A DNA stretch of 64,000 bases from contig NZ_JANQOO010000017.1 in NCBI RefSeq assembly GCF_028285715.1, positions 682,001 to 746,000 of the forward strand, in the 5' to 3' direction. Within the stretch, counting starts at the first letter, position 1. Every line of letters begins with the position of its first letter. Below are positions 1 to 64,000 of this stretch, piece by piece. Source of the stretch: Ulvibacterium sp. (GTDB lineage: Bacteria; Bacteroidota; Bacteroidia; Flavobacteriales; Flavobacteriaceae). Both the position numbers and the translations under genes were made by a program. A model generated the notes under the pieces. It was not told where the DNA came from. It saw nothing but the letters and a program-made list of their open reading frames with translations, and did no database searches.

Positions 1-180
1 TAACAGCACTTCCTGATACGGAACCATAACCCCCGGCCCTTGGGCCGCCCACGGAATTGCTAGTGCCAGGCGAAGTACCCGTTTGGGGGCCGTCCCCGCC
101 TCCCGGGGCAGAGGGGGCATCGCCACCCCCTGTGCCGTTGATGTCCCCGGAAACTTCACCACATGGATTATCAGATTGAT
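1..180 (-). other. GC-rich, Gly/Pro/Ser/Thr-rich open frame on the minus strand running off the left edge; no convincing start codon
   Basis: Reverse complement reads ...NQSDNPCGEVSGDINGTGGGDAPSAPGGGDGPQTGTSPGTSNSVGGPRAGGYGSVSGSAV; a TGA precedes it in frame and no ATG is visible. Confidence 0.35.
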
Positions 181-189
181 TTCAGTTTT

Positions 190-855
190 TCAAAATTTGG
201 CAATATTGTAGTTATACCCAATAAAAGGAATAATAAATGTCGGAGACTCTTGGAAATAAGGAGATTCTCTTGTTAGATAAATGCCCAGGCAAATTTTACT
301 TCTCTTTATGTTATAGCCTATTAAAAGCTTGTTGGCGGAAAACTTGTAATTTCCTGTTCTCGTTTCGGTTCTAGTAATATTACCTACTTCATCAAAAAAT
401 ACTTCTTGAGTTGTATAATCACTATTTCTGTTAAGAAGGCTAATACCTCCTCCTATAAAGGCCTCTCCCTTTCTAAAAAGTTTAAAGTAATAACTCAAAT
501 TTAAATGATATCCCAGCATCAACCTCCTTTCACCCACAGTTTGGGAGAAATCATCTATGGAATCAGGAGGTTCGTTTACTAGTAAATCATACCTGAGCGA
601 ACCCACTAAACCAATAGAAAAATTTTTTATGACAAATAATTCAAGTCCAATTTTAAAGCTAAAACCGGAATTTTGCCTATCCAAATTTGTAAAAAAAGCC
701 GAATCGCTTAAACCAAGAACATTCACATTGTATATTGGAGTAATTCTATATTCTGTTCCCAAATTAAGGTGAAATTGACCACCATAGTCAACTTCGTTCT
801 TTCTCTGAGAGCATGCCAATAAAGGTGCTATTAGCAAAAGCAGTACTACTCTCAT
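190..855 (-). CDS. Hypothetical outer-membrane beta-barrel-like protein with lipoprotein-type signal (LLACS)
   Basis: ORF 221 aa; N-terminal signal, alternating aromatic strands, C-terminal aromatic residue. Confidence 0.7.
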   Translation of the reverse strand: MRVVLLLLIAPLLACSQRKNEVDYGGQFHLNLGTEYRITPIYNVNVLGLSDSAFFTNLDRQNSGFSFKIGLELFVIKNFSIGLVGSLRYDLLVNEPPDSIDDFSQTVGERRLMLGYHLNLSYYFKLFRKGEAFIGGGISLLNRNSDYTTQEVFFDEVGNITRTETRTGNYKFSANKLLIGYNIKRSKICLGIYLTRESPYFQESPTFIIPFIGYNYNIAKF

Positions 856-860
856 TAATT

Positions 861-2000
861 CTAATTAAAATTATATTTAATAGACCTATTGTCCAATGTA
901 TATGAGGTCCTTGACCTAACACCATATCTATTTCCAGAGTAAGTTGTAAAAACATTATGGTCATACGGGGTCTGATAAGACCTATATTCCACATAAACAT
1001 CCGCACCATTAATATTCCTCTCAAACGTTTTTTTTGGTGCCGGCCAGTTATCATACTCATATAGTGCATACAATACAAAATCACCAGATTTTCGGCCGAG
1101 ATGTTTGTTAACATTTACAACCCTTCCCTTTTTTACTTCTCTGCTACTGTACTGGGCCAACCATTCACCATCCAAGTTACACCAGGCATTATTTATACCA
1201 CAATGCGTGTAGTAATTTGATGGATTGAAATCACCTGCTGTAACTTTTTGAAACCTAATCTGAGCATTTGAGAGCCAGGAATCCTTTTTATCCCTTATTT
1301 GTATTTTCCTTATTGCAACAGATCCACTTGTAGTAACATCACCTATACTGCCACTACTACCACAACTAGCATTTTTATGATAGTTTCCGCAACCATCGGA
1401 ATCGACCTTATAAACGGCATTACGATCGGTAACTTTTCCTTTCAAATCCCCAAAAACGTCTTCCTCCTCTACATGAGAACTGACCATCTTCAACTTACCT
1501 TCGGAGTCCAGTTTAAGTCCGATGACATTTTCCTTATCGTTTTCTATATCGTAGGAGGAAACAAGGAACAACGGGTCCGAGGTATCCCCATTTTTAATCT
1601 TTTCAATATAGGGCAACAAATCTTGTTCGGATAGACCAGTAAATGCGTTAAGTGAAAATTCCGTATCCTCATTTACGTCCTTCCCTTTATTGTCTAGAGC
1701 ATTTGAATACAATAAATCGCTAAAAAACAATTTGTTAAACCTTTTATCCTTTCCGTTATTCCCGGAAAACATTTGGTCAAAATCCATTGCCGTCGCATTT
1801 AATTCATTAACTAGTTGAGATAAATGAAATATACGGTAATTTATTTGCTCATTTAAAGTAGCATCTTTTATATATTCTTTATCATACATTCGTGTTTCAA
1901 GTATCGTATCACTTGAAACTTCTAAGTCATTAACGTCATCACAGCTTAACGAAAACATAAAAATGATTACGAAAAGCAATAAAGGGGGGAACTTTTTCAT
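861..2000 (-). CDS. Hypothetical lipoprotein
   Basis: ORF 379 aa; signal MKKFPPLLLFVIIFMFSLSCDD. Confidence 0.75.
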   Translation of the reverse strand: MKKFPPLLLFVIIFMFSLSCDDVNDLEVSSDTILETRMYDKEYIKDATLNEQINYRIFHLSQLVNELNATAMDFDQMFSGNNGKDKRFNKLFFSDLLYSNALDNKGKDVNEDTEFSLNAFTGLSEQDLLPYIEKIKNGDTSDPLFLVSSYDIENDKENVIGLKLDSEGKLKMVSSHVEEEDVFGDLKGKVTDRNAVYKVDSDGCGNYHKNASCGSSGSIGDVTTSGSVAIRKIQIRDKKDSWLSNAQIRFQKVTAGDFNPSNYYTHCGINNAWCNLDGEWLAQYSSREVKKGRVVNVNKHLGRKSGDFVLYALYEYDNWPAPKKTFERNINGADVYVEYRSYQTPYDHNVFTTYSGNRYGVRSRTSYTLDNRSIKYNFN

Positions 2001-2316
2001 GTGTTTAAGTTTAGAACGGTTACTAATTCAAGTTATTTCGATTAATTTCTCTTTTATTACTATGAATTGAATATACTAGGTTTTAAAAAGTTGGAGTAAA
2101 CAAGATTCAAGTCATTTATTTTCAAGATATTAAAAAACGGCTAGCATAAATACCCACCTATTTTGTAATTTATTTTCTCAAATATACATATAATATAGTA
2201 AATAGTCTATATTTTAAGATTAAAATTTTCCAGCTAATACCAATCTTGGTATACTTTGAAACCTAATAGGAACCTTCAGTACCATTCCCTATCTTTGCGC
2301 TCTGTAAAAATCTACT

Positions 2317-4713
2317 GTGGTAGCAAAACTTACACAAGGCTTCTGGGCGAGAACCGCCCGTATCATCCTCCGTAACCGGATATTGATTTTGGTTTTGATC
2401 GCCGCTTTTACGGTCTTTTTAGGACTGCAATGGGAGCATATGCGCTTTAGCAGTTCCCAAGCAAATTTACTCCCGGACGACCACCCCATTAACCAGGAAT
2501 ATCAATCCTTTTTGAAGCAGTTTGGCGAAGAAGGTAACGCAGTCGTATTTGCCGTTAAGGACAGTGCCTTGTACGCTCCGCAGAATTTTAACCGATGGAA
2601 TCGGCTCAGCAAGCAGTTACAGGCTTTTCCCGAAGTGGATTTTGTCCTTTCCACGGACAATCTCCTGGAACTGAAGCGCAATTCCGAAAAGCAGGAATTT
2701 GTTTTGGAACCCTTTATTAAGGATTCCTTGGATACCAAAAGGAAAATAGATAGTCTTACCGGATATCTCTTCAATAACCTTCCCTTCTACGACAAACTCA
2801 TTTACAATAAGGAAAGTAACACCATACGGACCATAGTGAACCTGGATAAGGATATTGTAAACACTTCCGTACGAAAAGATTTTATTCTAAAGGACCTTAC
2901 CAATCTTATTGACGATTTTGAGGAGGAAACCGGCCTAAACGTACATGTATCCGGGATGCCTTATATCCGTACCCTGAATTCACAGAATATTATTGATGAA
3001 ATCGGGAAGTTTATCTTTGCGGCACTTGCCGTTACTTCCCTGATTTTTTTCTTTTTCTTTAGAAGCGTCAGGGCAACCACCATTTCCATGTGCGTCGTTA
3101 TTATTGGCGTAATGTGGGCATTTGGCATTCTAGGTTTGTTGCAATACGAAATTACCGTGCTCACCGCATTAATCCCTCCGTTGATTATCGTAATCGGAGT
3201 GCCCAATTGTATTTTCCTTATCAACAAGTATCAGCAGGAGGTAAAAAAACATGGCAATCAGGCTCTTTCGTTACAACGGGTCATCTCCAAAATTGGCAAT
3301 GCCACCTTAATGACCAACATGACCACGGCTTCTGGCTTCGCGACCTTTATTATAACGGACAGCAAATTGCTAAAGGAATTTGGTGTTGTCGCTTCCATAA
3401 ACATCATCGGTATCTTTATTTTATCCCTATTGATCATTCCCATTGTTTATAGTTTTATGTCGTTGCCGAAGACCAAGCATTTAAAACATCTGAACAAAAG
3501 ATGGATCGATGCCTTCGTCAACTGGATGGAGCGTATAGTCCGAGACCATAGGATAGCGGTATACATTGTTTCCATAGCCCTTTTAGTTGTAAGCATTATA
3601 GGCATCTACCAAATCGAGATTTCAGGAAGTCCTATAGAGGATATGCCCAAAAAGGCCGAGTTTTTTCAGGACATCCGTTTTTTTGAGTGCGAATTTGACG
3701 GAATTATGCCGGTTGAAATCGTGGTGGATACCGAAAGGCCGAAGGGCGTATTGAAGCCGGCGACCTTGAAACGCATAGATCGATTGGGCGAAGTCATCGA
3801 AGAAATTCCAGAACTTTCCAAATCGATTTCCGTAGTCAATTTGGTCAAATATTCCAAACAGGCCTTTTACAACGGTATTCCCAAATACTATCAACTTCCC
3901 ACCGCACAGGAAAACAATTTCATTATGGATGTCGCCCGGAAATCTTCGGGCAATAGTGACCTGCTCAAAAATTTTGTCGATAGCACGGGACAAACCGCCC
4001 GGATCACAACCTTTATGAAAGATGTTAAAACGGATCGGATGGAGGAAATAGAAGATAGGCTATTGGAGCATATCCAAAAGATTTTTCCCTCGGAGCGCTA
4101 CAATGTCTATATGACCGGTAGTGCGCTTTTATTCCTAAAAGGCACTAAATTTTTGGTAAAGAACCTGGTGCTTTCCTTGGCTTTTGCCATTTTTTTGATA
4201 GCCCTGTTCATGGCCTATTTATTCCGTTCATTCCGTATGATCATTATATCCCTGATTCCCAATTTGCTCCCATTGGTCATTACCGCCGGGGTCATGGGCT
4301 TTGTGGGGGTTCCCATAAAACCGTCCACCATCTTGGTATTTAGTATTGCCTTTGGTATTTCCGTTGATGACACCATTCACTTTCTGGCCAAATATCGTCA
4401 GGAGCTTACCGCAAATAAGTGGCGTATTCAAAAGTCAGTATACGCGGCCCTTAGGGAAACGGGGGTAAGTATGTTCTATACGTCCATTGTTTTGTTTTTC
4501 GGTTTTTCGGTTTTTGTTATCTCCAACTTTGGTGGAACGGTAGCCTTGGGTTCCTTGGTTTCGGCTACCTTGCTTTTTGCCATGTTGGCCAATCTTATTT
4601 TATTGCCCTCCCTTCTACTCTCTTTGGAAAGGAGTATAGCCAACAAAGAGGTGTTGAAAAAACCACAAATAGATATTCTTCCCAAGGAAGAGGTAAATAT
4701 GGAAAACCCATAG
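2317..4713 (+). CDS. MMPL/RND-family transporter (predicted exporter), GTG start
   Basis: 798 aa with two repeated multi-TM halves; TATCTTTG -7 element at 2290-2297. Confidence 0.9.
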   Translation: MVAKLTQGFWARTARIILRNRILILVLIAAFTVFLGLQWEHMRFSSSQANLLPDDHPINQEYQSFLKQFGEEGNAVVFAVKDSALYAPQNFNRWNRLSKQLQAFPEVDFVLSTDNLLELKRNSEKQEFVLEPFIKDSLDTKRKIDSLTGYLFNNLPFYDKLIYNKESNTIRTIVNLDKDIVNTSVRKDFILKDLTNLIDDFEEETGLNVHVSGMPYIRTLNSQNIIDEIGKFIFAALAVTSLIFFFFFRSVRATTISMCVVIIGVMWAFGILGLLQYEITVLTALIPPLIIVIGVPNCIFLINKYQQEVKKHGNQALSLQRVISKIGNATLMTNMTTASGFATFIITDSKLLKEFGVVASINIIGIFILSLLIIPIVYSFMSLPKTKHLKHLNKRWIDAFVNWMERIVRDHRIAVYIVSIALLVVSIIGIYQIEISGSPIEDMPKKAEFFQDIRFFECEFDGIMPVEIVVDTERPKGVLKPATLKRIDRLGEVIEEIPELSKSISVVNLVKYSKQAFYNGIPKYYQLPTAQENNFIMDVARKSSGNSDLLKNFVDSTGQTARITTFMKDVKTDRMEEIEDRLLEHIQKIFPSERYNVYMTGSALLFLKGTKFLVKNLVLSLAFAIFLIALFMAYLFRSFRMIIISLIPNLLPLVITAGVMGFVGVPIKPSTILVFSIAFGISVDDTIHFLAKYRQELTANKWRIQKSVYAALRETGVSMFYTSIVLFFGFSVFVISNFGGTVALGSLVSATLLFAMLANLILLPSLLLSLERSIANKEVLKKPQIDILPKEEVNMENP

Positions 4714-4808
4714 AAACAATACCCTAACAAACCTTTTTTATACCGCATATCCCACGATTCCTTTTAATCAAAAAAGTTATCTTTGCCCTTCAAATTTTCA
4801 TGTAACAT

Positions 4809-6245
4809 ATGATGAAATCATATAGTGTAAAAGAGCTGCTTGTAACGGCACCCGCTTTGCAGGAAGTCCAAGTGGACGGCTGGGTAAAAACATTTCGAAG
4901 TAACCGATTTATTGCCCTCAACGATGGGTCCACGCTTCACAATATCCAATGTGTCGTGGATTTTGAACGGTTCAATGAAAATGTGTTGAAGCAAATCGCC
5001 ACAGGAGCGGCCCTACAAATAACGGGTACTTTGGTTGAAAGTCAAGGAAGAGGTCAGAACGTGGAAATTCAGGTAAAGGACATTTTTGTCCATGGGGGTG
5101 CCGACCCGGAAACCTATCCCATTCAGCCCAAAAAGCATTCTTTGGAATTTCTGCGTGAAAAGGCTCATTTGCGTATACGTACCAATACATTTTCAGCGGT
5201 TATGCGAGTGCGTTCCGCTTTGGCATTTGCCATACATAAATACTTCAACGAAAACGGCTTCTATTACTTCCATGCCCCTATCGTAACGGGATCTGACGCC
5301 GAAGGAGCCGGAGAAATGTTTCGCGTAACCACCTTGGATGCCAAAAACCCTCCTTTGGATGAAAACGGACGCGTAGATTTTAAAGAAGATTTTTTTGGAA
5401 AGGAAACCAACCTGACCGTTTCCGGTCAATTGGAAGCGGAAGCGTATGCCATGGGGCTGGGAAAAGTGTATACCTTTGGCCCAACATTTCGGGCGGAAAA
5501 CTCCAACACTTCCAGGCATTTGGCCGAATTTTGGATGATAGAACCAGAAATGGCCTTTTATGACCTGGATGCCAATATGGACTTGGCGGAGGATTTTATC
5601 AAATCCGTTATTCGCCACGTCTTGGAAAACTGTAAAGAAGACCTCCAATTTCTCGAAAAACGGTTATTGGATGAGGAGAAAAGTAAACCACAGGCCGAAC
5701 GAAGCGAGATGACCCTTATTGAAAAACTTGGGTTTGTTGCGGACAACGGTTTTAAGCGGGTCACCTATACAGAGGCCATCGATATTTTGCGCAATAGTAA
5801 ACCGAACAAAAAGAAGAAGTTTCAATACCTAATCAACGAATGGGGAGCAGACCTGCAAAGCGAACATGAGCGTTATTTGGTGGAAAAGCATTTTAAGTGC
5901 CCTGTAATCCTATTTGATTATCCGGCGAATATCAAGGCCTTTTATATGCGCCTCAACGAAGATGGCAAAACCGTACGTGCCATGGATATCCTATTCCCGG
6001 GAATAGGGGAAATTGTAGGCGGATCTCAGCGTGAGGAACGCTTGGACGTGTTGAAGGAAAAGATTGCCGCATTGGAAATAGACGAAAAAGAACTCTGGTG
6101 GTATCTGGATTTACGAAAATTCGGTACCGCGGTACACAGCGGGTTTGGCCTCGGCTTTGAAAGGCTGGTGCTCTTTGCCACTGGTATGGGAAATATTAGG
6201 GATGTTATTCCTTTCCCAAGAACGCCACAAAATGCTGAGTTTTAG
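4809..6245 (+). CDS. asnS: Asparagine--tRNA ligase
   Basis: Class II aaRS of AsnRS type: OB-fold N-terminus, [13 protein letters not shown]-terminal [29 protein letters not shown]. Confidence 0.96.
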
Positions 6246-6288
6246 AATTCATTTTTTAACTTTATAAAGTACGCAGAATTTAACCGGA

Positions 6289-7746
6289 ATGCTCAAACAG
6301 CACCTACAGTTTAAATTATCGCAAAAGCTTTCCCCACAGCAAATTCAGCTGATGAAGCTTATACAATTGCCTACCCAGGCCTTTGAGCAGCGTTTAAAAC
6401 AGGAACTGGAGGAGAATCCCGCTTTGGAAGGTGGTAAAGAGGAAAGCAGTTCGCCCGAGGATGACTATGGGGACATCTACGAAGGAGATTCGGACAATGA
6501 GAGCATCAACACGGATGATATCAATATTGATGATTACCTAAGTGACGATGAGATTCCGGATTACCGTACCAAGACCAGCAACTATAGCGTTGACGACGAT
6601 GAAAAAAGTGTACCCTATGCCGCGGGGACCTCTTTTAATCAATACTTGTTAAATCAACTTAATACCGTCTATTTAAGTGATGAGGAATGGGCCATTGCCG
6701 AATTTTTGGTCGGCAGTGTAGATGAAAGCGGATATATCCGTAGACCGCTCTCCGATATTATGGACGACTTGGCCTTTACGCAGAATATATATACGGAGGA
6801 AAAGACCATTGAAAGAGTTTTGGGCATCGTACAGGAACTAGATCCACCAGGCGTTGCGGCAAGGTCACTGGAAGAATGTCTAATAATACAATTAAAAAGA
6901 AGGGAAACACATCCGAGTGTGGAACTAGCCATTGCCATATTGGAAAAATCGTTTGAACAATTTACCAAAAAGCACTACAAGAAATTGGTGCAAAGGCATG
7001 GTATTTCAGAAGAAGAGCTTAAGGAAGCCATTTCCGAAATTGAAAAGTTAAATCCCAAACCGGGAGGATCTTATTCTGGAAACAATAGAATCGTAGAGCA
7101 TGTAGTTCCCGATTTTTCCATTCGTATCGTGGATGGGGAACTAGAGCTTACCTTAAACGGCAGAAATGCCCCGGAACTCCATGTATCCAGGGAATATAGC
7201 AACATGCTCAAAGGCTATAAGGATTCCAAGAACAAGTCCAAATCCCAAAAGGATACCGTTCTCTTCATCAAACAAAAATTGGATGCGGCCAAGTGGTTCA
7301 TCGATGCCATTCGTCAAAGGCAGCAAACCTTATACATTACCATGAATGCCATAATGCAGTACCAAAGGGAATACTTTTTGACCGGTGATGAACGGAACTT
7401 GCGCCCTATGATACTAAAGGATATTGCAGATGAAATTGATATGGACGTATCCACGGTTTCCAGAGTGGCCAACAGCAAATATGTGGATACCCCTTACGGT
7501 ACCAAATTGATAAAGGATTACTTTTCCGAATCCATGAAAAATGAACAGGGCGAGGATGTCTCCACTAAGGAAATAAAAAAGATTTTGGAGACCGTGATAC
7601 AGAATGAGGAAAAGAAGAAACCCCTTACGGATGACAAGTTGGCCAAAATTCTAAAGGAAAAAGGTTACCCCATCGCACGCAGAACGGTAGCGAAGTATAG
7701 GGAACAGTTGGGCATTTCGGTCGCCCGCTTACGAAAACAAATATAA
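6289..7746 (+). CDS. rpoN: RNA polymerase sigma-54 factor
   Basis: QLMKLIQLP N-terminal region I and RpoN-box-like ARRTVAKYREQLGI. Confidence 0.96.
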   Translation: MLKQHLQFKLSQKLSPQQIQLMKLIQLPTQAFEQRLKQELEENPALEGGKEESSSPEDDYGDIYEGDSDNESINTDDINIDDYLSDDEIPDYRTKTSNYSVDDDEKSVPYAAGTSFNQYLLNQLNTVYLSDEEWAIAEFLVGSVDESGYIRRPLSDIMDDLAFTQNIYTEEKTIERVLGIVQELDPPGVAARSLEECLIIQLKRRETHPSVELAIAILEKSFEQFTKKHYKKLVQRHGISEEELKEAISEIEKLNPKPGGSYSGNNRIVEHVVPDFSIRIVDGELELTLNGRNAPELHVSREYSNMLKGYKDSKNKSKSQKDTVLFIKQKLDAAKWFIDAIRQRQQTLYITMNAIMQYQREYFLTGDERNLRPMILKDIADEIDMDVSTVSRVANSKYVDTPYGTKLIKDYFSESMKNEQGEDVSTKEIKKILETVIQNEEKKKPLTDDKLAKILKEKGYPIARRTVAKYREQLGISVARLRKQI

Positions 7747-8351
7747 TGGGGTTATTTTTACGGGCTATTTCCTATATCTCCCATCCTTTGTTCATACCCC
7801 TGGCAGGAACTATTGCTTACTTTATAATTACGCCAAAATATAGCCCCCTGGAGGTGCAGAGTGGTAATATTTTACCCATTTTTATATTAACCATAATCAT
7901 TCCTATAGTTTCCTACCTTATACTCCGGAATATAGGCGTGGTCCGTTCTATTTTTATGCCTTCCATCAAAGAACGCAGATATCCTCTTTTAATTCATATT
8001 GGCCTATTGTTGATGATTATCTATGAGGTCCTTCCCAATAATTTTGTCATGGAAATCCACTATTATTTCTTGGGATTGACGATTGCGGCCATTGCAGCAC
8101 TTTTTACATTACTTTTTAAGGTAAAGTGTAGTTTGCATCTCATGGGCCTGGGAAGTCTATTTATGTTCCTCACGGCGCTGAGTATCCATTTTGAAATTAA
8201 CATTACCCTAGCCCTAAGTTTCCTTACCGTATTCATTGGGCTAGTGGCTAGTTCCCGGCTTTATTTAAAGGCACATTCCAAAGCAGAGCTTTTTATTGGT
8301 TTCTGTATCGGCCTTATTTCGCAGTTGCTGCTGGTCAGGTTCTGGTTATGA
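7746..8351 (+). CDS. Polytopic membrane protein (PAP2-like/hypothetical)
   Basis: 201 aa hydrophobic ORF overlapping the rpoN stop. Confidence 0.7.
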   Translation: MGLFLRAISYISHPLFIPLAGTIAYFIITPKYSPLEVQSGNILPIFILTIIIPIVSYLILRNIGVVRSIFMPSIKERRYPLLIHIGLLLMIIYEVLPNNFVMEIHYYFLGLTIAAIAALFTLLFKVKCSLHLMGLGSLFMFLTALSIHFEINITLALSFLTVFIGLVASSRLYLKAHSKAELFIGFCIGLISQLLLVRFWL

Positions 8352-8397
8352 ACTTTATACCGTAATTAGGGATACTAAAGGAACGGCTAACTTCCAC

Positions 8398-9009
8398 TTA
8401 CTCTATTTTTACCTCTGCTATTTTTTGGGGGAATAACTTTTGGATACGTTGAATTCTTTCCTTGAGTCTTTCCTTAGCCAATAATGGGGTTCCAGGGGAC
8501 TCATAGTGCTCCACCATTTTTGAATAATCCTCCTTAAAGAGGCGTTGGGATTCCCTATTCCGCAATTCGTTATAAGCCGCAACCAACTCATTTTGAATGG
8601 TGATATACGCACCATAACCGGTTTCTCTTTGGCAGGTAAGTGAAATAACCGCCTTGGACGGGTTATCGGAAGAAGTCAAGTCCCGATGTCCTCTACAATA
8701 GTCGCAAAAATCTTCGGTTCCCAGAGTAGCTCCCCCATTGTCCAGAAAACCAACTGCAATTTCCTTTAGGTCCTCAATTTGGACCAATTTCTCTTCAACG
8801 AATAATTCATCCCGATCATTCACCTCTATTCGAAGTATGTTTCGTTCCTTAATTTTGGCATCGGATGAATCCGTTAACGGGGGCATGATCCTATCTATTC
8901 CCGAGTCGGTTTCGATGCTTGTGGTGACTAAGAAAAAAATTAGTAGCAGAAAAGCTATATCTGCCATAGATCCCGCATTTACTTTTGGCATTTCCTCTCT
9001 TTTCGACAT
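8398..9009 (-). CDS. ExbD/TolR-family biopolymer transport protein with CxxC insert
   Basis: MPKVNAGSMADIAFLLLIFFLVTTSI; ORF opens at 9057 but likely start is MSKREEMPKV (about 9009); contains FCDYCRG. Confidence 0.88.
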   Translation of the reverse strand: MSKREEMPKVNAGSMADIAFLLLIFFLVTTSIETDSGIDRIMPPLTDSSDAKIKERNILRIEVNDRDELFVEEKLVQIEDLKEIAVGFLDNGGATLGTEDFCDYCRGHRDLTSSDNPSKAVISLTCQRETGYGAYITIQNELVAAYNELRNRESQRLFKEDYSKMVEHYESPGTPLLAKERLKERIQRIQKLFPQKIAEVKIE

Positions 9010-9183
9010 AATAGTAGAGTATTGGTTCATAAAATATGAGACCGTAGCATATAGCAAATAATAAAGATTATTGAGGAAAAATACTTGGGTTTCTAAAGAT
9101 AAGAACTCCCAAATACTAAAATATAGGAAACAATATTCATGCCATATAGTATGGTATTCTATAAAAAAGAGAGAAAGGAAAGT

Positions 9184-9924
9184 CTATAAAATATAAAAGA
9201 TGAGACCGATTCGCAAAGGTCTCATTGAAATCTCGGATCCATTAACAAAAACATCATCATTGAATAAATTATTAAGGGAGTAATACAGGTGAATATTGAA
9301 GGTATTATACCCAAAATTAAAAGTTAGACCATACTGAAATCTCCTAATATCATCATTATAAAAAGAAAAGTCTCCAGAATCCGACACGAACTTGGACCTG
9401 CCCCCCACTACATAGCCGAACCTTAACCCAGTATATACCCTCCAAAATTTATAACTGGAGGCAGTAGAATTACGCCATCGAAATTCCAAAGGTACTTCTA
9501 TCAAATGAGTCTCCACTTTGCTCCTTTTAAAATCGGCATCACCATCTAGAACATCGTAAATCACATCATCTCCTGATTCCGTGGCCCTTAAATTGGAATA
9601 ATAGGAATTTAGGTTATACCCAAGGCCTAGGCCCAAAGCAACCGTTCTATCCGGATTCACGGGAATATCCCTAATAAAACCGGCCTGCAGTCCATAAGAA
9701 AGGTTACGCTGGGTAACATCAACAGGCTTATCCAATAGAAAGTTATAGGTAATACCCATGTAAAATTGATCTTCCAAATAGTTGGTACTCCCACTAAACG
9801 TATCTTCATTCTCTTGGGCATATGTGGAACCCGAAAATCCAAAAAAAAGAAATAAAAGGGCAAAGCATCTCATAAATTTCCGGACATATCTTGGATAGGT
9901 AAAAACGGTTCGTTCTAACCGCAT
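9184..9924 (-). CDS. PorT-like outer-membrane beta-barrel protein
   Basis: Signal peptide followed by beta-barrel-like strands; 246 aa. Confidence 0.7.
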   Translation of the reverse strand: MRLERTVFTYPRYVRKFMRCFALLFLFFGFSGSTYAQENEDTFSGSTNYLEDQFYMGITYNFLLDKPVDVTQRNLSYGLQAGFIRDIPVNPDRTVALGLGLGYNLNSYYSNLRATESGDDVIYDVLDGDADFKRSKVETHLIEVPLEFRWRNSTASSYKFWRVYTGLRFGYVVGGRSKFVSDSGDFSFYNDDIRRFQYGLTFNFGYNTFNIHLYYSLNNLFNDDVFVNGSEISMRPLRIGLIFYIL

Positions 9925-10002
9925 GATTGCATTGTATACATGTTGCAGCGGTATCGCTTCCTATTCATCAAATTCTTCATGCTATACTAAATTAAACAAA
10001 TA

Positions 10003-10033
10003 AAAAACGCCTTACTCAAAGTAAAGGCGTTTT
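10003..10033 (-). terminator. Rho-independent-like hairpin AAAACGCCTTTAC...TAAGGCGTTTT
   Basis: Inverted repeat with A/T flanks just downstream of the 10058-10543 ExbD gene. Confidence 0.75.
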
Positions 10034-10057
10034 CAAAATTAAAATTTTCGGTACTTC

Positions 10058-10543
10058 CTATCTATTCAGGTTCATAAAGGCATCCCCTTCATATGTCGTG
10101 TAATTTACCTTTAGGGCATTTACCTTTCTCAATTCCTGTTTAATGTCAGAAATAAGGCCCATGTTGGCATTCTTATCTACCTTCAAGGCCGTTGTCAAAA
10201 CATTTTGGAGTTCTTGCGCCTTCTTGGCTCTTTCCTGCAATATGTAATCCCCAACTTCGGATGGACCGGCAAACTTATCATTTAGTTGAATCTTGGGTTC
10301 TGAACCAAAAACCTTTTCATACTGTGAAGTAGGTTTACCCACATAAATATAGATAACCCTATCCTTTTTCTCCAACTTCTTGGTCTCGCTGGCATTGGGC
10401 AAGGTATTCTCTACCTTTAACGTACTGTCCTTCATCACCGTAACCGTCATAAAAAAGAATAAAAGCATGAAAACAATATCTGGTAACGACGCTGTGGACA
10501 CCGCTGGGACGTCTCCGTCCTTCTTCTTCGCAAATTTTGACAT
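10058..10543 (-). CDS. ExbD/TolR-family biopolymer transport protein
   Basis: VPAVSTASLPDIVFMLLFFFMTVTVMK. Confidence 0.88.
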   Translation of the reverse strand: MSKFAKKKDGDVPAVSTASLPDIVFMLLFFFMTVTVMKDSTLKVENTLPNASETKKLEKKDRVIYIYVGKPTSQYEKVFGSEPKIQLNDKFAGPSEVGDYILQERAKKAQELQNVLTTALKVDKNANMGLISDIKQELRKVNALKVNYTTYEGDAFMNLNR

Positions 10544-10567
10544 ATCAGATTATTTTAAGCTTTTATA

Positions 10568-11173
10568 CTAATTACTGGTTGTTTCAGCTTCGGACAACTT
10601 CTGCGGAAACAAATCCTGGATTCTTTTCACTTTTTCCTTAAGCTCGTCCTTAAGGCTTGAAGATGTCTCCGGATTCAAATACTCCGCTTCCATATCCGTA
10701 AAGTCCCTACCGAATAAGCGTTGCGCCTCACGATTGCGCAATTCGTTGTAGGCGCCGACCAATTCATTTTGAACGGTGATATAGGTACCATATTTGGTTT
10801 CCCTATCATTCTTCAAAGAAATAATGGCCTTTGTAGGGTTATCGGAAGATTCGGCATTCCTTTTACCCTTGCAATAGCTGCAAGTACCATCACCTCCGTT
10901 GTCCAGGAATGCCATGGCTTTAGACCGTAAATCCTTCAAATCAATCAATTCTTCGTCAGCCAAAAGTTGCCCACTTCTGTTGATATTGACCTGAAATATA
11001 TTCTTTTGCTTGATGATAACATCAGTATCGGGCGGTTCAATAGGCGGTAACATACGATCCAAACCTGCATCCGTTTCTATGGTGGTAGTTACCAAGAAAA
11101 AGATAAGCAACAAGAAAGCTATGTCAGCCATAGATCCCGCATTTACTTCGGGTGCTCCTGCTCTTCTAGCCAT
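10568..11173 (-). CDS. ExbD/TolR-family biopolymer transport protein with CxxC insert
   Basis: APEVNAGSMADIAFLLLIFFLVTTTIE; CSYCKG motif; close paralogue of 8398-9009. Confidence 0.9.
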   Translation of the reverse strand: MARRAGAPEVNAGSMADIAFLLLIFFLVTTTIETDAGLDRMLPPIEPPDTDVIIKQKNIFQVNINRSGQLLADEELIDLKDLRSKAMAFLDNGGDGTCSYCKGKRNAESSDNPTKAIISLKNDRETKYGTYITVQNELVGAYNELRNREAQRLFGRDFTDMEAEYLNPETSSSLKDELKEKVKRIQDLFPQKLSEAETTSN

Positions 11174-11187
11174 AATTATGAGTTTTT

Positions 11188-11631
11188 CTATTTACTAAAC
11201 AACTTCTTCAGACCTGGTAGAACCATCAAGACAATAGCGACTGCCGTAAGAATAAAAAATACGTTCAATCCCATTCCTATTTTCTTAATGGTACTCTCGG
11301 AGGTAGCTACCCCCCTATTGGCCATTTCCTCTATGCTTACATCCGTTCCGCTAGACAGAACGTACGATATAACAACTACCAACAAAAACCCTCCAATAAC
11401 GAACAAGGTCTTTTTAAGGCCTTTGGGATTGGAAAAAAGATTTTTAAGGGTGAACAACAAAGCGAATAATACGGCTATGGCCAAAAGCAGATAGGTAATC
11501 CAGAACATACCGTTCATGGCACCGCTCTGAGCGGCTTCGGCAGCAGGCATATCCTTTGATGGAAGGTAATACCATAGTATTGCGGAAATGACGCCTAGAA
11601 CTATTAGAATTATTTTTAATATTTTATGCAT
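11188..11631 (-). CDS. Hypothetical membrane protein in ExbB/ExbD cluster
   Basis: 147 aa, four hydrophobic segments. Confidence 0.75.
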   Translation of the reverse strand: MHKILKIILIVLGVISAILWYYLPSKDMPAAEAAQSGAMNGMFWITYLLLAIAVLFALLFTLKNLFSNPKGLKKTLFVIGGFLLVVVISYVLSSGTDVSIEEMANRGVATSESTIKKIGMGLNVFFILTAVAIVLMVLPGLKKLFSK

Positions 11632-11654
11632 GACATTATTTTAAATTATCCGAC

Positions 11655-12443
11655 TTATTTTTTGTGGTCCACCAACATATCAATCAAAGAGATTGAGGAG
11701 TCTTCCATGTCATTAACGATACTGTCGATTTTTGCAATAATGTAGTTGTAGAAAATTTGAAGTATGATAGCCGTAATAAGACCAAAAACCGTAGTCAAAA
11801 GTGCTACCTGGATATCACCTGCAATAAGAGAGGCGCTCAAGTTACCTACCGCACTAATTTTCTGGAAGGCCTGAATCATACCAATTACCGTACCCATGAA
11901 CCCAAGCATGGGTGCAATGGCAATAAAGAGGGATAACCAGGATACATTCTTTTCCAATTGTCCCATTTGTACACCACCGTAGGCAACCACCGCTTTTTCT
12001 GCTGACTCGATGCTCTCACCGGCCCTATCCAGTCCCTGATAATATATGGAAGCAACGGGACCTTTGGTGTTTCGGCAAACTTCCTTTGCAGCCTCTACCC
12101 CTCCTGATGCCAAGGCATCTTCAACTTGTTGTTTGAGTTTAGTGGTGTTGGTGCTTGCCATATTGAGATAAATTATCCTTTCAATGGCCACTGCCAATCC
12201 CAATATTAAACACAAAAGAACGATACCCATGAAACCGGCACCTCCTTGTATGAATTGAGTCTTTAATACCTGGGTGAAACCTTGCGCTTCTGCCGGGGCG
12301 TCATCTTGAAGCATAACCGCAGTTGCAGCTATTGTGCTGGACAAATTGGACACCATCGTAGCTGCAGTCGCTTTTGCACTTACTGTATTTGTACTTAGAA
12401 CAAACAACCCAGCTAGAGCCAGGATAGAGAATAATCTTTTCAT
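11655..12443 (-). CDS. MotA/TolQ/ExbB proton channel family protein
   Basis: FIAIAPMLGFMGTVIGMIQAFQKIS and GDIQVALLTTVFGLITAII. Confidence 0.93.
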   Translation of the reverse strand: MKRLFSILALAGLFVLSTNTVSAKATAATMVSNLSSTIAATAVMLQDDAPAEAQGFTQVLKTQFIQGGAGFMGIVLLCLILGLAVAIERIIYLNMASTNTTKLKQQVEDALASGGVEAAKEVCRNTKGPVASIYYQGLDRAGESIESAEKAVVAYGGVQMGQLEKNVSWLSLFIAIAPMLGFMGTVIGMIQAFQKISAVGNLSASLIAGDIQVALLTTVFGLITAIILQIFYNYIIAKIDSIVNDMEDSSISLIDMLVDHKK

Positions 12444-12689
12444 TTTTTCAAACTTAAATTAGTTAGTTAATAGGGTTAAAGATAAAAAAAAATCGCAATA
12501 AAAAAAGCAAAACTTAATCGCATTGGAGATAGGGTTTATCCTAGATTAGCCCATGTACCTCTACGATTGTAGGGGGAATTCAAAAAGGGTCATTGTTAAG
12601 GGTATCCCTAATTAAAATTCAATCAAGATTTAAATCCGATTTTCGAATAACCTCGGTTAAAGTATTTCTAACAAACCTTTCTGTCTTCG

Positions 12690-12777
12690 CAGAGAGGAAG
12701 GGATTCGAACCCTCGATACACTTTTGGTGTATACACACTTTCCAGGCGTGCGCCTTCGACCACTCGGCCACCTCTCT
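12690..12777 (-). tRNA. tRNA-Ser (anticodon GGA)
   Basis: Reverse complement AGAGAGGTGGCCGAGTGGTCGAAGGCGCACGCCTGGAAAGTGTGTATACACC...GGTTCGAATCCCTTCCTCTCTG: 7-bp acceptor stem, long variable arm, GGA in loop. Confidence 0.95.
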
Positions 12778-12840
12778 AGTATTCCTTTTTCAAGGGTGGG
12801 CAAATAACAAAAAAAAACTTATTTAATAAAATTTAGCCCA

Positions 12841-13881
12841 CTATTTTTGCTGCATTTCTCCCCGAAGTGAAGTTTCAAAGACGGTCTTGAACAATTTATG
12901 TGAGACACCACTGCCCAAAAGGTACATTAACTTGGTAATGGCGGACTCTGTGGTGATATCCTTCCCATTGATAATTTGCAGTTGCCTTAGCTGCTCACTT
13001 GTCTTATACCGCCCTGGGATTACACTTCCGCCCGAACATTGCGTTACGTTGACAATATGCAATCCTTTGGCCAAAGCTTCTTCCAAATCTTCCAATAACC
13101 ATGGATCGGTAGGTGCATTGCCTGCGCCGTAGGTCTCCAATACCAGTGCCTTAAGATTGGGCGTTCCCAATACTCTTCGGATCACTTCTCGATTAAGACC
13201 GGGGAAAAGTTTTAGAATCACTACATTGGCATCCAGGTCTTTATGCACCACGAACCGCTTCGTATTCTTTCTTTGCATTAGATATTCATCAAACACCTTA
13301 AGGTGTACCCCGGATTCGGCCAAAGGCGGATGGTTCAAGGAGGCAAAGGCCTGAAAATGTTCCGCATTTATTTTAGTGGTCCTATTACCACGGTAAAGCT
13401 TGTATTCAAAATAAAGCCCAACCTCCTGAATGACCGGTTTCCCTTTCTTCTGCAGGGCAGCAATTTGTATGGAGGTGATGAGGTTCTCCTTGGCATCGGT
13501 GCGCAAGTCCCCGATAGGCAATTGAGATCCGGTAAAAATGACCGGCTTGGCCAGATTTTCCAACATAAAGCTCAAGGCCGATGCCGTGTAACTCATGGTA
13601 TCACTCCCATGCAACACTACAAAACCATCGTGCCCTTCATAGTTTTCCTCGATCAGGGTAGCGATTTTAACCCAATGATCTGGATTCATATTGGACGAGT
13701 CAATGGGACTCTCGAAGGAAACGGTATCTACTCTGCAATCCAACTGTTCCAGCTCCGGGATATGCTTGGACAATTTATCAAAATCAAAGGCCCTCAATAC
13801 GCCAGATTCATAATCCTTTACCATACCAATGGTTCCACCGGTATAGATGAGCAATATGTGTGTCTTGCTGTTCAAGTCCAT
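12841..13881 (-). CDS. ansA: Type I L-asparaginase
   Basis: ILLIYTGGTIGM and VVLHGSDTMSYTASALSF motifs. Confidence 0.93.
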   Translation of the reverse strand: MDLNSKTHILLIYTGGTIGMVKDYESGVLRAFDFDKLSKHIPELEQLDCRVDTVSFESPIDSSNMNPDHWVKIATLIEENYEGHDGFVVLHGSDTMSYTASALSFMLENLAKPVIFTGSQLPIGDLRTDAKENLITSIQIAALQKKGKPVIQEVGLYFEYKLYRGNRTTKINAEHFQAFASLNHPPLAESGVHLKVFDEYLMQRKNTKRFVVHKDLDANVVILKLFPGLNREVIRRVLGTPNLKALVLETYGAGNAPTDPWLLEDLEEALAKGLHIVNVTQCSGGSVIPGRYKTSEQLRQLQIINGKDITTESAITKLMYLLGSGVSHKLFKTVFETSLRGEMQQK

Positions 13882-13918
13882 TAGATTTAAAAATTAATCC
13901 ATTTTGGAAACCCCAATG

Positions 13919-14686
13919 TCAAACTCCGAAAACCTCCTTTGAATTTTCAGTGGTAATTTTGGCAATATCCTCTTTTGATTTGCCGTAAACGTTGGATAAT
14001 TTCTCCAATACGTTAATGAGATATGCGCTTTCGTTCCGTTTGCCACGATAGGGAACCGGAGCCAAATAAGGTGAATCTGTCTCCAGGACGATGTGTTTTA
14101 AATCGATTTGATCCAGAAACCTATCTATTTTTCCGTTTTTAAAGGTAACCACCCCTCCAATGCCCAATTTCATATTATAGGAAATAGCTTTTTTCGCCTG
14201 TTCCAAATTCCCGGTAAAGCAATGAAAAATTCCGAATAGATCATCGCCCTTTTCACTTTCGAGAATTTGAATGATTTCATCAAAGGATTCCCGGCAGTGA
14301 ATTACAATGGGCAATCGGTATTTTTTTGCCCATTTGATCTGACGGCGAAAAGCATCTTGCTGTTGCTTCAAAAAGGTTTTGTCCCAGTAAAGGTCTATAC
14401 CGATTTCGCCCACGGCATAAAACTTACGTTCCCTCAATTGCCGCTCCACATGATCTAATTCCTTTTCATAGTCTTCCTTCACATGGGTGGGATGGAGCCC
14501 GGCCATTAAGAAAACGTTCTTGGGGTAACTATTTTCCAAATCCATCATGGCTTGGGTATAGGTAGAATCGATGGCCGGAATAAAGAAACGTTCAATTCCG
14601 TGGCCCAAGGCCTTCCGCATAACCTCGTCCCTATCCATATCAAAGGCCTCGCTATACAGGTGGGTATGTGTATCGGTCAAAATCAT
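13919..14686 (-). CDS. TatD-family metal-dependent hydrolase
   Basis: DTHTHL, GEIGIDLYW, VIHCRES, LETDSPYLAPVPYRGKRN. Confidence 0.94.
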   Translation of the reverse strand: MILTDTHTHLYSEAFDMDRDEVMRKALGHGIERFFIPAIDSTYTQAMMDLENSYPKNVFLMAGLHPTHVKEDYEKELDHVERQLRERKFYAVGEIGIDLYWDKTFLKQQQDAFRRQIKWAKKYRLPIVIHCRESFDEIIQILESEKGDDLFGIFHCFTGNLEQAKKAISYNMKLGIGGVVTFKNGKIDRFLDQIDLKHIVLETDSPYLAPVPYRGKRNESAYLINVLEKLSNVYGKSKEDIAKITTENSKEVFGV

Positions 14687-14723
14687 ATGGCAAAAATAGG
14701 CTTATCTTTGTCAAAAAGCAGTA

Positions 14724-15167
14724 ATGACATCCCTTAAAAAGTTCCTGAAGAAAAAGAACTATATCCAGGTTCCCCTGGTTTTGACCGATACGAATCATTT
14801 TGAGATTTCGGCCAAGATCAATGGAGTAATGGGCCGATTTATTCTGGATACCGGGGCCTCCAATACCTGTGTAGGGTTTGATAAGATCGAGTTTTTTAAA
14901 CTGACCTCCAAGGAATCCAAGGTGAAGGCGGCGGGAGCGGGAGCCACCAATATGGAAACCTTGATCTCTACCAAAAACAAAATTGAAATAGGGGATTGGA
15001 AGAAAAAGAAACTAAAGATCGTGCTGTTCGACCTGGTCCATGTAAATGAAGCCCTGATTACACATAAAGCCTTACCTGTAGATGGGATTATTGGTGCCGA
15101 TATCCTAAAAAAGGCAAAAGCAATTATAGATTACAGCAAAAGTTGCGTTTATCTAAAACGGAAATAG
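14724..15167 (+). CDS. Retropepsin-like clan AA aspartic protease
   Basis: FILDTGASNTCV active-site motif; DGIIGADIL. Confidence 0.85.
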   Translation: MTSLKKFLKKKNYIQVPLVLTDTNHFEISAKINGVMGRFILDTGASNTCVGFDKIEFFKLTSKESKVKAAGAGATNMETLISTKNKIEIGDWKKKKLKIVLFDLVHVNEALITHKALPVDGIIGADILKKAKAIIDYSKSCVYLKRK

Positions 15168-15205
15168 TAGTCCTATCTTAATTCGCCAATACGTTTTCCG
15201 GAGCA

Positions 15206-16432
15206 TCACATCTCCAACGCTCGCTCTACATTATTTTCCATCAACAATTCTTCAGGATTTTCCAGGGCTTCCTTAACAGCCACCAGAAAGCCTACCGATT
15301 CCTTACCATCAATAATACGGTGGTCATAGGAAAGCGCAACATACATAATTGGGGCAATGGCAATTGCACCGTCACGAACAATGGGTCGCTCCACAATATT
15401 ATGCATTCCCAAAATAGCGCTTTGAGGAGGGTTGATTATAGGGGTGGACAACATAGAACCGAAAACACCGCCATTGGTGATGGTAAAGGTCCCTCCTGTC
15501 ATTTCATCAACAGTAATCTCACCTTCCCGTGCGCGTATGGCCAAACGTTTTACTTCGGACTCCACTCCCCTGAAAGTCAAATTCTCCGCGTTTCGGATTA
15601 CGGGTACCATCAACCCTTTTGGACCGGAAACCGCTATACTAATATCGCAGAAATCATACGATATCATTTCCTTACCATCTATCATGGAATTTACCGCCGG
15701 GAAAAGTTCCAGGGCCCGTACACAAGCCTTGGTAAAAAAGGACATAAACCCAAGGCTTACACCATGCTTTTCCTTGAAATCCTCCTTGTATTTTTTCCGC
15801 AATTCAAAAATAGGGGTCATATCCACCTCATTAAAGGTGGTCAACATAGCTGTTTCATTCTTTGCGGAAACCAGTCTTTCGGCCACCTTACGCCGTAACA
15901 TGGAGAGTTTGGAACGTGTCTCGCCCCGATTTCCTCCAGTCGGGGTACCCATAGCCGGAACGGCATTAACGGCATCCTCTTTGGTAATGCGGCCATCTCT
16001 ACCTGTACCGTTTACATTTGCGGCCGAGATACCTTTCTCGTCCAAAATCTTTTTGGCGGCCGGACTTGGGGAACCTGTGGCATAAGTCTTGGGAGCCTCC
16101 GAAACCTTTGTCGGGACTGGCTTTTCCGGAGCAGCTTCTTTCTTGGGCACTTCTTTCTCTGATTCCTCAACGGCTACCGCTCCTTCAAGCTTAGGGGCAG
16201 CGGTATCAATCAAGCAGACCACCTCGCCCACGGCAACGGCATCGCCAACCTCGGCCTTAAGGGTAATGGTACCACTTTCTTCCGCTGGAAGCTCCAAAGT
16301 GGCCTTGTCCGAATCTACTTCAGCTATGGCCTGGTCCTTTTCCACATAATCACCATCCTCCACCAACCATTCCGCTATTTCCACTTCGGTTATCGATTCC
16401 CCCGGGGAAGGAACTTTCATTTCTAGAATCAT
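15206..16432 (-). CDS. odhB: Dihydrolipoyllysine-residue succinyltransferase, 2-oxoglutarate dehydrogenase E2
   Basis: Lipoyl domain EVDSDKATLEL, E3-binding domain, catalytic ALSYDHRIIDGKESVGFL. Confidence 0.95.
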   Translation of the reverse strand: MILEMKVPSPGESITEVEIAEWLVEDGDYVEKDQAIAEVDSDKATLELPAEESGTITLKAEVGDAVAVGEVVCLIDTAAPKLEGAVAVEESEKEVPKKEAAPEKPVPTKVSEAPKTYATGSPSPAAKKILDEKGISAANVNGTGRDGRITKEDAVNAVPAMGTPTGGNRGETRSKLSMLRRKVAERLVSAKNETAMLTTFNEVDMTPIFELRKKYKEDFKEKHGVSLGFMSFFTKACVRALELFPAVNSMIDGKEMISYDFCDISIAVSGPKGLMVPVIRNAENLTFRGVESEVKRLAIRAREGEITVDEMTGGTFTITNGGVFGSMLSTPIINPPQSAILGMHNIVERPIVRDGAIAIAPIMYVALSYDHRIIDGKESVGFLVAVKEALENPEELLMENNVERALEM

Positions 16433-16456
16433 TTTCCTTTTTTTTAGTCTGCTAAT

Positions 16457-17425
16457 TTAGTTTATATTTCGTATAAAATCTTCTTTCACTGGCAGGTAAT
16501 CCTCCATGATTTCACCATTCACCAAAATCCGATCAAAATACAATCGGGCTCCGGTGGAATTCTCCATTTCCACATCGTTCTGAAGGCTCAAATGTAAATG
16601 GGGCTCTGTGGAATTTCCCGAGTTGCCACATTGTCCTATGGGTTCTCCCTGCAGGACATCCGCACCTTCCTCAACTAAAATTGACCCATTTTTTAAATGT
16701 GCAAATAGTAGATATTCGCCGACCGGCGTTTCCAGTACCACCGTGTTTCCAGTAAGTTGGTTTGGATTGGTCTCCCCTGGAATATTGTCCGGCACTCCCG
16801 TAATTACCTTGGCTACACGAGCATCACAGGGTGCAATAATTTCCTTACCGTACACCAAGTAACTTTCATTATCCCTTGAATCGCCTTGGTAGGAGCTTCC
16901 ATCGGATACCATCAAAAGATCATAGGCATATTGCTGACTTATTTCGGCAACATGATAATTCTGTTCCAAGGTGGTGCCTCCCCAATACACGAACCACTCT
17001 TCCCTAAAAGGCAGTATCATCGGGGTGCTATTTCGCTCCAACAACGGGAAATCCAATGGTTTGGAAGGAGAAATGTACAGCCCACTAATCTCATTTCTGG
17101 TGTTGAGGGAAATCAAAACATCCGCCACGGCACGGTCAAAAACAGTACGATAGAGATGTGCCCCTCTCTTAAATCCAAAAAACTGCATGGATTGAATATT
17201 ACCCATAATGTTATTGACATTCTGTGTAAAAAATCGAAGGGTCCGTTCACGGGGCAATGCCTTTTTCATATCAGCATCAAAGCGATTAAAAATGCCCTCA
17301 TAGTCCGCGTTGTTGTATAAAGCCATGAACTCTGCAGAGGCAACGGCATAATTGCCCAGTTCCTCTTGCGAATGCGAAGAAGTTATACCTACTACAAAGG
17401 CCAAGGCACATAGGACTCCCTTCAT
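16457..17425 (-). CDS. M23-family peptidase with N-terminal DUF3887-like domain
   Basis: GQCGNSGNSTEPHLHLSLQ motif; ATGA overlap with the sucA stop. Confidence 0.85.
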   Translation of the reverse strand: MKGVLCALAFVVGITSSHSQEELGNYAVASAEFMALYNNADYEGIFNRFDADMKKALPRERTLRFFTQNVNNIMGNIQSMQFFGFKRGAHLYRTVFDRAVADVLISLNTRNEISGLYISPSKPLDFPLLERNSTPMILPFREEWFVYWGGTTLEQNYHVAEISQQYAYDLLMVSDGSSYQGDSRDNESYLVYGKEIIAPCDARVAKVITGVPDNIPGETNPNQLTGNTVVLETPVGEYLLFAHLKNGSILVEEGADVLQGEPIGQCGNSGNSTEPHLHLSLQNDVEMENSTGARLYFDRILVNGEIMEDYLPVKEDFIRNIN

Positions 17426-20238
17426 TTTTGTGCTTCGGTTTTGCTTTTGGGACGGGTCATATTGTCCTTGGTCTTATCAAAGACGTAATCGATTACCTGT
17501 TGGTGCCGCATCCTTGAACGGACGGCACTACCCGCGGAAGGCGAGGCATAGAAGCGCCGGGAAGCTACCCGAAGTTTGCCCGCTTCCGGAAAATGCATCA
17601 TCATATGGCTCCAGGCCCCCATATTCCTTGGTTCCTCCTGTGCCCAGACCAAATCATCCGCCTTCTTGTATTTTTTGATGACATTCCTCATCTGTTCCAC
17701 CGGTAACGGGAACAATTGCTCCACCCGAACCAGGGCCACATCATTGCGGTCCTGCTTTTCTCTTTCGGCCAAGAGGTCATAGTAGAATTTTCCTGTGCAG
17801 AATACCACACTCTTAACTTTGCTGATATCGGCCGCAGTATCATCAATAACCTCCTGAAAACTACCGGACGTCAATTGCTCCACTGTAGACACCGCTTTTG
17901 GATGGCGCAAAAGACTTTTGGGGGTAAAGATAATCAAGGGTTTTCTAAACCTTACCTTCATTTGTCTCCGCAAAATATGGAACATTTGCGCCGGAGTGGT
18001 CACATCCGCAACGTACATATTGTCACGGGCACACAATTGTAGATACCTTTCCATTCGGGCCGAGGAGTGCTCGGCTCCTTGACCTTCATATCCATGAGGC
18101 AATAACATGACCAGTCCATTTTGCAACTTCCACTTATCTTCTGCAGCGGAGATATATTGATCGATCATAATCTGTGCCCCGTTGCTAAAATCCCCAAATT
18201 GGGCCTCCCAAATCGTTAAGGTATTCGGGCTTGCCATGGCGTAGCCATAATCAAATCCGACTACGCCGTATTCGGAAAGAAGGGAATTGTAAATCTGGAA
18301 CTTACCTTGTTGGTCGGAAATATGATTGAGCAATAGCACTTCTTCCTCGCTTTCCTCAACCTTCATTACGGCATGGCGGTGGGAAAAGGTACCCCGCTCC
18401 ACATCCTGACCGGACATGCGCACACCATAACCTTCCTCCAATAGGGTACCGTACGCCAAGAGTTCGCCCATGGCCCAATCCAACGTATTGGTCTCAAAGA
18501 ACATCTTTTTACGATCACCAATCAAACGCTCTACTTTCCGAAGGAATTTTTTACCCTCTGGTAATTCAGTGATGACCTTGGCGATTTTGGTCAAATCCTT
18601 AAGGTCATAGGTGGTATCCACAGGATCCATCATTTCCCATTCCCTAACACTTTCAAAGCCCCTCCACTCATCGGCCATAAAAGGCGTGATTTCCGTTTTA
18701 TCTTCTTTTCGGGAATCCTCCAATTCCTCTTCTAAAGTGCTTTTGTACTCTAACTCCAATTCCTTTACATGGCCCTCCTGTATAACACCTTCCGAAAGCA
18801 GCCGTTCCGCATAGATATCCCTGGGGTTTTTGTGTTTTGCAATAATCTTGTAGAGTTTGGGTTGGGTAAAGCGCGGTTCATCGCCCTCATTATGCCCGTA
18901 TTTTCGATATCCCAAAAGATCCAGGAAAACGTCGCGCTTAAACTGCATGCGATATTCCAGGGCAAATAAGGAGGCATGGACCACAGCCTCCGCATCATCG
19001 GCATTTACATGAAGTATCGGACTTAGGGTCACCTTTCCCACATCCGTACAGTAGGTAGAGGAACGGCCATCCAGATAGTTGGTGGTAAATCCGATCTGGT
19101 TGTTGACCACCATATGAATGGTACCACCGGTTTTATAACCGTCCAATTGGGCCATCTGTACCACCTCATAGGCTATACCCTGCCCAGAGATTGCCGCATC
19201 GCCATGTACCACAATGGGCAGTACTTTGGAAAAATCATCCGGAAAATGAGTGTCCTGTTTGGCCCGTGAAATACCTTCCACCACGGCACCCACCGTCTCC
19301 AGATGGGAAGGGTTGGGCGCAATATTCATATTTATGCGGTTGCCGTTATCCGTTTTACGCACGGAAGTCCAACCCAAATGGTACTTTACATCACCATCAA
19401 AGATTTCCTGTTCATAATCCTTACCGTCAAACTCACTAAAAATGTCCTTGGCCGATTTTCCAAAGATATTGGTCAATACATTCAGGCGGCCCCGGTGGGC
19501 CATCCCCATAACGAATTGCTCCACACCCAATCCTGCCGCTCTTTCCACAATGGCGTCCAACGCAGGAATCAGGGTCTCGTTGCCCTCCAACGAAAAACGT
19601 TTTTGTCCCACATATTTGGTGTGCAAAAAAGACTCAAAGGCTACGGCCTGATTCAATTTTTTAAGAATATGCTTTTTTTGATCTATATTGAATTGCGGGT
19701 GATTGTCATTGACATTGATCCAATCCTGTATCCAATCGACCCTATCGGGCTTACGGATATACATGTATTCTACCCCGATGGCATCACAATAAATGCGTTG
19801 TAGGTGGCCCAAGATTTCCCGTAAGGTCTTTCTTTGGATACCGATAATCTCTCCCGCATTAAATTCGATATCCATATCGCTTTGTGAGAGTCCAAAATTC
19901 TCGATATCCAGTGTAGGTTCGTATTTTCTTCGCTCCCTGACCGGGTTGGTCTTCGTAAACAAATGACCTCGACTACGGTACCCGTTGATTAGGCGAACCA
20001 CCTGAAATTCCTTTTGCAACGATTCTGGCATGGTCACCTCCTGTCCGTTGGCAAGGGACACCGTCCCATTCTGGGCGGAAATGTCCAACTCGTCCAAAGC
20101 GCTTTCCATACCAAAATCAAAACCTTGGAAAAAGGCCCGCCAACTCGGTTCCACACTATCCGGATGCTGAAGGTATTTATCGTAGAGTTCGGCGAAAAAA
20201 GTAGTATGCGCCGTATTTAAAAAGGAATATTTATCCAT
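17422..20238 (-). CDS. sucA: 2-oxoglutarate dehydrogenase E1 component
   Basis: 938 aa; GMAHRGRLNVL, HGDAAISGQGIAYE, LLPHGYEGQGAEHSSARMERYLQL. Confidence 0.97.
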   Translation of the reverse strand: MDKYSFLNTAHTTFFAELYDKYLQHPDSVEPSWRAFFQGFDFGMESALDELDISAQNGTVSLANGQEVTMPESLQKEFQVVRLINGYRSRGHLFTKTNPVRERRKYEPTLDIENFGLSQSDMDIEFNAGEIIGIQRKTLREILGHLQRIYCDAIGVEYMYIRKPDRVDWIQDWINVNDNHPQFNIDQKKHILKKLNQAVAFESFLHTKYVGQKRFSLEGNETLIPALDAIVERAAGLGVEQFVMGMAHRGRLNVLTNIFGKSAKDIFSEFDGKDYEQEIFDGDVKYHLGWTSVRKTDNGNRINMNIAPNPSHLETVGAVVEGISRAKQDTHFPDDFSKVLPIVVHGDAAISGQGIAYEVVQMAQLDGYKTGGTIHMVVNNQIGFTTNYLDGRSSTYCTDVGKVTLSPILHVNADDAEAVVHASLFALEYRMQFKRDVFLDLLGYRKYGHNEGDEPRFTQPKLYKIIAKHKNPRDIYAERLLSEGVIQEGHVKELELEYKSTLEEELEDSRKEDKTEITPFMADEWRGFESVREWEMMDPVDTTYDLKDLTKIAKVITELPEGKKFLRKVERLIGDRKKMFFETNTLDWAMGELLAYGTLLEEGYGVRMSGQDVERGTFSHRHAVMKVEESEEEVLLLNHISDQQGKFQIYNSLLSEYGVVGFDYGYAMASPNTLTIWEAQFGDFSNGAQIMIDQYISAAEDKWKLQNGLVMLLPHGYEGQGAEHSSARMERYLQLCARDNMYVADVTTPAQMFHILRRQMKVRFRKPLIIFTPKSLLRHPKAVSTVEQLTSGSFQEVIDDTAADISKVKSVVFCTGKFYYDLLAEREKQDRNDVALVRVEQLFPLPVEQMRNVIKKYKKADDLVWAQEEPRNMGAWSHMMMHFPEAGKLRVASRRFYASPSAGSAVRSRMRHQQVIDYVFDKTKDNMTRPKSKTEAQK

Positions 20239-20339
20239 AAAACGTTTCTCTGAAATCAGAATAAAATATGCTCAAAAATACAACATTTACGATATCTAGG
20301 CGTATCTTAGATTAGGTAATCAAAGAAAATTAAGGGATT

Positions 20340-20861
20340 ATGACCAAAATGTTCCTCAAGTCGTTTGTTGTTCTTTTTTGCGCGTTGGCCAGCCACACCC
20401 TTTTTGCACAGAATCCCTTGGGAGGCAATGATTTCTGGAGCCGGGTCCGGTTCGGTGGTGGAGTTGGATTGGGCTTTACCAATGGCGGGTTTAATGGCTC
20501 CATTTCCCCAAGCGCCATTTATCAGTTCAACGATCAATTCGCAACTGGAATGAGTCTTAACTTTAACTACGCCAAGTTTAATGACGATAAGTTGTTGGCC
20601 TATGGTGGCAGTGTACTTTCGCTCTATAACCCTATCCCCTTTCTTCAACTATCCGCTGAATTTGAACAGTTGCGGATCAATAGGGAATTTGATGACGGCA
20701 CCTTTAGACTGGAGGACAACTATTGGTCACCTGCCCTTTTTCTAGGTATCGGTTATACGGACCGTAATTTTACCTTAGGCATCCGTTATGATGTGCTCTA
20801 CGATGACGATAAAAGCATTTATGCCAATGCCTGGATGCCCTTTGTACGAGTGTTTTTTTAG
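20340..20861 (+). CDS. Small outer-membrane beta-barrel-like protein
   Basis: Signal peptide, beta-barrel-like 173 aa. Confidence 0.7.
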   Translation: MTKMFLKSFVVLFCALASHTLFAQNPLGGNDFWSRVRFGGGVGLGFTNGGFNGSISPSAIYQFNDQFATGMSLNFNYAKFNDDKLLAYGGSVLSLYNPIPFLQLSAEFEQLRINREFDDGTFRLEDNYWSPALFLGIGYTDRNFTLGIRYDVLYDDDKSIYANAWMPFVRVFF

Positions 20862-20947
20862 GGTTTTCCGACTTTGGTTTTGTGCAATAAAATTGCACAA
20901 ATATTCCGGTCGAATGCGTTTTTGCGGTAATCGGCAATCAGAGAAAA

Positions 20948-22042
20948 TTGATGAAAAGAATTCTTATAGTAGTTTCGATTTTATTTATTTCTTGCGAAAC
21001 CAAACTGGCCAAAAACGGTCAGATTAATTCGATCGAACAAATTTCAGATATTCAGGCAAACCTTATTTTTGATAGAGCCAAAGTCTTCCCAAACAACAGT
21101 CAGATTTCGATTTCTATAGTAGAAAATGGATTGGCGAGGTTTTATGGGGTAATAAGAAAAAACGATATCATCTGTTCGCTGGGTAACAAGGACAGTGTTT
21201 TTGAGATTGGCTCCATAACTAAAGTCTTCACTTCAACTCTTCTGGTAAATGCGGTAGTAGAGAATAAACTGAAACTCGGAGATAGTATTAATGATTATCT
21301 TAATTTTCCACTAAAAGATGATACTAAAATAACTTTCCAGAGTCTGGCAAATCATACCTCTGGACTTCCAAAAAACCCATCGAATTTGGGATTCGGTTTG
21401 GGTAATCCAAATTCAAAATATCGGTATTATGATGAGGAAAAACTAAAAAAGTATTTGACTGAAGGTTTACGGTTAACCTACAAGCCAGGCGAAAGAACCA
21501 AGTATTCTAATTTAGGCGCAGGGGTTCTAGGTTACACATTATGTGAAGTTTACGAAAAAGACTATGAAAGTCTTATCCTGGATAAAATCTTTTGGAGGTA
21601 TCAAATGAAAAATTCGACCAGTAATATCAACAAGATAGTCCCATTCCTTGTAAGGGGTTTAGATGAAAATGGAAACGAAGTTCCTAATTTAGATTTATCT
21701 GCACTTGTTGGTGCAGGTGGTATATTTTCTACTGTTGAAGATTTATCAAAATTTGTAATTGCACACTTTGACCATTCGAATAAAGAATTACAATTGACTT
21801 TACGAAAGACTTTTTCGATAGATGAAGCTTCGGACCGAGGTCTAAGCTGGCGAATTTTGAGGAATCCCAGTTCGCAACCTTGGTATTTTCATAACGGAGC
21901 CACACCGGGTTATAAATCTTTTCTTGTGATGAATACAAAAACTCAAAACGCCATAGTGATACTATCGAATGTTTCGGGCCGCAATAAAAACCAGAGCAAT
22001 ATAGACGGATTGGGTTTTGAACTAATGAAAACTTTAGAATGA
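20948..22042 (+). CDS. Serine hydrolase, beta-lactamase/class C PBP-like
   Basis: FEIGSITKVFTSTLL (SxxK), KYSNLGAGVLGY (YSN), HNGATPGYKS. Confidence 0.88.
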   Translation: MMKRILIVVSILFISCETKLAKNGQINSIEQISDIQANLIFDRAKVFPNNSQISISIVENGLARFYGVIRKNDIICSLGNKDSVFEIGSITKVFTSTLLVNAVVENKLKLGDSINDYLNFPLKDDTKITFQSLANHTSGLPKNPSNLGFGLGNPNSKYRYYDEEKLKKYLTEGLRLTYKPGERTKYSNLGAGVLGYTLCEVYEKDYESLILDKIFWRYQMKNSTSNINKIVPFLVRGLDENGNEVPNLDLSALVGAGGIFSTVEDLSKFVIAHFDHSNKELQLTLRKTFSIDEASDRGLSWRILRNPSSQPWYFHNGATPGYKSFLVMNTKTQNAIVILSNVSGRNKNQSNIDGLGFELMKTLE

Positions 22043-22087
22043 AGTTAGCAACACAATTGCTCAGGATGGCAAAATGATACACCTAAT

Positions 22088-22444
22088 TTAGTGACTGTAT
22101 CTTGCCTTTAGCCACACCTTTTGCAATTCCCTTTTTAGGATAAGGAAGGAGACCTGTTCCGCTACTTCCACCGCATCGGTCACCTGGATTTCCTTAAAAT
22201 CCTTTTCGGGCACATCCACAATATACAGGAGATTGAGATAGTCCACGAATTTTTCAAGAATGAGAAAATAGACCTTTTCGTGGAGCGTGGCCCGTAGGTC
22301 GGCGGGTTCTACATCCAATGAAAAATCTATGGGAATATTGGCCAACCCAAAATCCTTCTCCAATTGGATTACCAATTTGTCATATAAACCCTGATCTTTG
22401 GCATTTTGTAAAAGCTCGGTGCTATTCGGGAAATTCATGACCAT
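22088..22444 (-). CDS. Hypothetical protein
   Basis: 118 aa ORF, acidic, isolated. Confidence 0.6.
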   Translation of the reverse strand: MVMNFPNSTELLQNAKDQGLYDKLVIQLEKDFGLANIPIDFSLDVEPADLRATLHEKVYFLILEKFVDYLNLLYIVDVPEKDFKEIQVTDAVEVAEQVSFLILKRELQKVWLKARYSH

Positions 22445-22733
22445 ATCCTATTTACGAGTTTTTGGAAGCTTTGGTTTACCCCTTTAAAATATCCCTTAAG
22501 AAAAATCAAATTCAAGTTAAATTTAAGCACACGAAAGGAAAGGGCGCTTTATCCAAGTCGGGTGATTTCATTCAAGAACATCAAAAATCCTCTATCTTAG
22601 TTCTGCCGATAAGGGACAAAGTCTCAATAGGATTATGAAGAAGATAAGTCTGATGGATTTTGCAAGATAAAAAAATACATCAAAACCCACCCTTACAAAA
22701 AGGCAAGTTTGAGCGGGTAAAAGTTTTCCAACT

Positions 22734-24356
22734 ATGCGAGAAAGATTCCCTACTTATTTGTTTTTCCTTTTACAACTTCTAACATCAAATTCAGTTTTAT
22801 CCCAACAACCTGAATATATCATCGGCAAGCTAATTGATTCCAAAACACAAGAACCCATAGCATTTGCAAGTATTCGACTAAAGGATAGGGCTTTAGGTGT
22901 TATTTCAAATACTGATGGAAGTTTCAAAATCCCCTTAAAGTTCAAAGAGTACGGTGATATTATCGAGATATCCTCTATGGGATATCAAACAAAAGAGATC
23001 TTGACTAAAGATTTTTCGATTTACGGGTTGAACGATGTGAGACTAGAACCAGCGACATTTGAATTGGAAGGAGCCCAAATAACAGCCAAAAAGAAAAGGG
23101 AAAAAAAACTTACAGCTAGACAAATAGTGCGAAAGGCACTAAGGTCAATACCTGAGAATTACCCAATCGACCCCTTTTCTATCGTAGGCTATTATCGTGA
23201 TTACCAATTGGACAGTTTACAATATGTAAATCTCAACGAGGCCATATTGAAAGTATTTGATGAAGGTTTTGATACGGTAGATTCCGTAACCACCAAAGTT
23301 AAAATCTTCGACTATTTGGAAAATACTAATTTCCAAAGGGATACCCTAGCGTTGCAATCGTACAACTATCAGTTCAAAGAAGGCCGCAAGGTTATCGATA
23401 AGGCTTTTTTGGCGCCCTATGGTGGCAATGAATTTACCATTCTAAGGGTTCATGATGCCTTACGTAATTATAAAATCGATTCTTACTCTTTCGTACATCG
23501 CCTAGAATACGACCTTCTCTCTGAGCACACGTTCAAAAAAGGGCCTGATACCTATCTAGATGACGAACCCATTTATACCATTAAGTTTGAGAAGCTGCTT
23601 TTGGACTTTAGTGCGTATGGAACAATGTACATTGCAAAAAGAAATTTAGCCATACATAAGATGGAGTATACCGTATATGACCGCAAAAAAAAGTTGCCAA
23701 ATGGTATTATCAACAAACATAAAGCAAATAACCAACTGATTTTTGAGATTATCACGGAATATCGCCCTGAGAATGAAACGATGTACCTCAATTATATCTC
23801 TTTTCACAATACATTTCAAATCTGGGACCCTCCTAAGTTTTTACTGAAGACCATAACAATAGATATTAACCTAAAGTGTATAGTAATCTTTTTTAATCGA
23901 ACACCAAATCTGCAGAATGCTTTGAACAGGGACAACTATATCCTTAAATACAAGGGCGAAAAAATAGATTTTACAGAAATTGGACTTGATAATAGTGATC
24001 CAAACAAAAAAACAGTGCTATTATACCCCAAGATGCACCCCTCTAAGTTTATGTCAATGTATACTGCTGCAAGTAAAAAATCTGTTGACTCCTTGTTGTT
24101 AAGCTTAAAAGTATCCAACGTAAGGGATGTGGACGGCAATTTGATTGACGAATGGACTTTTAGGGACTACAATCAATTTCGGGAGTTTTTTGTGCAAGAA
24201 GTAAAACCGAGTGTAAATAGTCCAAACGATAGCTTATTTATGGAAAAGAGGAAGCCTATTTTCAAAGACCAGCCTATTATAAAACCTGATAATTTTGACG
24301 ATTACTGGATGAATACGCCACTTCAAAGTACAAAAAACTATTCAAGGAATAATTGA
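22734..24356 (+). CDS. Carboxypeptidase-like regulatory (CarboxypepD_reg-like) domain protein
   Basis: IIGKLIDSKTQEPIAFASIRLKDRALGVISNTDGSFKI near N-terminus. Confidence 0.82.
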   Translation: MRERFPTYLFFLLQLLTSNSVLSQQPEYIIGKLIDSKTQEPIAFASIRLKDRALGVISNTDGSFKIPLKFKEYGDIIEISSMGYQTKEILTKDFSIYGLNDVRLEPATFELEGAQITAKKKREKKLTARQIVRKALRSIPENYPIDPFSIVGYYRDYQLDSLQYVNLNEAILKVFDEGFDTVDSVTTKVKIFDYLENTNFQRDTLALQSYNYQFKEGRKVIDKAFLAPYGGNEFTILRVHDALRNYKIDSYSFVHRLEYDLLSEHTFKKGPDTYLDDEPIYTIKFEKLLLDFSAYGTMYIAKRNLAIHKMEYTVYDRKKKLPNGIINKHKANNQLIFEIITEYRPENETMYLNYISFHNTFQIWDPPKFLLKTITIDINLKCIVIFFNRTPNLQNALNRDNYILKYKGEKIDFTEIGLDNSDPNKKTVLLYPKMHPSKFMSMYTAASKKSVDSLLLSLKVSNVRDVDGNLIDEWTFRDYNQFREFFVQEVKPSVNSPNDSLFMEKRKPIFKDQPIIKPDNFDDYWMNTPLQSTKNYSRNN

Positions 24357-24666
24357 CTTAGAAGCTTAATATGAACATCATTGATGATACCAATAGTACC
24401 ACAACTAGCATCAAGTGAGGAAAGTAGTAGAAATCATAAAAGTTTTAGTTTAATTGGATACTGAGCACCTATCCAAACAGCGAAAAACGAAGTTTTTGGT
24501 CCATAAAATCTTGTGAATGAAATGGATTAACAAGAATGGCGTATTATGAGTTAATGAATTCAGTATGGAACAAAGAATGAATTGCAACATCCAATTCAAG
24601 CAAAACCCGGACCATTTAAAAGTCATTTCACAACTACCTTAAAATACTAAAAATCTTAATAAGGTC

Positions 24667-25089
24667 ATGAAAACGATTACTTGGAAAATCCATTTAAAAT
24701 CCAGCCCCGAGAAGGTTTTTGATTTACTTGTTACTTCTGAGGGAAGGATAACATTCTGGTCCGAAGAAGCCACGGAAAAGGACGGCATAATCCATTTCTT
24801 GTTTCCTAATGGCCAAACATACCATAGTCGAATACTAAGGAAAACTGCCAATAAGGAATTTCATTTGGACTATTTCGATAGCTTGGTAAAATTTCAATTG
24901 GAGCAAACCGAAAATGGCGAAACCGACCTTACCTTAATCAACGGAAATGTACCTGAAAGTTATTTTTCCAAGGTTCATGCCGGGTGGATATCCGTATTGA
25001 TGAACCTTAAAGCGGTGGCCGACTTCCAATGCGATTTACGGAATCACGACCCAAAAAGAACTTGGGATCAAGGTTATGTGGATAATTAA
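24667..25089 (+). CDS. SRPBCC / AHSA1-like domain protein
   Basis: WKIHLKSSPEKVFDLLVTSEGR...FWSE; 140 aa. Confidence 0.75.
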   Translation: MKTITWKIHLKSSPEKVFDLLVTSEGRITFWSEEATEKDGIIHFLFPNGQTYHSRILRKTANKEFHLDYFDSLVKFQLEQTENGETDLTLINGNVPESYFSKVHAGWISVLMNLKAVADFQCDLRNHDPKRTWDQGYVDN

Positions 25090-25192
25090 TAAAAATGTGT
25101 AGCAAAAAAGGCCTTTTTTTAAGCAAATCTTGAGATAGCATAGAGCTATCCGGATTTATAACTCTACCACCGGAATCGTATGCCGCTATTAT

Positions 25193-26209
25193 TTATGATC
25201 TTACCTTTTGCTCCCAGTCCCAGGCGGATTTCATGGCCTCATCCAGGGAAAATTTTGCTTGCCAACCCAAAACTTCGTTGGCCTTGGTAGTGTCTGCGTA
25301 GGCCGAGATGACATCTCCGGCCCTTCTCCCCACAATTTGGTAGTTCAGTTTTTTACTGGATACGCGTTCAAAACTTTGGATGACCTCTAGTACGGAGCTT
25401 CCCTTACCTGTACCCACATTAAACACCTCATAATTATCCCTATTTTTTCCTTCCAGTAGCCGTTGCAAGGCAACCACATGAGCCTTGGCGAGATCAACAA
25501 CATAGATATAATCCCTGATACAGGTACCATCTTCGGTTGGATAGTCGTCTCCGAACACGGAAAGCTGTTCCCGAAGTCCCATTGCAGTTTGCGTAATGAA
25601 GGGAACCAAATTCTGTGGCACCCCGATAGGCAGTTCCCCGATTTCCGCACTGGAATGGGCACCCATTGGATTGAAATAGCGCAGGGAAATGGCCTTTAAA
25701 CCAAGGGTTACCCTACAGGTATCCCGGATAATTTCCTCTCCAACCTGCTTGGTGTTTCCATAAGGCGATTCGGCCGGTTTTACCCGGGCATTTTCGGTAA
25801 TGGGCATTTTGTCCGCCTGGCCATATACCGTACAGGAGGAGCTGAAAATAAAGCTCGATTTTCCCTTTTTGGTAAGTTCCTGTAAAAGGTATACCAAGGT
25901 GCCTAGGTTATTCTCATAGTAAAGTAGTGGGTTCTCGACACTTTCGCCCACCGCCTTGGAGGCTGCAAAATGGATTACCCCCTCTATATCTTGATGCTGT
26001 TTGAAAAAATCCTGTACTTTTTCTTTTTCCCGTAAATCCAGTTTTTCGAAAATCGGTGCCTTCCCCGTAATTGAGATAATACCTTGCAACACCTTCTCAT
26101 CCGCGTTGGAACAGTTATCGATTATGACTACTTCAAAGCCTTCATTTTGGAGCTCCACAACGGTATGGGAACCAATAAAACCAAGACCTCCGGTTACAAG
26201 TATTTTCAT
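25193..26209 (-). CDS. galE: UDP-glucose 4-epimerase
   Basis: MKILVTGGLGFIGSHTVVEL, SSSCTVYG, SPYGNTK, SLRYFNPMGAH. Confidence 0.95.
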   Translation of the reverse strand: MKILVTGGLGFIGSHTVVELQNEGFEVVIIDNCSNADEKVLQGIISITGKAPIFEKLDLREKEKVQDFFKQHQDIEGVIHFAASKAVGESVENPLLYYENNLGTLVYLLQELTKKGKSSFIFSSSCTVYGQADKMPITENARVKPAESPYGNTKQVGEEIIRDTCRVTLGLKAISLRYFNPMGAHSSAEIGELPIGVPQNLVPFITQTAMGLREQLSVFGDDYPTEDGTCIRDYIYVVDLAKAHVVALQRLLEGKNRDNYEVFNVGTGKGSSVLEVIQSFERVSSKKLNYQIVGRRAGDVISAYADTTKANEVLGWQAKFSLDEAMKSAWDWEQKVRS

Positions 26210-26263
26210 GTATAGCGTTATTTAAAATTAGGGATTGTTATTCGTTCTTGGGGCCTGCAAAAA

Positions 26264-27418
26264 TCAATCATTTACAAATTGAACGACGGAATCTGAAATA
26301 TAGGCTATCTGTTCATCGTCCAATTCCGTATGCATGGGTAGGGAAATTACCTCCTGGACCAATTGATTGGTCACAGGGAAATCGGCTTCATTATAGCGTT
26401 CGTCGGCATAGGCCTTTTGTTTGTGAAGTGGAATCGGGTAATAAATGCCATGCGGTATTCCTTTTTCCACCATATGCTGGGCCAAGGCATCTCTTTTTCC
26501 ATTCGTAATCCGCAATGTATACTGATGAAAAACATGACAATCACAGGCATCACAGATACCTTCACAATGGTTGATTGTTTTGGGAACAATGATATGTTCC
26601 TGATGCTCAAAGGCCTTGTTATATTTTCGTGCCGCTTCCCTTCTGGCATCGCAATACCCATCCAATTTGGGCAGTTTGGCCCTAAGCACGGCAGCTTGAA
26701 TGGAATCTAAACGGGAGTTGACGCCTACCACATCATGGTGGTACCGTTTGTACATGCCATGATTGACCATGCCCCGGATGGTATGCGCCAAATCATCGTC
26801 ATTGGTAAATAGAGCACCCCCATCCCCATAGGCTCCCAAATTTTTAGAGGGAAAAAATGAAGTACAACCCACATGCCCCATGGTACCGGCCTTTTGTTTT
26901 GCACCATTGGGAAAAATATAATTTGCTCCAATAGCTTGGGCATTGTCCTCTATGATATATAGGTTATGTTTTTCTGCTAATTTCAACAGGGCATCCATAT
27001 TGGCACATTGACCAAACAGATGTACCGGTACAATGGCCTTTGTCTTTGGGGTGATCGCCCTTTCAACAGCTGCAATATCTATATTAAAGGAATCCTGTTC
27101 CACATCTACTAAAACAGGAGTCAACTGTAACAAGGCAATGACCTCCACTGTTGCGGCAAAAGTGAAATCTGCCGTAATAACCTCATCACCAGGCTGTAAT
27201 CCCAAGCCCATCATTGCAATTTGGAGGGCATCGGTACCATTGGCACACGGAATAACGTGTTTTACACCCAGATAGTCTTCCAATTCTTTTTGAAAAGCAT
27301 GTACCTCGGGGCCATTGATAAAGGCCGAACTTTCTAAAATTTGGGTAATGGAACTATTGATCTGTTCCTTGATGGACTGGTACTGACCGCCCAGGTCTAC
27401 CATTTGAATCTTTCGCAT
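26264..27418 (-). CDS. DegT/DnrJ/EryC1/StrS-family PLP-dependent sugar aminotransferase
   Basis: CANGTDALQIAMMGLG, SFFPSKNLGAYGDGGA; ORF opens at 27439, likely start MRKIQMVDLGGQY. Confidence 0.92.
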   Translation of the reverse strand: MRKIQMVDLGGQYQSIKEQINSSITQILESSAFINGPEVHAFQKELEDYLGVKHVIPCANGTDALQIAMMGLGLQPGDEVITADFTFAATVEVIALLQLTPVLVDVEQDSFNIDIAAVERAITPKTKAIVPVHLFGQCANMDALLKLAEKHNLYIIEDNAQAIGANYIFPNGAKQKAGTMGHVGCTSFFPSKNLGAYGDGGALFTNDDDLAHTIRGMVNHGMYKRYHHDVVGVNSRLDSIQAAVLRAKLPKLDGYCDARREAARKYNKAFEHQEHIIVPKTINHCEGICDACDCHVFHQYTLRITNGKRDALAQHMVEKGIPHGIYYPIPLHKQKAYADERYNEADFPVTNQLVQEVISLPMHTELDDEQIAYISDSVVQFVND

Positions 27419-27511
27419 GGAAACGGATTGAAAATGCAAAGGTACAAAAATAGCAACGCCAGCTTATGCATTTATGGAAAGAACCGTATTTTAGCCGTAA
27501 ACGATTATCCG

Positions 27512-28747
27512 GTGTATTTTCTCTATAATCTTGCCCTTTATATTGTTTGGTTTTTTTTAGGGATAGCAGCAATTTTCCATCCCAAAATCCGGCTTTTTGT
27601 ACAGGGTAGGAAACAGACTTTTGGTATCCTTAAAACATTGATCTCAAAACAGGACAAGGTTATTTGGATGCACGTGGCCTCTTTGGGGGAGTTTGAGCAG
27701 GGACTACCCCTATTGGAAAAACTGAAATCTTCATATCCCGATTCTAAAATCTTGGTAACTTTTTTTTCCCCTTCAGGCTATGAAGTAAAGAAGAATACCA
27801 CGGCTGCCGACGTTGTTACTTATCTTCCATGGGACACCCAAAAAAATGTGAAACGTTTCCTGCGAATCGTCAATCCCCGGTTGGCCCTTTTCGTGAAGTA
27901 TGAAATTTGGCCCAATTATTTGAAATTTTTGGCTAAAAGGGAAACCCCCACTCTTCTAATTTCCGCGATTTTTAAAAAAGAAAAAATATATTTTAAGGCC
28001 TATGGGGGATTCATGCGAAAAGCCCTAAGAACGTTCACCCATTTTTTTGTCCAGGAGGCACATTCAAAAAGCCTTTTAGGGTCCCTTGGTTTTGATAATG
28101 TTTCCGTAAGTGGTGATACCCGGTTCGATAGGGTATCGGAAATTTTAAAACAGGACAATCAGCTATCCTTTATGGAAGATTTCATAGGCACCGATCTTTG
28201 TTTTGTAGGGGGGAGTACTTGGCCCGAAGGTGAGAAAATCATAACCGAATTCATCAATACTTCGCAAAGGCCAATGAAGTATGTACTGGCCCCGCATAAT
28301 ATAAAGGAAAGTCATATCCAAAATCTAAAGAGGTCGATTCAAAAAAAGGTCATATTGTATTCGGAAATCAAGGAAAGGGACCTTTCTGGTTTTGAGGTGT
28401 TGGTAGTGGATACCATAGGCCTATTGGCCAAAATATACAGCTACGCGGATATGGCCTATGTAGGGGGCGGCTTTGCCACCGGCCTTCACAACACATTGGA
28501 ACCGGCGGTATTCGGTATCCCTGTGGTCATAGGTCCGGAATACAAGGGTTTCAATGAAGCCGAGGAATTGGTGGCCCTTGGTGGAATTTTGGTTGTGGGC
28601 ACCGCCATAGAGTTTTCCAACACACTTGATCGCCTTATTATGGACAGGGAATATCTAAATCAGATCGGGCAAATCAATGCTGCCTATGTTGGAGAAAAAA
28701 GGGGCGCGGGCGTCCAAATAATGGGTTACATCCGTAAATTACTTTGA
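27512..28747 (+). CDS. waaA: 3-deoxy-D-manno-octulosonic acid transferase (probable GTG start VYFLYNLALY)
   Basis: WMHVASLGEFEQGLPLLEKLK, GGSTWPEGEK, YVGGGFATGLHNTLEPAVFGIPVVIGP; annotated ORF from 27341 would overlap the divergent gene. Confidence 0.9.
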   Translation: MYFLYNLALYIVWFFLGIAAIFHPKIRLFVQGRKQTFGILKTLISKQDKVIWMHVASLGEFEQGLPLLEKLKSSYPDSKILVTFFSPSGYEVKKNTTAADVVTYLPWDTQKNVKRFLRIVNPRLALFVKYEIWPNYLKFLAKRETPTLLISAIFKKEKIYFKAYGGFMRKALRTFTHFFVQEAHSKSLLGSLGFDNVSVSGDTRFDRVSEILKQDNQLSFMEDFIGTDLCFVGGSTWPEGEKIITEFINTSQRPMKYVLAPHNIKESHIQNLKRSIQKKVILYSEIKERDLSGFEVLVVDTIGLLAKIYSYADMAYVGGGFATGLHNTLEPAVFGIPVVIGPEYKGFNEAEELVALGGILVVGTAIEFSNTLDRLIMDREYLNQIGQINAAYVGEKRGAGVQIMGYIRKLL

Positions 28748-28765
28748 ATCCCATTGTGTTGACCC

Positions 28766-29002
28766 ATGAAGTTTTCCCCAATTTTTATGCTCTTGGCCCT
28801 ATCTTGCTTAGCCTTGTTTTCCTGTGGGGAGAACCTCGGGGAAAGAAGGAAATTGCATCCCGATGAACGGGCGAAACCCACAATCGAAAAACCGGACTCC
28901 CAAAAATCCGTACCCAAACCAACGCCCGATAGTATACTACAAAAAAAGAAAAAGTCCGATGCGCTAGACACGCTAAAACCGAGTGTTGCCACATTGGATT
29001 GA
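28766..29002 (+). CDS. Small hypothetical lipoprotein
   Basis: 78 aa; LALFSCGEN lipobox, charged low-complexity tail. Confidence 0.6.
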   Translation: MKFSPIFMLLALSCLALFSCGENLGERRKLHPDERAKPTIEKPDSQKSVPKPTPDSILQKKKKSDALDTLKPSVATLD

Positions 29003-29060
29003 TGTTCATAAACGGTTTGTTTTTTTTTGTTAGCTTTACCGAAATCGACAAACCGAACCT

Positions 29061-30419
29061 ATGAATTCCAAGCTTTTTCGAATTTCTCTGACCGCGGCAC
29101 TGTCCGGGTTTTTATTTGGTTTTGATACCGTAGTCATTAGCGGGGCCAACCTTCCCATTAAAGAACTTTGGAATACTTCGCCATGGTTCCATGGTACTTT
29201 TATAATGTCCATGGCCCTTTGGGGCACGGTTATCGGATCTCTATTTGGTGGCATTCCATGTGACCGTTTTGGACGAAAAAAGACCCTATTCTGGATAGGC
29301 GTACTTTACGCCGCTTCTGCATTGGGATCGGCCATAGCCCCGGACCCGTATACCTTCTCCTTTTTCAGGTTTATTGGAGGCTTGGGGGTAGGTGCTTCCT
29401 CGGTAGCGGCACCCATCTATATTTCAGAAATTTCATCTCCGGAAAATCGCGGAAAACTCGGGGCACTCTATCAATTCAACCTTGTACTGGGAATACTTGT
29501 TGCCTTTGTCTCCAATTACCTTTTGCAGGGCTTTGGCGGCTCCAACGATTGGCGATGGATGTTGGGCGTGGAGGCCATTCCGGCCGTTCTTTATACAATT
29601 ATGGTCATAAAAATTCCCAATAGTCCCCGATGGCTGGCCATTACAAAAAAGGACGATGAAGGTGCTCTAAGGACCTTGAAACTCTTATTCGCCGAAGATG
29701 AAGCCCCAGCAAAGCTCCAGGAAATCAAGGAAAGTATCCCGGAGACCCGGACCGGGGAAAATCTTTTTTCAAGACAGTATAAAACCCCTTTGATGCTTGC
29801 CTTTCTCATTGCCTTTTTCAATCAATTATCGGGTATAAATTTTGTGTTATACTATGCTCCGGAAATCTTGGAAAGGGCAGGGCTCGCGGCACAGGAATCA
29901 CTTTTCAGCTCCATTTCCATCGGAATCGTGAACCTGATATTCACTTTTGTAGGGGTTTGGTTAATCGATAGGCTGGGTAGAAAACAATTGATGAAAATAG
30001 GTTCCGTGGGCTATATCGTAAGCCTTGCCATGGTAGGATGGTGCTTTTACAGTGGAGCCAGTTCTGGATTGCTCTTAACTTTTGTGCTTATCTTCATCGC
30101 TTCCCACGCTGTTGGGCAAGGGGCGGTAATCTGGGTTTTTATCTCCGAAATTTTTCCAAATAAGGTAAGGGCTTTTGGCCAGTCCTGGGGAACAGGTACC
30201 CATTGGGTATTTGCAGCGCTTATCACCTTGTTGACCCCTATTTTTCTGGATGCCGAAAAGGGTATCTTTAAAGACAATCCATGGCCCATTTTCATTTTCT
30301 TCTCAGGAATGATGGTCCTACAATTGATCTTTGTGCTATTTATGATGCCGGAGACCAAAGGGGTTTCCCTTGAGGAATTGAGCTCAAAACTGAGCGGTAG
30401 CAAAAACAGTGATGAATAA
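29061..30419 (+). CDS. MFS sugar porter family transporter
   Basis: GFLFGFDTVVISGA, DRFGRKK, NSPRWL, QLSGINFVLYYAPEI, PETKGVSLEEL. Confidence 0.94.
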   Translation: MNSKLFRISLTAALSGFLFGFDTVVISGANLPIKELWNTSPWFHGTFIMSMALWGTVIGSLFGGIPCDRFGRKKTLFWIGVLYAASALGSAIAPDPYTFSFFRFIGGLGVGASSVAAPIYISEISSPENRGKLGALYQFNLVLGILVAFVSNYLLQGFGGSNDWRWMLGVEAIPAVLYTIMVIKIPNSPRWLAITKKDDEGALRTLKLLFAEDEAPAKLQEIKESIPETRTGENLFSRQYKTPLMLAFLIAFFNQLSGINFVLYYAPEILERAGLAAQESLFSSISIGIVNLIFTFVGVWLIDRLGRKQLMKIGSVGYIVSLAMVGWCFYSGASSGLLLTFVLIFIASHAVGQGAVIWVFISEIFPNKVRAFGQSWGTGTHWVFAALITLLTPIFLDAEKGIFKDNPWPIFIFFSGMMVLQLIFVLFMMPETKGVSLEELSSKLSGSKNSDE

Positions 30420-30558
30420 TAGGGCCTAATACCCTTTACCGATTAAACAAACCGTATACCGAAGGAATATACTAAAGGCAGCGCAATTGGTCGAAATACT
30501 CTTCTAAAACCTTGGTCTTTAGGCAATTATTCTGTACATTGTGATAAATAAACTAATC

Positions 30559-30687
30559 ATGGAAGAGGAAATCACTTTTGGCGTTAGGGTCTTGAACGGC
30601 TTCCTCAGTGTAATGGTGGTAGTTTTGGTTGCCATCCTCTTAACTGTAGTTGTCTGCCTAATTCTGGCAGCCCTTGGATTCTTTTAG
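30559..30687 (+). CDS. Small single-TM peptide (42 aa) not in ORF track
   Basis: MEEEITFGVRVLNGFLSVMVVVLVAILLTVVVCLILAALGFF*. Confidence 0.45.
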   Translation: MEEEITFGVRVLNGFLSVMVVVLVAILLTVVVCLILAALGFF

Positions 30688-30753
30688 ACCCACAAGTTCA
30701 ATTTCCCCAAACTTAAGACTTCCCTATGAATTGTTTATGTATTGATTTTGACA

Positions 30754-30791
30754 AAAGCCAAAAAGCCATTCAAATTTGAAGGGCTTTTTAT
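30754..30791. terminator. Hairpin terminator AAAAAGCC...GGGCTTTTT
   Basis: Inverted repeat with T-run preceding the convergent 30830-31525 gene. Confidence 0.65.
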
Positions 30792-30829
30792 TCTACTTTT
30801 TTTGGAATAGGAAAGGATGCCAAGCCCTT

Positions 30830-31525
30830 TTAGACCAATGCACCTATGGCCCTATTGTGGTTTTCGGCTACGATTTGACCATCGAACAAATTAATGACCC
30901 GATGCGCATAATGGGAGTCCCGATCCGAGTGGGTTACCATAACTATTGTGGTATCCTCTTGATTCAGTTCAGTCAAGAGATTCATAACCTCGATACCATT
31001 TTTGGAATCCAGATTACCGGTAGGCTCATCCGCCAATATCAATTTCGGATTGGTCACCACGGCCCTTGAAATTGCAACCCGCTGTTGCTGGCCCCCGGAT
31101 AATTGGTGTGGAAAATGTTTTTCGCGATGGCCGATTTTCATCCGTTCCAGGACGTTCATCACTTTTTCACGGCGTTCGGCTTTCTTCATCTTTAGATAAA
31201 TAAGCGGGAGTTCCACATTTTCGAATACCGTTAGTTCATCGATAAGGTTGAAACTCTGAAAAACAAAGCCCAAATTCCCCTTACGTAGTTCGGTGCGTTG
31301 GCGTTCCTTAAGCCCACTTACTTCATTACCGGCAAATTGATAACTCCCCTCGGTAGGGTTGTCCAACATACCGATAATGTTGAGCAGTGTAGATTTTCCA
31401 CAACCGGAAGGTCCCATAATGGCCGCAAACTCGCCATCTTCAATTTTCATGTTTACATTGTTTAAGGCCAAGGTCTCCACTTCCTCGGTCCTAAAGCTCT
31501 TTCTTAGATTCTGAATCTGTATCAT
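30830..31525 (-). CDS. ABC transporter ATP-binding protein, LolD/MacB-type
   Basis: GPSGCGKSTLLN Walker A, LSGGQQQRVAISRA, LILADEPTGNLDS. Confidence 0.94.
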   Translation of the reverse strand: MIQIQNLRKSFRTEEVETLALNNVNMKIEDGEFAAIMGPSGCGKSTLLNIIGMLDNPTEGSYQFAGNEVSGLKERQRTELRKGNLGFVFQSFNLIDELTVFENVELPLIYLKMKKAERREKVMNVLERMKIGHREKHFPHQLSGGQQQRVAISRAVVTNPKLILADEPTGNLDSKNGIEVMNLLTELNQEDTTIVMVTHSDRDSHYAHRVINLFDGQIVAENHNRAIGALV

Positions 31526-31936
31526 TTTTTGATTGATTGATGTGATTGAACTGCAGTTCCTATAAGTAAAGACTTCGTTTTTTCGATTTAGTGACAGTTT
31601 TATCCATTTTTTTTCTTTGGGCCCATGCCGCTGAACCTATTACCAAGGTTTTTCCCCTATGATACAGGTAAAGGGCGGTACTACTCTAGCTGCCTAATCG
31701 ACATTTGGATAAAAAAAGAAAAGCGTAATACGGGTTCGTCCAATCGATCGCAAGAAACGAGGTAACCCAATGCTAAAATTCAATTCCGCCATTATCGAAG
31801 GTACCTCGGGCTTGAACAAATCGAAAAAAATGTTTATGTATCCGGAATGGTCTAGACGAAAAATCCATTATTCATAGTAGTGCATGGGCTTAAACCTTCC
31901 AATGAAAGTCTAGCCATGGTTTTGGTCATATCTCGG

Positions 31937-32287
31937 TTAATTTCCTGGTTTAACGCGGTTTTCCTTTAAGGTAGCATCCATGTCCAGGATAAACTGCGTA
32001 CCTCGGATAAGGTCTTCCAACAAAAAAAGGATGCGTTCGTTTACCTTAAGGTTGATATCCATTAGGGGATTGGCACACCATATTCTGTTGCAGCAATCTC
32101 CGTCGCACTCCGGACATGCACATGATGACCCATGGGACTTGAGAACAATTTTGAGAAGATGGTCCAAATCTGATCGGGACATGAATAGGCCCACAGTATC
32201 AATGACCAATTGGATGTCACAGGAAGGATTCGGACTATGCAGAAGTTTATAAGTAACGCCGTAATCATTTTCGTATAATAGTTCCAT
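31937..32287 (-). CDS. Conserved Bacteroidota protein, DUF6686-like; paralogue of 37141-37497
   Basis: Shares layout with 37141-37497: Y..FGV.....; D(T)GL.(L/M)SR..L..(L/F); mid-protein Cys cluster; C-terminal DLI.GT.F.L. Confidence 0.65.
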   Translation of the reverse strand: MELLYENDYGVTYKLLHSPNPSCDIQLVIDTVGLFMSRSDLDHLLKIVLKSHGSSCACPECDGDCCNRIWCANPLMDINLKVNERILFLLEDLIRGTQFILDMDATLKENRVKPGN

Positions 32288-32379
32288 AGTGTGTCATTCG
32301 TTTTGTCGATTTCGATGAACCAAATCAAAAAAGGCCGGAGACCAAACCTAACAAATCCCCGGCCCAAACTAACTCAAAC

Positions 32380-32829
32380 TCAAATCGGTTTTATCCATAG
32401 TAGATGTTTCCATTTATCCTTTTCCTTGAGTACCAAAAGGATATTGATAAGGAATAACCCTCCTGTTTGCAAAAGTTCCCTCACCTCATTGGATTCCAGG
32501 AATACATGGAACAAAAAGATGTGTAATGTTATAGGTAAGAGAAATAGGGCGCCGACCAGACTGGTTCCCTGAAGCAACAACAATAGACCGAACAACAATT
32601 CACAAATACCTAAAACTTGCCAGAAATATCCAGTCTGTTTTGCCCCGCTGATATATAATATTTTTTGTAACGTATTTTCCTTTTCGGGCGTCATGAACTT
32701 TTCGGCTTTTTCCACCACTTCGATTGGCGAAGGCAAAGGTTTTTGGAATTTTTGCAGGCCTCCATAAAGCATCATTCCCCCTAGGACCAGGCGAAGAACG
32801 ATAAACAGTATTTTAATCGGTCTTCCCAT
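32380..32829 (-). CDS. DoxX-family membrane protein
   Basis: LRLVLGGMMLYGGLQKFQKP...GAKQTGYFWQVLGICELLFGLLLL. Confidence 0.75.
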   Translation of the reverse strand: MGRPIKILFIVLRLVLGGMMLYGGLQKFQKPLPSPIEVVEKAEKFMTPEKENTLQKILYISGAKQTGYFWQVLGICELLFGLLLLLQGTSLVGALFLLPITLHIFLFHVFLESNEVRELLQTGGLFLINILLVLKEKDKWKHLLWIKPI

Positions 32830-33467
32830 TATTCCAGAGTAGTTTGTCCCTCGTTGGGATTATATACGTAATTGAAGGTATAAAAACGGGCCTCGTCGGC
32901 CATGCCATCAGGTTCGGCAGGTGCGTCCCTATAGTAACTTAATATCTCTACTTTGGCATATTTTCCGTCATGGGTCCTAATAACCAAAATCCGTCCTGGA
33001 ATGGGGGAAATTAGATTTACTGGAAAAGGAGTATAGTTATACCATCCATTGTCGCTTCCCGTAGGGATAGCAAAACCACTTTGGGAATCTTGTGCAAAGG
33101 TATAACTTGCAGCATCCGTAATACTTGCAAAAGTACCCGTAGCTATAAAGGCCCCGGCATTGCCATTTCTTTCAGGTTCATCGTTAGTACCCGTAACGGC
33201 CCCACCATTAACGGCTATGGTTGTGCCCCTAAAGGCAATGTCCCATTCCGTTTCGCTCGTTGTGACTTCACCGGTCGAAAAACTAAACTTTGTAAACGGA
33301 CCGCCAATAGGGTCGGGGCTAGGCTGTCCTCCGGTCTGTGGCGCAGGAATGTTGGCCGCTGTTTCACTCTCCACGGCCAGGGGCTCCGGGCCGTTATCAT
33401 CATCGCTACATGAAACAAACGTAAAGGCGACAAAAAGCATCGTACAAAATTTAATCATAGCTCTCAT
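32829..33467 (-). CDS. HmuY-family heme-binding lipoprotein
   Basis: Lipobox FTFVSCSDDD; FSFSTGEVTTSETEWDIAFRGTTIAVNGG signature. Confidence 0.85.
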   Translation of the reverse strand: MRAMIKFCTMLFVAFTFVSCSDDDNGPEPLAVESETAANIPAPQTGGQPSPDPIGGPFTKFSFSTGEVTTSETEWDIAFRGTTIAVNGGAVTGTNDEPERNGNAGAFIATGTFASITDAASYTFAQDSQSGFAIPTGSDNGWYNYTPFPVNLISPIPGRILVIRTHDGKYAKVEILSYYRDAPAEPDGMADEARFYTFNYVYNPNEGQTTLE

Positions 33468-33478
33468 AGGAATTGTTT

Positions 33479-35572
33479 TTAGAATTGAAAATTAATTTTA
33501 GTAAATAACTGTATTCCGGCAAGGCCGGGTATATTCTCCTCATCCTTATAGTCAAACAGGTTGTTTGCCCCCAATTGTAAGGTGTATTTTTTCGAAAAGG
33601 TTTTGTTCAATGTTAAATTGGTAAGGGCGTAGCCATCGACGAAGGTCGTGTCAAAATCGTCTAAAATCCCATTGCCGTTACCATCGAAAAGCCCGTATTT
33701 GCTCCTATAATTTACCCGGAGGTTGATATTCAAATCCCATTGCGGCACATCATAGAATACCTTGAAGTTGGCGGTGTGCCTGGAACGGTTGACGAGCCCA
33801 AAATAATCGGAGTTATCCAAAGCTACGGTCTGTAGTGTTCGGGGGTCGCGCGCAAATACCTCGCCCCGTTCCAAAGCCACCTTTTTTTCCTTATCCTTGG
33901 CATATAGTAATTGATAGCCAGCGACAATGGTCAGTCGTTTATTTGGACTATAACTGGCATCCATTTCAAGACCGCTAGTATAAATCCGGTCAAAATTGGC
34001 ATAGCTGAATACATTTTGTCCATTGGTCCGCCTTGCAATGGCCCTAGTATCGATTAGATTTTTAAAATCGTTTCTAAAAAAATTAAGGTTCACCTTTACA
34101 TTGCCATACACATATCCTGCACCCAAATTGTACCCGATGGAACTTTCCGCTTCCAAAGGTTCTTCCAATTCGGAAAGGTCAAACAGGATTTCGGTCAATT
34201 GTCCCTGTGTTTCCAATTCCTGGACCTTTTCCACGGCAACATTATAACCCAATACCGTATAACCAACCGCGGAATTGGTAAAATCAAAATACAATTGCCT
34301 AAAATCGGGAGCTTTAAAGCCATAACCGATGGAACCTTTTAGTGAAATAGCGTTGCTCAATTGAAAATTTGCCGATGCCTTTGGGCTAAATTGGGACTGG
34401 TATTCACTATGGTTGTCAAAACGTGCGCCAAGGATCAGGTTTAGCTTTTCCCATGGGAAAAAATCATATTGGGTAAAGGCATATTGTGAATCGAAGACCA
34501 CTTTTTCATCAAAAAATGTACGATTTAGGTTTTCATGATTATAACCCACCCCAGAAGTAAGTGCATGTTTGGGTTTAAATGTATAGGTGGCCCTAATCTC
34601 GGGTCTTAAAAGATTTTGGTCAAAATTGCTTTGGCTGAAAACGTCATCAGTAATAGGGCTTTGCAAGATTTCGGACGCCTTGTAGTTGGTAAAGTAAAAC
34701 TCGTATTCCAAGGCCCATTTTTCGCCGGCCTTATGATTAAACCTTAGGTGGGCATTGGTTTCGTCAATATCACTATCCCCTTCAAATAGTTCACCATCAA
34801 CAAATAGATCCGCCTGTTGCTGTTGTTGATAATATCGGCCGGAAGCGAATAGTTTTAACCGCTCTGAAAAATCATAAAATACCTGACCGTTGAACGTATA
34901 ATTATTAAATGGAGGAACCGTTTGTCCTTGGGCCATAGGTTGCAAATCATAACCATCACTGTGCAAGGTATTGGCAAAGAATGAATAGCCCAGTTTATTC
35001 AATTTTTGGCTCAAGTTAATATTGGCATCATGAGTATTAAACGAGGCGAACCTATAGGAGACATCACCGTGCAAGTCCGCATCTTTAGGAGTCTCCGTAA
35101 TGATATTGATAACCCCACCAAGTGCTTCGGAACCATATAGACTGGAAGAGGGCCCCTTAACCACCTCTATTTGTTTTATGTTCCCTATGGTGAGCCTGCT
35201 CAAATCCAAATTGCCGGAGGACCTTCCCACCAGAGGTACTCCATTGATCAGAATGAGAACGTAATCCGAGGCGATACCCTGAATCTGCACCCCATCAAAT
35301 CCGCTTTCATCGGCAACCGTGATAATTCCGGTTTGCTCGTTAAGGATTTCATCCAAGCGGATGACCCCGGTTTTTTGTAATTGTGTTTTGGAAATTAAGG
35401 TAACGGGCAAAGGCAGGGAAGATAGCTGTCTCAGCGTTCGGGTCGCCGTAACGATTACCTCGTCCAAATCCTCAACTAGTACGGAATCATTTTCCACGGT
35501 CAGATCCTGGCTAAAAATTGAAGCTCCCAGAAGCCCAGTAAAAACAAGGGTTAAAACCTTATTTAGATCCAT
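33479..35572 (-). CDS. TonB-dependent receptor (HmuR-like heme/siderophore type)
   Basis: Plug domain LDEVIVTATRT, EVVKGPSSSLYGSEALGGVINI; C-terminal LFTKINFQF; ORF opens at 35593, likely start MDLNKVLTL at 35572. Confidence 0.93.
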   Translation of the reverse strand: MDLNKVLTLVFTGLLGASIFSQDLTVENDSVLVEDLDEVIVTATRTLRQLSSLPLPVTLISKTQLQKTGVIRLDEILNEQTGIITVADESGFDGVQIQGIASDYVLILINGVPLVGRSSGNLDLSRLTIGNIKQIEVVKGPSSSLYGSEALGGVINIITETPKDADLHGDVSYRFASFNTHDANINLSQKLNKLGYSFFANTLHSDGYDLQPMAQGQTVPPFNNYTFNGQVFYDFSERLKLFASGRYYQQQQQADLFVDGELFEGDSDIDETNAHLRFNHKAGEKWALEYEFYFTNYKASEILQSPITDDVFSQSNFDQNLLRPEIRATYTFKPKHALTSGVGYNHENLNRTFFDEKVVFDSQYAFTQYDFFPWEKLNLILGARFDNHSEYQSQFSPKASANFQLSNAISLKGSIGYGFKAPDFRQLYFDFTNSAVGYTVLGYNVAVEKVQELETQGQLTEILFDLSELEEPLEAESSIGYNLGAGYVYGNVKVNLNFFRNDFKNLIDTRAIARRTNGQNVFSYANFDRIYTSGLEMDASYSPNKRLTIVAGYQLLYAKDKEKKVALERGEVFARDPRTLQTVALDNSDYFGLVNRSRHTANFKVFYDVPQWDLNINLRVNYRSKYGLFDGNGNGILDDFDTTFVDGYALTNLTLNKTFSKKYTLQLGANNLFDYKDEENIPGLAGIQLFTKINFQF

Positions 35573-35590
35573 TCCACATAAATATTTTGA

Positions 35591-35598
35591 CAAATATA
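35591..35598 (-). promoter_or_regulatory. Candidate flavobacterial -7 box for the TonB receptor operon
   Basis: CAAATATA on + strand, i.e. TATATTTG (TAnnTTTG) on - strand. Confidence 0.5.
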
Positions 35599-35602
35599 TA
35601 AG

Positions 35603-35625
35603 TTATTTTTAATCAATCTAAATAA
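35603..35625. promoter_or_regulatory. Imperfect palindrome TTATTTTTAATCAATCTAAATAA; candidate iron-responsive operator between divergent heme-uptake operons
   Basis: 23-bp AT-rich imperfect inverted repeat in the bidirectional intergenic region. Confidence 0.5.
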
Positions 35626-35631
35626 AAATAT

Positions 35632-35639
35632 TATTTTTG
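35632..35639 (+). promoter_or_regulatory. Candidate flavobacterial -7 box for the 35671 operon
   Basis: TATTTTTG (TAnnTTTG). Confidence 0.5.
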
Positions 35640-35670
35640 GAGTAGAATTTTAAGCTATCAATTAAAACCT

Positions 35671-36606
35671 ATGATTATGAAAAATTTAGCACTTGTCGGA
35701 TTATTTTTCGTTATGTTCAGTCTCCCGATCCTTGCCCAGGAAAACAAAAAACAGCAGGACATGAAGTCCATAAAGGATATGTGCGGTTGCTATGAGATCA
35801 AGTTTATGTATACGGAGACTTTTGCCCCGGAAATCGATTATGAAAAACATCATGATTATACGGCCGCCGCTCTGGAATGGGCCGAACTCATAGAGGACAA
35901 AAACGACAAATTATCGATACAGCACATTTTAGTAGTCAATGATACCATGGTGGTAAAACACTGGCGACAAGACTGGGAGTACGAAAACCGGAATGTTTTT
36001 TATTATGATAAGGATAATACGTGGAAATTTAAAAGGCTCCCGGCAGAAGCAGTAAAAGGGCAATGGACACAAAAGGTTTTTCAGGTAGATGACAGTCCTA
36101 GATATTCTGGGTCGGCCACCTGGGTCCATTTAGATGGCAAACACTATTGGGAAAGCAAGACCGATGCACCCCTTCCTAGAAGGGAATACAGCAAAAGAAA
36201 GGACTACAACGTGATGCTCCGTGGCAACCGACAGGAAATTACCGATTATGGCTGGATACACGAACAGGACAATGACAAGATAATTCGGGAAGATGGTAAG
36301 GAAGATGTACTACTGGCACAGGAGAAAGGCTATAATGTATATACCAAGGTAGCCGACGAGAAATGTAAACTTGCCCAGGATTGGTGGAAATCCAACCATA
36401 AATTCTGGAGCAAGGTCCGCAATTCTTGGAGTGAGGTATATGACAATAGACAGGGAGAATTGACCTTGAACAAAGCGGTAGACGGAAAACCTCTATTCAT
36501 GCATTTTTATCCGTTGGAAAAAGAGAGAGCCAAAACGAAAGATATCGGTGAAGTCATTCAAAAATTCGTTGCCGATAAATCCATAAAGAATGTACAAGGC
36601 AAATAA
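35671..36606 (+). CDS. DUF6607-like secreted protein
   Basis: Signal peptide; CGCYEIKFMYTETFAPEIDYEKHHDYTA; located next to HmuY/TonB genes. Confidence 0.65.
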   Translation: MIMKNLALVGLFFVMFSLPILAQENKKQQDMKSIKDMCGCYEIKFMYTETFAPEIDYEKHHDYTAAALEWAELIEDKNDKLSIQHILVVNDTMVVKHWRQDWEYENRNVFYYDKDNTWKFKRLPAEAVKGQWTQKVFQVDDSPRYSGSATWVHLDGKHYWESKTDAPLPRREYSKRKDYNVMLRGNRQEITDYGWIHEQDNDKIIREDGKEDVLLAQEKGYNVYTKVADEKCKLAQDWWKSNHKFWSKVRNSWSEVYDNRQGELTLNKAVDGKPLFMHFYPLEKERAKTKDIGEVIQKFVADKSIKNVQGK

Positions 36607-37144
36607 ATCCATTTGTTCGGTAATCGTATTTTTGGTCGCTATTCTATTATATTCATTTTCCGAGGCTCAAATTTCTCCTAGGTTGCAAAAGAAGATAGAT
36701 GCTGCGATTCATTCGACCTATGGAATTGAAGCCTTTGAATTGAGGAAAATAAACGTGGAGGTCGAATTAAAGGATACGCTGCCCTTATTGCTGAATGGTG
36801 ACTCTCTTTTCGAAATCATACAGGACACCAATGTAATCGGCTACCTATATCTAGGAGAAGCACCTAGTATGAAACAAATGTTCGATTACATTGTTATGTT
36901 CGATCCCGACTTGATCGTAAAAAAATCAAAGGTGTTGATTTATCGCGAAGATTATGGACAACAAATCGGAAGCCAAAGATGGTTAAAACAGTTCAACGGG
37001 CTCTCCAGCATCGATGTTCCCATATACGGAGAAAACATTGATGCAATCTCTGGGGCGACTATTTCCGCCTCCAATATGACAAAGGCTATGGCCGATGCCT
37101 TAAAAAGTATAGCCTTATTAAAAAAGGAACAACTATTGCCATGA
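36590..37144 (+). CDS. FMN-binding domain protein (covalent-flavin SGAT motif)
   Basis: IDAISGATISASNMTKAMADALK; N-terminal membrane/signal segment. Confidence 0.82.
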   Translation: MYKANKSICSVIVFLVAILLYSFSEAQISPRLQKKIDAAIHSTYGIEAFELRKINVEVELKDTLPLLLNGDSLFEIIQDTNVIGYLYLGEAPSMKQMFDYIVMFDPDLIVKKSKVLIYREDYGQQIGSQRWLKQFNGLSSIDVPIYGENIDAISGATISASNMTKAMADALKSIALLKKEQLLP

Positions 37145-37497
37145 ACGATAAACAAGATATCCATCCTATTTACCACAATCCTTTCGGTGTGGCCTTTCAA
37201 TGGAAAAAGAACGATGTAAAGGATACCAACAAGGTACAATTGGTCTTTCGAGATACGGGCCTATTGCTTTCGAGAAAGGAATTAACGGATTTTCAAAAAA
37301 GCATTAAATGCACTATAAAGAGTAGTACCCTTTGTAAGAATTGTCCACAAGATGAATCACGTAGGGCGCTCTTATTGGACACGCCGGCACCTCAGGTAAC
37401 ACTAGCAGTGAGTCCAAAAGAGTTGAATGTCGTTGATGACCTGGTGGAAGGGACACTGTTTCAATTGCAGTTGGACCATCTACTATATGGATCATAA
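37141..37497 (+). CDS. Conserved Bacteroidota protein, DUF6686-like
   Basis: Paralogue of 31937-32287; ATGA overlap with the preceding FMN-binding gene. Confidence 0.65.
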   Translation: MNDKQDIHPIYHNPFGVAFQWKKNDVKDTNKVQLVFRDTGLLLSRKELTDFQKSIKCTIKSSTLCKNCPQDESRRALLLDTPAPQVTLAVSPKELNVVDDLVEGTLFQLQLDHLLYGS

Positions 37498-37558
37498 GAG
37501 TGCGGTATATACACCCTTTCATTTCAAAAACCTATTTTAAGTAAGCAGAACGGGCTAA

Positions 37559-38050
37559 ATGAAATTCTATCGATCTATTCAACATTTCCCAAAAGAGATG
37601 AAGATTCTCACGGGCATTTTTTTGGTGGTTCTTAGTATTGGATTCTTGTCGGCCTTACGATTCGTTTCCGTAACTACCGAGGCAGGTCCCAAGGGTATTC
37701 AGGAAAACTATCTGGGTAATGAGGAAGACCTCGAAGCAGAAGAAATGAAGTTTAAAAAAAATGAAAAACAGCTCCTCAATATTGTCCATAGCCATATTCT
37801 GTCCATGGCGCTTATCTTTTTTATTTTGGCCCTTTTAGTGACGACAACCCCGATAAAGGGATTTATTAGACAATTTCTTTTGTTTGAGCCCCTACTTTCC
37901 GTATTGACCACTTTTGGGGGAATTTATTTTTTATGGAATGGTATTTTATGGATGAAATATGTGGTGGTGATTTCCGGTGGTTTGATGACAATTTCCTTTG
38001 TACTTTCCGTTGTTATGATCTTTTATTGGTTATTCAAAACGAATGCTTGA
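37559..38050 (+). CDS. Hypothetical multi-TM protein of the heme-uptake locus
   Basis: 163 aa, four hydrophobic segments, conserved-looking HSHILSMALIF. Confidence 0.7.
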   Translation: MKFYRSIQHFPKEMKILTGIFLVVLSIGFLSALRFVSVTTEAGPKGIQENYLGNEEDLEAEEMKFKKNEKQLLNIVHSHILSMALIFFILALLVTTTPIKGFIRQFLLFEPLLSVLTTFGGIYFLWNGILWMKYVVVISGGLMTISFVLSVVMIFYWLFKTNA

Positions 38051-38367
38051 CTTTTTAAAAGATACCGGCTTTTTACATTGGTAATTTTGCACCTTCATGG
38101 ACCTAAGTCCAACTTCTTCTACGGCTACGTCACGTTTTCCATAGAATTATTAGGAGTGTTTTTCAATTTTGACTTGAAACATTCCCTAAATTGTAGAAAT
38201 CAAGGTCTCTTTCCCGGCATTTTAGGACAAAGGATTTTTTCTATGAACCTTGGAAGAAGTTTCCATTCTCTCTCAAATATCCTACTTTACGCAAAGATTC
38301 TTTTAGGAATCGACGTCTGCGACACCTGGACTTTTAAGACCTATATCCCTTGCGGTACAACTACAAG

Positions 38368-40152
38368 CTATGCCTCACAACTAGTACATGCTTTTTTCTG
38401 CTTAAACTTTTGGGCAGCATTCATACTATGCTGATAATAAAGGGACTTTAAGCCGAGCTTCCAAGCCGTAACGTGAATTTTATTGATATCCTTTGTGGGC
38501 ATATCTGGGTGCACGATTATGTTTACGGATTGCCCTTGATCTATGTATTGCTGTCTCGCAGCAGCCTGGTAGATAATATCCAATTGATCCAATTCGGAAT
38601 AGGTTTTGAACACATCTTTTTCCTCTTTGCTCAAAAAGTCGAGGTGCTGCACCGAGCCATCATGATCCCGTATACTCTTCCATATCTCCGGAACATCTTT
38701 CCCCTTCTGTTTCAATAAATGGGTCAGGAACGGATTTTTTATGGTAGTCTTTAGTTTTGCGATGTCCTTTACGTAAACATTGGACCATATGGGCTCTATT
38801 CCTTGGGAAACCTGTCCTAGGATAAAGGCTGAAGAGGTAGTCGGGGCAATCGCGTTTAAGGTTGCATTTCTTCTACCGTAGCCCTTCAATAACTCAGGTT
38901 CTCCAAAACGTGCCGCCAATTCTTCTGAAGCTCTATAGGAGCGCTCTTTTAAGGTCTTGAAAATTTCGTTGTTTAGGTTAAAGGCCTCCTGACTCTCGAA
39001 TGCTATCATTTTGGACTGAAGCAATGAATGCCAGCCCAATGCCCCTAGACCTAAGGCACGATTTGCCTTGGCAAAATTGTAGGCACGTTCCATAAACAAA
39101 AAGGTTTGCCGATCATCTCGGTCCTGTGAATCGCGATACCTTTCCAATTTTTCTAGGAATTCCGTTATCACAGCATCCAGAAAATACACCATGGTCTCAA
39201 CGGCATCGGTATCCTTCCACTTATCATAATGGAGTAGATTAACACTGGAAAGCACACATACAAATGACCAATCGTCATTGGAAGGTAGCATTATCTCTGT
39301 ACACAGATTACTGGCGTAAATAGGATGGTGTTTGTCTTTATAGACGTCGGCCGCGTTCTTATTGGCATTGTCCGAGAAGAAAATGTAGGGATAACCCATT
39401 TCACCCCTTCGCTGCAGAACTTTGGCCCAAATGGTTCTCTTTTCCCGATCGCCATCGATCATATCCCGCATCCACTGGCTCGTAACAGTTACGCCATGGG
39501 TTAATTGCTGAATGGGGTTTCCCTCCGTACCAATTTCCAAAAACTCCAAAACATCACTATGCTCAATAGGTAAATATGGCGAAAAACGGCCCCTTCTTAC
39601 TGATCCCTGACTCACGACATCGACCATGGATTCAAAGAGTTGCATGATATGTACGGCACCCGAAGCCTCACCATTATTCTTTACCGGGGCTCCGCGATGT
39701 CTAATTTTACCAAAATACCCTGAAGTGCCACCTCCCAATTTGGACATCATGCCAACCTCGGACTGGGTATAAAGGATATTGCCCATATCATCATCAATAT
39801 GGGACCCAAAACAACTTATAGGCAGCCCGCGTTCCTTTCCAAAGTTGGACCAAACCGGGGAAGCCAATGAGAAAAACCCTTCGGACATATAATTGTAGAA
39901 CTTATCCGAATATCCAGGCAACCTCAAAATTTGCTCGGCCCTATCGGCTATCTCACGTATACGGGCTTCTGGTGTGGTACCTTTGGTCAAATAGCCGGAA
40001 GACATAAATTTTCGACTATTTTCATTAAGCCAGGAAAAGCCCTCCGCGCTTTCTTTCAGTTTGGCCAGGGTCTCCTTTCTGGAATTTACCAATTGACTGC
40101 TCTGCGCAGCGGTTTTTGTTTGGGTCGCACCTATTTCAGTTGTATTTTGCAT
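38368..40152 (-). CDS. nrdA: Class I ribonucleoside-diphosphate reductase alpha subunit lacking an N-terminal ATP-cone
   Basis: GSVRRGRFSPYL, LSSVNLLHYDKW, NAIAPTTSSAFILGQVSQGIEP; C-terminal CTSCEA redox pair; 594 aa. Confidence 0.94.
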   Translation of the reverse strand: MQNTTEIGATQTKTAAQSSQLVNSRKETLAKLKESAEGFSWLNENSRKFMSSGYLTKGTTPEARIREIADRAEQILRLPGYSDKFYNYMSEGFFSLASPVWSNFGKERGLPISCFGSHIDDDMGNILYTQSEVGMMSKLGGGTSGYFGKIRHRGAPVKNNGEASGAVHIMQLFESMVDVVSQGSVRRGRFSPYLPIEHSDVLEFLEIGTEGNPIQQLTHGVTVTSQWMRDMIDGDREKRTIWAKVLQRRGEMGYPYIFFSDNANKNAADVYKDKHHPIYASNLCTEIMLPSNDDWSFVCVLSSVNLLHYDKWKDTDAVETMVYFLDAVITEFLEKLERYRDSQDRDDRQTFLFMERAYNFAKANRALGLGALGWHSLLQSKMIAFESQEAFNLNNEIFKTLKERSYRASEELAARFGEPELLKGYGRRNATLNAIAPTTSSAFILGQVSQGIEPIWSNVYVKDIAKLKTTIKNPFLTHLLKQKGKDVPEIWKSIRDHDGSVQHLDFLSKEEKDVFKTYSELDQLDIIYQAAARQQYIDQGQSVNIIVHPDMPTKDINKIHVTAWKLGLKSLYYQHSMNAAQKFKQKKACTSCEA

Positions 40153-40155
40153 TTT

Positions 40156-41430
40156 TTAAAATAAATCGTCGCTGGTTATACTTTGGGTTCTTTTGCTATA
40201 GTTGATGGAGCGCTTAACGAAAAAATCCCCGTGTTTTGTTCCAATGATTTCATCGTCAAACCATTCCGTTTGAGCCAGTAAGGCGTTATCTACTTCGAAG
40301 ATGGTATTGATACCAATACTTTCCAGTGAATTATTGAAGCGGTTTTTGATGAATTCGTTTACCACAGCTTTGGGCAAGAAATCCAATTCACCATCCTCAA
40401 AAATCCAATCCACGATCAAGCTTTCGGCGTCAAATGCTTTTTGACACATCTTTTGGATAGCTTCGTGGTATTCCGAAGTGAACCATTCCGGGTGTTCTTC
40501 CCTTAATATGTTAATGATATCTATTCCGAAATCCCCATGAATCTGTTCCTCTTTGGAAGTAGCCTCTACCACATTGGATATACCTTTAAGCATATTCTTG
40601 TGTTTGTTGAAGGCCATTATGATCAGAAATTGGGAGAATAGCGAAACGTGTTCTATAAAGAGGGAGAAAAGTAAAATTGATTCTGCATATTCCTTATTGC
40701 TATCGCTCTTGGCATTCTTCAAGGCGGTTTCCAGATATTGTATCCGTTTCATAATTATGGGCTTCTTCTTGAGATCTTTGAACTCTTCATTTAGCCCCAA
40801 AATTTCAAGAAGATGGGAATAGGCGTCATGATGTCTCACCTCACTTTCGGCAAATGTGGCTCCCACTGAACCGATTTCCGGTTTTGGCATGCGATGGTAT
40901 AAATCGCCCCAGAAAGTCTTAACCGCAACCTCAATCTGCGAAATGGCCAACATGGTATTTTTTATGGCATTACGTTCCACAGAGGTCAATCTTGATTTGA
41001 AATCCTGAACGTCACTTGTAAAATTGAATTCGGTGTGGATCCAATACGAATGACGAATGGCCGGCACATACTCATAGAGTTGTGGATATTCATAAGGTTT
41101 AAGATTGATACGTTTTTCAAAAATATTGGACCTACGGTTTCTAGCCTGCTCATTTCGATATATGATATAGGCCTTGGCAACGTCCTTGAACTCGCTCAAC
41201 ATTAATTTCTGCTCCACCACATCCTGCACTTCCTCTACTGTTGGCATATAATCTCCATCCTGTTTTTTTCGCTCTAAAAGAACTTCATAAACTTGAAGGG
41301 CAATGGTTTGGGCGTCTTGGGCATGGCCATGTTCAACCGCGGTCATAGCCTTTAGGACGGCATTCGTAATCTTATGTAAATCAAAGGATTGGGCACTAAA
41401 ATCCCTTTTGGTAATCTGGGTAATTTCCAT
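40156..41430 (-). CDS. nrdB: Class I ribonucleoside-diphosphate reductase beta subunit with an N-terminal ATP-cone
   Basis: ATP-cone ITKRDFSAQSFDLHKITNAVLKAM...VEEVQDVVEQKLM...AKAYIIYRNEQARNR fused to ferritin-like R2 domain (FAESEVRHHDAYSHLLEILG). Confidence 0.93.
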   Translation of the reverse strand: MEITQITKRDFSAQSFDLHKITNAVLKAMTAVEHGHAQDAQTIALQVYEVLLERKKQDGDYMPTVEEVQDVVEQKLMLSEFKDVAKAYIIYRNEQARNRRSNIFEKRINLKPYEYPQLYEYVPAIRHSYWIHTEFNFTSDVQDFKSRLTSVERNAIKNTMLAISQIEVAVKTFWGDLYHRMPKPEIGSVGATFAESEVRHHDAYSHLLEILGLNEEFKDLKKKPIIMKRIQYLETALKNAKSDSNKEYAESILLFSLFIEHVSLFSQFLIIMAFNKHKNMLKGISNVVEATSKEEQIHGDFGIDIINILREEHPEWFTSEYHEAIQKMCQKAFDAESLIVDWIFEDGELDFLPKAVVNEFIKNRFNNSLESIGINTIFEVDNALLAQTEWFDDEIIGTKHGDFFVKRSINYSKRTQSITSDDLF

Positions 41431-42141
41431 AAATAACAAGAATTAGATTGGAATGATTCTAAAGAATAACCCTGTAAAATTCATCATTTCTTTACCTTGA
41501 TTTTACATGGACAAGTTTTGATTCTCAACAATTTTATTAACAGTTTTGTCTTCATATCGATTATCCCCTGATGTCCAAAACTTTAGCCTAAAGAGTACAT
41601 TTTTGTGAAAAGACGAAAAGCTCAAGTATTTTTCAATCCCCGTTTTCTTCTTGAAAGATTTTGAAGATATCTTGTAACCGGCGATACGATTTTTCAAATT
41701 GCGAGTTACGAATTAGTGGAAGCAAGAAAAAAATCAGTTTAAAATATGGACATAGTCAATTTCAGATGCGCTCCTGCATCCGTGAAGTATATGGTACTGC
41801 GGAAGACCTGCAACTACCTACTTGTTAATTCCAAATGAAAGTTGTTGAAGCAAAGATGAAAGAGTCATACGAGAATTTAAAATAAATGAGTTCAGTCATC
41901 AATAGCGATGGTATCCCAACCTCCAGGAATTGATCTCAAATCCGGACGAAGATGGGATACGAAAAAAATTGGGAATTTAAAAAAGCCTCTCCTGGGAAAG
42001 AAGTCCATCACTTTTGTCCAATACATTTTAAAAACACGGGGCGAGCAAGTTCCTTAAGCCCATTAAAGCGATAATTATAGGTCTTTAAAGTATCCTTTTT
42101 CAAATTTTTTTGTCTACTTTATAGTAAATCATAAAAATTTC

Positions 42142-42264
42142 ATGATGAAAGGAAATTGTACCTGTACCAAATGTAAGTGTATGAATTGTGAATGTTCAAG
42201 TTGTTCGCCTAAAAGCTGTACTTGCAAAATTTGCGACTGCTCAAAATGTGCATGCTGCAATTAA
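42142..42264 (+). CDS. Metallothionein-like Cys-rich peptide (40 aa, 14 Cys), absent from ORF track
   Basis: MMKGNCTCTKCKCMNCECSSCSPKSCTCKICDCSKCACCN*. Confidence 0.8.
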   Translation: MMKGNCTCTKCKCMNCECSSCSPKSCTCKICDCSKCACCN

Positions 42265-42302
42265 ATCGTAATCAACCCATTGCCCAAGTAAGATTTCCAC
42301 GT

Positions 42303-42818
42303 ATGGATTTGTCCACTTCAAAAGTTTGGGAGGATTTTTACACGGACCTCTATTTTTTTACCTTGAGAAGGGTAAAAAACAAGGATGTAACGAACGATAT
42401 CCTTCAAAACAGCTTTATAAAGATTCACCGTAACTTGAATAAGCTGCAACAACCGAACAAGGTTAGGCAATGGGTTTTTCAAATTACCCGTAATGAAATT
42501 GCAAACTTTCATAAAGGCAACAAAACCCATGCTAAACCCCTCGATGTAAATGAAACAACTAAGGATTTTCTGTGCTGTTTCGATAGATTTGTTGAAGAGT
42601 TACCTGAAATATATAAAGCAGTTATTTTACCCGTTTACTTTCAAGGAAAGAAACAGGCTGAAGTTGCCAAGGACTTGGGAATTTCCCTCCCTAACCTCAA
42701 AGCAAGGATACGAAGGGCCAAGCACATTCTAAAGGAACGGTTCACGAGTTGTTGCAAATATGTCAGCAACGAAAAAGGTCAATTGATTGGAGAACCGGAT
42801 TGCGCAATTTGTAATTAG
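42303..42818 (+). CDS. ECF-type RNA polymerase sigma factor with Cys-rich C-terminal tail
   Basis: Region 2 WEDFYTDLYFFTLRRVKNKDVTNDILQNSFIKIHRNL; region 4 LPEIYKAVILPVYFQGKKQAEVAKDLGISLPNLKARIRRAKHILKERF; tail TSCCKYVSNEKGQLIGEPDCAICN. ORF opens at 42222, likely start at 42303. Confidence 0.88.
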   Translation: MDLSTSKVWEDFYTDLYFFTLRRVKNKDVTNDILQNSFIKIHRNLNKLQQPNKVRQWVFQITRNEIANFHKGNKTHAKPLDVNETTKDFLCCFDRFVEELPEIYKAVILPVYFQGKKQAEVAKDLGISLPNLKARIRRAKHILKERFTSCCKYVSNEKGQLIGEPDCAICN

Positions 42819-42852
42819 ATACGGAATGCATCGGTCACCAGGCCTAGGATGT

Positions 42853-42885
42853 TTTCAACAGTCTCAAACAACTGTTGAATTTTTC
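42853..42885 (+). terminator. Hairpin TTCAACAGT...ACTGTTGAATTTTT
   Basis: Inverted repeat followed by T-run downstream of the ECF gene. Confidence 0.65.
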
Positions 42886-43020
42886 CCTTTTTGAATGCAC
42901 CTCATTTAAGGTTATTCCCAAGTCTTGCATTTTCTAAAGGGTTCATTAATGGGAATAGTTGGAATTCCCTGAGTGAACAAAACCAATGACATTTCGATAT
43001 AAAAAATCTCTTTTCTTACA

Positions 43021-43080
43021 TTTTGGTCATTTACACTTTGATTTTGGTTAACCCATAGGGGTATAGTCGAGATACATTTG
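43021..43080 (+). promoter_or_regulatory. AraC-type tandem operator/promoter: TTTTGGTC -13- TTTTGGTT -23- TACATTTG
   Basis: Direct half-sites at 43021 and 43042 (21 bp), -7 box at 43073-43080; upstream of RND adaptor. Confidence 0.85.
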
Positions 43081-43122
43081 TACTGTAAAATTTAAACAAC
43101 TATAAAATTTAAATACAGTACG

Positions 43123-44349
43123 ATGAAAACAATCAGCTTAAAAACAGCAAAATTCCATGCCAAGGTCTACATGATCTTCGCCATGATGATCGGCGTAATG
43201 GCCATAATTATCTTTTCAGCTTTCGAAAAGAAAGAAGAAGAAGAAATTGCTCAGAATGAACCCCAAGGACTTCCGGTGGAGGTATCCTATCCCATATTCG
43301 AAAAAATAACCGAATGGGATGAGTACACCGGTCGTTTTGAGGCCAGTAACCGCGTTGAGGTCCGTGCACGGGTAAGCGGTTACATTGAGGACGTAAGCTT
43401 TAAGGATGGTCAATCCGTAAACAAAGGAGATGTTCTATTTACCATTGACCAAAGACCCTTTAAAATTGCCTTGAACCAAGCAAGGGCCAGTTATGGGCAA
43501 GCCAAAGCAAGATTGACTATTGCTCAGGACAATTATGACCGTGTACAATCACTACGGGAATCCGGCGCAGTTTCAGCGGAGGAATATGATAGCCGTAAAC
43601 AAGCTCTAGCAGGCGCCAAAGCCTCATTGCAATTGGCACAGGCCTCAGTAGACAATGCTAGATTAAACCTCGAATTCACCAAAGTAAAGGCGCCCATTTC
43701 GGGACGTGTTAGCCGTGATATGGTCAACGAGGGGAATTTAATCGATGGAGGGTCTTCCAATTCGACCTTGTTGACAACCATAGTTGCCACAAGTCCCATT
43801 CATTTTTATTTCAGGGGAAGTGAGTCCGATTACTTGAAGTATTCCCGTTTGGCCCAAAATGGCGAAAGAGGTTCTTCACGTTCAACCGCCAATCCAGTCT
43901 TTTTAAAACTTCAGGATGAAGATGAATATGTACATGAAGCGGTTATGGACTTTGTTGATAACGAAATTGACAGAAGTACCGGAACCATTGAAGGTAGGGC
44001 CACACTGGAAAACAAGGATGGCTTAATAGAACCCGGTATGTTCGGTAAAGCCAGATTACTAGGTAGTTCAGAGCACGAGGCCATCCTAATCCCTGATGAG
44101 ATTATAGGGACAAATCAATCGGTACGTTTCGTATATGTGGTAGCTGAGGACAATACCGTCAACACGAAGAACATAGAACTCGGTCCTTTGCATACGAATG
44201 GATTGCGAATCGTTAGAAACGGATTATCTCCCAAAGACCTGCTCATTACCAATAACATCCAGAAAATCCGACCTGGCGTTGCGGTAAGTCCGGTTGAAAC
44301 ATCTTTAACGAATAATAACGATGCTCTAGCCTTTAGCGAAGCAGAATAA
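43123..44349 (+). CDS. RND efflux periplasmic adaptor subunit (AcrA/MexA-like)
   Basis: VEVRARVSGYIEDVSFKDGQSVNKGDVLFTIDQRPF; hairpin and beta-barrel regions. Confidence 0.95.
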   Translation: MKTISLKTAKFHAKVYMIFAMMIGVMAIIIFSAFEKKEEEEIAQNEPQGLPVEVSYPIFEKITEWDEYTGRFEASNRVEVRARVSGYIEDVSFKDGQSVNKGDVLFTIDQRPFKIALNQARASYGQAKARLTIAQDNYDRVQSLRESGAVSAEEYDSRKQALAGAKASLQLAQASVDNARLNLEFTKVKAPISGRVSRDMVNEGNLIDGGSSNSTLLTTIVATSPIHFYFRGSESDYLKYSRLAQNGERGSSRSTANPVFLKLQDEDEYVHEAVMDFVDNEIDRSTGTIEGRATLENKDGLIEPGMFGKARLLGSSEHEAILIPDEIIGTNQSVRFVYVVAEDNTVNTKNIELGPLHTNGLRIVRNGLSPKDLLITNNIQKIRPGVAVSPVETSLTNNNDALAFSEAE

Positions 44350-44455
44350 TCAACCCTAACATATTACATCCCTTTTCTCTCTCTATTGCTTTGAATTAAC
44401 AGCAAAAATGAGAGAGACTGGGATACCCTTGTCCAACACTAAAAAAATAGAAATC

Positions 44456-47400
44456 ATGAAATTCAGTCACATTTTTATCCAAAGACCCATATTCGCAGCG
44501 GTGCTCAGCATCTTGATCGTAATCGTGGGAGGATTGGCATACGTTTCCTTGCCAGTATCACAATTTCCCGATGTTGCACCACCAACCGTTCAAGTAGTAG
44601 CCGCATATCCCGGGGCTAACGCCCAAACCCTTTCAGAAACCGTTGCCACTCCCCTGGAACAGGAAATCAACGGTGTTGAGGGAATGATTTACATGACCTC
44701 CCAATCTTCTGCGGATGGCTTGGTTACCCTTCAGGTAGCCTTTGAACTAGGAACTGATTTGGACCGCGCCCAAGTCCAGGTACAGAACAGGGTGGCCATA
44801 GCCGAACCTCGATTACCGGAATCAGTCCGTAGGTTGGGAATTACCACCAACAAGGTATCCCCTGATATTTTATTGGTGGTAAATATGTATTCTCCCAATA
44901 AAACCTATGACCAGACTTACATTGGCAACTATGCTACTTTGCAGATGATCGATCAAATAGCCCGTATCAAGGGGGTTGGCGACATCCAAATCTTTGGTGC
45001 CGCTGAATATGCCATGCGCATTTGGTTAGATCCCGATAGAATTGCCAATTTGGATATGACCGCGGGCGAAGTGGTAGCGGCCCTAAGGGCACAGAACGTT
45101 CAAATTGCCAGTGGTACCCTAAACACTCTACCGTCCGGAAGCCAATCCGCTTTTGAAATCAATATCCAGACCCAAGGAAAACTGGTTACTCAAGAGCAGT
45201 TCGAGAATATCATCATAAAAGCAGAGGAAAACGGTCGAATCGTTCAGCTCAAAGACGTCGGTCGTGTGGAGTTGGGCGCCCAAAACTATGCCACCAAAGG
45301 GTATTTGGGAAAAGACCCGGCCATTGCCATGCCCATCTACCAACAGCCTGGTGGCAATGCACTTGAAACTGCCGCAGCCATCCAAGATAAAGTAGCGGAG
45401 CTTTCAGAGAATTTTCCTGAGGACCTGGAATACAAAATTGCCTATAACCCCACAGAATTTGTACAAAAATCAGTTGACGAGGTATACCATACCATTTTTG
45501 AGGCGATTTTACTTGTTGTATTCGTAATACTGCTCTTCTTGCAATCTTGGCGGGCAGCGATAATCCCCATCTTGGCCATCCCCGTCTCCTTAATCGGAAC
45601 ATTTGCCGTAATGCAGGGGTTGGGATTCTCCTTGAACAACCTCACCTTATTCGGATTGGTATTGGCCATTGGTATTGTGGTTGACGATGCCATCGTAGTG
45701 GTAGAAAACATGGAACGCTACCTGGCCCAGGGGCTATCTCCAAAAGAGGCGGCGCGCAAGACCATGGATGAAGTCGGTGGTGCCTTGGTCGCTATTGGAT
45801 TGGTACTTATTGCAGTATTCATCCCTACAACATTTCTTGAGGGGATATCCGGGCAGTTCTACAAACAATTTGGGTTGACCATTGCAGTAGCAACAGCTAT
45901 CTCAGTTTTTGTATCGCTTACCTTAAGTCCTGCATTGGCCGCATTATTAATGCGTCATGAAGCTCATGACGAACAGAAAAGAACACCTTGGTTATTACGG
46001 CCTTTCAAATTTGTAGGTGACGGTTTCAATCGATTCATGGATGGATTGTCCATTCGATATGGGAAGGCTGTTAGCAAATTGGTCAGAACCGGGTCTATGG
46101 TAATGTTAATCTATGGAGGACTTATTGCTCTTACCGGCTTTGAGTTCAATAGGGTTCCCAGTGGATTTGTGCCTGCCATGGATCAACAATATTTTATTAC
46201 GGCAATTCAACTGCCCCCAGGCTCTTCATTAAGCAGAACGGATAAAGTGGTACAAGATGCTATAGACACCCTATTGGAGGTTGACGGGGTTGCCAATACA
46301 GTATCCTTTACCGGTTTCGATGGGGCATCCTTTACCAATGCCTCCAATGCCGCGGCGATTTTCGTTACGCTGGAGGACTTTGATATAAGAACCCAAAAAG
46401 GAATTGGTTATGAGGATTTGCTGGGTACCCTCCGGGCAAAAATGGCAGAGGTTGATGACGCTTTTGTAGTAGTTATCCCTCCCCCATCTGTCCGTGGTAT
46501 TGGTAACGCAGGTGGATTTCGAATGATGGTCCAGGATAGGGCCAATCTAGGTAACGAAACCTTATTGAATGCCACCTATGAGCTAGCTGCCGCTGCCAAT
46601 CAGGACACTAAACTTAATAGTGTGTTTACATTCTTCAATAACCAGACTCCACAATTGTATCTGGATATTGACCGTGTAAAAGCAGAACAATTGGGTATCG
46701 ATGTCGCTGAGGTATTTCAATCCTTGGAAGTGTATCTAGGGTCGGCTTTTGTGAACGAATTCAACTATTTGGGAAGAACCTACCAGGTAACTGCCCAAGC
46801 AGATGCCCCCAATAGGTTGACACCGGATGACATTTCGCGAATTAAAGTGAGAAACCAAAATGGAGACATGGTGCCATTAGGAACCATCAGCACCCAAAAA
46901 GACATCGCCGGACCCAATAGAATTCCAAGATTCAACCTATATCCATCCGCATCTTTGGTCGGGGACATTGCGCCAGGCTACAGCACAGGACAGGCTTTGG
47001 ATAGAATGGAAGAATTGGCCGCCGACATTTTGCCCCAAGGGATTTCTTTTGAGTGGACCGAAATGGCCTATCAGCAAAAACAAACGGGAAATACCGCGGG
47101 AATCGCCTTCCTTCTCGCCGTGGTCTTTGTATTCTTGCTTTTGGCCGCCCAGTTTGAAAGTTTGGTTCTTCCATTGGCCGTTATCTTTATTGTACCAATG
47201 GTACTTTTATCGGCCATGATAGGTATCGACCTAGCAGGATTGGACAACAACATTATGGTGCAAATTGGTTTGGTGGTTCTTGTAGGTCTTGCCAGTAAAA
47301 ATGCCATCTTAATTGTGGAGTTCGCAAAACAGTTAGAGGACCAGGGGAATGATTTGAGAACGGCCGTCATCGAAGCTTCCAAATTACGCTTACGTCCTAT

Positions 47401-47638
47401 TTTAATGACCGCCATGGCCTTTATTCTGGGAGTAGTACCCTTGGCCATTGCGACCGGTGCCGGTGCCGAACTAAGAAATGCCTTGGGCATTGCAGTTTTC
47501 AGCGGAATGCTCGGGGTTACTGTATTCGGAATTTTCTTGACACCGGTGTTCTATTATCTAGGAAGAAAATGGACCACCAAAACCAAAAAGATCGATGCAA
47601 CTGACACAACACGTCATCAAATCCAAGCAGCACTCTAA
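44456..47638 (+). CDS. RND efflux transporter permease (AcrB/MexB-like)
   Basis: MKFSHIFIQRPIFAAVLSILIVIVGG; GLVLAIGIVVDDAIVVVENMER; ORF opens at 44408. Confidence 0.96.
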   Translation: MKFSHIFIQRPIFAAVLSILIVIVGGLAYVSLPVSQFPDVAPPTVQVVAAYPGANAQTLSETVATPLEQEINGVEGMIYMTSQSSADGLVTLQVAFELGTDLDRAQVQVQNRVAIAEPRLPESVRRLGITTNKVSPDILLVVNMYSPNKTYDQTYIGNYATLQMIDQIARIKGVGDIQIFGAAEYAMRIWLDPDRIANLDMTAGEVVAALRAQNVQIASGTLNTLPSGSQSAFEINIQTQGKLVTQEQFENIIIKAEENGRIVQLKDVGRVELGAQNYATKGYLGKDPAIAMPIYQQPGGNALETAAAIQDKVAELSENFPEDLEYKIAYNPTEFVQKSVDEVYHTIFEAILLVVFVILLFLQSWRAAIIPILAIPVSLIGTFAVMQGLGFSLNNLTLFGLVLAIGIVVDDAIVVVENMERYLAQGLSPKEAARKTMDEVGGALVAIGLVLIAVFIPTTFLEGISGQFYKQFGLTIAVATAISVFVSLTLSPALAALLMRHEAHDEQKRTPWLLRPFKFVGDGFNRFMDGLSIRYGKAVSKLVRTGSMVMLIYGGLIALTGFEFNRVPSGFVPAMDQQYFITAIQLPPGSSLSRTDKVVQDAIDTLLEVDGVANTVSFTGFDGASFTNASNAAAIFVTLEDFDIRTQKGIGYEDLLGTLRAKMAEVDDAFVVVIPPPSVRGIGNAGGFRMMVQDRANLGNETLLNATYELAAAANQDTKLNSVFTFFNNQTPQLYLDIDRVKAEQLGIDVAEVFQSLEVYLGSAFVNEFNYLGRTYQVTAQADAPNRLTPDDISRIKVRNQNGDMVPLGTISTQKDIAGPNRIPRFNLYPSASLVGDIAPGYSTGQALDRMEELAADILPQGISFEWTEMAYQQKQTGNTAGIAFLLAVVFVFLLLAAQFESLVLPLAVIFIVPMVLLSAMIGIDLAGLDNNIMVQIGLVVLVGLASKNAILIVEFAKQLEDQGNDLRTAVIEASKLRLRPILMTAMAFILGVVPLAIATGAGAELRNALGIAVFSGMLGVTVFGIFLTPVFYYLGRKWTTKTKKIDATDTTRHQIQAAL

Positions 47639-47647
47639 CATATTAGA

Positions 47648-47707
47648 TTTTGGTCAAAAGATGGGTGTTTTTGGTTACCCCGGAACACCCATTCGGACCG
47701 AACTTTG
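47648..47707 (+). promoter_or_regulatory. AraC-type tandem operator/promoter: TTTTGGTC -13- TTTTGGTT -23- GAACTTTG
   Basis: Half-sites at 47648 and 47669; -7-like box at 47700-47707; upstream of outer-membrane channel gene. Confidence 0.82.
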
Positions 47708-47731
47708 AGAACGAATAAAAAAATAGAAATC

Positions 47732-49201
47732 ATGAAAAATCTAACACTAATAACAGTACTATCCCTAATACTGGTTTCCTGTGGAATTACCAAAAGGGAT
47801 TTTGAAGTCAACCCAAAAACTGAAGTTGATGAAAATTACCTGGAAAATGTAACTGACCATGCCGCTTTTGAAGAATCACAAGGTCAAATAGTAACCGAAT
47901 GGTGGTCAGAATTTAACGATCCCGTTCTGGATACCTTGATCCAAAAAGCACAACGGCACAATTTGGACATCAATGCAGCTATTGCCAACTTCCATGCTTC
48001 ACGTGCGGTATTGAAAGGGACAAAATTGGACCGATTGCCAACAGTAACCGCGAATGGCAATGTTACCCGAACCCGTTTGGGCGAAAATATTTTTGTTCCC
48101 GGGGCCAATCCTACATTCACCACCTACAATGGAAGTTTTGATGCGTTCTGGGAAACGGATGTGTTTGGCAGGGTCTCCAATAGAATTAAAGGCGCTTATG
48201 CCAGTCAGCAATCTGCGCTTGCCGATGTGCAAGGGGTATATGTGAGCATTTTTGCAGAAGTGGCCCGAAACTATATGGAATTCCGTGGCGCCCAGTACCA
48301 ATTGGACATTGCACAACGTAACTTGAGCGGACAGCAAGCCACCTATGACTTGACAGTTCGGTTAAAGGATGCCGGAACAAGCAATAGTTTGGATGTTTCC
48401 CGTGCCTTGGCGCAGTTGGAGAATACGCGTGCCACCATTCCCCCATTAAAGGCCAGAATTGCGGCACTAAAAAACAGCTTGAGCGTTTTAATCGGGGAGG
48501 TCCCCGGAAATTTGGACGGAACCGTCATAAACAAAAAGCCGCTGCCTAGTCTACCACTTTCTGTGAGCCTGGGAAACATTACCGATTTATTACGAAGACG
48601 TCCTGATGTAAAACAAGTGGAAGCCCAATTACAAGAGCAAATAGCGCGTTATAATCTTTCCGTGGCGGAACTTTATCCCAATATTCAATTTGGGGGATCT
48701 ATAGGTTTCTCTGCAGTAGATTTCTCCAACTTCGGAAGTAACCCATCCTTTACCTGGAGCATTATCCCGAACGTAAGTTGGGCCGCTTTTAATCTAGGTC
48801 GAGTGAAACAACAAATCAATCAGAACGATGCCTTGACGCTAGCTGCTCTGCAATATTACGAAAAGACCGTTTTAGAAGCACTGGAGGAAATCAGCACGGC
48901 GATGACCAATTATACCAACGAACTGGAACGTAGGGAAACCTTACGAAAATCCTCGATTGCCAGCGCCGAGGCGGCCGGAATTGCAAAAAGACGATTTAAT
49001 GCGGGCTTGGATAGTTTTATAGATTACCTCAGTGCGGACAACACACTGTTGTTGGCAGAAAATCAATTGGCCATTAGCGAGATTGCTTCCGCCACATCCC
49101 TGATAGCCATTTACAAAGCCCTAGGAGGAGGATGGGAAATCATTTCGGAGGAAAAATTGGATAAACAATTTAAGAGTATGAAATTAGCAGAATCCAAATA
49201 A
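47732..49201 (+). CDS. TolC/NodT-type efflux outer-membrane lipoprotein
   Basis: Lipobox ILVSCG; RRPDVKQVEAQL; ORF opens at 47705. Confidence 0.94.
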   Translation: MKNLTLITVLSLILVSCGITKRDFEVNPKTEVDENYLENVTDHAAFEESQGQIVTEWWSEFNDPVLDTLIQKAQRHNLDINAAIANFHASRAVLKGTKLDRLPTVTANGNVTRTRLGENIFVPGANPTFTTYNGSFDAFWETDVFGRVSNRIKGAYASQQSALADVQGVYVSIFAEVARNYMEFRGAQYQLDIAQRNLSGQQATYDLTVRLKDAGTSNSLDVSRALAQLENTRATIPPLKARIAALKNSLSVLIGEVPGNLDGTVINKKPLPSLPLSVSLGNITDLLRRRPDVKQVEAQLQEQIARYNLSVAELYPNIQFGGSIGFSAVDFSNFGSNPSFTWSIIPNVSWAAFNLGRVKQQINQNDALTLAALQYYEKTVLEALEEISTAMTNYTNELERRETLRKSSIASAEAAGIAKRRFNAGLDSFIDYLSADNTLLLAENQLAISEIASATSLIAIYKALGGGWEIISEEKLDKQFKSMKLAESK

Positions 49202-49233
49202 CAACACACAACGGTTTTGGTGTTGGATAGAAC

Positions 49234-49267
49234 GGCGACCTTTCAGTAATGGAGGTCGCTGTTTTTA
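49234..49267 (+). terminator. Hairpin GCGACC...GGTCGC followed by T-run
   Basis: gcgacctttcagtaatggaggtcgctgttttta. Confidence 0.75.
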
Positions 49268-49296
49268 TTTAAAATGAAGTATTTTTATTAAAAACT

Positions 49297-50199
49297 ATGT
49301 CCTCCCAGAAAATATATCATTCCATATCGGAATTTTTCAATTCCATTAATTTGGAAATTGAACAGGATTTTGATTTTACCATTCACAGTCTAGACAAACT
49401 CCATGGGGAGAAGGCCATTTCATCCCCCTTTTTTAGGACAAATTACGTAGCCTTCTTGCTCATAGCATCGGGCAAGGGACATTATACCATAGATGAGCAT
49501 TGGTTTGAATTAAAACCGAGATCCTTTTACTTCACACTTCCTGGACATTTAAAATCATTCACCATTGAGGAAAACTGGCAGGGGTATATGCTAACATTTT
49601 CCATGGAGTTTTTACGGTCCAACTATCCTGGCAATGTCGATCAGGATTTTCCATTTTTACTAAAGGAAACCGTTCCCGTGATGTATCTTCGCCAGCAGGA
49701 TTACCAGAGGATTAACAGGTTATGCGAGGTATTCATTCAAGAGTACAATGGAAATTCCACGTTTAAAAAAAGAATAGTGGCCAACCAATTGGTTACCTTT
49801 CTATTCCAAACCAAAGAATTACTACTGTCCCACCAAGCAACTATTTCTTTGGCAAACCGCCCAACGGAAATTGCAAAATCTTTTCAGGCTGCATTGAATA
49901 AGAACCTTTTGGATATTACAAAAGGTAATGCGGAATACATCTGGAACGTGCAGGACTATGCCAACAAACTTACAATGCACCCCAATTACTTGAGTACAAT
50001 CATTAAATCCCAAACAGGCAAAACGGTGAAACAATGGATCGATGAACGAATCATTTCCGAGGCAAAATCCCTATTGAACAATACGGACCTGTCCGTTGCT
50101 CAAATTACCTACCGCCTAACTTTTGAAGATCCCTCCAATTTTTCCAGGTTTTTCAAGAAAAAAACAGGACTTACTCCTGCAAAATACCGTACTTCTTAG
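49297..50199 (+). CDS. AraC/XylS-family transcriptional regulator (#1)
   Basis: C-terminal double HTH: YANKLTMHPNYLSTIIKSQTGKTVKQWIDERII...DPSNFSRFFKKKTGLTPAKYR. Confidence 0.94.
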   Translation: MSSQKIYHSISEFFNSINLEIEQDFDFTIHSLDKLHGEKAISSPFFRTNYVAFLLIASGKGHYTIDEHWFELKPRSFYFTLPGHLKSFTIEENWQGYMLTFSMEFLRSNYPGNVDQDFPFLLKETVPVMYLRQQDYQRINRLCEVFIQEYNGNSTFKKRIVANQLVTFLFQTKELLLSHQATISLANRPTEIAKSFQAALNKNLLDITKGNAEYIWNVQDYANKLTMHPNYLSTIIKSQTGKTVKQWIDERIISEAKSLLNNTDLSVAQITYRLTFEDPSNFSRFFKKKTGLTPAKYRTS

Positions 50200-50200
50200 A

Positions 50201-50260
50201 AAGTGACCATAAAACCTTAAAAAGTGACCTAATACGGCCCTGCCCTTTATTGGAGATTTG
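50201..50260 (+). promoter_or_regulatory. Variant tandem operator/promoter: AAGTGACC -13- AAGTGACC -23- GAGATTTG
   Basis: Perfect direct repeat AAGTGACC at 50201 and 50222 (21 bp); -7-like box at 50253-50260; upstream of SDR. Confidence 0.8.
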
Positions 50261-50308
50261 TAGTGTATTTAAAAAACAAATCATTATTCACTTTAAAATC
50301 TTAGTAAA

Positions 50309-51067
50309 ATGGAAACTTTAAATCAAACGTTAAAAGGAAAGGTAGCAATCGTAACAGGCGCGTCCAAAAATTTGGGTGCGGAAACCGCTTATTACTTAGG
50401 AAATGTTGGAGCTAACGTCATTGTACATTACTTCAGTGACAATAGCAAGGAAGAAGCATCCCAAGTTGTGGGAAAAATAAAGTCTTCAGGAAGCGATGCC
50501 AAACTGGTACAGGCCGACTTAAGAAGGGTATCGGAAATAAAACGTCTATTTGATGAAACTGAAAACACTTTTGGCAAAGTAGACATTGTAGTAAACACCG
50601 CAGGGACCATGCTCAAAAAACCCGCCTCCGAGGTTACCGAAGAAGAATATGACCAAATGTTCAACATCCACGCCAAATCTGCCTTTTTTGTCCTTGGCGA
50701 GGCAGCCAAGCGTGTAAAAGATGGTGGACGTATCGTAAACATCTCTACCACACTTACCTCGGTCACCACTGGTTTTTACTCTGTATATGCGGGCGCCAAA
50801 GCCGCCTCTGAGCAATTTGTGAAAATGGTGGCCAAGGAAATCGGTTCCAGGGGAATCACGGTAAACTCCATAGCGCCCGGACCATTGAATACCTCTTTCT
50901 TCTACCCTGTGGAAAATGAACATTCGGTTGATTTTTTAAAACACATGTCCGTACAGAACCGATTGGGGGAAATCTCCGACGTGTTGCCCGCCATTCAATT
51001 TTTGACCAGTCCTGAAGCGGGTTGGGTAACCGCTCAATCCATTCGAGTAAATGGAGGCATGTTTTAA
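50309..51067 (+). CDS. SDR-family oxidoreductase
   Basis: VTGASKNLGAETAYYLG, NTAGT, YSVYAGAKAASEQF. Confidence 0.93.
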   Translation: METLNQTLKGKVAIVTGASKNLGAETAYYLGNVGANVIVHYFSDNSKEEASQVVGKIKSSGSDAKLVQADLRRVSEIKRLFDETENTFGKVDIVVNTAGTMLKKPASEVTEEEYDQMFNIHAKSAFFVLGEAAKRVKDGGRIVNISTTLTSVTTGFYSVYAGAKAASEQFVKMVAKEIGSRGITVNSIAPGPLNTSFFYPVENEHSVDFLKHMSVQNRLGEISDVLPAIQFLTSPEAGWVTAQSIRVNGGMF

Positions 51068-51084
51068 ACTTTTTGAGACTCGAT

Positions 51085-51124
51085 AAAAAAAGCAACTTCC
51101 ATACAATGGAGGTTGCTTTTTTTA
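51085..51124 (+). terminator. Hairpin AAAAAAAGCAACTTCC...GGAGGTTGCTTTTTTT
   Basis: Long inverted repeat with T-run. Confidence 0.85.
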
Positions 51125-51148
51125 TGCCAAAAGTAATATCTTGCCGCA

Positions 51149-52054
51149 GTGAAAATTGATGGTATCCATACTCTATCTACAATTCAGGAGTACTTTGACT
51201 TCATCAATTTCAAATGCCCTGTTTTCAATGGTTTTGCTATCGGGAGATTAGAGGAATCTGCAAAGGTGATCCCCCAGGTAATGCCTCCGTACCGCAAGCG
51301 ATTTTTCAAAATCATGCTCATATTAAGTGGTGAAATCGATATGCGCAACAATGACAACGAAGGACATTTGAAAACCAATACGTTGTTCTTTTCAGGCGAG
51401 GGACATATTCAATCTTGGGAAAGTATCGCCCCTATGAGCGGATTTGTCCTTTATTTCACCTCGGATTTTTATGCGACGGTTCACAAGAAGAATAAGCTGC
51501 ACTCTGATTTTCCCTTTTTTACACAAAATGCTTCCATGAACATAGCCATTTCCGAAAAAGAGAGTGAGCACTTAAAACGCACTTGTGAAAACATCGTTAC
51601 CCTATCCGAACAACCCTTATCCAACAAAGAGGACATTTTTCGTTCCTATTTGAACATTGTATTGCTGGAATCGAAGAATTTATATGAGGAAAAAATAGGT
51701 ACCAATGCTGTAGTGCAAGATTCGGATAAACGCATTCTTAATAGGTACAACCAGCTGATCGAGCAACAGTATGGCACTACCAAGGAAGATGTGCTCAAAA
51801 CCGTTCAAGAATTTGCGGATGGCCTATCCATACATCCTACGCACTTGAATTATGTGGTGAAAAGTCTTACCGGTAATACCGCATTGCAGCTGGTTCACAA
51901 TAGAAAACTTCAAGAAGCCAAATCACTCTTATTCCAAACTTCCAAAACGGTAAGCGAAATTGCCTACGACCTCCACTTTGATAATCCCACCCATTTTGTT
52001 CGCTTTGTAAAGAAGAAAACCGGTAAGACGCCTCTTCAATTGCGCAATACTTAA
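51149..52054 (+). CDS. AraC-family transcriptional regulator (#2)
   Basis: [21 protein letters not shown]...[32 protein letters not shown]. Confidence 0.94.
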
Positions 52055-52114
52055 AATTGGTCATTTCGTCTTGTTAATTGGTTTATTCCGCGGCTCGTAT
52101 CACAGGTACATTTA
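52055..52114 (+). promoter_or_regulatory. AraC-type tandem operator/promoter: AATTGGTC -13- AATTGGTT -23- TACATTTA
   Basis: Half-sites at 52055 and 52076; -7 box at 52107-52114; upstream of ester cyclase. Confidence 0.82.
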
Positions 52115-52147
52115 CCGTGAATTCTTTTAACAATAAAAAATCAAAAA

Positions 52148-52570
52148 ATGGCAACTGCAATTAAAAACAACAAGGAAGTTTTAAAGAGACTTATTGATGA
52201 GGCCTTTAACAACAGAAATTTAGATGTTCTGGATGAAGTTCTCCATCCAGATTTTGTAAACCATCAAGAGGTTTTTCCGCTCAAGGCCAAAAAAGGACCT
52301 GAAGTATTCAGAGGGTTGTATTCTATTTTTTTCCAAATCTTTTCCGATGTAAAAGCAGATTATACACACATTATTTCCGAAGATGATTATATAATGGCAA
52401 GAGATTTCATTACCGGAACCAATGACGGAGAAATCAATGGAAACCCTGCAACGCATAAGAAAGTGAAGTTTGAGGTATTCCACTTATATCGTTTACAAAA
52501 TGGTAAACTCATTGAAAGATGGGGCCTCACCGACGACTTAAGCTTATTAAAGCAACTTGAGGCCAAATAA
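52148..52570 (+). CDS. SnoaL-like / ester cyclase family protein
   Basis: LIDEAFNNRNLDVLDEVLHPDFVNHQE...HLYRLQNGKLIERWGLTDDLSLLKQL. Confidence 0.87.
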   Translation: MATAIKNNKEVLKRLIDEAFNNRNLDVLDEVLHPDFVNHQEVFPLKAKKGPEVFRGLYSIFFQIFSDVKADYTHIISEDDYIMARDFITGTNDGEINGNPATHKKVKFEVFHLYRLQNGKLIERWGLTDDLSLLKQLEAK

Positions 52571-52581
52571 AACAGGGAAAT

Positions 52582-53421
52582 ATGAGAGTTTTGGCACAAA
52601 ATAATACCTACCAACTGGGAGGAGATATTGAAGTCAATCGTCTTGGCTATGGGGCTTTAAAGACAACAGGCCCCGGAGGTTATGGACAACCCAAGGACAA
52701 AGAAGGGATAGTAAAGTTATTAAGAAAAATCCACGGTTTGGGAATTAACTTCATTGATACGGCAGACAGTTATGGTCCTTTTATCTCCGAGGAGTTAATT
52801 GCCGAGGCCCTGCATCCATATCATAAAAATACCGTAATTGCCACCAAAGTAGGGTACGAACGCCCCAATGGCAATTGGGTCGTCAACAACGACCCAAAAC
52901 GGATGCGAAATGCTCTGGAAGGGAGTTTGAAACGATTAAAAGTTGAACAGATCTACCTATACCAGCTGCATCGTATTGATGCCAAAATTCCATTACCGGA
53001 ACAAATTGGATTTCTTACAGAGGTTCAAAGGGAAGGACTCATACAACATATTGGACTATCTGAAGTCAATATGCAACAACTACAAGAGGCAATGGACTAT
53101 GCATCCATTGCAAGTGTACAGAACCAGTACAGCTATGGGAACCGAAAGTGGGCCGATGTATTGGAATTTACAGCTCAGCATAATATTGCCTTCTTGCCAT
53201 GGTACCCGTTAGACGCAGGGAGTATATACGGTAGGCAAAAGTTGGAGGTTATTGCAACAAAATATGGTTTTAGTTCACATCAAATTGCGCTTGCCTGGCT
53301 CTTGCACCATTCCAACAACATCATTGCCATTCCGGGAACTTCCAACCCAATACATTTAGAGGAGAATCTAGTAGCGGGGCACATTCCACTTACAAAACAG
53401 GATATGGAATTCTTGGGCTGA
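52582..53421 (+). CDS. Aldo/keto reductase
   Basis: GINFIDTADSYGP, VIATKVGYERP, YLYQLHRID, IAIPGTSNP. Confidence 0.93.
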   Translation: MRVLAQNNTYQLGGDIEVNRLGYGALKTTGPGGYGQPKDKEGIVKLLRKIHGLGINFIDTADSYGPFISEELIAEALHPYHKNTVIATKVGYERPNGNWVVNNDPKRMRNALEGSLKRLKVEQIYLYQLHRIDAKIPLPEQIGFLTEVQREGLIQHIGLSEVNMQQLQEAMDYASIASVQNQYSYGNRKWADVLEFTAQHNIAFLPWYPLDAGSIYGRQKLEVIATKYGFSSHQIALAWLLHHSNNIIAIPGTSNPIHLEENLVAGHIPLTKQDMEFLG

Positions 53422-53474
53422 ACCCTAAAATGGATATCGCAAACCTTGTTGAAGTATTATATTTGAGCCTAGGA

Positions 53475-53534
53475 TTTTGGTCATTATTCCCTTGAATTTG
53501 GTTTCGTATAGCCCAGTTTCCGAATGTACTTTTG
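53475..53534 (+). promoter_or_regulatory. AraC-type tandem operator/promoter: TTTTGGTC -13- ATTTGGTT -23- TACTTTTG
   Basis: Half-sites at 53475 and 53496; -7 box at 53527-53534. Confidence 0.84.
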
Positions 53535-53569
53535 TCCCATATACATACAGGAATTTAAAATTACTAGTG

Positions 53570-53764
53570 ATGAAAAAAATAAAAACAACATTTATTGTTT
53601 GGATAGCTATCTACCCAGCGATAACAGCAATCTTATTGATATTTGGGGAATATCTTAACCATTTGCCCCTTTTAGTAAGAACCTTGGTTTTGACCCTTGT
53701 TCTAGTACCTACGATGGTATACTTTCTTATTCCGTTTTGGACCAAGGTTTTTTCAAAAGAATAG
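53570..53764 (+). CDS. Small two-TM membrane protein (64 aa)
   Basis: MKKIKTTFIVWIAIYPAITAILLIFGEYLNHLPLLVRTLVLTLVLVPTMVYFLIPFWTKVFSKE. Confidence 0.75.
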   Translation: MKKIKTTFIVWIAIYPAITAILLIFGEYLNHLPLLVRTLVLTLVLVPTMVYFLIPFWTKVFSKE

Positions 53765-53836
53765 TTTTCTAAGAACTCACCTTAAAAAGGATTTAGGCCT
53801 TACGGCCAACAACATAGTAACAATAAAAATACAATC

Positions 53837-54238
53837 ATGCCTAAAGAATCAAGAATAGAGCCCGTACACATTGCGAAAGCACAATGGATGAAGAAACAAG
53901 ATCCTCCTAAAGGTGTTCTGGAAGGTCATCCTTATGGCACTAACGTAGTCGTTATTAGATATAGCGTGGACGAAATTGGGGAAGGCCCCAACTTGCACGT
54001 GCATCCTTATGACGAAATCTTTCATATCCTTGAGGGTTCCGCAGAGTTCACCGTGGGTAAAAATAAGTTCATAGCCAACGCAGGGGATTTGGTTATCGGT
54101 CCGGCAAATATTCCCCATGCTTATAAAAATATCGGTCCTGGTCGATTGGATTCTTTTGATGTTCATTTAAACAGTGAATGGATCCAATATGATTTGCCAA
54201 GGGAAGGAGAAAACCTGAGCTCCAAAGAGTTTTCATAG
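53837..54238 (+). CDS. Cupin-domain protein
   Basis: GPNLHVHPYDEIFHILEGSAEFTVGKN...GDLVIGPANIPHAYKN. Confidence 0.9.
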   Translation: MPKESRIEPVHIAKAQWMKKQDPPKGVLEGHPYGTNVVVIRYSVDEIGEGPNLHVHPYDEIFHILEGSAEFTVGKNKFIANAGDLVIGPANIPHAYKNIGPGRLDSFDVHLNSEWIQYDLPREGENLSSKEFS

Positions 54239-54392
54239 TTGGGCTACAAATTCTTAATTTAATGTAATATCGTTGAAAACTAGCGTTGAGCGTAGTAAGA
54301 CTGTAACGGAGTTTGATAGAAATCCGAGCATCGTTGTAAATAGATATCTAGACCTAAAAGACAAGGTTTATGATCACATTAGAACTTAAATG

Positions 54393-54980
54393 TCATATAC
54401 CTGTTTCGAATCTTACCATAGGTCGGTGTTTTGAAGTACGGTCAACTATTTGAAAGCCCGCTCTTTCAAAAGACTTGTACAATCCTATCCAGGCAAATGC
54501 ATCAGGCAGCTTCTCTTGTGTGGGAATGGTGGGATAAGCTTCAAGCGTTTCGATTCCTTCCTGTCTTGCGTAAGTTATCAAACCCTTTAGGAGGGCCACT
54601 GAAACTCCTTGTTTTCTGAATTCCTTTTTTACGAACGTACAAGGTACGGACCAAACCTTTTTATGATCAATGGGTCTGTGTACCCTAGACTTCGAAAGCC
54701 TTACAAAATCCTCCCGGGGTGATAGTGCACACCAAGCGATTGGTATGTCCTCGAAAAAAGCCAAAAGCCCTGTAGGTTTGTTTTCCCATACCAGCTTCTT
54801 CAACGCGTCCCTATTTCCGTTATTGGCTTTTCCTTCCTCGTAATCCGATTTGGTCAGCCTAAAATGCATGCACCAACAGCCTGCACATCCTCCCTTAACG
54901 CCAAAGAGTTCAACAAGTTTGCCCCAATTCTTTTGGGTCAAGGGTTCAAATCGTAATTCTGAAAGAAAATCTTTGTCCAC
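54393..54980 (-). CDS. GNAT-family N-acetyltransferase
   Basis: CAGCWCMHFR; CTFVKKEFRKQGVSVALLKGLITYAR. Confidence 0.85.
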   Translation of the reverse strand: MDKDFLSELRFEPLTQKNWGKLVELFGVKGGCAGCWCMHFRLTKSDYEEGKANNGNRDALKKLVWENKPTGLLAFFEDIPIAWCALSPREDFVRLSKSRVHRPIDHKKVWSVPCTFVKKEFRKQGVSVALLKGLITYARQEGIETLEAYPTIPTQEKLPDAFAWIGLYKSFERAGFQIVDRTSKHRPMVRFETGI

Positions 54981-55184
54981 GTTTGATTTGTTTATCTCGT
55001 AATTAAGTCATCCCTGTCGGTTATGGCCTGCGGAAAAAGGGATCCCGATCAATTATTTAAAATTGCATCCCTGTCCTTGGTATTGGATGATTAAAGTTAG
55101 AACTTTCAAAAGACAAAAGTCTAACCTAATGCAATGTAAAACATTATCTTTTAGGTCGTTCTCTAGAGAAAAAGAATTTGAATC

Positions 55185-55748
55185 ATGGATAAACTGCGTA
55201 ATGAGTTGAAAAGACTTTCTGAAGGAACTGAAAAGGAAGTTTCGGAGATTTATGGGAATCTTACCTTAATCTCCTTGGAAAAGGATGCATTTCTCTTGAA
55301 ACAAGGTAGTTTTTGCAATCAATACTTTTTTGTGCATAAAGGTTCCGTTCGACTTTTCTATTTAAAAAATGACAAGGATTTTACGGTATGGATCGGAACC
55401 GAAGGTCAACTATTTACCGAAATGGACAGTTACCTTAACCAAACCCCTGCCTTGGTCTCCATTCAGTGCTTGGAGGATAGTCTAGTATACGTAATTTCCA
55501 AGGAGAAAAGTGAAAAACTCATCAAGGAACTTCCTGCGTACAATACGTTGCTTCGGCGTTCGGTTGAGGAAGGCTTCGCCAAAATGTCCAGAAACATTAT
55601 TTCCTTTCAAAGCGATGATGCAAGAGAACGATATCGTAGGGTCGAAAAGGAGAAGAATTGGCTCTCCGTATATCCCCTAAAATACATATCCAGTTTCATT
55701 GGAGTCACACAAAGTTCATTAAGCCGATTAAGGGCAAAAAGAGAGTGA
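55185..55748 (+). CDS. Crp/Fnr-family transcriptional regulator
   Basis: cNMP-like domain and short C-terminal HTH YISSFIGVTQSSLSRLRAK. Confidence 0.88.
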   Translation: MDKLRNELKRLSEGTEKEVSEIYGNLTLISLEKDAFLLKQGSFCNQYFFVHKGSVRLFYLKNDKDFTVWIGTEGQLFTEMDSYLNQTPALVSIQCLEDSLVYVISKEKSEKLIKELPAYNTLLRRSVEEGFAKMSRNIISFQSDDARERYRRVEKEKNWLSVYPLKYISSFIGVTQSSLSRLRAKRE

Positions 55749-55781
55749 TTTTTTGCCATAGGGCAAAAATTTCTCGGGATT

Positions 55782-56360
55782 ATGGTCCTAAGTTTGGAGC
55801 AAACCAGCATAGAGGACATGATAGTAACCGTATTTTTATCGATTGGACTTGGGATAATCGCAGCCCTTATCTTTCTTTTTTTTACTTTACCCAAAAAAAT
55901 ACAATATATAGAAAGCATTAAGGTAAACGCTCCCTTGGAAAGGGTATTTGATGCCATCCGATATCAGAAAAGGTTAATGGCTTGGTCGGCATGGCCTTCG
56001 GAAACCAAATCTAGTTGTGCCGTACATAATGTAGATGGCCAGATAGGAGCACAAATGGTTTACATGAACCAAAAAGGCAGAAAGTTTGGCTATCAGGAAA
56101 TCACCGATTTAGTAAAAAACGAAAAGGTCAGCTTTTATCTTAAAAGTCATGTTGCGCCTTTTGAGGAGGATGTTAGGTTACACTTTATACTGAAACCCTT
56201 GGGAAAGGAATCCACTGAAATCAATCTATGGTTCTATGAGACCTTGAAGCGCCCACAGTTTCTAATTGCCTACCTTGGAGGTATTCCGAAATGGGTCCGT
56301 AAAATGCATAAAAAAGACTTAATGGGACTTAAAAATTTCGTGGAAAAGAAAGACCAATGA
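55782..56360 (+). CDS. Membrane-anchored SRPBCC-family protein
   Basis: N-terminal TM then IKVNAPLERVFDAIRYQKRLMAWSAW. Confidence 0.75.
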   Translation: MVLSLEQTSIEDMIVTVFLSIGLGIIAALIFLFFTLPKKIQYIESIKVNAPLERVFDAIRYQKRLMAWSAWPSETKSSCAVHNVDGQIGAQMVYMNQKGRKFGYQEITDLVKNEKVSFYLKSHVAPFEEDVRLHFILKPLGKESTEINLWFYETLKRPQFLIAYLGGIPKWVRKMHKKDLMGLKNFVEKKDQ

Positions 56361-56836
56361 CAAAGCACCATGGACGCCAAACCATAAAGCAACTTGAAAA
56401 ACGTAAAGGGGGGTACCATTATATCCGCATCTCTTCCAGTATCATTGACAGCTTTGAAAGAAAAAGAAAGACAAGGTTAATATGCACGCTGGATAGCATG
56501 ATATCCTACAGATGTGGACTCAACCATTTGGGAGATGGCAATTATTTCATTATCATCTCAGGGAAGTACCTAAAGGAACTGGGAAAAGGATTAGGTGAAG
56601 AGGTAACTTGGAAAATAGAGGAAGATCCCGACCCATTGGGAGTGGAGATCCCCGAGGTACTTGCGGTTTTTTTGACCCAGGATACACACGCGAACGAGAT
56701 ATTCCAAAAATTGACCGATGGAAAGAAAAGGAGCCTTATATATAGCATCATTAAAATAAAGGACTTTGATTCCCAGGTACGGACCATTATTGACTTTCTT
56801 GAAGAACAATCCCGTCGTATGGGCAGTGCTAGATGA
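56357..56836 (+). CDS. DUF1905/YdeI-like protein
   Basis: LDSMISYRCGLNHLGDGNYFIIISGKYLKELGKGLGEEVTWKIEEDPDPLGVEIPEVL. Confidence 0.7.
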   Translation: MTKHHGRQTIKQLEKRKGGYHYIRISSSIIDSFERKRKTRLICTLDSMISYRCGLNHLGDGNYFIIISGKYLKELGKGLGEEVTWKIEEDPDPLGVEIPEVLAVFLTQDTHANEIFQKLTDGKKRSLIYSIIKIKDFDSQVRTIIDFLEEQSRRMGSAR

Positions 56837-56837
56837 A

Positions 56838-56897
56838 GAATGGTCATTCCAGCCCATAAATTGGTCACGCCTTCCGGGCCATCCTACGATACTTTTG
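56838..56897 (+). promoter_or_regulatory. AraC-type tandem operator/promoter: GAATGGTC -13- AATTGGTC -23- TACTTTTG
   Basis: Half-sites at 56838 and 56859; -7 box at 56890-56897; upstream of SDR. Confidence 0.8.
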
Positions 56898-56936
56898 AAC
56901 CATACAAATTAAAACAATACAAAAATGGAAACAAAA

Positions 56937-57782
56937 ATGAATAAAAAGGTATGGTTCGTAACCGGGGCATCCACAGGTTTTGGAAAAGAGTTGGTCAATG
57001 TCATTGCAAACAATGGCGATATCGCTATAGGGACCTTCAGAAAGAAGGAGCAGGCGGAATCCTTTACTGATATTGAATCACTGAAATTCGGTGTTGTTCT
57101 GGATGTTACCGACTATAAACAGGTCAAATCTGGCATCGAGACTGCAATCCAACATTTCGGCAGGATAGACGTGCTGGTCAATAACGCTGGATATGGTTCT
57201 TTGGGAAGCTTAGAGGAGGTATCCGAAGGAGAGGTAAGAAGGCAATTTGACATCAACGTTTTTGGCCCTATTTCAATGATCAAAAATGTATTGCCTCACA
57301 TGCGCAAACGGCGAGAAGGCCATATCATCAACATTACCAGTGTGGGTGGTGTAATAGGCTTTACATCCTCCGGAATATATAATGGATCAAAATTTGCTCT
57401 TGAGGGTATTGGGCATTCCTTGGCCAAACAAGTATCCCATTTGGGCATTAAGGTAACGAACGTAGAACCTGGACCCTTTCGTACCAACTGGGCAGGAAAC
57501 TCAGCAACTTACAAGGAAACCGAAATACAGGATTACCAGGAATCCGTTGGCAGGGATATGGAATGGGTCAAGTCAATCGATGGGAGGCAAGCCGGAGATC
57601 CTGCTAAGGGAGCAAAGGCCATCTATGAGCTGGTAGATTTGAAAAATCCCCCTTTGCTATTGCCCCTGGGGGAGTATGCCTATGAAGCCATTTCTGGACA
57701 TTACAACCAATCGCTAAAAGACCTTTCCACTTATGAACCGATAGGAAGGCCAACCGATTATCCCGTAGATCAAACGGAATAG
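56937..57782 (+). CDS. SDR-family oxidoreductase
   Basis: KVWFVTGASTGFGKELV, VNNAGYG, GIYNGSKFALEG; ORF opens at 56925. Confidence 0.93.
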   Translation: MNKKVWFVTGASTGFGKELVNVIANNGDIAIGTFRKKEQAESFTDIESLKFGVVLDVTDYKQVKSGIETAIQHFGRIDVLVNNAGYGSLGSLEEVSEGEVRRQFDINVFGPISMIKNVLPHMRKRREGHIINITSVGGVIGFTSSGIYNGSKFALEGIGHSLAKQVSHLGIKVTNVEPGPFRTNWAGNSATYKETEIQDYQESVGRDMEWVKSIDGRQAGDPAKGAKAIYELVDLKNPPLLLPLGEYAYEAISGHYNQSLKDLSTYEPIGRPTDYPVDQTE

Positions 57783-57798
57783 AAGTTAAATCTTAAGA

Positions 57799-57829
57799 AA
57801 AAAAGCCATCCACGAGGGATGGCTTTTGC
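57799..57829 (+). terminator. Hairpin AAAAGCCATCC...GGATGGCTTTT
   Basis: Inverted repeat with A/T flanks. Confidence 0.8.
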
Positions 57830-57917
57830 CATATATCTATTTTAAGCAAAACCGGTTATAGGAGCGCGCCACAAATTTTTACTTGTCCCGTAAATCCCTA
57901 AACCGTACCTTAGAAAA

Positions 57918-58817
57918 GTGATTTCTTCCCAAATACCCATACACAAAACGATTAAGGACCTCTATCTGCACTTGGGTCTTGTTATGGGAAACTCTGTGGA
58001 GACGTTCCACATAAGCAAACACGAAGAATTACGAGAGAGATTGCCCAGAAAGGTTTCGCCCTTTAGAAATAGTTTTTACGAGGTCTCTTTAGTGCTGGGA
58101 GGTTCAAGCTTATCCTATCAAATCAACCAAAAGACTTTTAAAACACCAAAGCAATATTTAGTTTTCAATGCTCCCGGGCAAGTTCATAAATGGGAGGGTA
58201 TTCAAGGCGATCTATCCGGATATGTACTGTTTTTCCATCCCAATTTTTTGGGAGAACTATTTCAAGAAAGAGCCTTGAGCGATTTTCCGTTTTTCAACAT
58301 ATACGAAGCCAACCTGTTCGCGTTGGACGAATCAAACGCCCAAAAATTCGAATTTTACTATTCGCAGATTTTCGAGAATTATATCAGTGCAGAACAGCCC
58401 CAACGAGAACTTATTAAAGCAAACCTCCAGGCAATTTTATGGCTTTGCAATAAGACTTATGAGGAACGCAATAAGAACGTAACGGAAAAAAAAGTTACGG
58501 ATGGTATAACGGCTCGTTTTCGAAAACTGGTCAACGAAAATTTCTTGGCCGTAAGTACGGTGAATGGATATGCCGAAATGCTCAATATTACACCTAATTA
58601 TCTAAGCCAGACCATACTTCAAACCGTAGGCACCAATGCCAAAAGTATCATCGACAATAGACTGTTATTGGAGGCCGATTACCTCTTAATGCATACTGAC
58701 CTAAGCAATAAGGAAATTGGTTATCGCCTAAATTTTGACGAACCCACCCACTTTAATCGATTTTTTAAAAAGCACCGAGGCACTACACCAGGCCAATTTA
58801 GAAAATCGCAGTCCTAG
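57918..58817 (+). CDS. AraC-family transcriptional regulator (#3)
   Basis: YAEMLNITPNYLSQTILQTVG...KEIGYRLNFDEPTHFNRFFKKHRGTTPGQFRKS. Confidence 0.94.
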   Translation: MISSQIPIHKTIKDLYLHLGLVMGNSVETFHISKHEELRERLPRKVSPFRNSFYEVSLVLGGSSLSYQINQKTFKTPKQYLVFNAPGQVHKWEGIQGDLSGYVLFFHPNFLGELFQERALSDFPFFNIYEANLFALDESNAQKFEFYYSQIFENYISAEQPQRELIKANLQAILWLCNKTYEERNKNVTEKKVTDGITARFRKLVNENFLAVSTVNGYAEMLNITPNYLSQTILQTVGTNAKSIIDNRLLLEADYLLMHTDLSNKEIGYRLNFDEPTHFNRFFKKHRGTTPGQFRKSQS

Positions 58818-58829
58818 ACATAACCAAGA

Positions 58830-58889
58830 AATTGGTCATCCCAAAACATTTTTTGGTTCCCTTCCAGAGAGGTTCCAGAGGTAGATTTG
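58830..58889 (+). promoter_or_regulatory. AraC-type tandem operator/promoter: AATTGGTC -13- TTTTGGTT -23- TAGATTTG
   Basis: Half-sites at 58830 and 58851; -7 box at 58882-58889. Confidence 0.85.
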
Positions 58890-58921
58890 TATTGAAAATG
58901 AAATCATAAAAAAGCAATACA

Positions 58922-59950
58922 ATGAAAAATCCTATGAATCCTTTAAAAATGTTCTTAGCGACCCTCCTGTTATCGCCTTCAGGACATTCACAACAATCCA
59001 TTAACAATTTAAAATTCAAAGAAATGAAAACAGCAAAAACAACAGAAATAATATCAAGGGAAGAAATCAGCTTTCAACGTGATGGTCTAACCTTGGTTGG
59101 ACATTTGTTCAAACCCGAAGGCTTCGATGAAAAGTTACAATATCCTGCATTGATCGTACAGGGGTCGGTTTCTTCAGTAAAGGAAATGATGCCTGATAAC
59201 TATGCCCAACTACTGGTCAAAGAGGGCTTTGTGGTTTTGAATTTCGATTATGTCAGTTGGGGGGAAAGCGATGGCCTACCCCGTCAAAACGAAAGCGTAG
59301 ATGGTAAGCTTAAAGACCTTATTGCTGCAGTCACCTATTTGGAAAATCTAAGTTTTGTAGACAAAATAGGTATGGTAGGTGTGTGTACCTCGGGGGGAAA
59401 TGCCGCCTATTTGGCAGCTTCCGATAATCGCGTTGATGCCATTGCAGCCGTAGTGCCATGGATGTACGAGCCCGCTTTGGCAGAACCTTTTTGGGGAAAG
59501 GAAACCCTAGAAAAAAACCATCAACGTGCTCTGGACAATCAAAAGCTTTTCGAGGCCACGGGCGAAAATCAAAAAACACAAATCTTTACCAACACTCCGG
59601 AAGTGGAGGGCTTCAATTTAACCCCAGGGGAATACTACTTTGATAAAAACAGGGGAGGTGCTATAGAAAACTGGAAAAACGAGGTATCCTGGATTGCTTG
59701 GATCGATTGGGTGGAGAAGTTCGACCCCATTGGTCAGGCAGAAAACATCAACATCCCGACCCTGGTTTTTTCAACGGACGATGCACTGATACCAGACCAA
59801 GCGAAGAAATTTTATAGTCTGTTACGGAGCGAAAAGGAATTGGTCTGGGGTACGGGGTATCATTTCAATTACTATGATGTATATCCTGAAATGCGACAGG
59901 CCGTGGATGCCGTTGTACCCTTTATGGAAAAACATTTGAAACAAAAATAG
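58922..59950 (+). CDS. Secreted alpha/beta hydrolase (dienelactone-hydrolase-like)
   Basis: FDYVSWGESDG, GMVGVCTSGGNAAYLAA, LVFSTDDALIPDQ. Confidence 0.87.
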   Translation: MKNPMNPLKMFLATLLLSPSGHSQQSINNLKFKEMKTAKTTEIISREEISFQRDGLTLVGHLFKPEGFDEKLQYPALIVQGSVSSVKEMMPDNYAQLLVKEGFVVLNFDYVSWGESDGLPRQNESVDGKLKDLIAAVTYLENLSFVDKIGMVGVCTSGGNAAYLAASDNRVDAIAAVVPWMYEPALAEPFWGKETLEKNHQRALDNQKLFEATGENQKTQIFTNTPEVEGFNLTPGEYYFDKNRGGAIENWKNEVSWIAWIDWVEKFDPIGQAENINIPTLVFSTDDALIPDQAKKFYSLLRSEKELVWGTGYHFNYYDVYPEMRQAVDAVVPFMEKHLKQK

Positions 59951-59964
59951 GTCAAAAAAAGATT

Positions 59965-59993
59965 GGCGGCCTCTTAATAGAGGAGGCCGCTTT
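59965..59993 (+). terminator. Hairpin GGCGGCCTC...GAGGCCGC followed by TTT
   Basis: ggcggcctcttaatagaggaggccgcttt. Confidence 0.7.
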
Positions 59994-60005
59994 AAAACAA
60001 AAGCA

Positions 60006-60824
60006 ATGAAAACAAAGAACACATTTCAATTGGGGGATTTCGAAATCAACCGGATTGGTTTCGGAACCATGCGAGCTACAACAGGCCCAGGAATCTGGGG
60101 AGATACCCCGGATAAAAAAAATGCCATTCAGGTCATTCGCAAGGCCATTGAAAACGGTATCAACTTCATTGATACCGCCGATGCCTATGGGCCATATACT
60201 TCAGAATTGCTGGTCCAGAAAGCTATTGAGCCTTTTAAGGATGAGGTAATGGTAGCTACGAAGGGAGGCTTTATTAAATACCAACCTGGGGCGGTGATTC
60301 CCAATGGTCATCCGTATTATTTGCGTACGGCGCTTGAAGGAAGTTTGCGAAGATTAAAAACGGAATCCATAGATTTCTACTATTTGCATAAAGCCGATCC
60401 AAATATTCCAATTGAGGAATCAGTCGGAGCTTTGGCGACGTTTCAAAAAGAGGGCAAAATTAAGCACCTGGGAATCTCAAATGTCACCCTCCAGCAGTTT
60501 AAAAAAGCACAATCGGTAGCTAAAATTGATGCCGTACAAAATGCTTTTAGCTTTAAAGACAGACGTTCCGAAGCCCTGGTGGATCAAACGACTAAAGAAG
60601 ACATCCTTTTTGTTGCCCATACCCCGATTGCCAGGAACAATTGGGAAAACACCGATATTGAAAAAGCACAAAAAGAGGGATCCACCATTAACCAAATATC
60701 CTTAAGATGGTTGTTGGATGTTGCGCCCAATGTAATATCCATTCCCGGTACCGCCTCCGAAAGGCATTTGATGGAAAATTTGCAATCCTATACTTTAAAA
60801 TCCAGACCATATGAAGAAGCTTAA
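60006..60824 (+). CDS. Aldo/keto reductase
   Basis: GINFIDTADAYGPYTSE, VATKGGF, FYYLHKADPNIPIEESVGAL, ISIPGTASERHL. Confidence 0.93.
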   Translation: MKTKNTFQLGDFEINRIGFGTMRATTGPGIWGDTPDKKNAIQVIRKAIENGINFIDTADAYGPYTSELLVQKAIEPFKDEVMVATKGGFIKYQPGAVIPNGHPYYLRTALEGSLRRLKTESIDFYYLHKADPNIPIEESVGALATFQKEGKIKHLGISNVTLQQFKKAQSVAKIDAVQNAFSFKDRRSEALVDQTTKEDILFVAHTPIARNNWENTDIEKAQKEGSTINQISLRWLLDVAPNVISIPGTASERHLMENLQSYTLKSRPYEEA

Positions 60825-61038
60825 ATCCATAATTGTAATTTGGGTAGCCATATATCCGCCCGTCCCAGAAATCTTTTGTTTTTTTGGAGACTGTCCGAAT
60901 ACAATTCCAATTCTTTTTAGAACCTAGAGCTTTACAGCAGTATTCGTTTCGTTGATGGTTTATGTGCTAATCCCTTTTTGGACGAAAGTATTCCATATAA
61001 AATTAAATTTTGGTCATTTTCCCCAAGTTTTTGGTTGA
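60811..61038 (+). pseudogene. Nonsense-mutated paralogue of the small two-TM protein at 53570-53764
   Basis: In-frame MKKLKSIIVIWVAIYPPVPEIFCFFGDCPNTIPILFRT*SFTAVFVSLMVYVLIPFWTKVFHIK aligns without gaps in frame to MKKIKTTFIVWIAIYP...LLVRTLVLTLVLVPTMVYFLIPFWTKVF. Confidence 0.82.
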
Positions 61039-61067
61039 CACCAAAGCGCATTTTGCAGGTACCTTTA
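61008..61067 (+). promoter_or_regulatory. AraC-type tandem operator/promoter: TTTTGGTC -13- TTTTGGTT -23- TACCTTTA
   Basis: Half-sites at 61008 and 61029; -7-like box at 61060-61067. Confidence 0.84.
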
Positions 61068-61097
61068 TGGCATTAAAAACCTAGTAAAAGGTCAGTT

Positions 61098-61916
61098 ATG
61101 GAAACTTTACAAAGCAAAGAACTTAAGTTACAGAAGATTACCCCAAACTTGGGTGTAACCATCTTGGATATTGATCCCAATGCGGCTATGGACCATAAGA
61201 CCGCAAAGGAAATCGACATGCTCATTAATACACACCACTTGGTATTGATGAAGAGTGATAAGCCCATTGAAAGGGAAGCACAAGTGAATTTAACCAAGCA
61301 ATTGGGAGAGCCTTGGCGTTACGATTACATTCCTGGCCAGTATAAGGACTATCCCGAAATCTTTAAGGTAACGAATCAAAAAGGAAATGGGTTTACCAAC
61401 GCGGGTCAAGTCTGGCATTCAGATGGCTCAATTTACAATAAACGCATGCACCTCAGCATTTTTTCAATAGATAAAATACCCATTGACGGCGCATCGACCT
61501 ATTTTTCAAATCTTAATTATGCCTATGAAAGATTACCTGATACTATGAAACAAAGACTATCGACGCTTGAAGGAAATTTTGGTAAAATGTATAGATCACA
61601 CCCTGTGGTCTGGAAGCATCCCATTACACGGATAGACCTATTGCATATAAGTGAAGGATTCAAAAATGGATTTATAGATGGTGCCAATAGTAACTCATTA
61701 TCATTTGATGAGAGCCAAGAAATCCATAGATTTCTAAACAATCATATGTGGAAAGAAAACACATATTATGAACACAAGTGGAAATTAGGGGATTTGGTTA
61801 TTGCCGATAATTACGCCGTAGCCCATCTTGCCAAACCAAACTATAGCAATACGCTGAGAGTACTTCATAGAACGGCTACCAAAGGTGAGAAAAGAGCGAA
61901 GCGAGACGAAACATAA
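61098..61916 (+). CDS. TauD/TfdA-family Fe(II)/2-oxoglutarate dioxygenase
   Basis: QVWHSDGSI (HxD), GASTYFSNLNYAYERLP, LVIADNYAVAHLA...RVLHRTA. Confidence 0.9.
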   Translation: METLQSKELKLQKITPNLGVTILDIDPNAAMDHKTAKEIDMLINTHHLVLMKSDKPIEREAQVNLTKQLGEPWRYDYIPGQYKDYPEIFKVTNQKGNGFTNAGQVWHSDGSIYNKRMHLSIFSIDKIPIDGASTYFSNLNYAYERLPDTMKQRLSTLEGNFGKMYRSHPVVWKHPITRIDLLHISEGFKNGFIDGANSNSLSFDESQEIHRFLNNHMWKENTYYEHKWKLGDLVIADNYAVAHLAKPNYSNTLRVLHRTATKGEKRAKRDET

Positions 61917-61918
61917 GG

Positions 61919-61978
61919 TTTTGGTCATTTTAACATGAAGAAAGGTCGTCATAAACCTGTTTTTCCAATCTACTTTCA
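61919..61978 (+). promoter_or_regulatory. AraC-type tandem operator/promoter: TTTTGGTC -13- GAAAGGTC -23- TACTTTCA
   Basis: Half-sites at 61919 and 61940; degenerate -7 box at 61971-61978. Confidence 0.75.
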
Positions 61979-62002
61979 CAGTATAATTTAAACAACAGTA
62001 TT

Positions 62003-62629
62003 ATGAAAACTAAAACACACAGAATCGGAGTCATTGGCTCCGGCAATATGGGCGGACAATTAGGTCGTTTATGGGCCAAGGCAGGCTACGAAGTCATGTT
62101 CAGCTCCCGCAATCCCGAAGGTTTAAAACTGCTGGTCGAAGACTTGAAAAATGCCCGAGTGGGTACCGTGGAAGATACTATCGACTTTGGAGATGTAATT
62201 GTTTTGGCCATTAACTATGGAACTCTTCAACAGGTCATAGACAAGCTAAAGGATAGGGACAAAACCATAATTGACCTCACCAATCCAGTTTACTGGACAG
62301 CAAACAAAACCTTGGCCAAAGTAAACCTAAATGGCAAATCTGCGGGGGAGAATCTACAAGCCATATTACCCAAAGCCAAAGTGATCAAGGCCTTTTCCTC
62401 CCATTACGCGGCTTCGCTGCAAGAGGGACATCGCGAATATCCCATTGCAGTGTTTTACACTACTGATTTCGAAATCAACAAGGAACTGGCGGAAAGGCTT
62501 ATCTCGGATATTGGATTTGAACCCCTATTCTACGGGGGACTGGAACGAAGTTTGGACATTGAACTATACGGGAAGTATTCGAACAAAATCATGTCCAGGG
62601 AAGAGGCATTGGCCAGCATCGGTCAATAG
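62003..62629 (+). CDS. NADPH-dependent F420 reductase-like NAD(P)-binding oxidoreductase
   Basis: IGVIGSGNMGGQLGRLWAKAGYEVMFSSRNPEGL; LTNPVYW. Confidence 0.9.
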   Translation: MKTKTHRIGVIGSGNMGGQLGRLWAKAGYEVMFSSRNPEGLKLLVEDLKNARVGTVEDTIDFGDVIVLAINYGTLQQVIDKLKDRDKTIIDLTNPVYWTANKTLAKVNLNGKSAGENLQAILPKAKVIKAFSSHYAASLQEGHREYPIAVFYTTDFEINKELAERLISDIGFEPLFYGGLERSLDIELYGKYSNKIMSREEALASIGQ

Positions 62630-62687
62630 AATTGGAACAAAAAGAATAAGGGAAATCACATACAAGGCGACCCACCTTAAATAGATA

Positions 62688-62720
62688 AAGCGACCTATTG
62701 ATAAAGAAGGTCGCTTTTTT
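62688..62720 (+). terminator. Hairpin AAAGCGACC...GGTCGCTTTTTT
   Basis: aaagcgacctattgataaagaaggtcgctttttt. Confidence 0.82.
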
Positions 62721-62746
62721 CTTTCCTCAACGCTTTAAATATTAAA

Positions 62747-62806
62747 TTTTGGTCATTTCTTACAGGTTTTAGGTTAGCGACATGGGGCACTTAAGTCGGA
62801 CCTTTA
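62747..62806 (+). promoter_or_regulatory. AraC-type tandem operator/promoter: TTTTGGTC -13- TTTAGGTT -23- GACCTTTA
   Basis: Half-sites at 62747 and 62768; -7-like box at 62799-62806. Confidence 0.75.
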
Positions 62807-62831
62807 GGGTATAAAACAAAATCAAATAATC

Positions 62832-62924
62832 ATGAAAAAGTTTGCACTCATAACGTTACTCTATTTGACCGTTTCCGTTGTTGTTATGGTAGTGGGATTC
62901 GCAGTGGTAAGTGACATCCTCTAA
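62832..62924 (+). CDS. Small single-TM peptide (30 aa), absent from ORF track
   Basis: MKKFALITLLYLTVSVVVMVVGFAVVSDIL* behind a tandem operator. Confidence 0.5.
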   Translation: MKKFALITLLYLTVSVVVMVVGFAVVSDIL

Positions 62925-62972
62925 ACAACATAAGGTAATTTTCCAATTAGTTCGAATTTGCTATTTTTAGAT

Positions 62973-63863
62973 ATGGCAAAAAAAGAGATTCCAGTATTTG
63001 AAACCAGCAATGACATACATGCTGCCACAGGTTTTGACCATCGCAGTCATATCCCCGGATTTGACATTTTTACCATGGAATCGCTGGAACCTACTGCCAG
63101 ACGCTGTATGCCGCCCTATCGGCAAGGGTACTATCAAATAGGTATTTTGAGCGAATCGGCCGGGTCGAGTATAAATTTAAATACCAATGCCGTGGATTTG
63201 GAACAATTTCCGTTATGGTTTGTGGTACCTGGACAAGTATTTTCTTGGGTACGAGATCCAGAGACCAAAGGGATTCACATACAGTTTCGAAAAGAATTTA
63301 TTGCTCAAACCGTTCCCCGACTTACCGAGACCTTTCCTTTTTTAAAAATTACGGAAAATAGTGTTTTTCTGATGACTCCTGAGGAGCAACAATCATTGGA
63401 AACCGATATGGAGCGCATGCTGTCCGTGTTTGAAAATCCCCACCCCTATCAAGAAAAAATGTTGGAAGGGATGTTAGTGGCACTACTATACAACTGTAAG
63501 TCCATCTATGAGCGGTTCAAGACCAGGGAGAGTCATTTAAGCCGCAAGCAAGTTCTTTCCCAAAAATTTCAGCAACTGGTGGATAAGCTCTATGTGGATT
63601 CAAAAAATGTGGGCGACTACGCGGAACAACTCAATGTAACCCCAAATTATCTGACGACTATTGTTAAGGAAGTGACGGGGAAATCGGCCAAGGATGTTAT
63701 CCAAGAGCGCGTTTTTCTAGAAAGTAAGACAATGCTCTCGTTTACTAGTCTGGATGTTGCAGAGATTGCCTATCAACTTAACTTTCAAGAACCTACCCAC
63801 TTTACGCGTTTCTTCAAAAAGTATAGTGGATCCACCCCCAACAAGTTTCGAAAATCCCTCTAG
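62973..63863 (+). CDS. AraC-family transcriptional regulator (#4)
   Basis: YAEQLNVTPNYLTTIVKEVTG...AEIAYQLNFQEPTHFTRFFKKYSGSTPNKFRKS; ORF opens at 62958. Confidence 0.94.
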   Translation: MAKKEIPVFETSNDIHAATGFDHRSHIPGFDIFTMESLEPTARRCMPPYRQGYYQIGILSESAGSSINLNTNAVDLEQFPLWFVVPGQVFSWVRDPETKGIHIQFRKEFIAQTVPRLTETFPFLKITENSVFLMTPEEQQSLETDMERMLSVFENPHPYQEKMLEGMLVALLYNCKSIYERFKTRESHLSRKQVLSQKFQQLVDKLYVDSKNVGDYAEQLNVTPNYLTTIVKEVTGKSAKDVIQERVFLESKTMLSFTSLDVAEIAYQLNFQEPTHFTRFFKKYSGSTPNKFRKSL

Positions 63864-63869
63864 TTAACA

Positions 63870-63928
63870 TTTTTGCCATTTTCCAGTGAAAAGTGGTTAT
63901 TTCTTGATCAACGCTATTCCGAACTTTG
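63870..63928 (+). promoter_or_regulatory. Divergent AraC-type tandem operator/promoter: TTTTTGCC -13- AAGTGGTT -22- GAACTTTG
   Basis: Half-sites at 63870 and 63891; -7-like box at 63921-63928; upstream of the SDR start. Confidence 0.65.
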
Positions 63929-63949
63929 TCATGATTTAAAAACAGAATC

Positions 63950-64000
63950 ATGAATACGGATAAAATCGCTTTAATAACAGAGGCAGGGAACGGTTTCGGG
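63950..64000 (+). CDS. SDR-family oxidoreductase, truncated by the window edge
   Basis: MNTDKIALITEAGNGFG... (Rossmann nucleotide-binding start). Confidence 0.7.
   Translation, partial: MNTDKIALITEAGNGFG

Follow-up and report, generated by a model that had tools for sequence, protein, structure and literature searches.

A conserved gene pair for a metallothionein-like peptide and a SigZ-like ECF sigma factor: a likely self-driven metal-stress operon of Flavobacteriaceae and other bacteria

Metallothioneins are, to our knowledge, poorly known in Bacteroidota. Elsewhere, the metallothionein NmtA is under the control of an ArsR/SmtB-family repressor (PMC8790569). Among ECF sigma factors, CorE and CorE2 are gated by copper or Cd/Zn through a Cys tail and a linker Cys motif, without an anti-sigma factor (PMC3107203, PMC8999054), the tail Cys of CorE lying at positions 181, 184, 192 and 194 (PMC3107203). 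Cys-rich C-termini also occur in groups ECF287 and ECF288, for which a review suggests CorE-like action (PMC8999054).

Here we describe a two-gene locus of Ulvibacterium sp. in which a Cys-rich peptide and a Cys-tailed ECF sigma factor are encoded side by side. It lies in a stretch of 64,000 nucleotides, the whole of which we call the window; its features are given in Table 1. The first ORF translates as MMKGNCTCTKCKCMNCECSSCSPKSCTCKICDCSKCACCN, and the C-terminus of the sigma factor reads TSCCKYVSNEKGQLIGEPDCAICN. The first-pass annotation had claimed both a 40-aa, 14-Cys ORF and an ECF sigma factor with a Cys tail, and both are present where it placed them. Its gap of 38 nt between them is correct provided that the sigma gene starts at ATG 42303, which aligns with the starts of sigma relatives and is most likely the true start; the mechanically called ORF opens earlier, at TTG 42222, and the alternative ATG 42252 overlaps the end of the peptide gene. 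We consider it likely that the pair is a self-driven metal-stress operon, in which an autoregulated metallothionein gene is coupled to a sigma factor that would itself sense metal.

Table 1. Features of the locus, in window coordinates
Feature	Position	Strand	Remarks
ECF-type promoter, GTATCCTTT-N13-GTCTA	42090..42116	+	-35-like 42090-42098, -10-like 42112-42116
Metallothionein-like peptide, 40 aa, 14 Cys, CxC/CxxC spacing	42142..42264	+	likely start 42145
Inter-ORF gap	42265..42302	+	relatives: terminator-like hairpin; window: none
SigZ-like ECF sigma factor, 171 aa	42303..42818	+	longer starts possible at 42252 or 42222
Codons of the Cys-Cys pair in the linker of sigma regions 2 and 4 (C91-C92, with M at 42303 as residue 1)	42573..42578	+	
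C-terminal Cys tail: C150-C151, beta-hairpin with G159/L161/G163, C167xxC170	42750..42815	+	
Terminator-like hairpin and T-run after sigma gene	42854..42889	+	1 found vs 0.9 expected in shuffles, weak alone

The peptide looks metallothionein-like, and metal binding would be expected of it. Its composition is that of a metallothionein, a small protein with roughly 30% Cys in CxC and CxxC motifs and hardly any aromatic residues: 14 of its 40 residues are Cys and none is aromatic. No homology to a described metallothionein family was found in Pfam, NCBIfam or PDB: profiles of the first two gave no match even at E<=10 and PDB sequence comparison gave none, a result to be read with the composition filters of HMMER in mind, which may hide weak matches. 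Because no profile matches, annotation pipelines could easily miss the peptide. The conserved spacing to the promoter slightly favours ATG 42145 over 42142 as its start. Across the family, most peptides are 33-41 aa long and fall into two classes. Class A, that of the window copy, has 14 Cys in the pattern MNxCxCTNCxCTKCNCxNCxxxxCPCxKCECxKCxCC, and class B has 11 in the pattern MKNxECTCNCxxCxxGNCxNCTCENCTCxNCNC.

The sigma factor scores above the Pfam cut-offs for PF04542 and PF08281 (regions 2 and 4, with no region 3). Its match to TIGR02959 (SigZ) is strong (E 3e-35) and, at 121.4 bits, below the curated cut-off of 168.65 bits; a class-B relative comes closer, at 163.1 bits. An AlphaFold model of the protein matches ECF sigma structures and has two domains (mean pLDDT 82.5) whose relative placement is unsure (pTM 0.47). 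In the tail, the model places a short beta-hairpin between the CC and CxxC pairs, with modest confidence and no metal included. Residues C150, C151, G159, C167 and C170 are invariant across 79 aligned sigma factors. In the linker, C92 is found in 85 of 86 peptide-linked sigma factors and in 18 of 23 others, while C91 is typical of class A, the class B linker having a single C. Peptide-less SigZ relatives, including Priestia SigZ, also have C92 and C150, and mostly C151, and what sets the peptide-linked clade apart is its terminal CxxC, along with the second glycine of the GxLxG turn. Judged from this distribution, the linker Cys and tail CC are old features of the SigZ family, and thiol or metal sensing could on this view predate the peptide. 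The peptide-less sigma factors with a tail CC, and mostly also a linker Cys, are L066, L083, L086, L088, L095 and Priestia SigZ (L328:1501-2031).

Upstream of the peptide gene lies a strikingly constant promoter. Of 109 distinct upstream regions, 108 (68 of them exactly) carry the motif GYATCYTTT-N13-GTCTA at fixed spacing and with no more than two mismatches, as against 8 of 2180 shuffled regions; the motif ends a median of 27 nt before the peptide ATG. GTCTA resembles the classical ECF -10 element. We presume that this promoter is the target of the operon's own sigma factor, and the operon thus looks autoregulated, its upstream regions having the ECF-type promoter expected of such a system. 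In the 5.0-Mb genome of the window, the only exact site is the module's own; sites with one or two mismatches are no commoner than in a reversed control, those with one mismatch being within open reading frames. Across 32 class-B genomes, 21 of 26 matches are again the module's own. Downstream of GTCTA, TGAAC and AAAA are conserved in most loci, where transcription of the peptide leader would be expected to begin.

The pair itself is widely conserved. When 301 genomes of the same family were searched separately with the sigma factor and with the peptide, both genes turned up side by side, and the peptide found direct matches in nine other genomes of the family. A search for the pair in other Bacteroidota, as suggested by the first-pass annotation, places a Cys peptide ORF directly upstream of 77 of the best 80 sigma relatives in named genomes. 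Lack of conservation of the 40-aa ORF was among the refuting points that it named; the ORF is conserved in about 100 genomes. Carriers, marine Bacteroidota among them, are mainly Flavobacteriaceae, with others in Weeksellaceae, Crocinitomicaceae, Hymenobacteraceae, Roseivirgaceae and a Saprospiraceae MAG, as well as in Balneolota (Balneolaceae) and one MAG labelled Deltaproteobacteria; Kaistella, Brumimicrobium, Pontibacter, Rhodonellum and Roseivirga are among the carriers outside Flavobacteriaceae. The near-identical sigma factors of Roseivirga and Psychroflexus suggest some lateral transfer. Salegentibacter sp. 24 and Aequorivita sp. CIP111184 each have the complete module twice, the two copies of the latter (L136, L155) being 16 kb apart on one contig.

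The two genes are supported as a conserved, compact module without an anti-sigma factor. The adjacent absence of such a gene had been claimed before and holds in the window, where the neighbours are a ribonucleotide reductase pair, upstream of the peptide gene on the other strand, and an RND efflux operon that begins at 43123, 300 nt downstream of the sigma gene. A hairpin after the sigma gene is likely the end of the operon. Conserved neighbours offered no functional clue beyond inherited synteny: around class B modules only such synteny is seen (icmF-type mutase, Lrp, MFS), and around class A nothing is conserved. The window's RND pump, 3′ of the sigma gene, was considered as part of the module and rejected, as it is not conserved beside the module in relatives. 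Its operon (43123-50199) encodes a MexE-type RND adaptor, the RND pump, an outer-membrane factor and an AraC-type regulator. Further off, a cluster at 35671-38050 comprises genes for a small Cys-containing protein weakly matching DUF6686, for a DUF6607 protein and for one with an FMN_bind domain.

From these features, we suggest the following mechanism. The ECF sigma factor would recognise the promoter and transcribe its own operon, peptide first and sigma second. In place of an anti-sigma factor, metal bound by the sigma factor's Cys tail, probably with the linker Cys taking part, would set its activity. A rising level of a thiophilic divalent metal, most likely of Zn/Cd type and possibly Cu/Ag, would activate the sigma factor and yield a short-leader transcript from which the peptide is made. 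The peptide would then sequester the metal in metal-thiolate clusters and so remove the signal, closing a negative-feedback loop.

That metal is involved is supported by more than analogy, through the cation-efflux genes that this promoter precedes in relatives. Two class-B genomes have the exact motif 17-23 nt upstream of CDF cation-efflux genes, identified by their sequence and mutual similarity rather than a Pfam scan. In Zunongwangia pacifica (L170:3183-6734), a class-A sigma factor lacks the peptide, and a 209-aa Cation_efflux protein (PF01545, E 2e-10) takes the peptide's place, with the motif 56 nt upstream of its gene and also 32 nt before a convergent TonB-dependent receptor; another copy of the motif precedes a broken CDF paralogue. 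The class-A sigma factor of G229 (L052:5590-7761) likewise lacks the peptide, and there too the motif precedes a convergent TonB-dependent receptor; this receptor, and another behind the motif in a Tenacibaculum, are related to that of Zunongwangia. For one class-B CDF gene, most orthologues in other class-B genomes are without the motif, and CDF control is, on this pattern, a lineage-specific recruitment. Of the remaining matches, several fall within coding regions, one is upstream of the gene for an M48-like peptidase and a few are upstream of genes for small lipoproteins; all of these may be chance. Two congeneric species, G056 (L106) and G276 (L107), both have a promoter-like motif about 150 nt before a lipoprotein gene. 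The earlier proposal of a two-gene module for metal sensing and sequestration thus stands in its core, the conserved compact pair, and gains from the cation-efflux genes; it did not include the promoter, the intergenic hairpin of relatives described below or the replacement of the peptide by a CDF protein in Zunongwangia.

Signal metals of Zn/Cd type are favoured, because the usual substrates exported by CDF proteins are Zn, Cd or Co. TonB receptors usually import, and their presence behind the promoter could reflect scarcity of metal just as well as surplus. The same operon could answer to another signal, either Cu(I)/Ag(I) or other soft metals, or oxidative or thiol stress to which the tail would respond as a redox switch. 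Metallothioneins are good Cu(I) binders, disulfides can form in CC and CxxC pairs, and CorE is itself copper-gated (PMC3107203). The recruited targets, however, are the CDF genes, and neither a copper ATPase nor a multicopper oxidase was seen among the genes behind the promoter; we regard a signal other than Zn/Cd as unlikely, though a serious contender.

Another reading takes the peptide as a direct partner of the sigma factor, acting as a tiny metal-dependent anti-sigma factor or as a metal donor or acceptor that docks on the Cys tail. Peptide and CxxC tail do co-occur tightly, an association that counts for the metal-stress operon as well. With the tail defined as CC-x6-9-G-x-[LIF]-x-G-x3-10-CxxC, 75 of 76 tail-positive named sigma factors have the peptide, and in a Flavobacteriaceae sample 37 of 38 sigma factors with the tail have it, against 1 of 19 without; these counts are not independent events, because the clade is largely inherited as a block, the peptide state changing three times on the tree. 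Further, class A peptides pair with class A sigma factors and class B with class B. Against such a partnership, the tail-positive sigma factors without a peptide (L170 and L052), which form one clade of Zunongwangia and a close relative, are instructive: Zunongwangia retains the Cys tail, linker Cys and promoter, and its sigma factor can apparently work alone. Conversely, L060 (G226) has a class-A peptide ORF with no adjacent sigma gene (about 4480-4610, minus strand) and a partial promoter. Direct partnership is accordingly improbable in our judgement. At the place expected for the sigma gene in L060, two small genes resemble a toxin-antitoxin pair (PIN-like).

Between the two genes, most relatives carry a terminator-like hairpin. 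Stems of at least 8 bp occur in 93 of 99 distinct peptide-sigma gaps, with z>2 against shuffles in 91 of 99 and a median of 5-6 T within the next 10 bases, and the hairpin starts a median of 5 nt past the peptide stop codon in class A and 15 nt past it in class B. Among the class A stems examined, which were selected for pairing, each base pair shows compensatory changes, and class B stems are of entirely different sequence; Rfam gave no match. In relatives, the hairpin is probably a leaky terminator that would end most transcripts after the peptide gene, giving much peptide and little sigma factor and damping positive feedback. This reading applies to the family and not to the window copy, whose gap has no terminator-like hairpin (stem 5, z -0.1); that copy may have lost the hairpin or may never have had it. 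Taken together, one operon could combine sensor (the sigma tail), activator and buffer in a metal thermostat, the hairpin setting the ratio of peptide to sigma factor, perhaps with modulation by ribosomes at the terminal Cys-Cys-stop. We put this fuller picture forward tentatively, as a possibility.

The same anatomy could be that of an attenuator, with a Cys-rich short first ORF, a short leader and a hairpin close behind the stop codon. Ribosomes stalled on Cys codons, especially the final Cys-Cys, would block the hairpin and allow readthrough into the sigma gene; the signal would be a shortage of cysteine or charged Cys-tRNA, and the peptide product would be irrelevant. What is conserved, however, is the protein. 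Cys residues hold fixed positions along the whole peptide, and their spacing and many non-Cys residues are kept; Cys invariance within class A is no independent test, as the class is defined by its Cys pattern, but TGT and TGC are mixed freely at its Cys codons, which fits selection on the protein. Moreover, the window copy and a few others keep the peptide without the hairpin, G226 keeps it without a sigma gene and the same promoter serves CDF genes elsewhere. A Cys-codon leader is therefore decidedly improbable. That a chance Cys-rich ORF merely adjoins an ordinary ECF sigma gene, as a 700-nt region without other genes alongside and a length below usual annotation cut-offs might allow, is practically negligible, given 14 Cys against a maximum of 6 (4-6 per 40 residues in the densest ORF stretches of 20 Markov-1 sequences of 64 kb), no other stretch of the 64-kb window with 8 Cys per 40 residues and a pair conserved with promoter and hairpin in about 100 genomes.

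ORFs of 33-41 codons easily escape annotation, and a large set of them appears here, tied to a SigZ-type sigma factor. If the metal-stress operon does act as a thermostat, its peptides would form a metallothionein family that is widespread and, it appears, undescribed, and the module would offer a general clue to what SigZ-type sigma factors sense. We found no account of the function of this SigZ-type sigma factor, nor, in the open-access literature searched, a description of the peptide-sigma pair. The constancy of the promoter allows regulons to be read directly across genomes, what the SigZ-like sigma factor senses becomes a simple reporter question, and the module would represent a compact natural circuit of metal sensor and buffer.

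SigZ (TIGR02959 / PRK09637; Bacillus, Priestia) is the best-matching sigma family, with the linker Cys, tail CC and glycine turn in common. Priestia SigZ, in contrast, is without the terminal CxxC, and no Cys-rich ORF lies within 600 nt upstream of its gene; a plasmid search found only distant SigZ relatives. The peptide resembles the bacterial metallothioneins SmtA/NmtA, PmtA and MymT, which are likewise short and very Cys-rich, with CxC and CxxC motifs and presumed cytosolic metal-thiolate clusters, but it is shorter and matches none of their families. Control also differs, NmtA being regulated by a repressor, whereas here the peptide gene is the first in an operon with an ECF sigma gene. 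The peptide-linked sigma clade might fall in ECF287 or ECF288 and so already have a group number. The CorE paper makes no mention of metallothionein (PMC3107203). The first-pass annotation had drawn the parallel with CorE, and it holds in part. Our sigma factor and CorE/CorE2 of Myxococcus xanthus (former ECF44, now ECF238) are alike in a C-terminal Cys extension, a linker Cys and the lack of a linked anti-sigma factor. The module sigma factor is nonetheless nearest to SigZ, and its Cys spacing is not that of CorE: CC-x15-CxxC in about 21 residues as against CxxC-x7-CxC in a 38-residue domain, and a linker CC (class A) or single C (class B) in place of CXC. By analogy, then, it probably works as CorE and CorE2 do, gated directly by metal through a Cys arrangement of its own.
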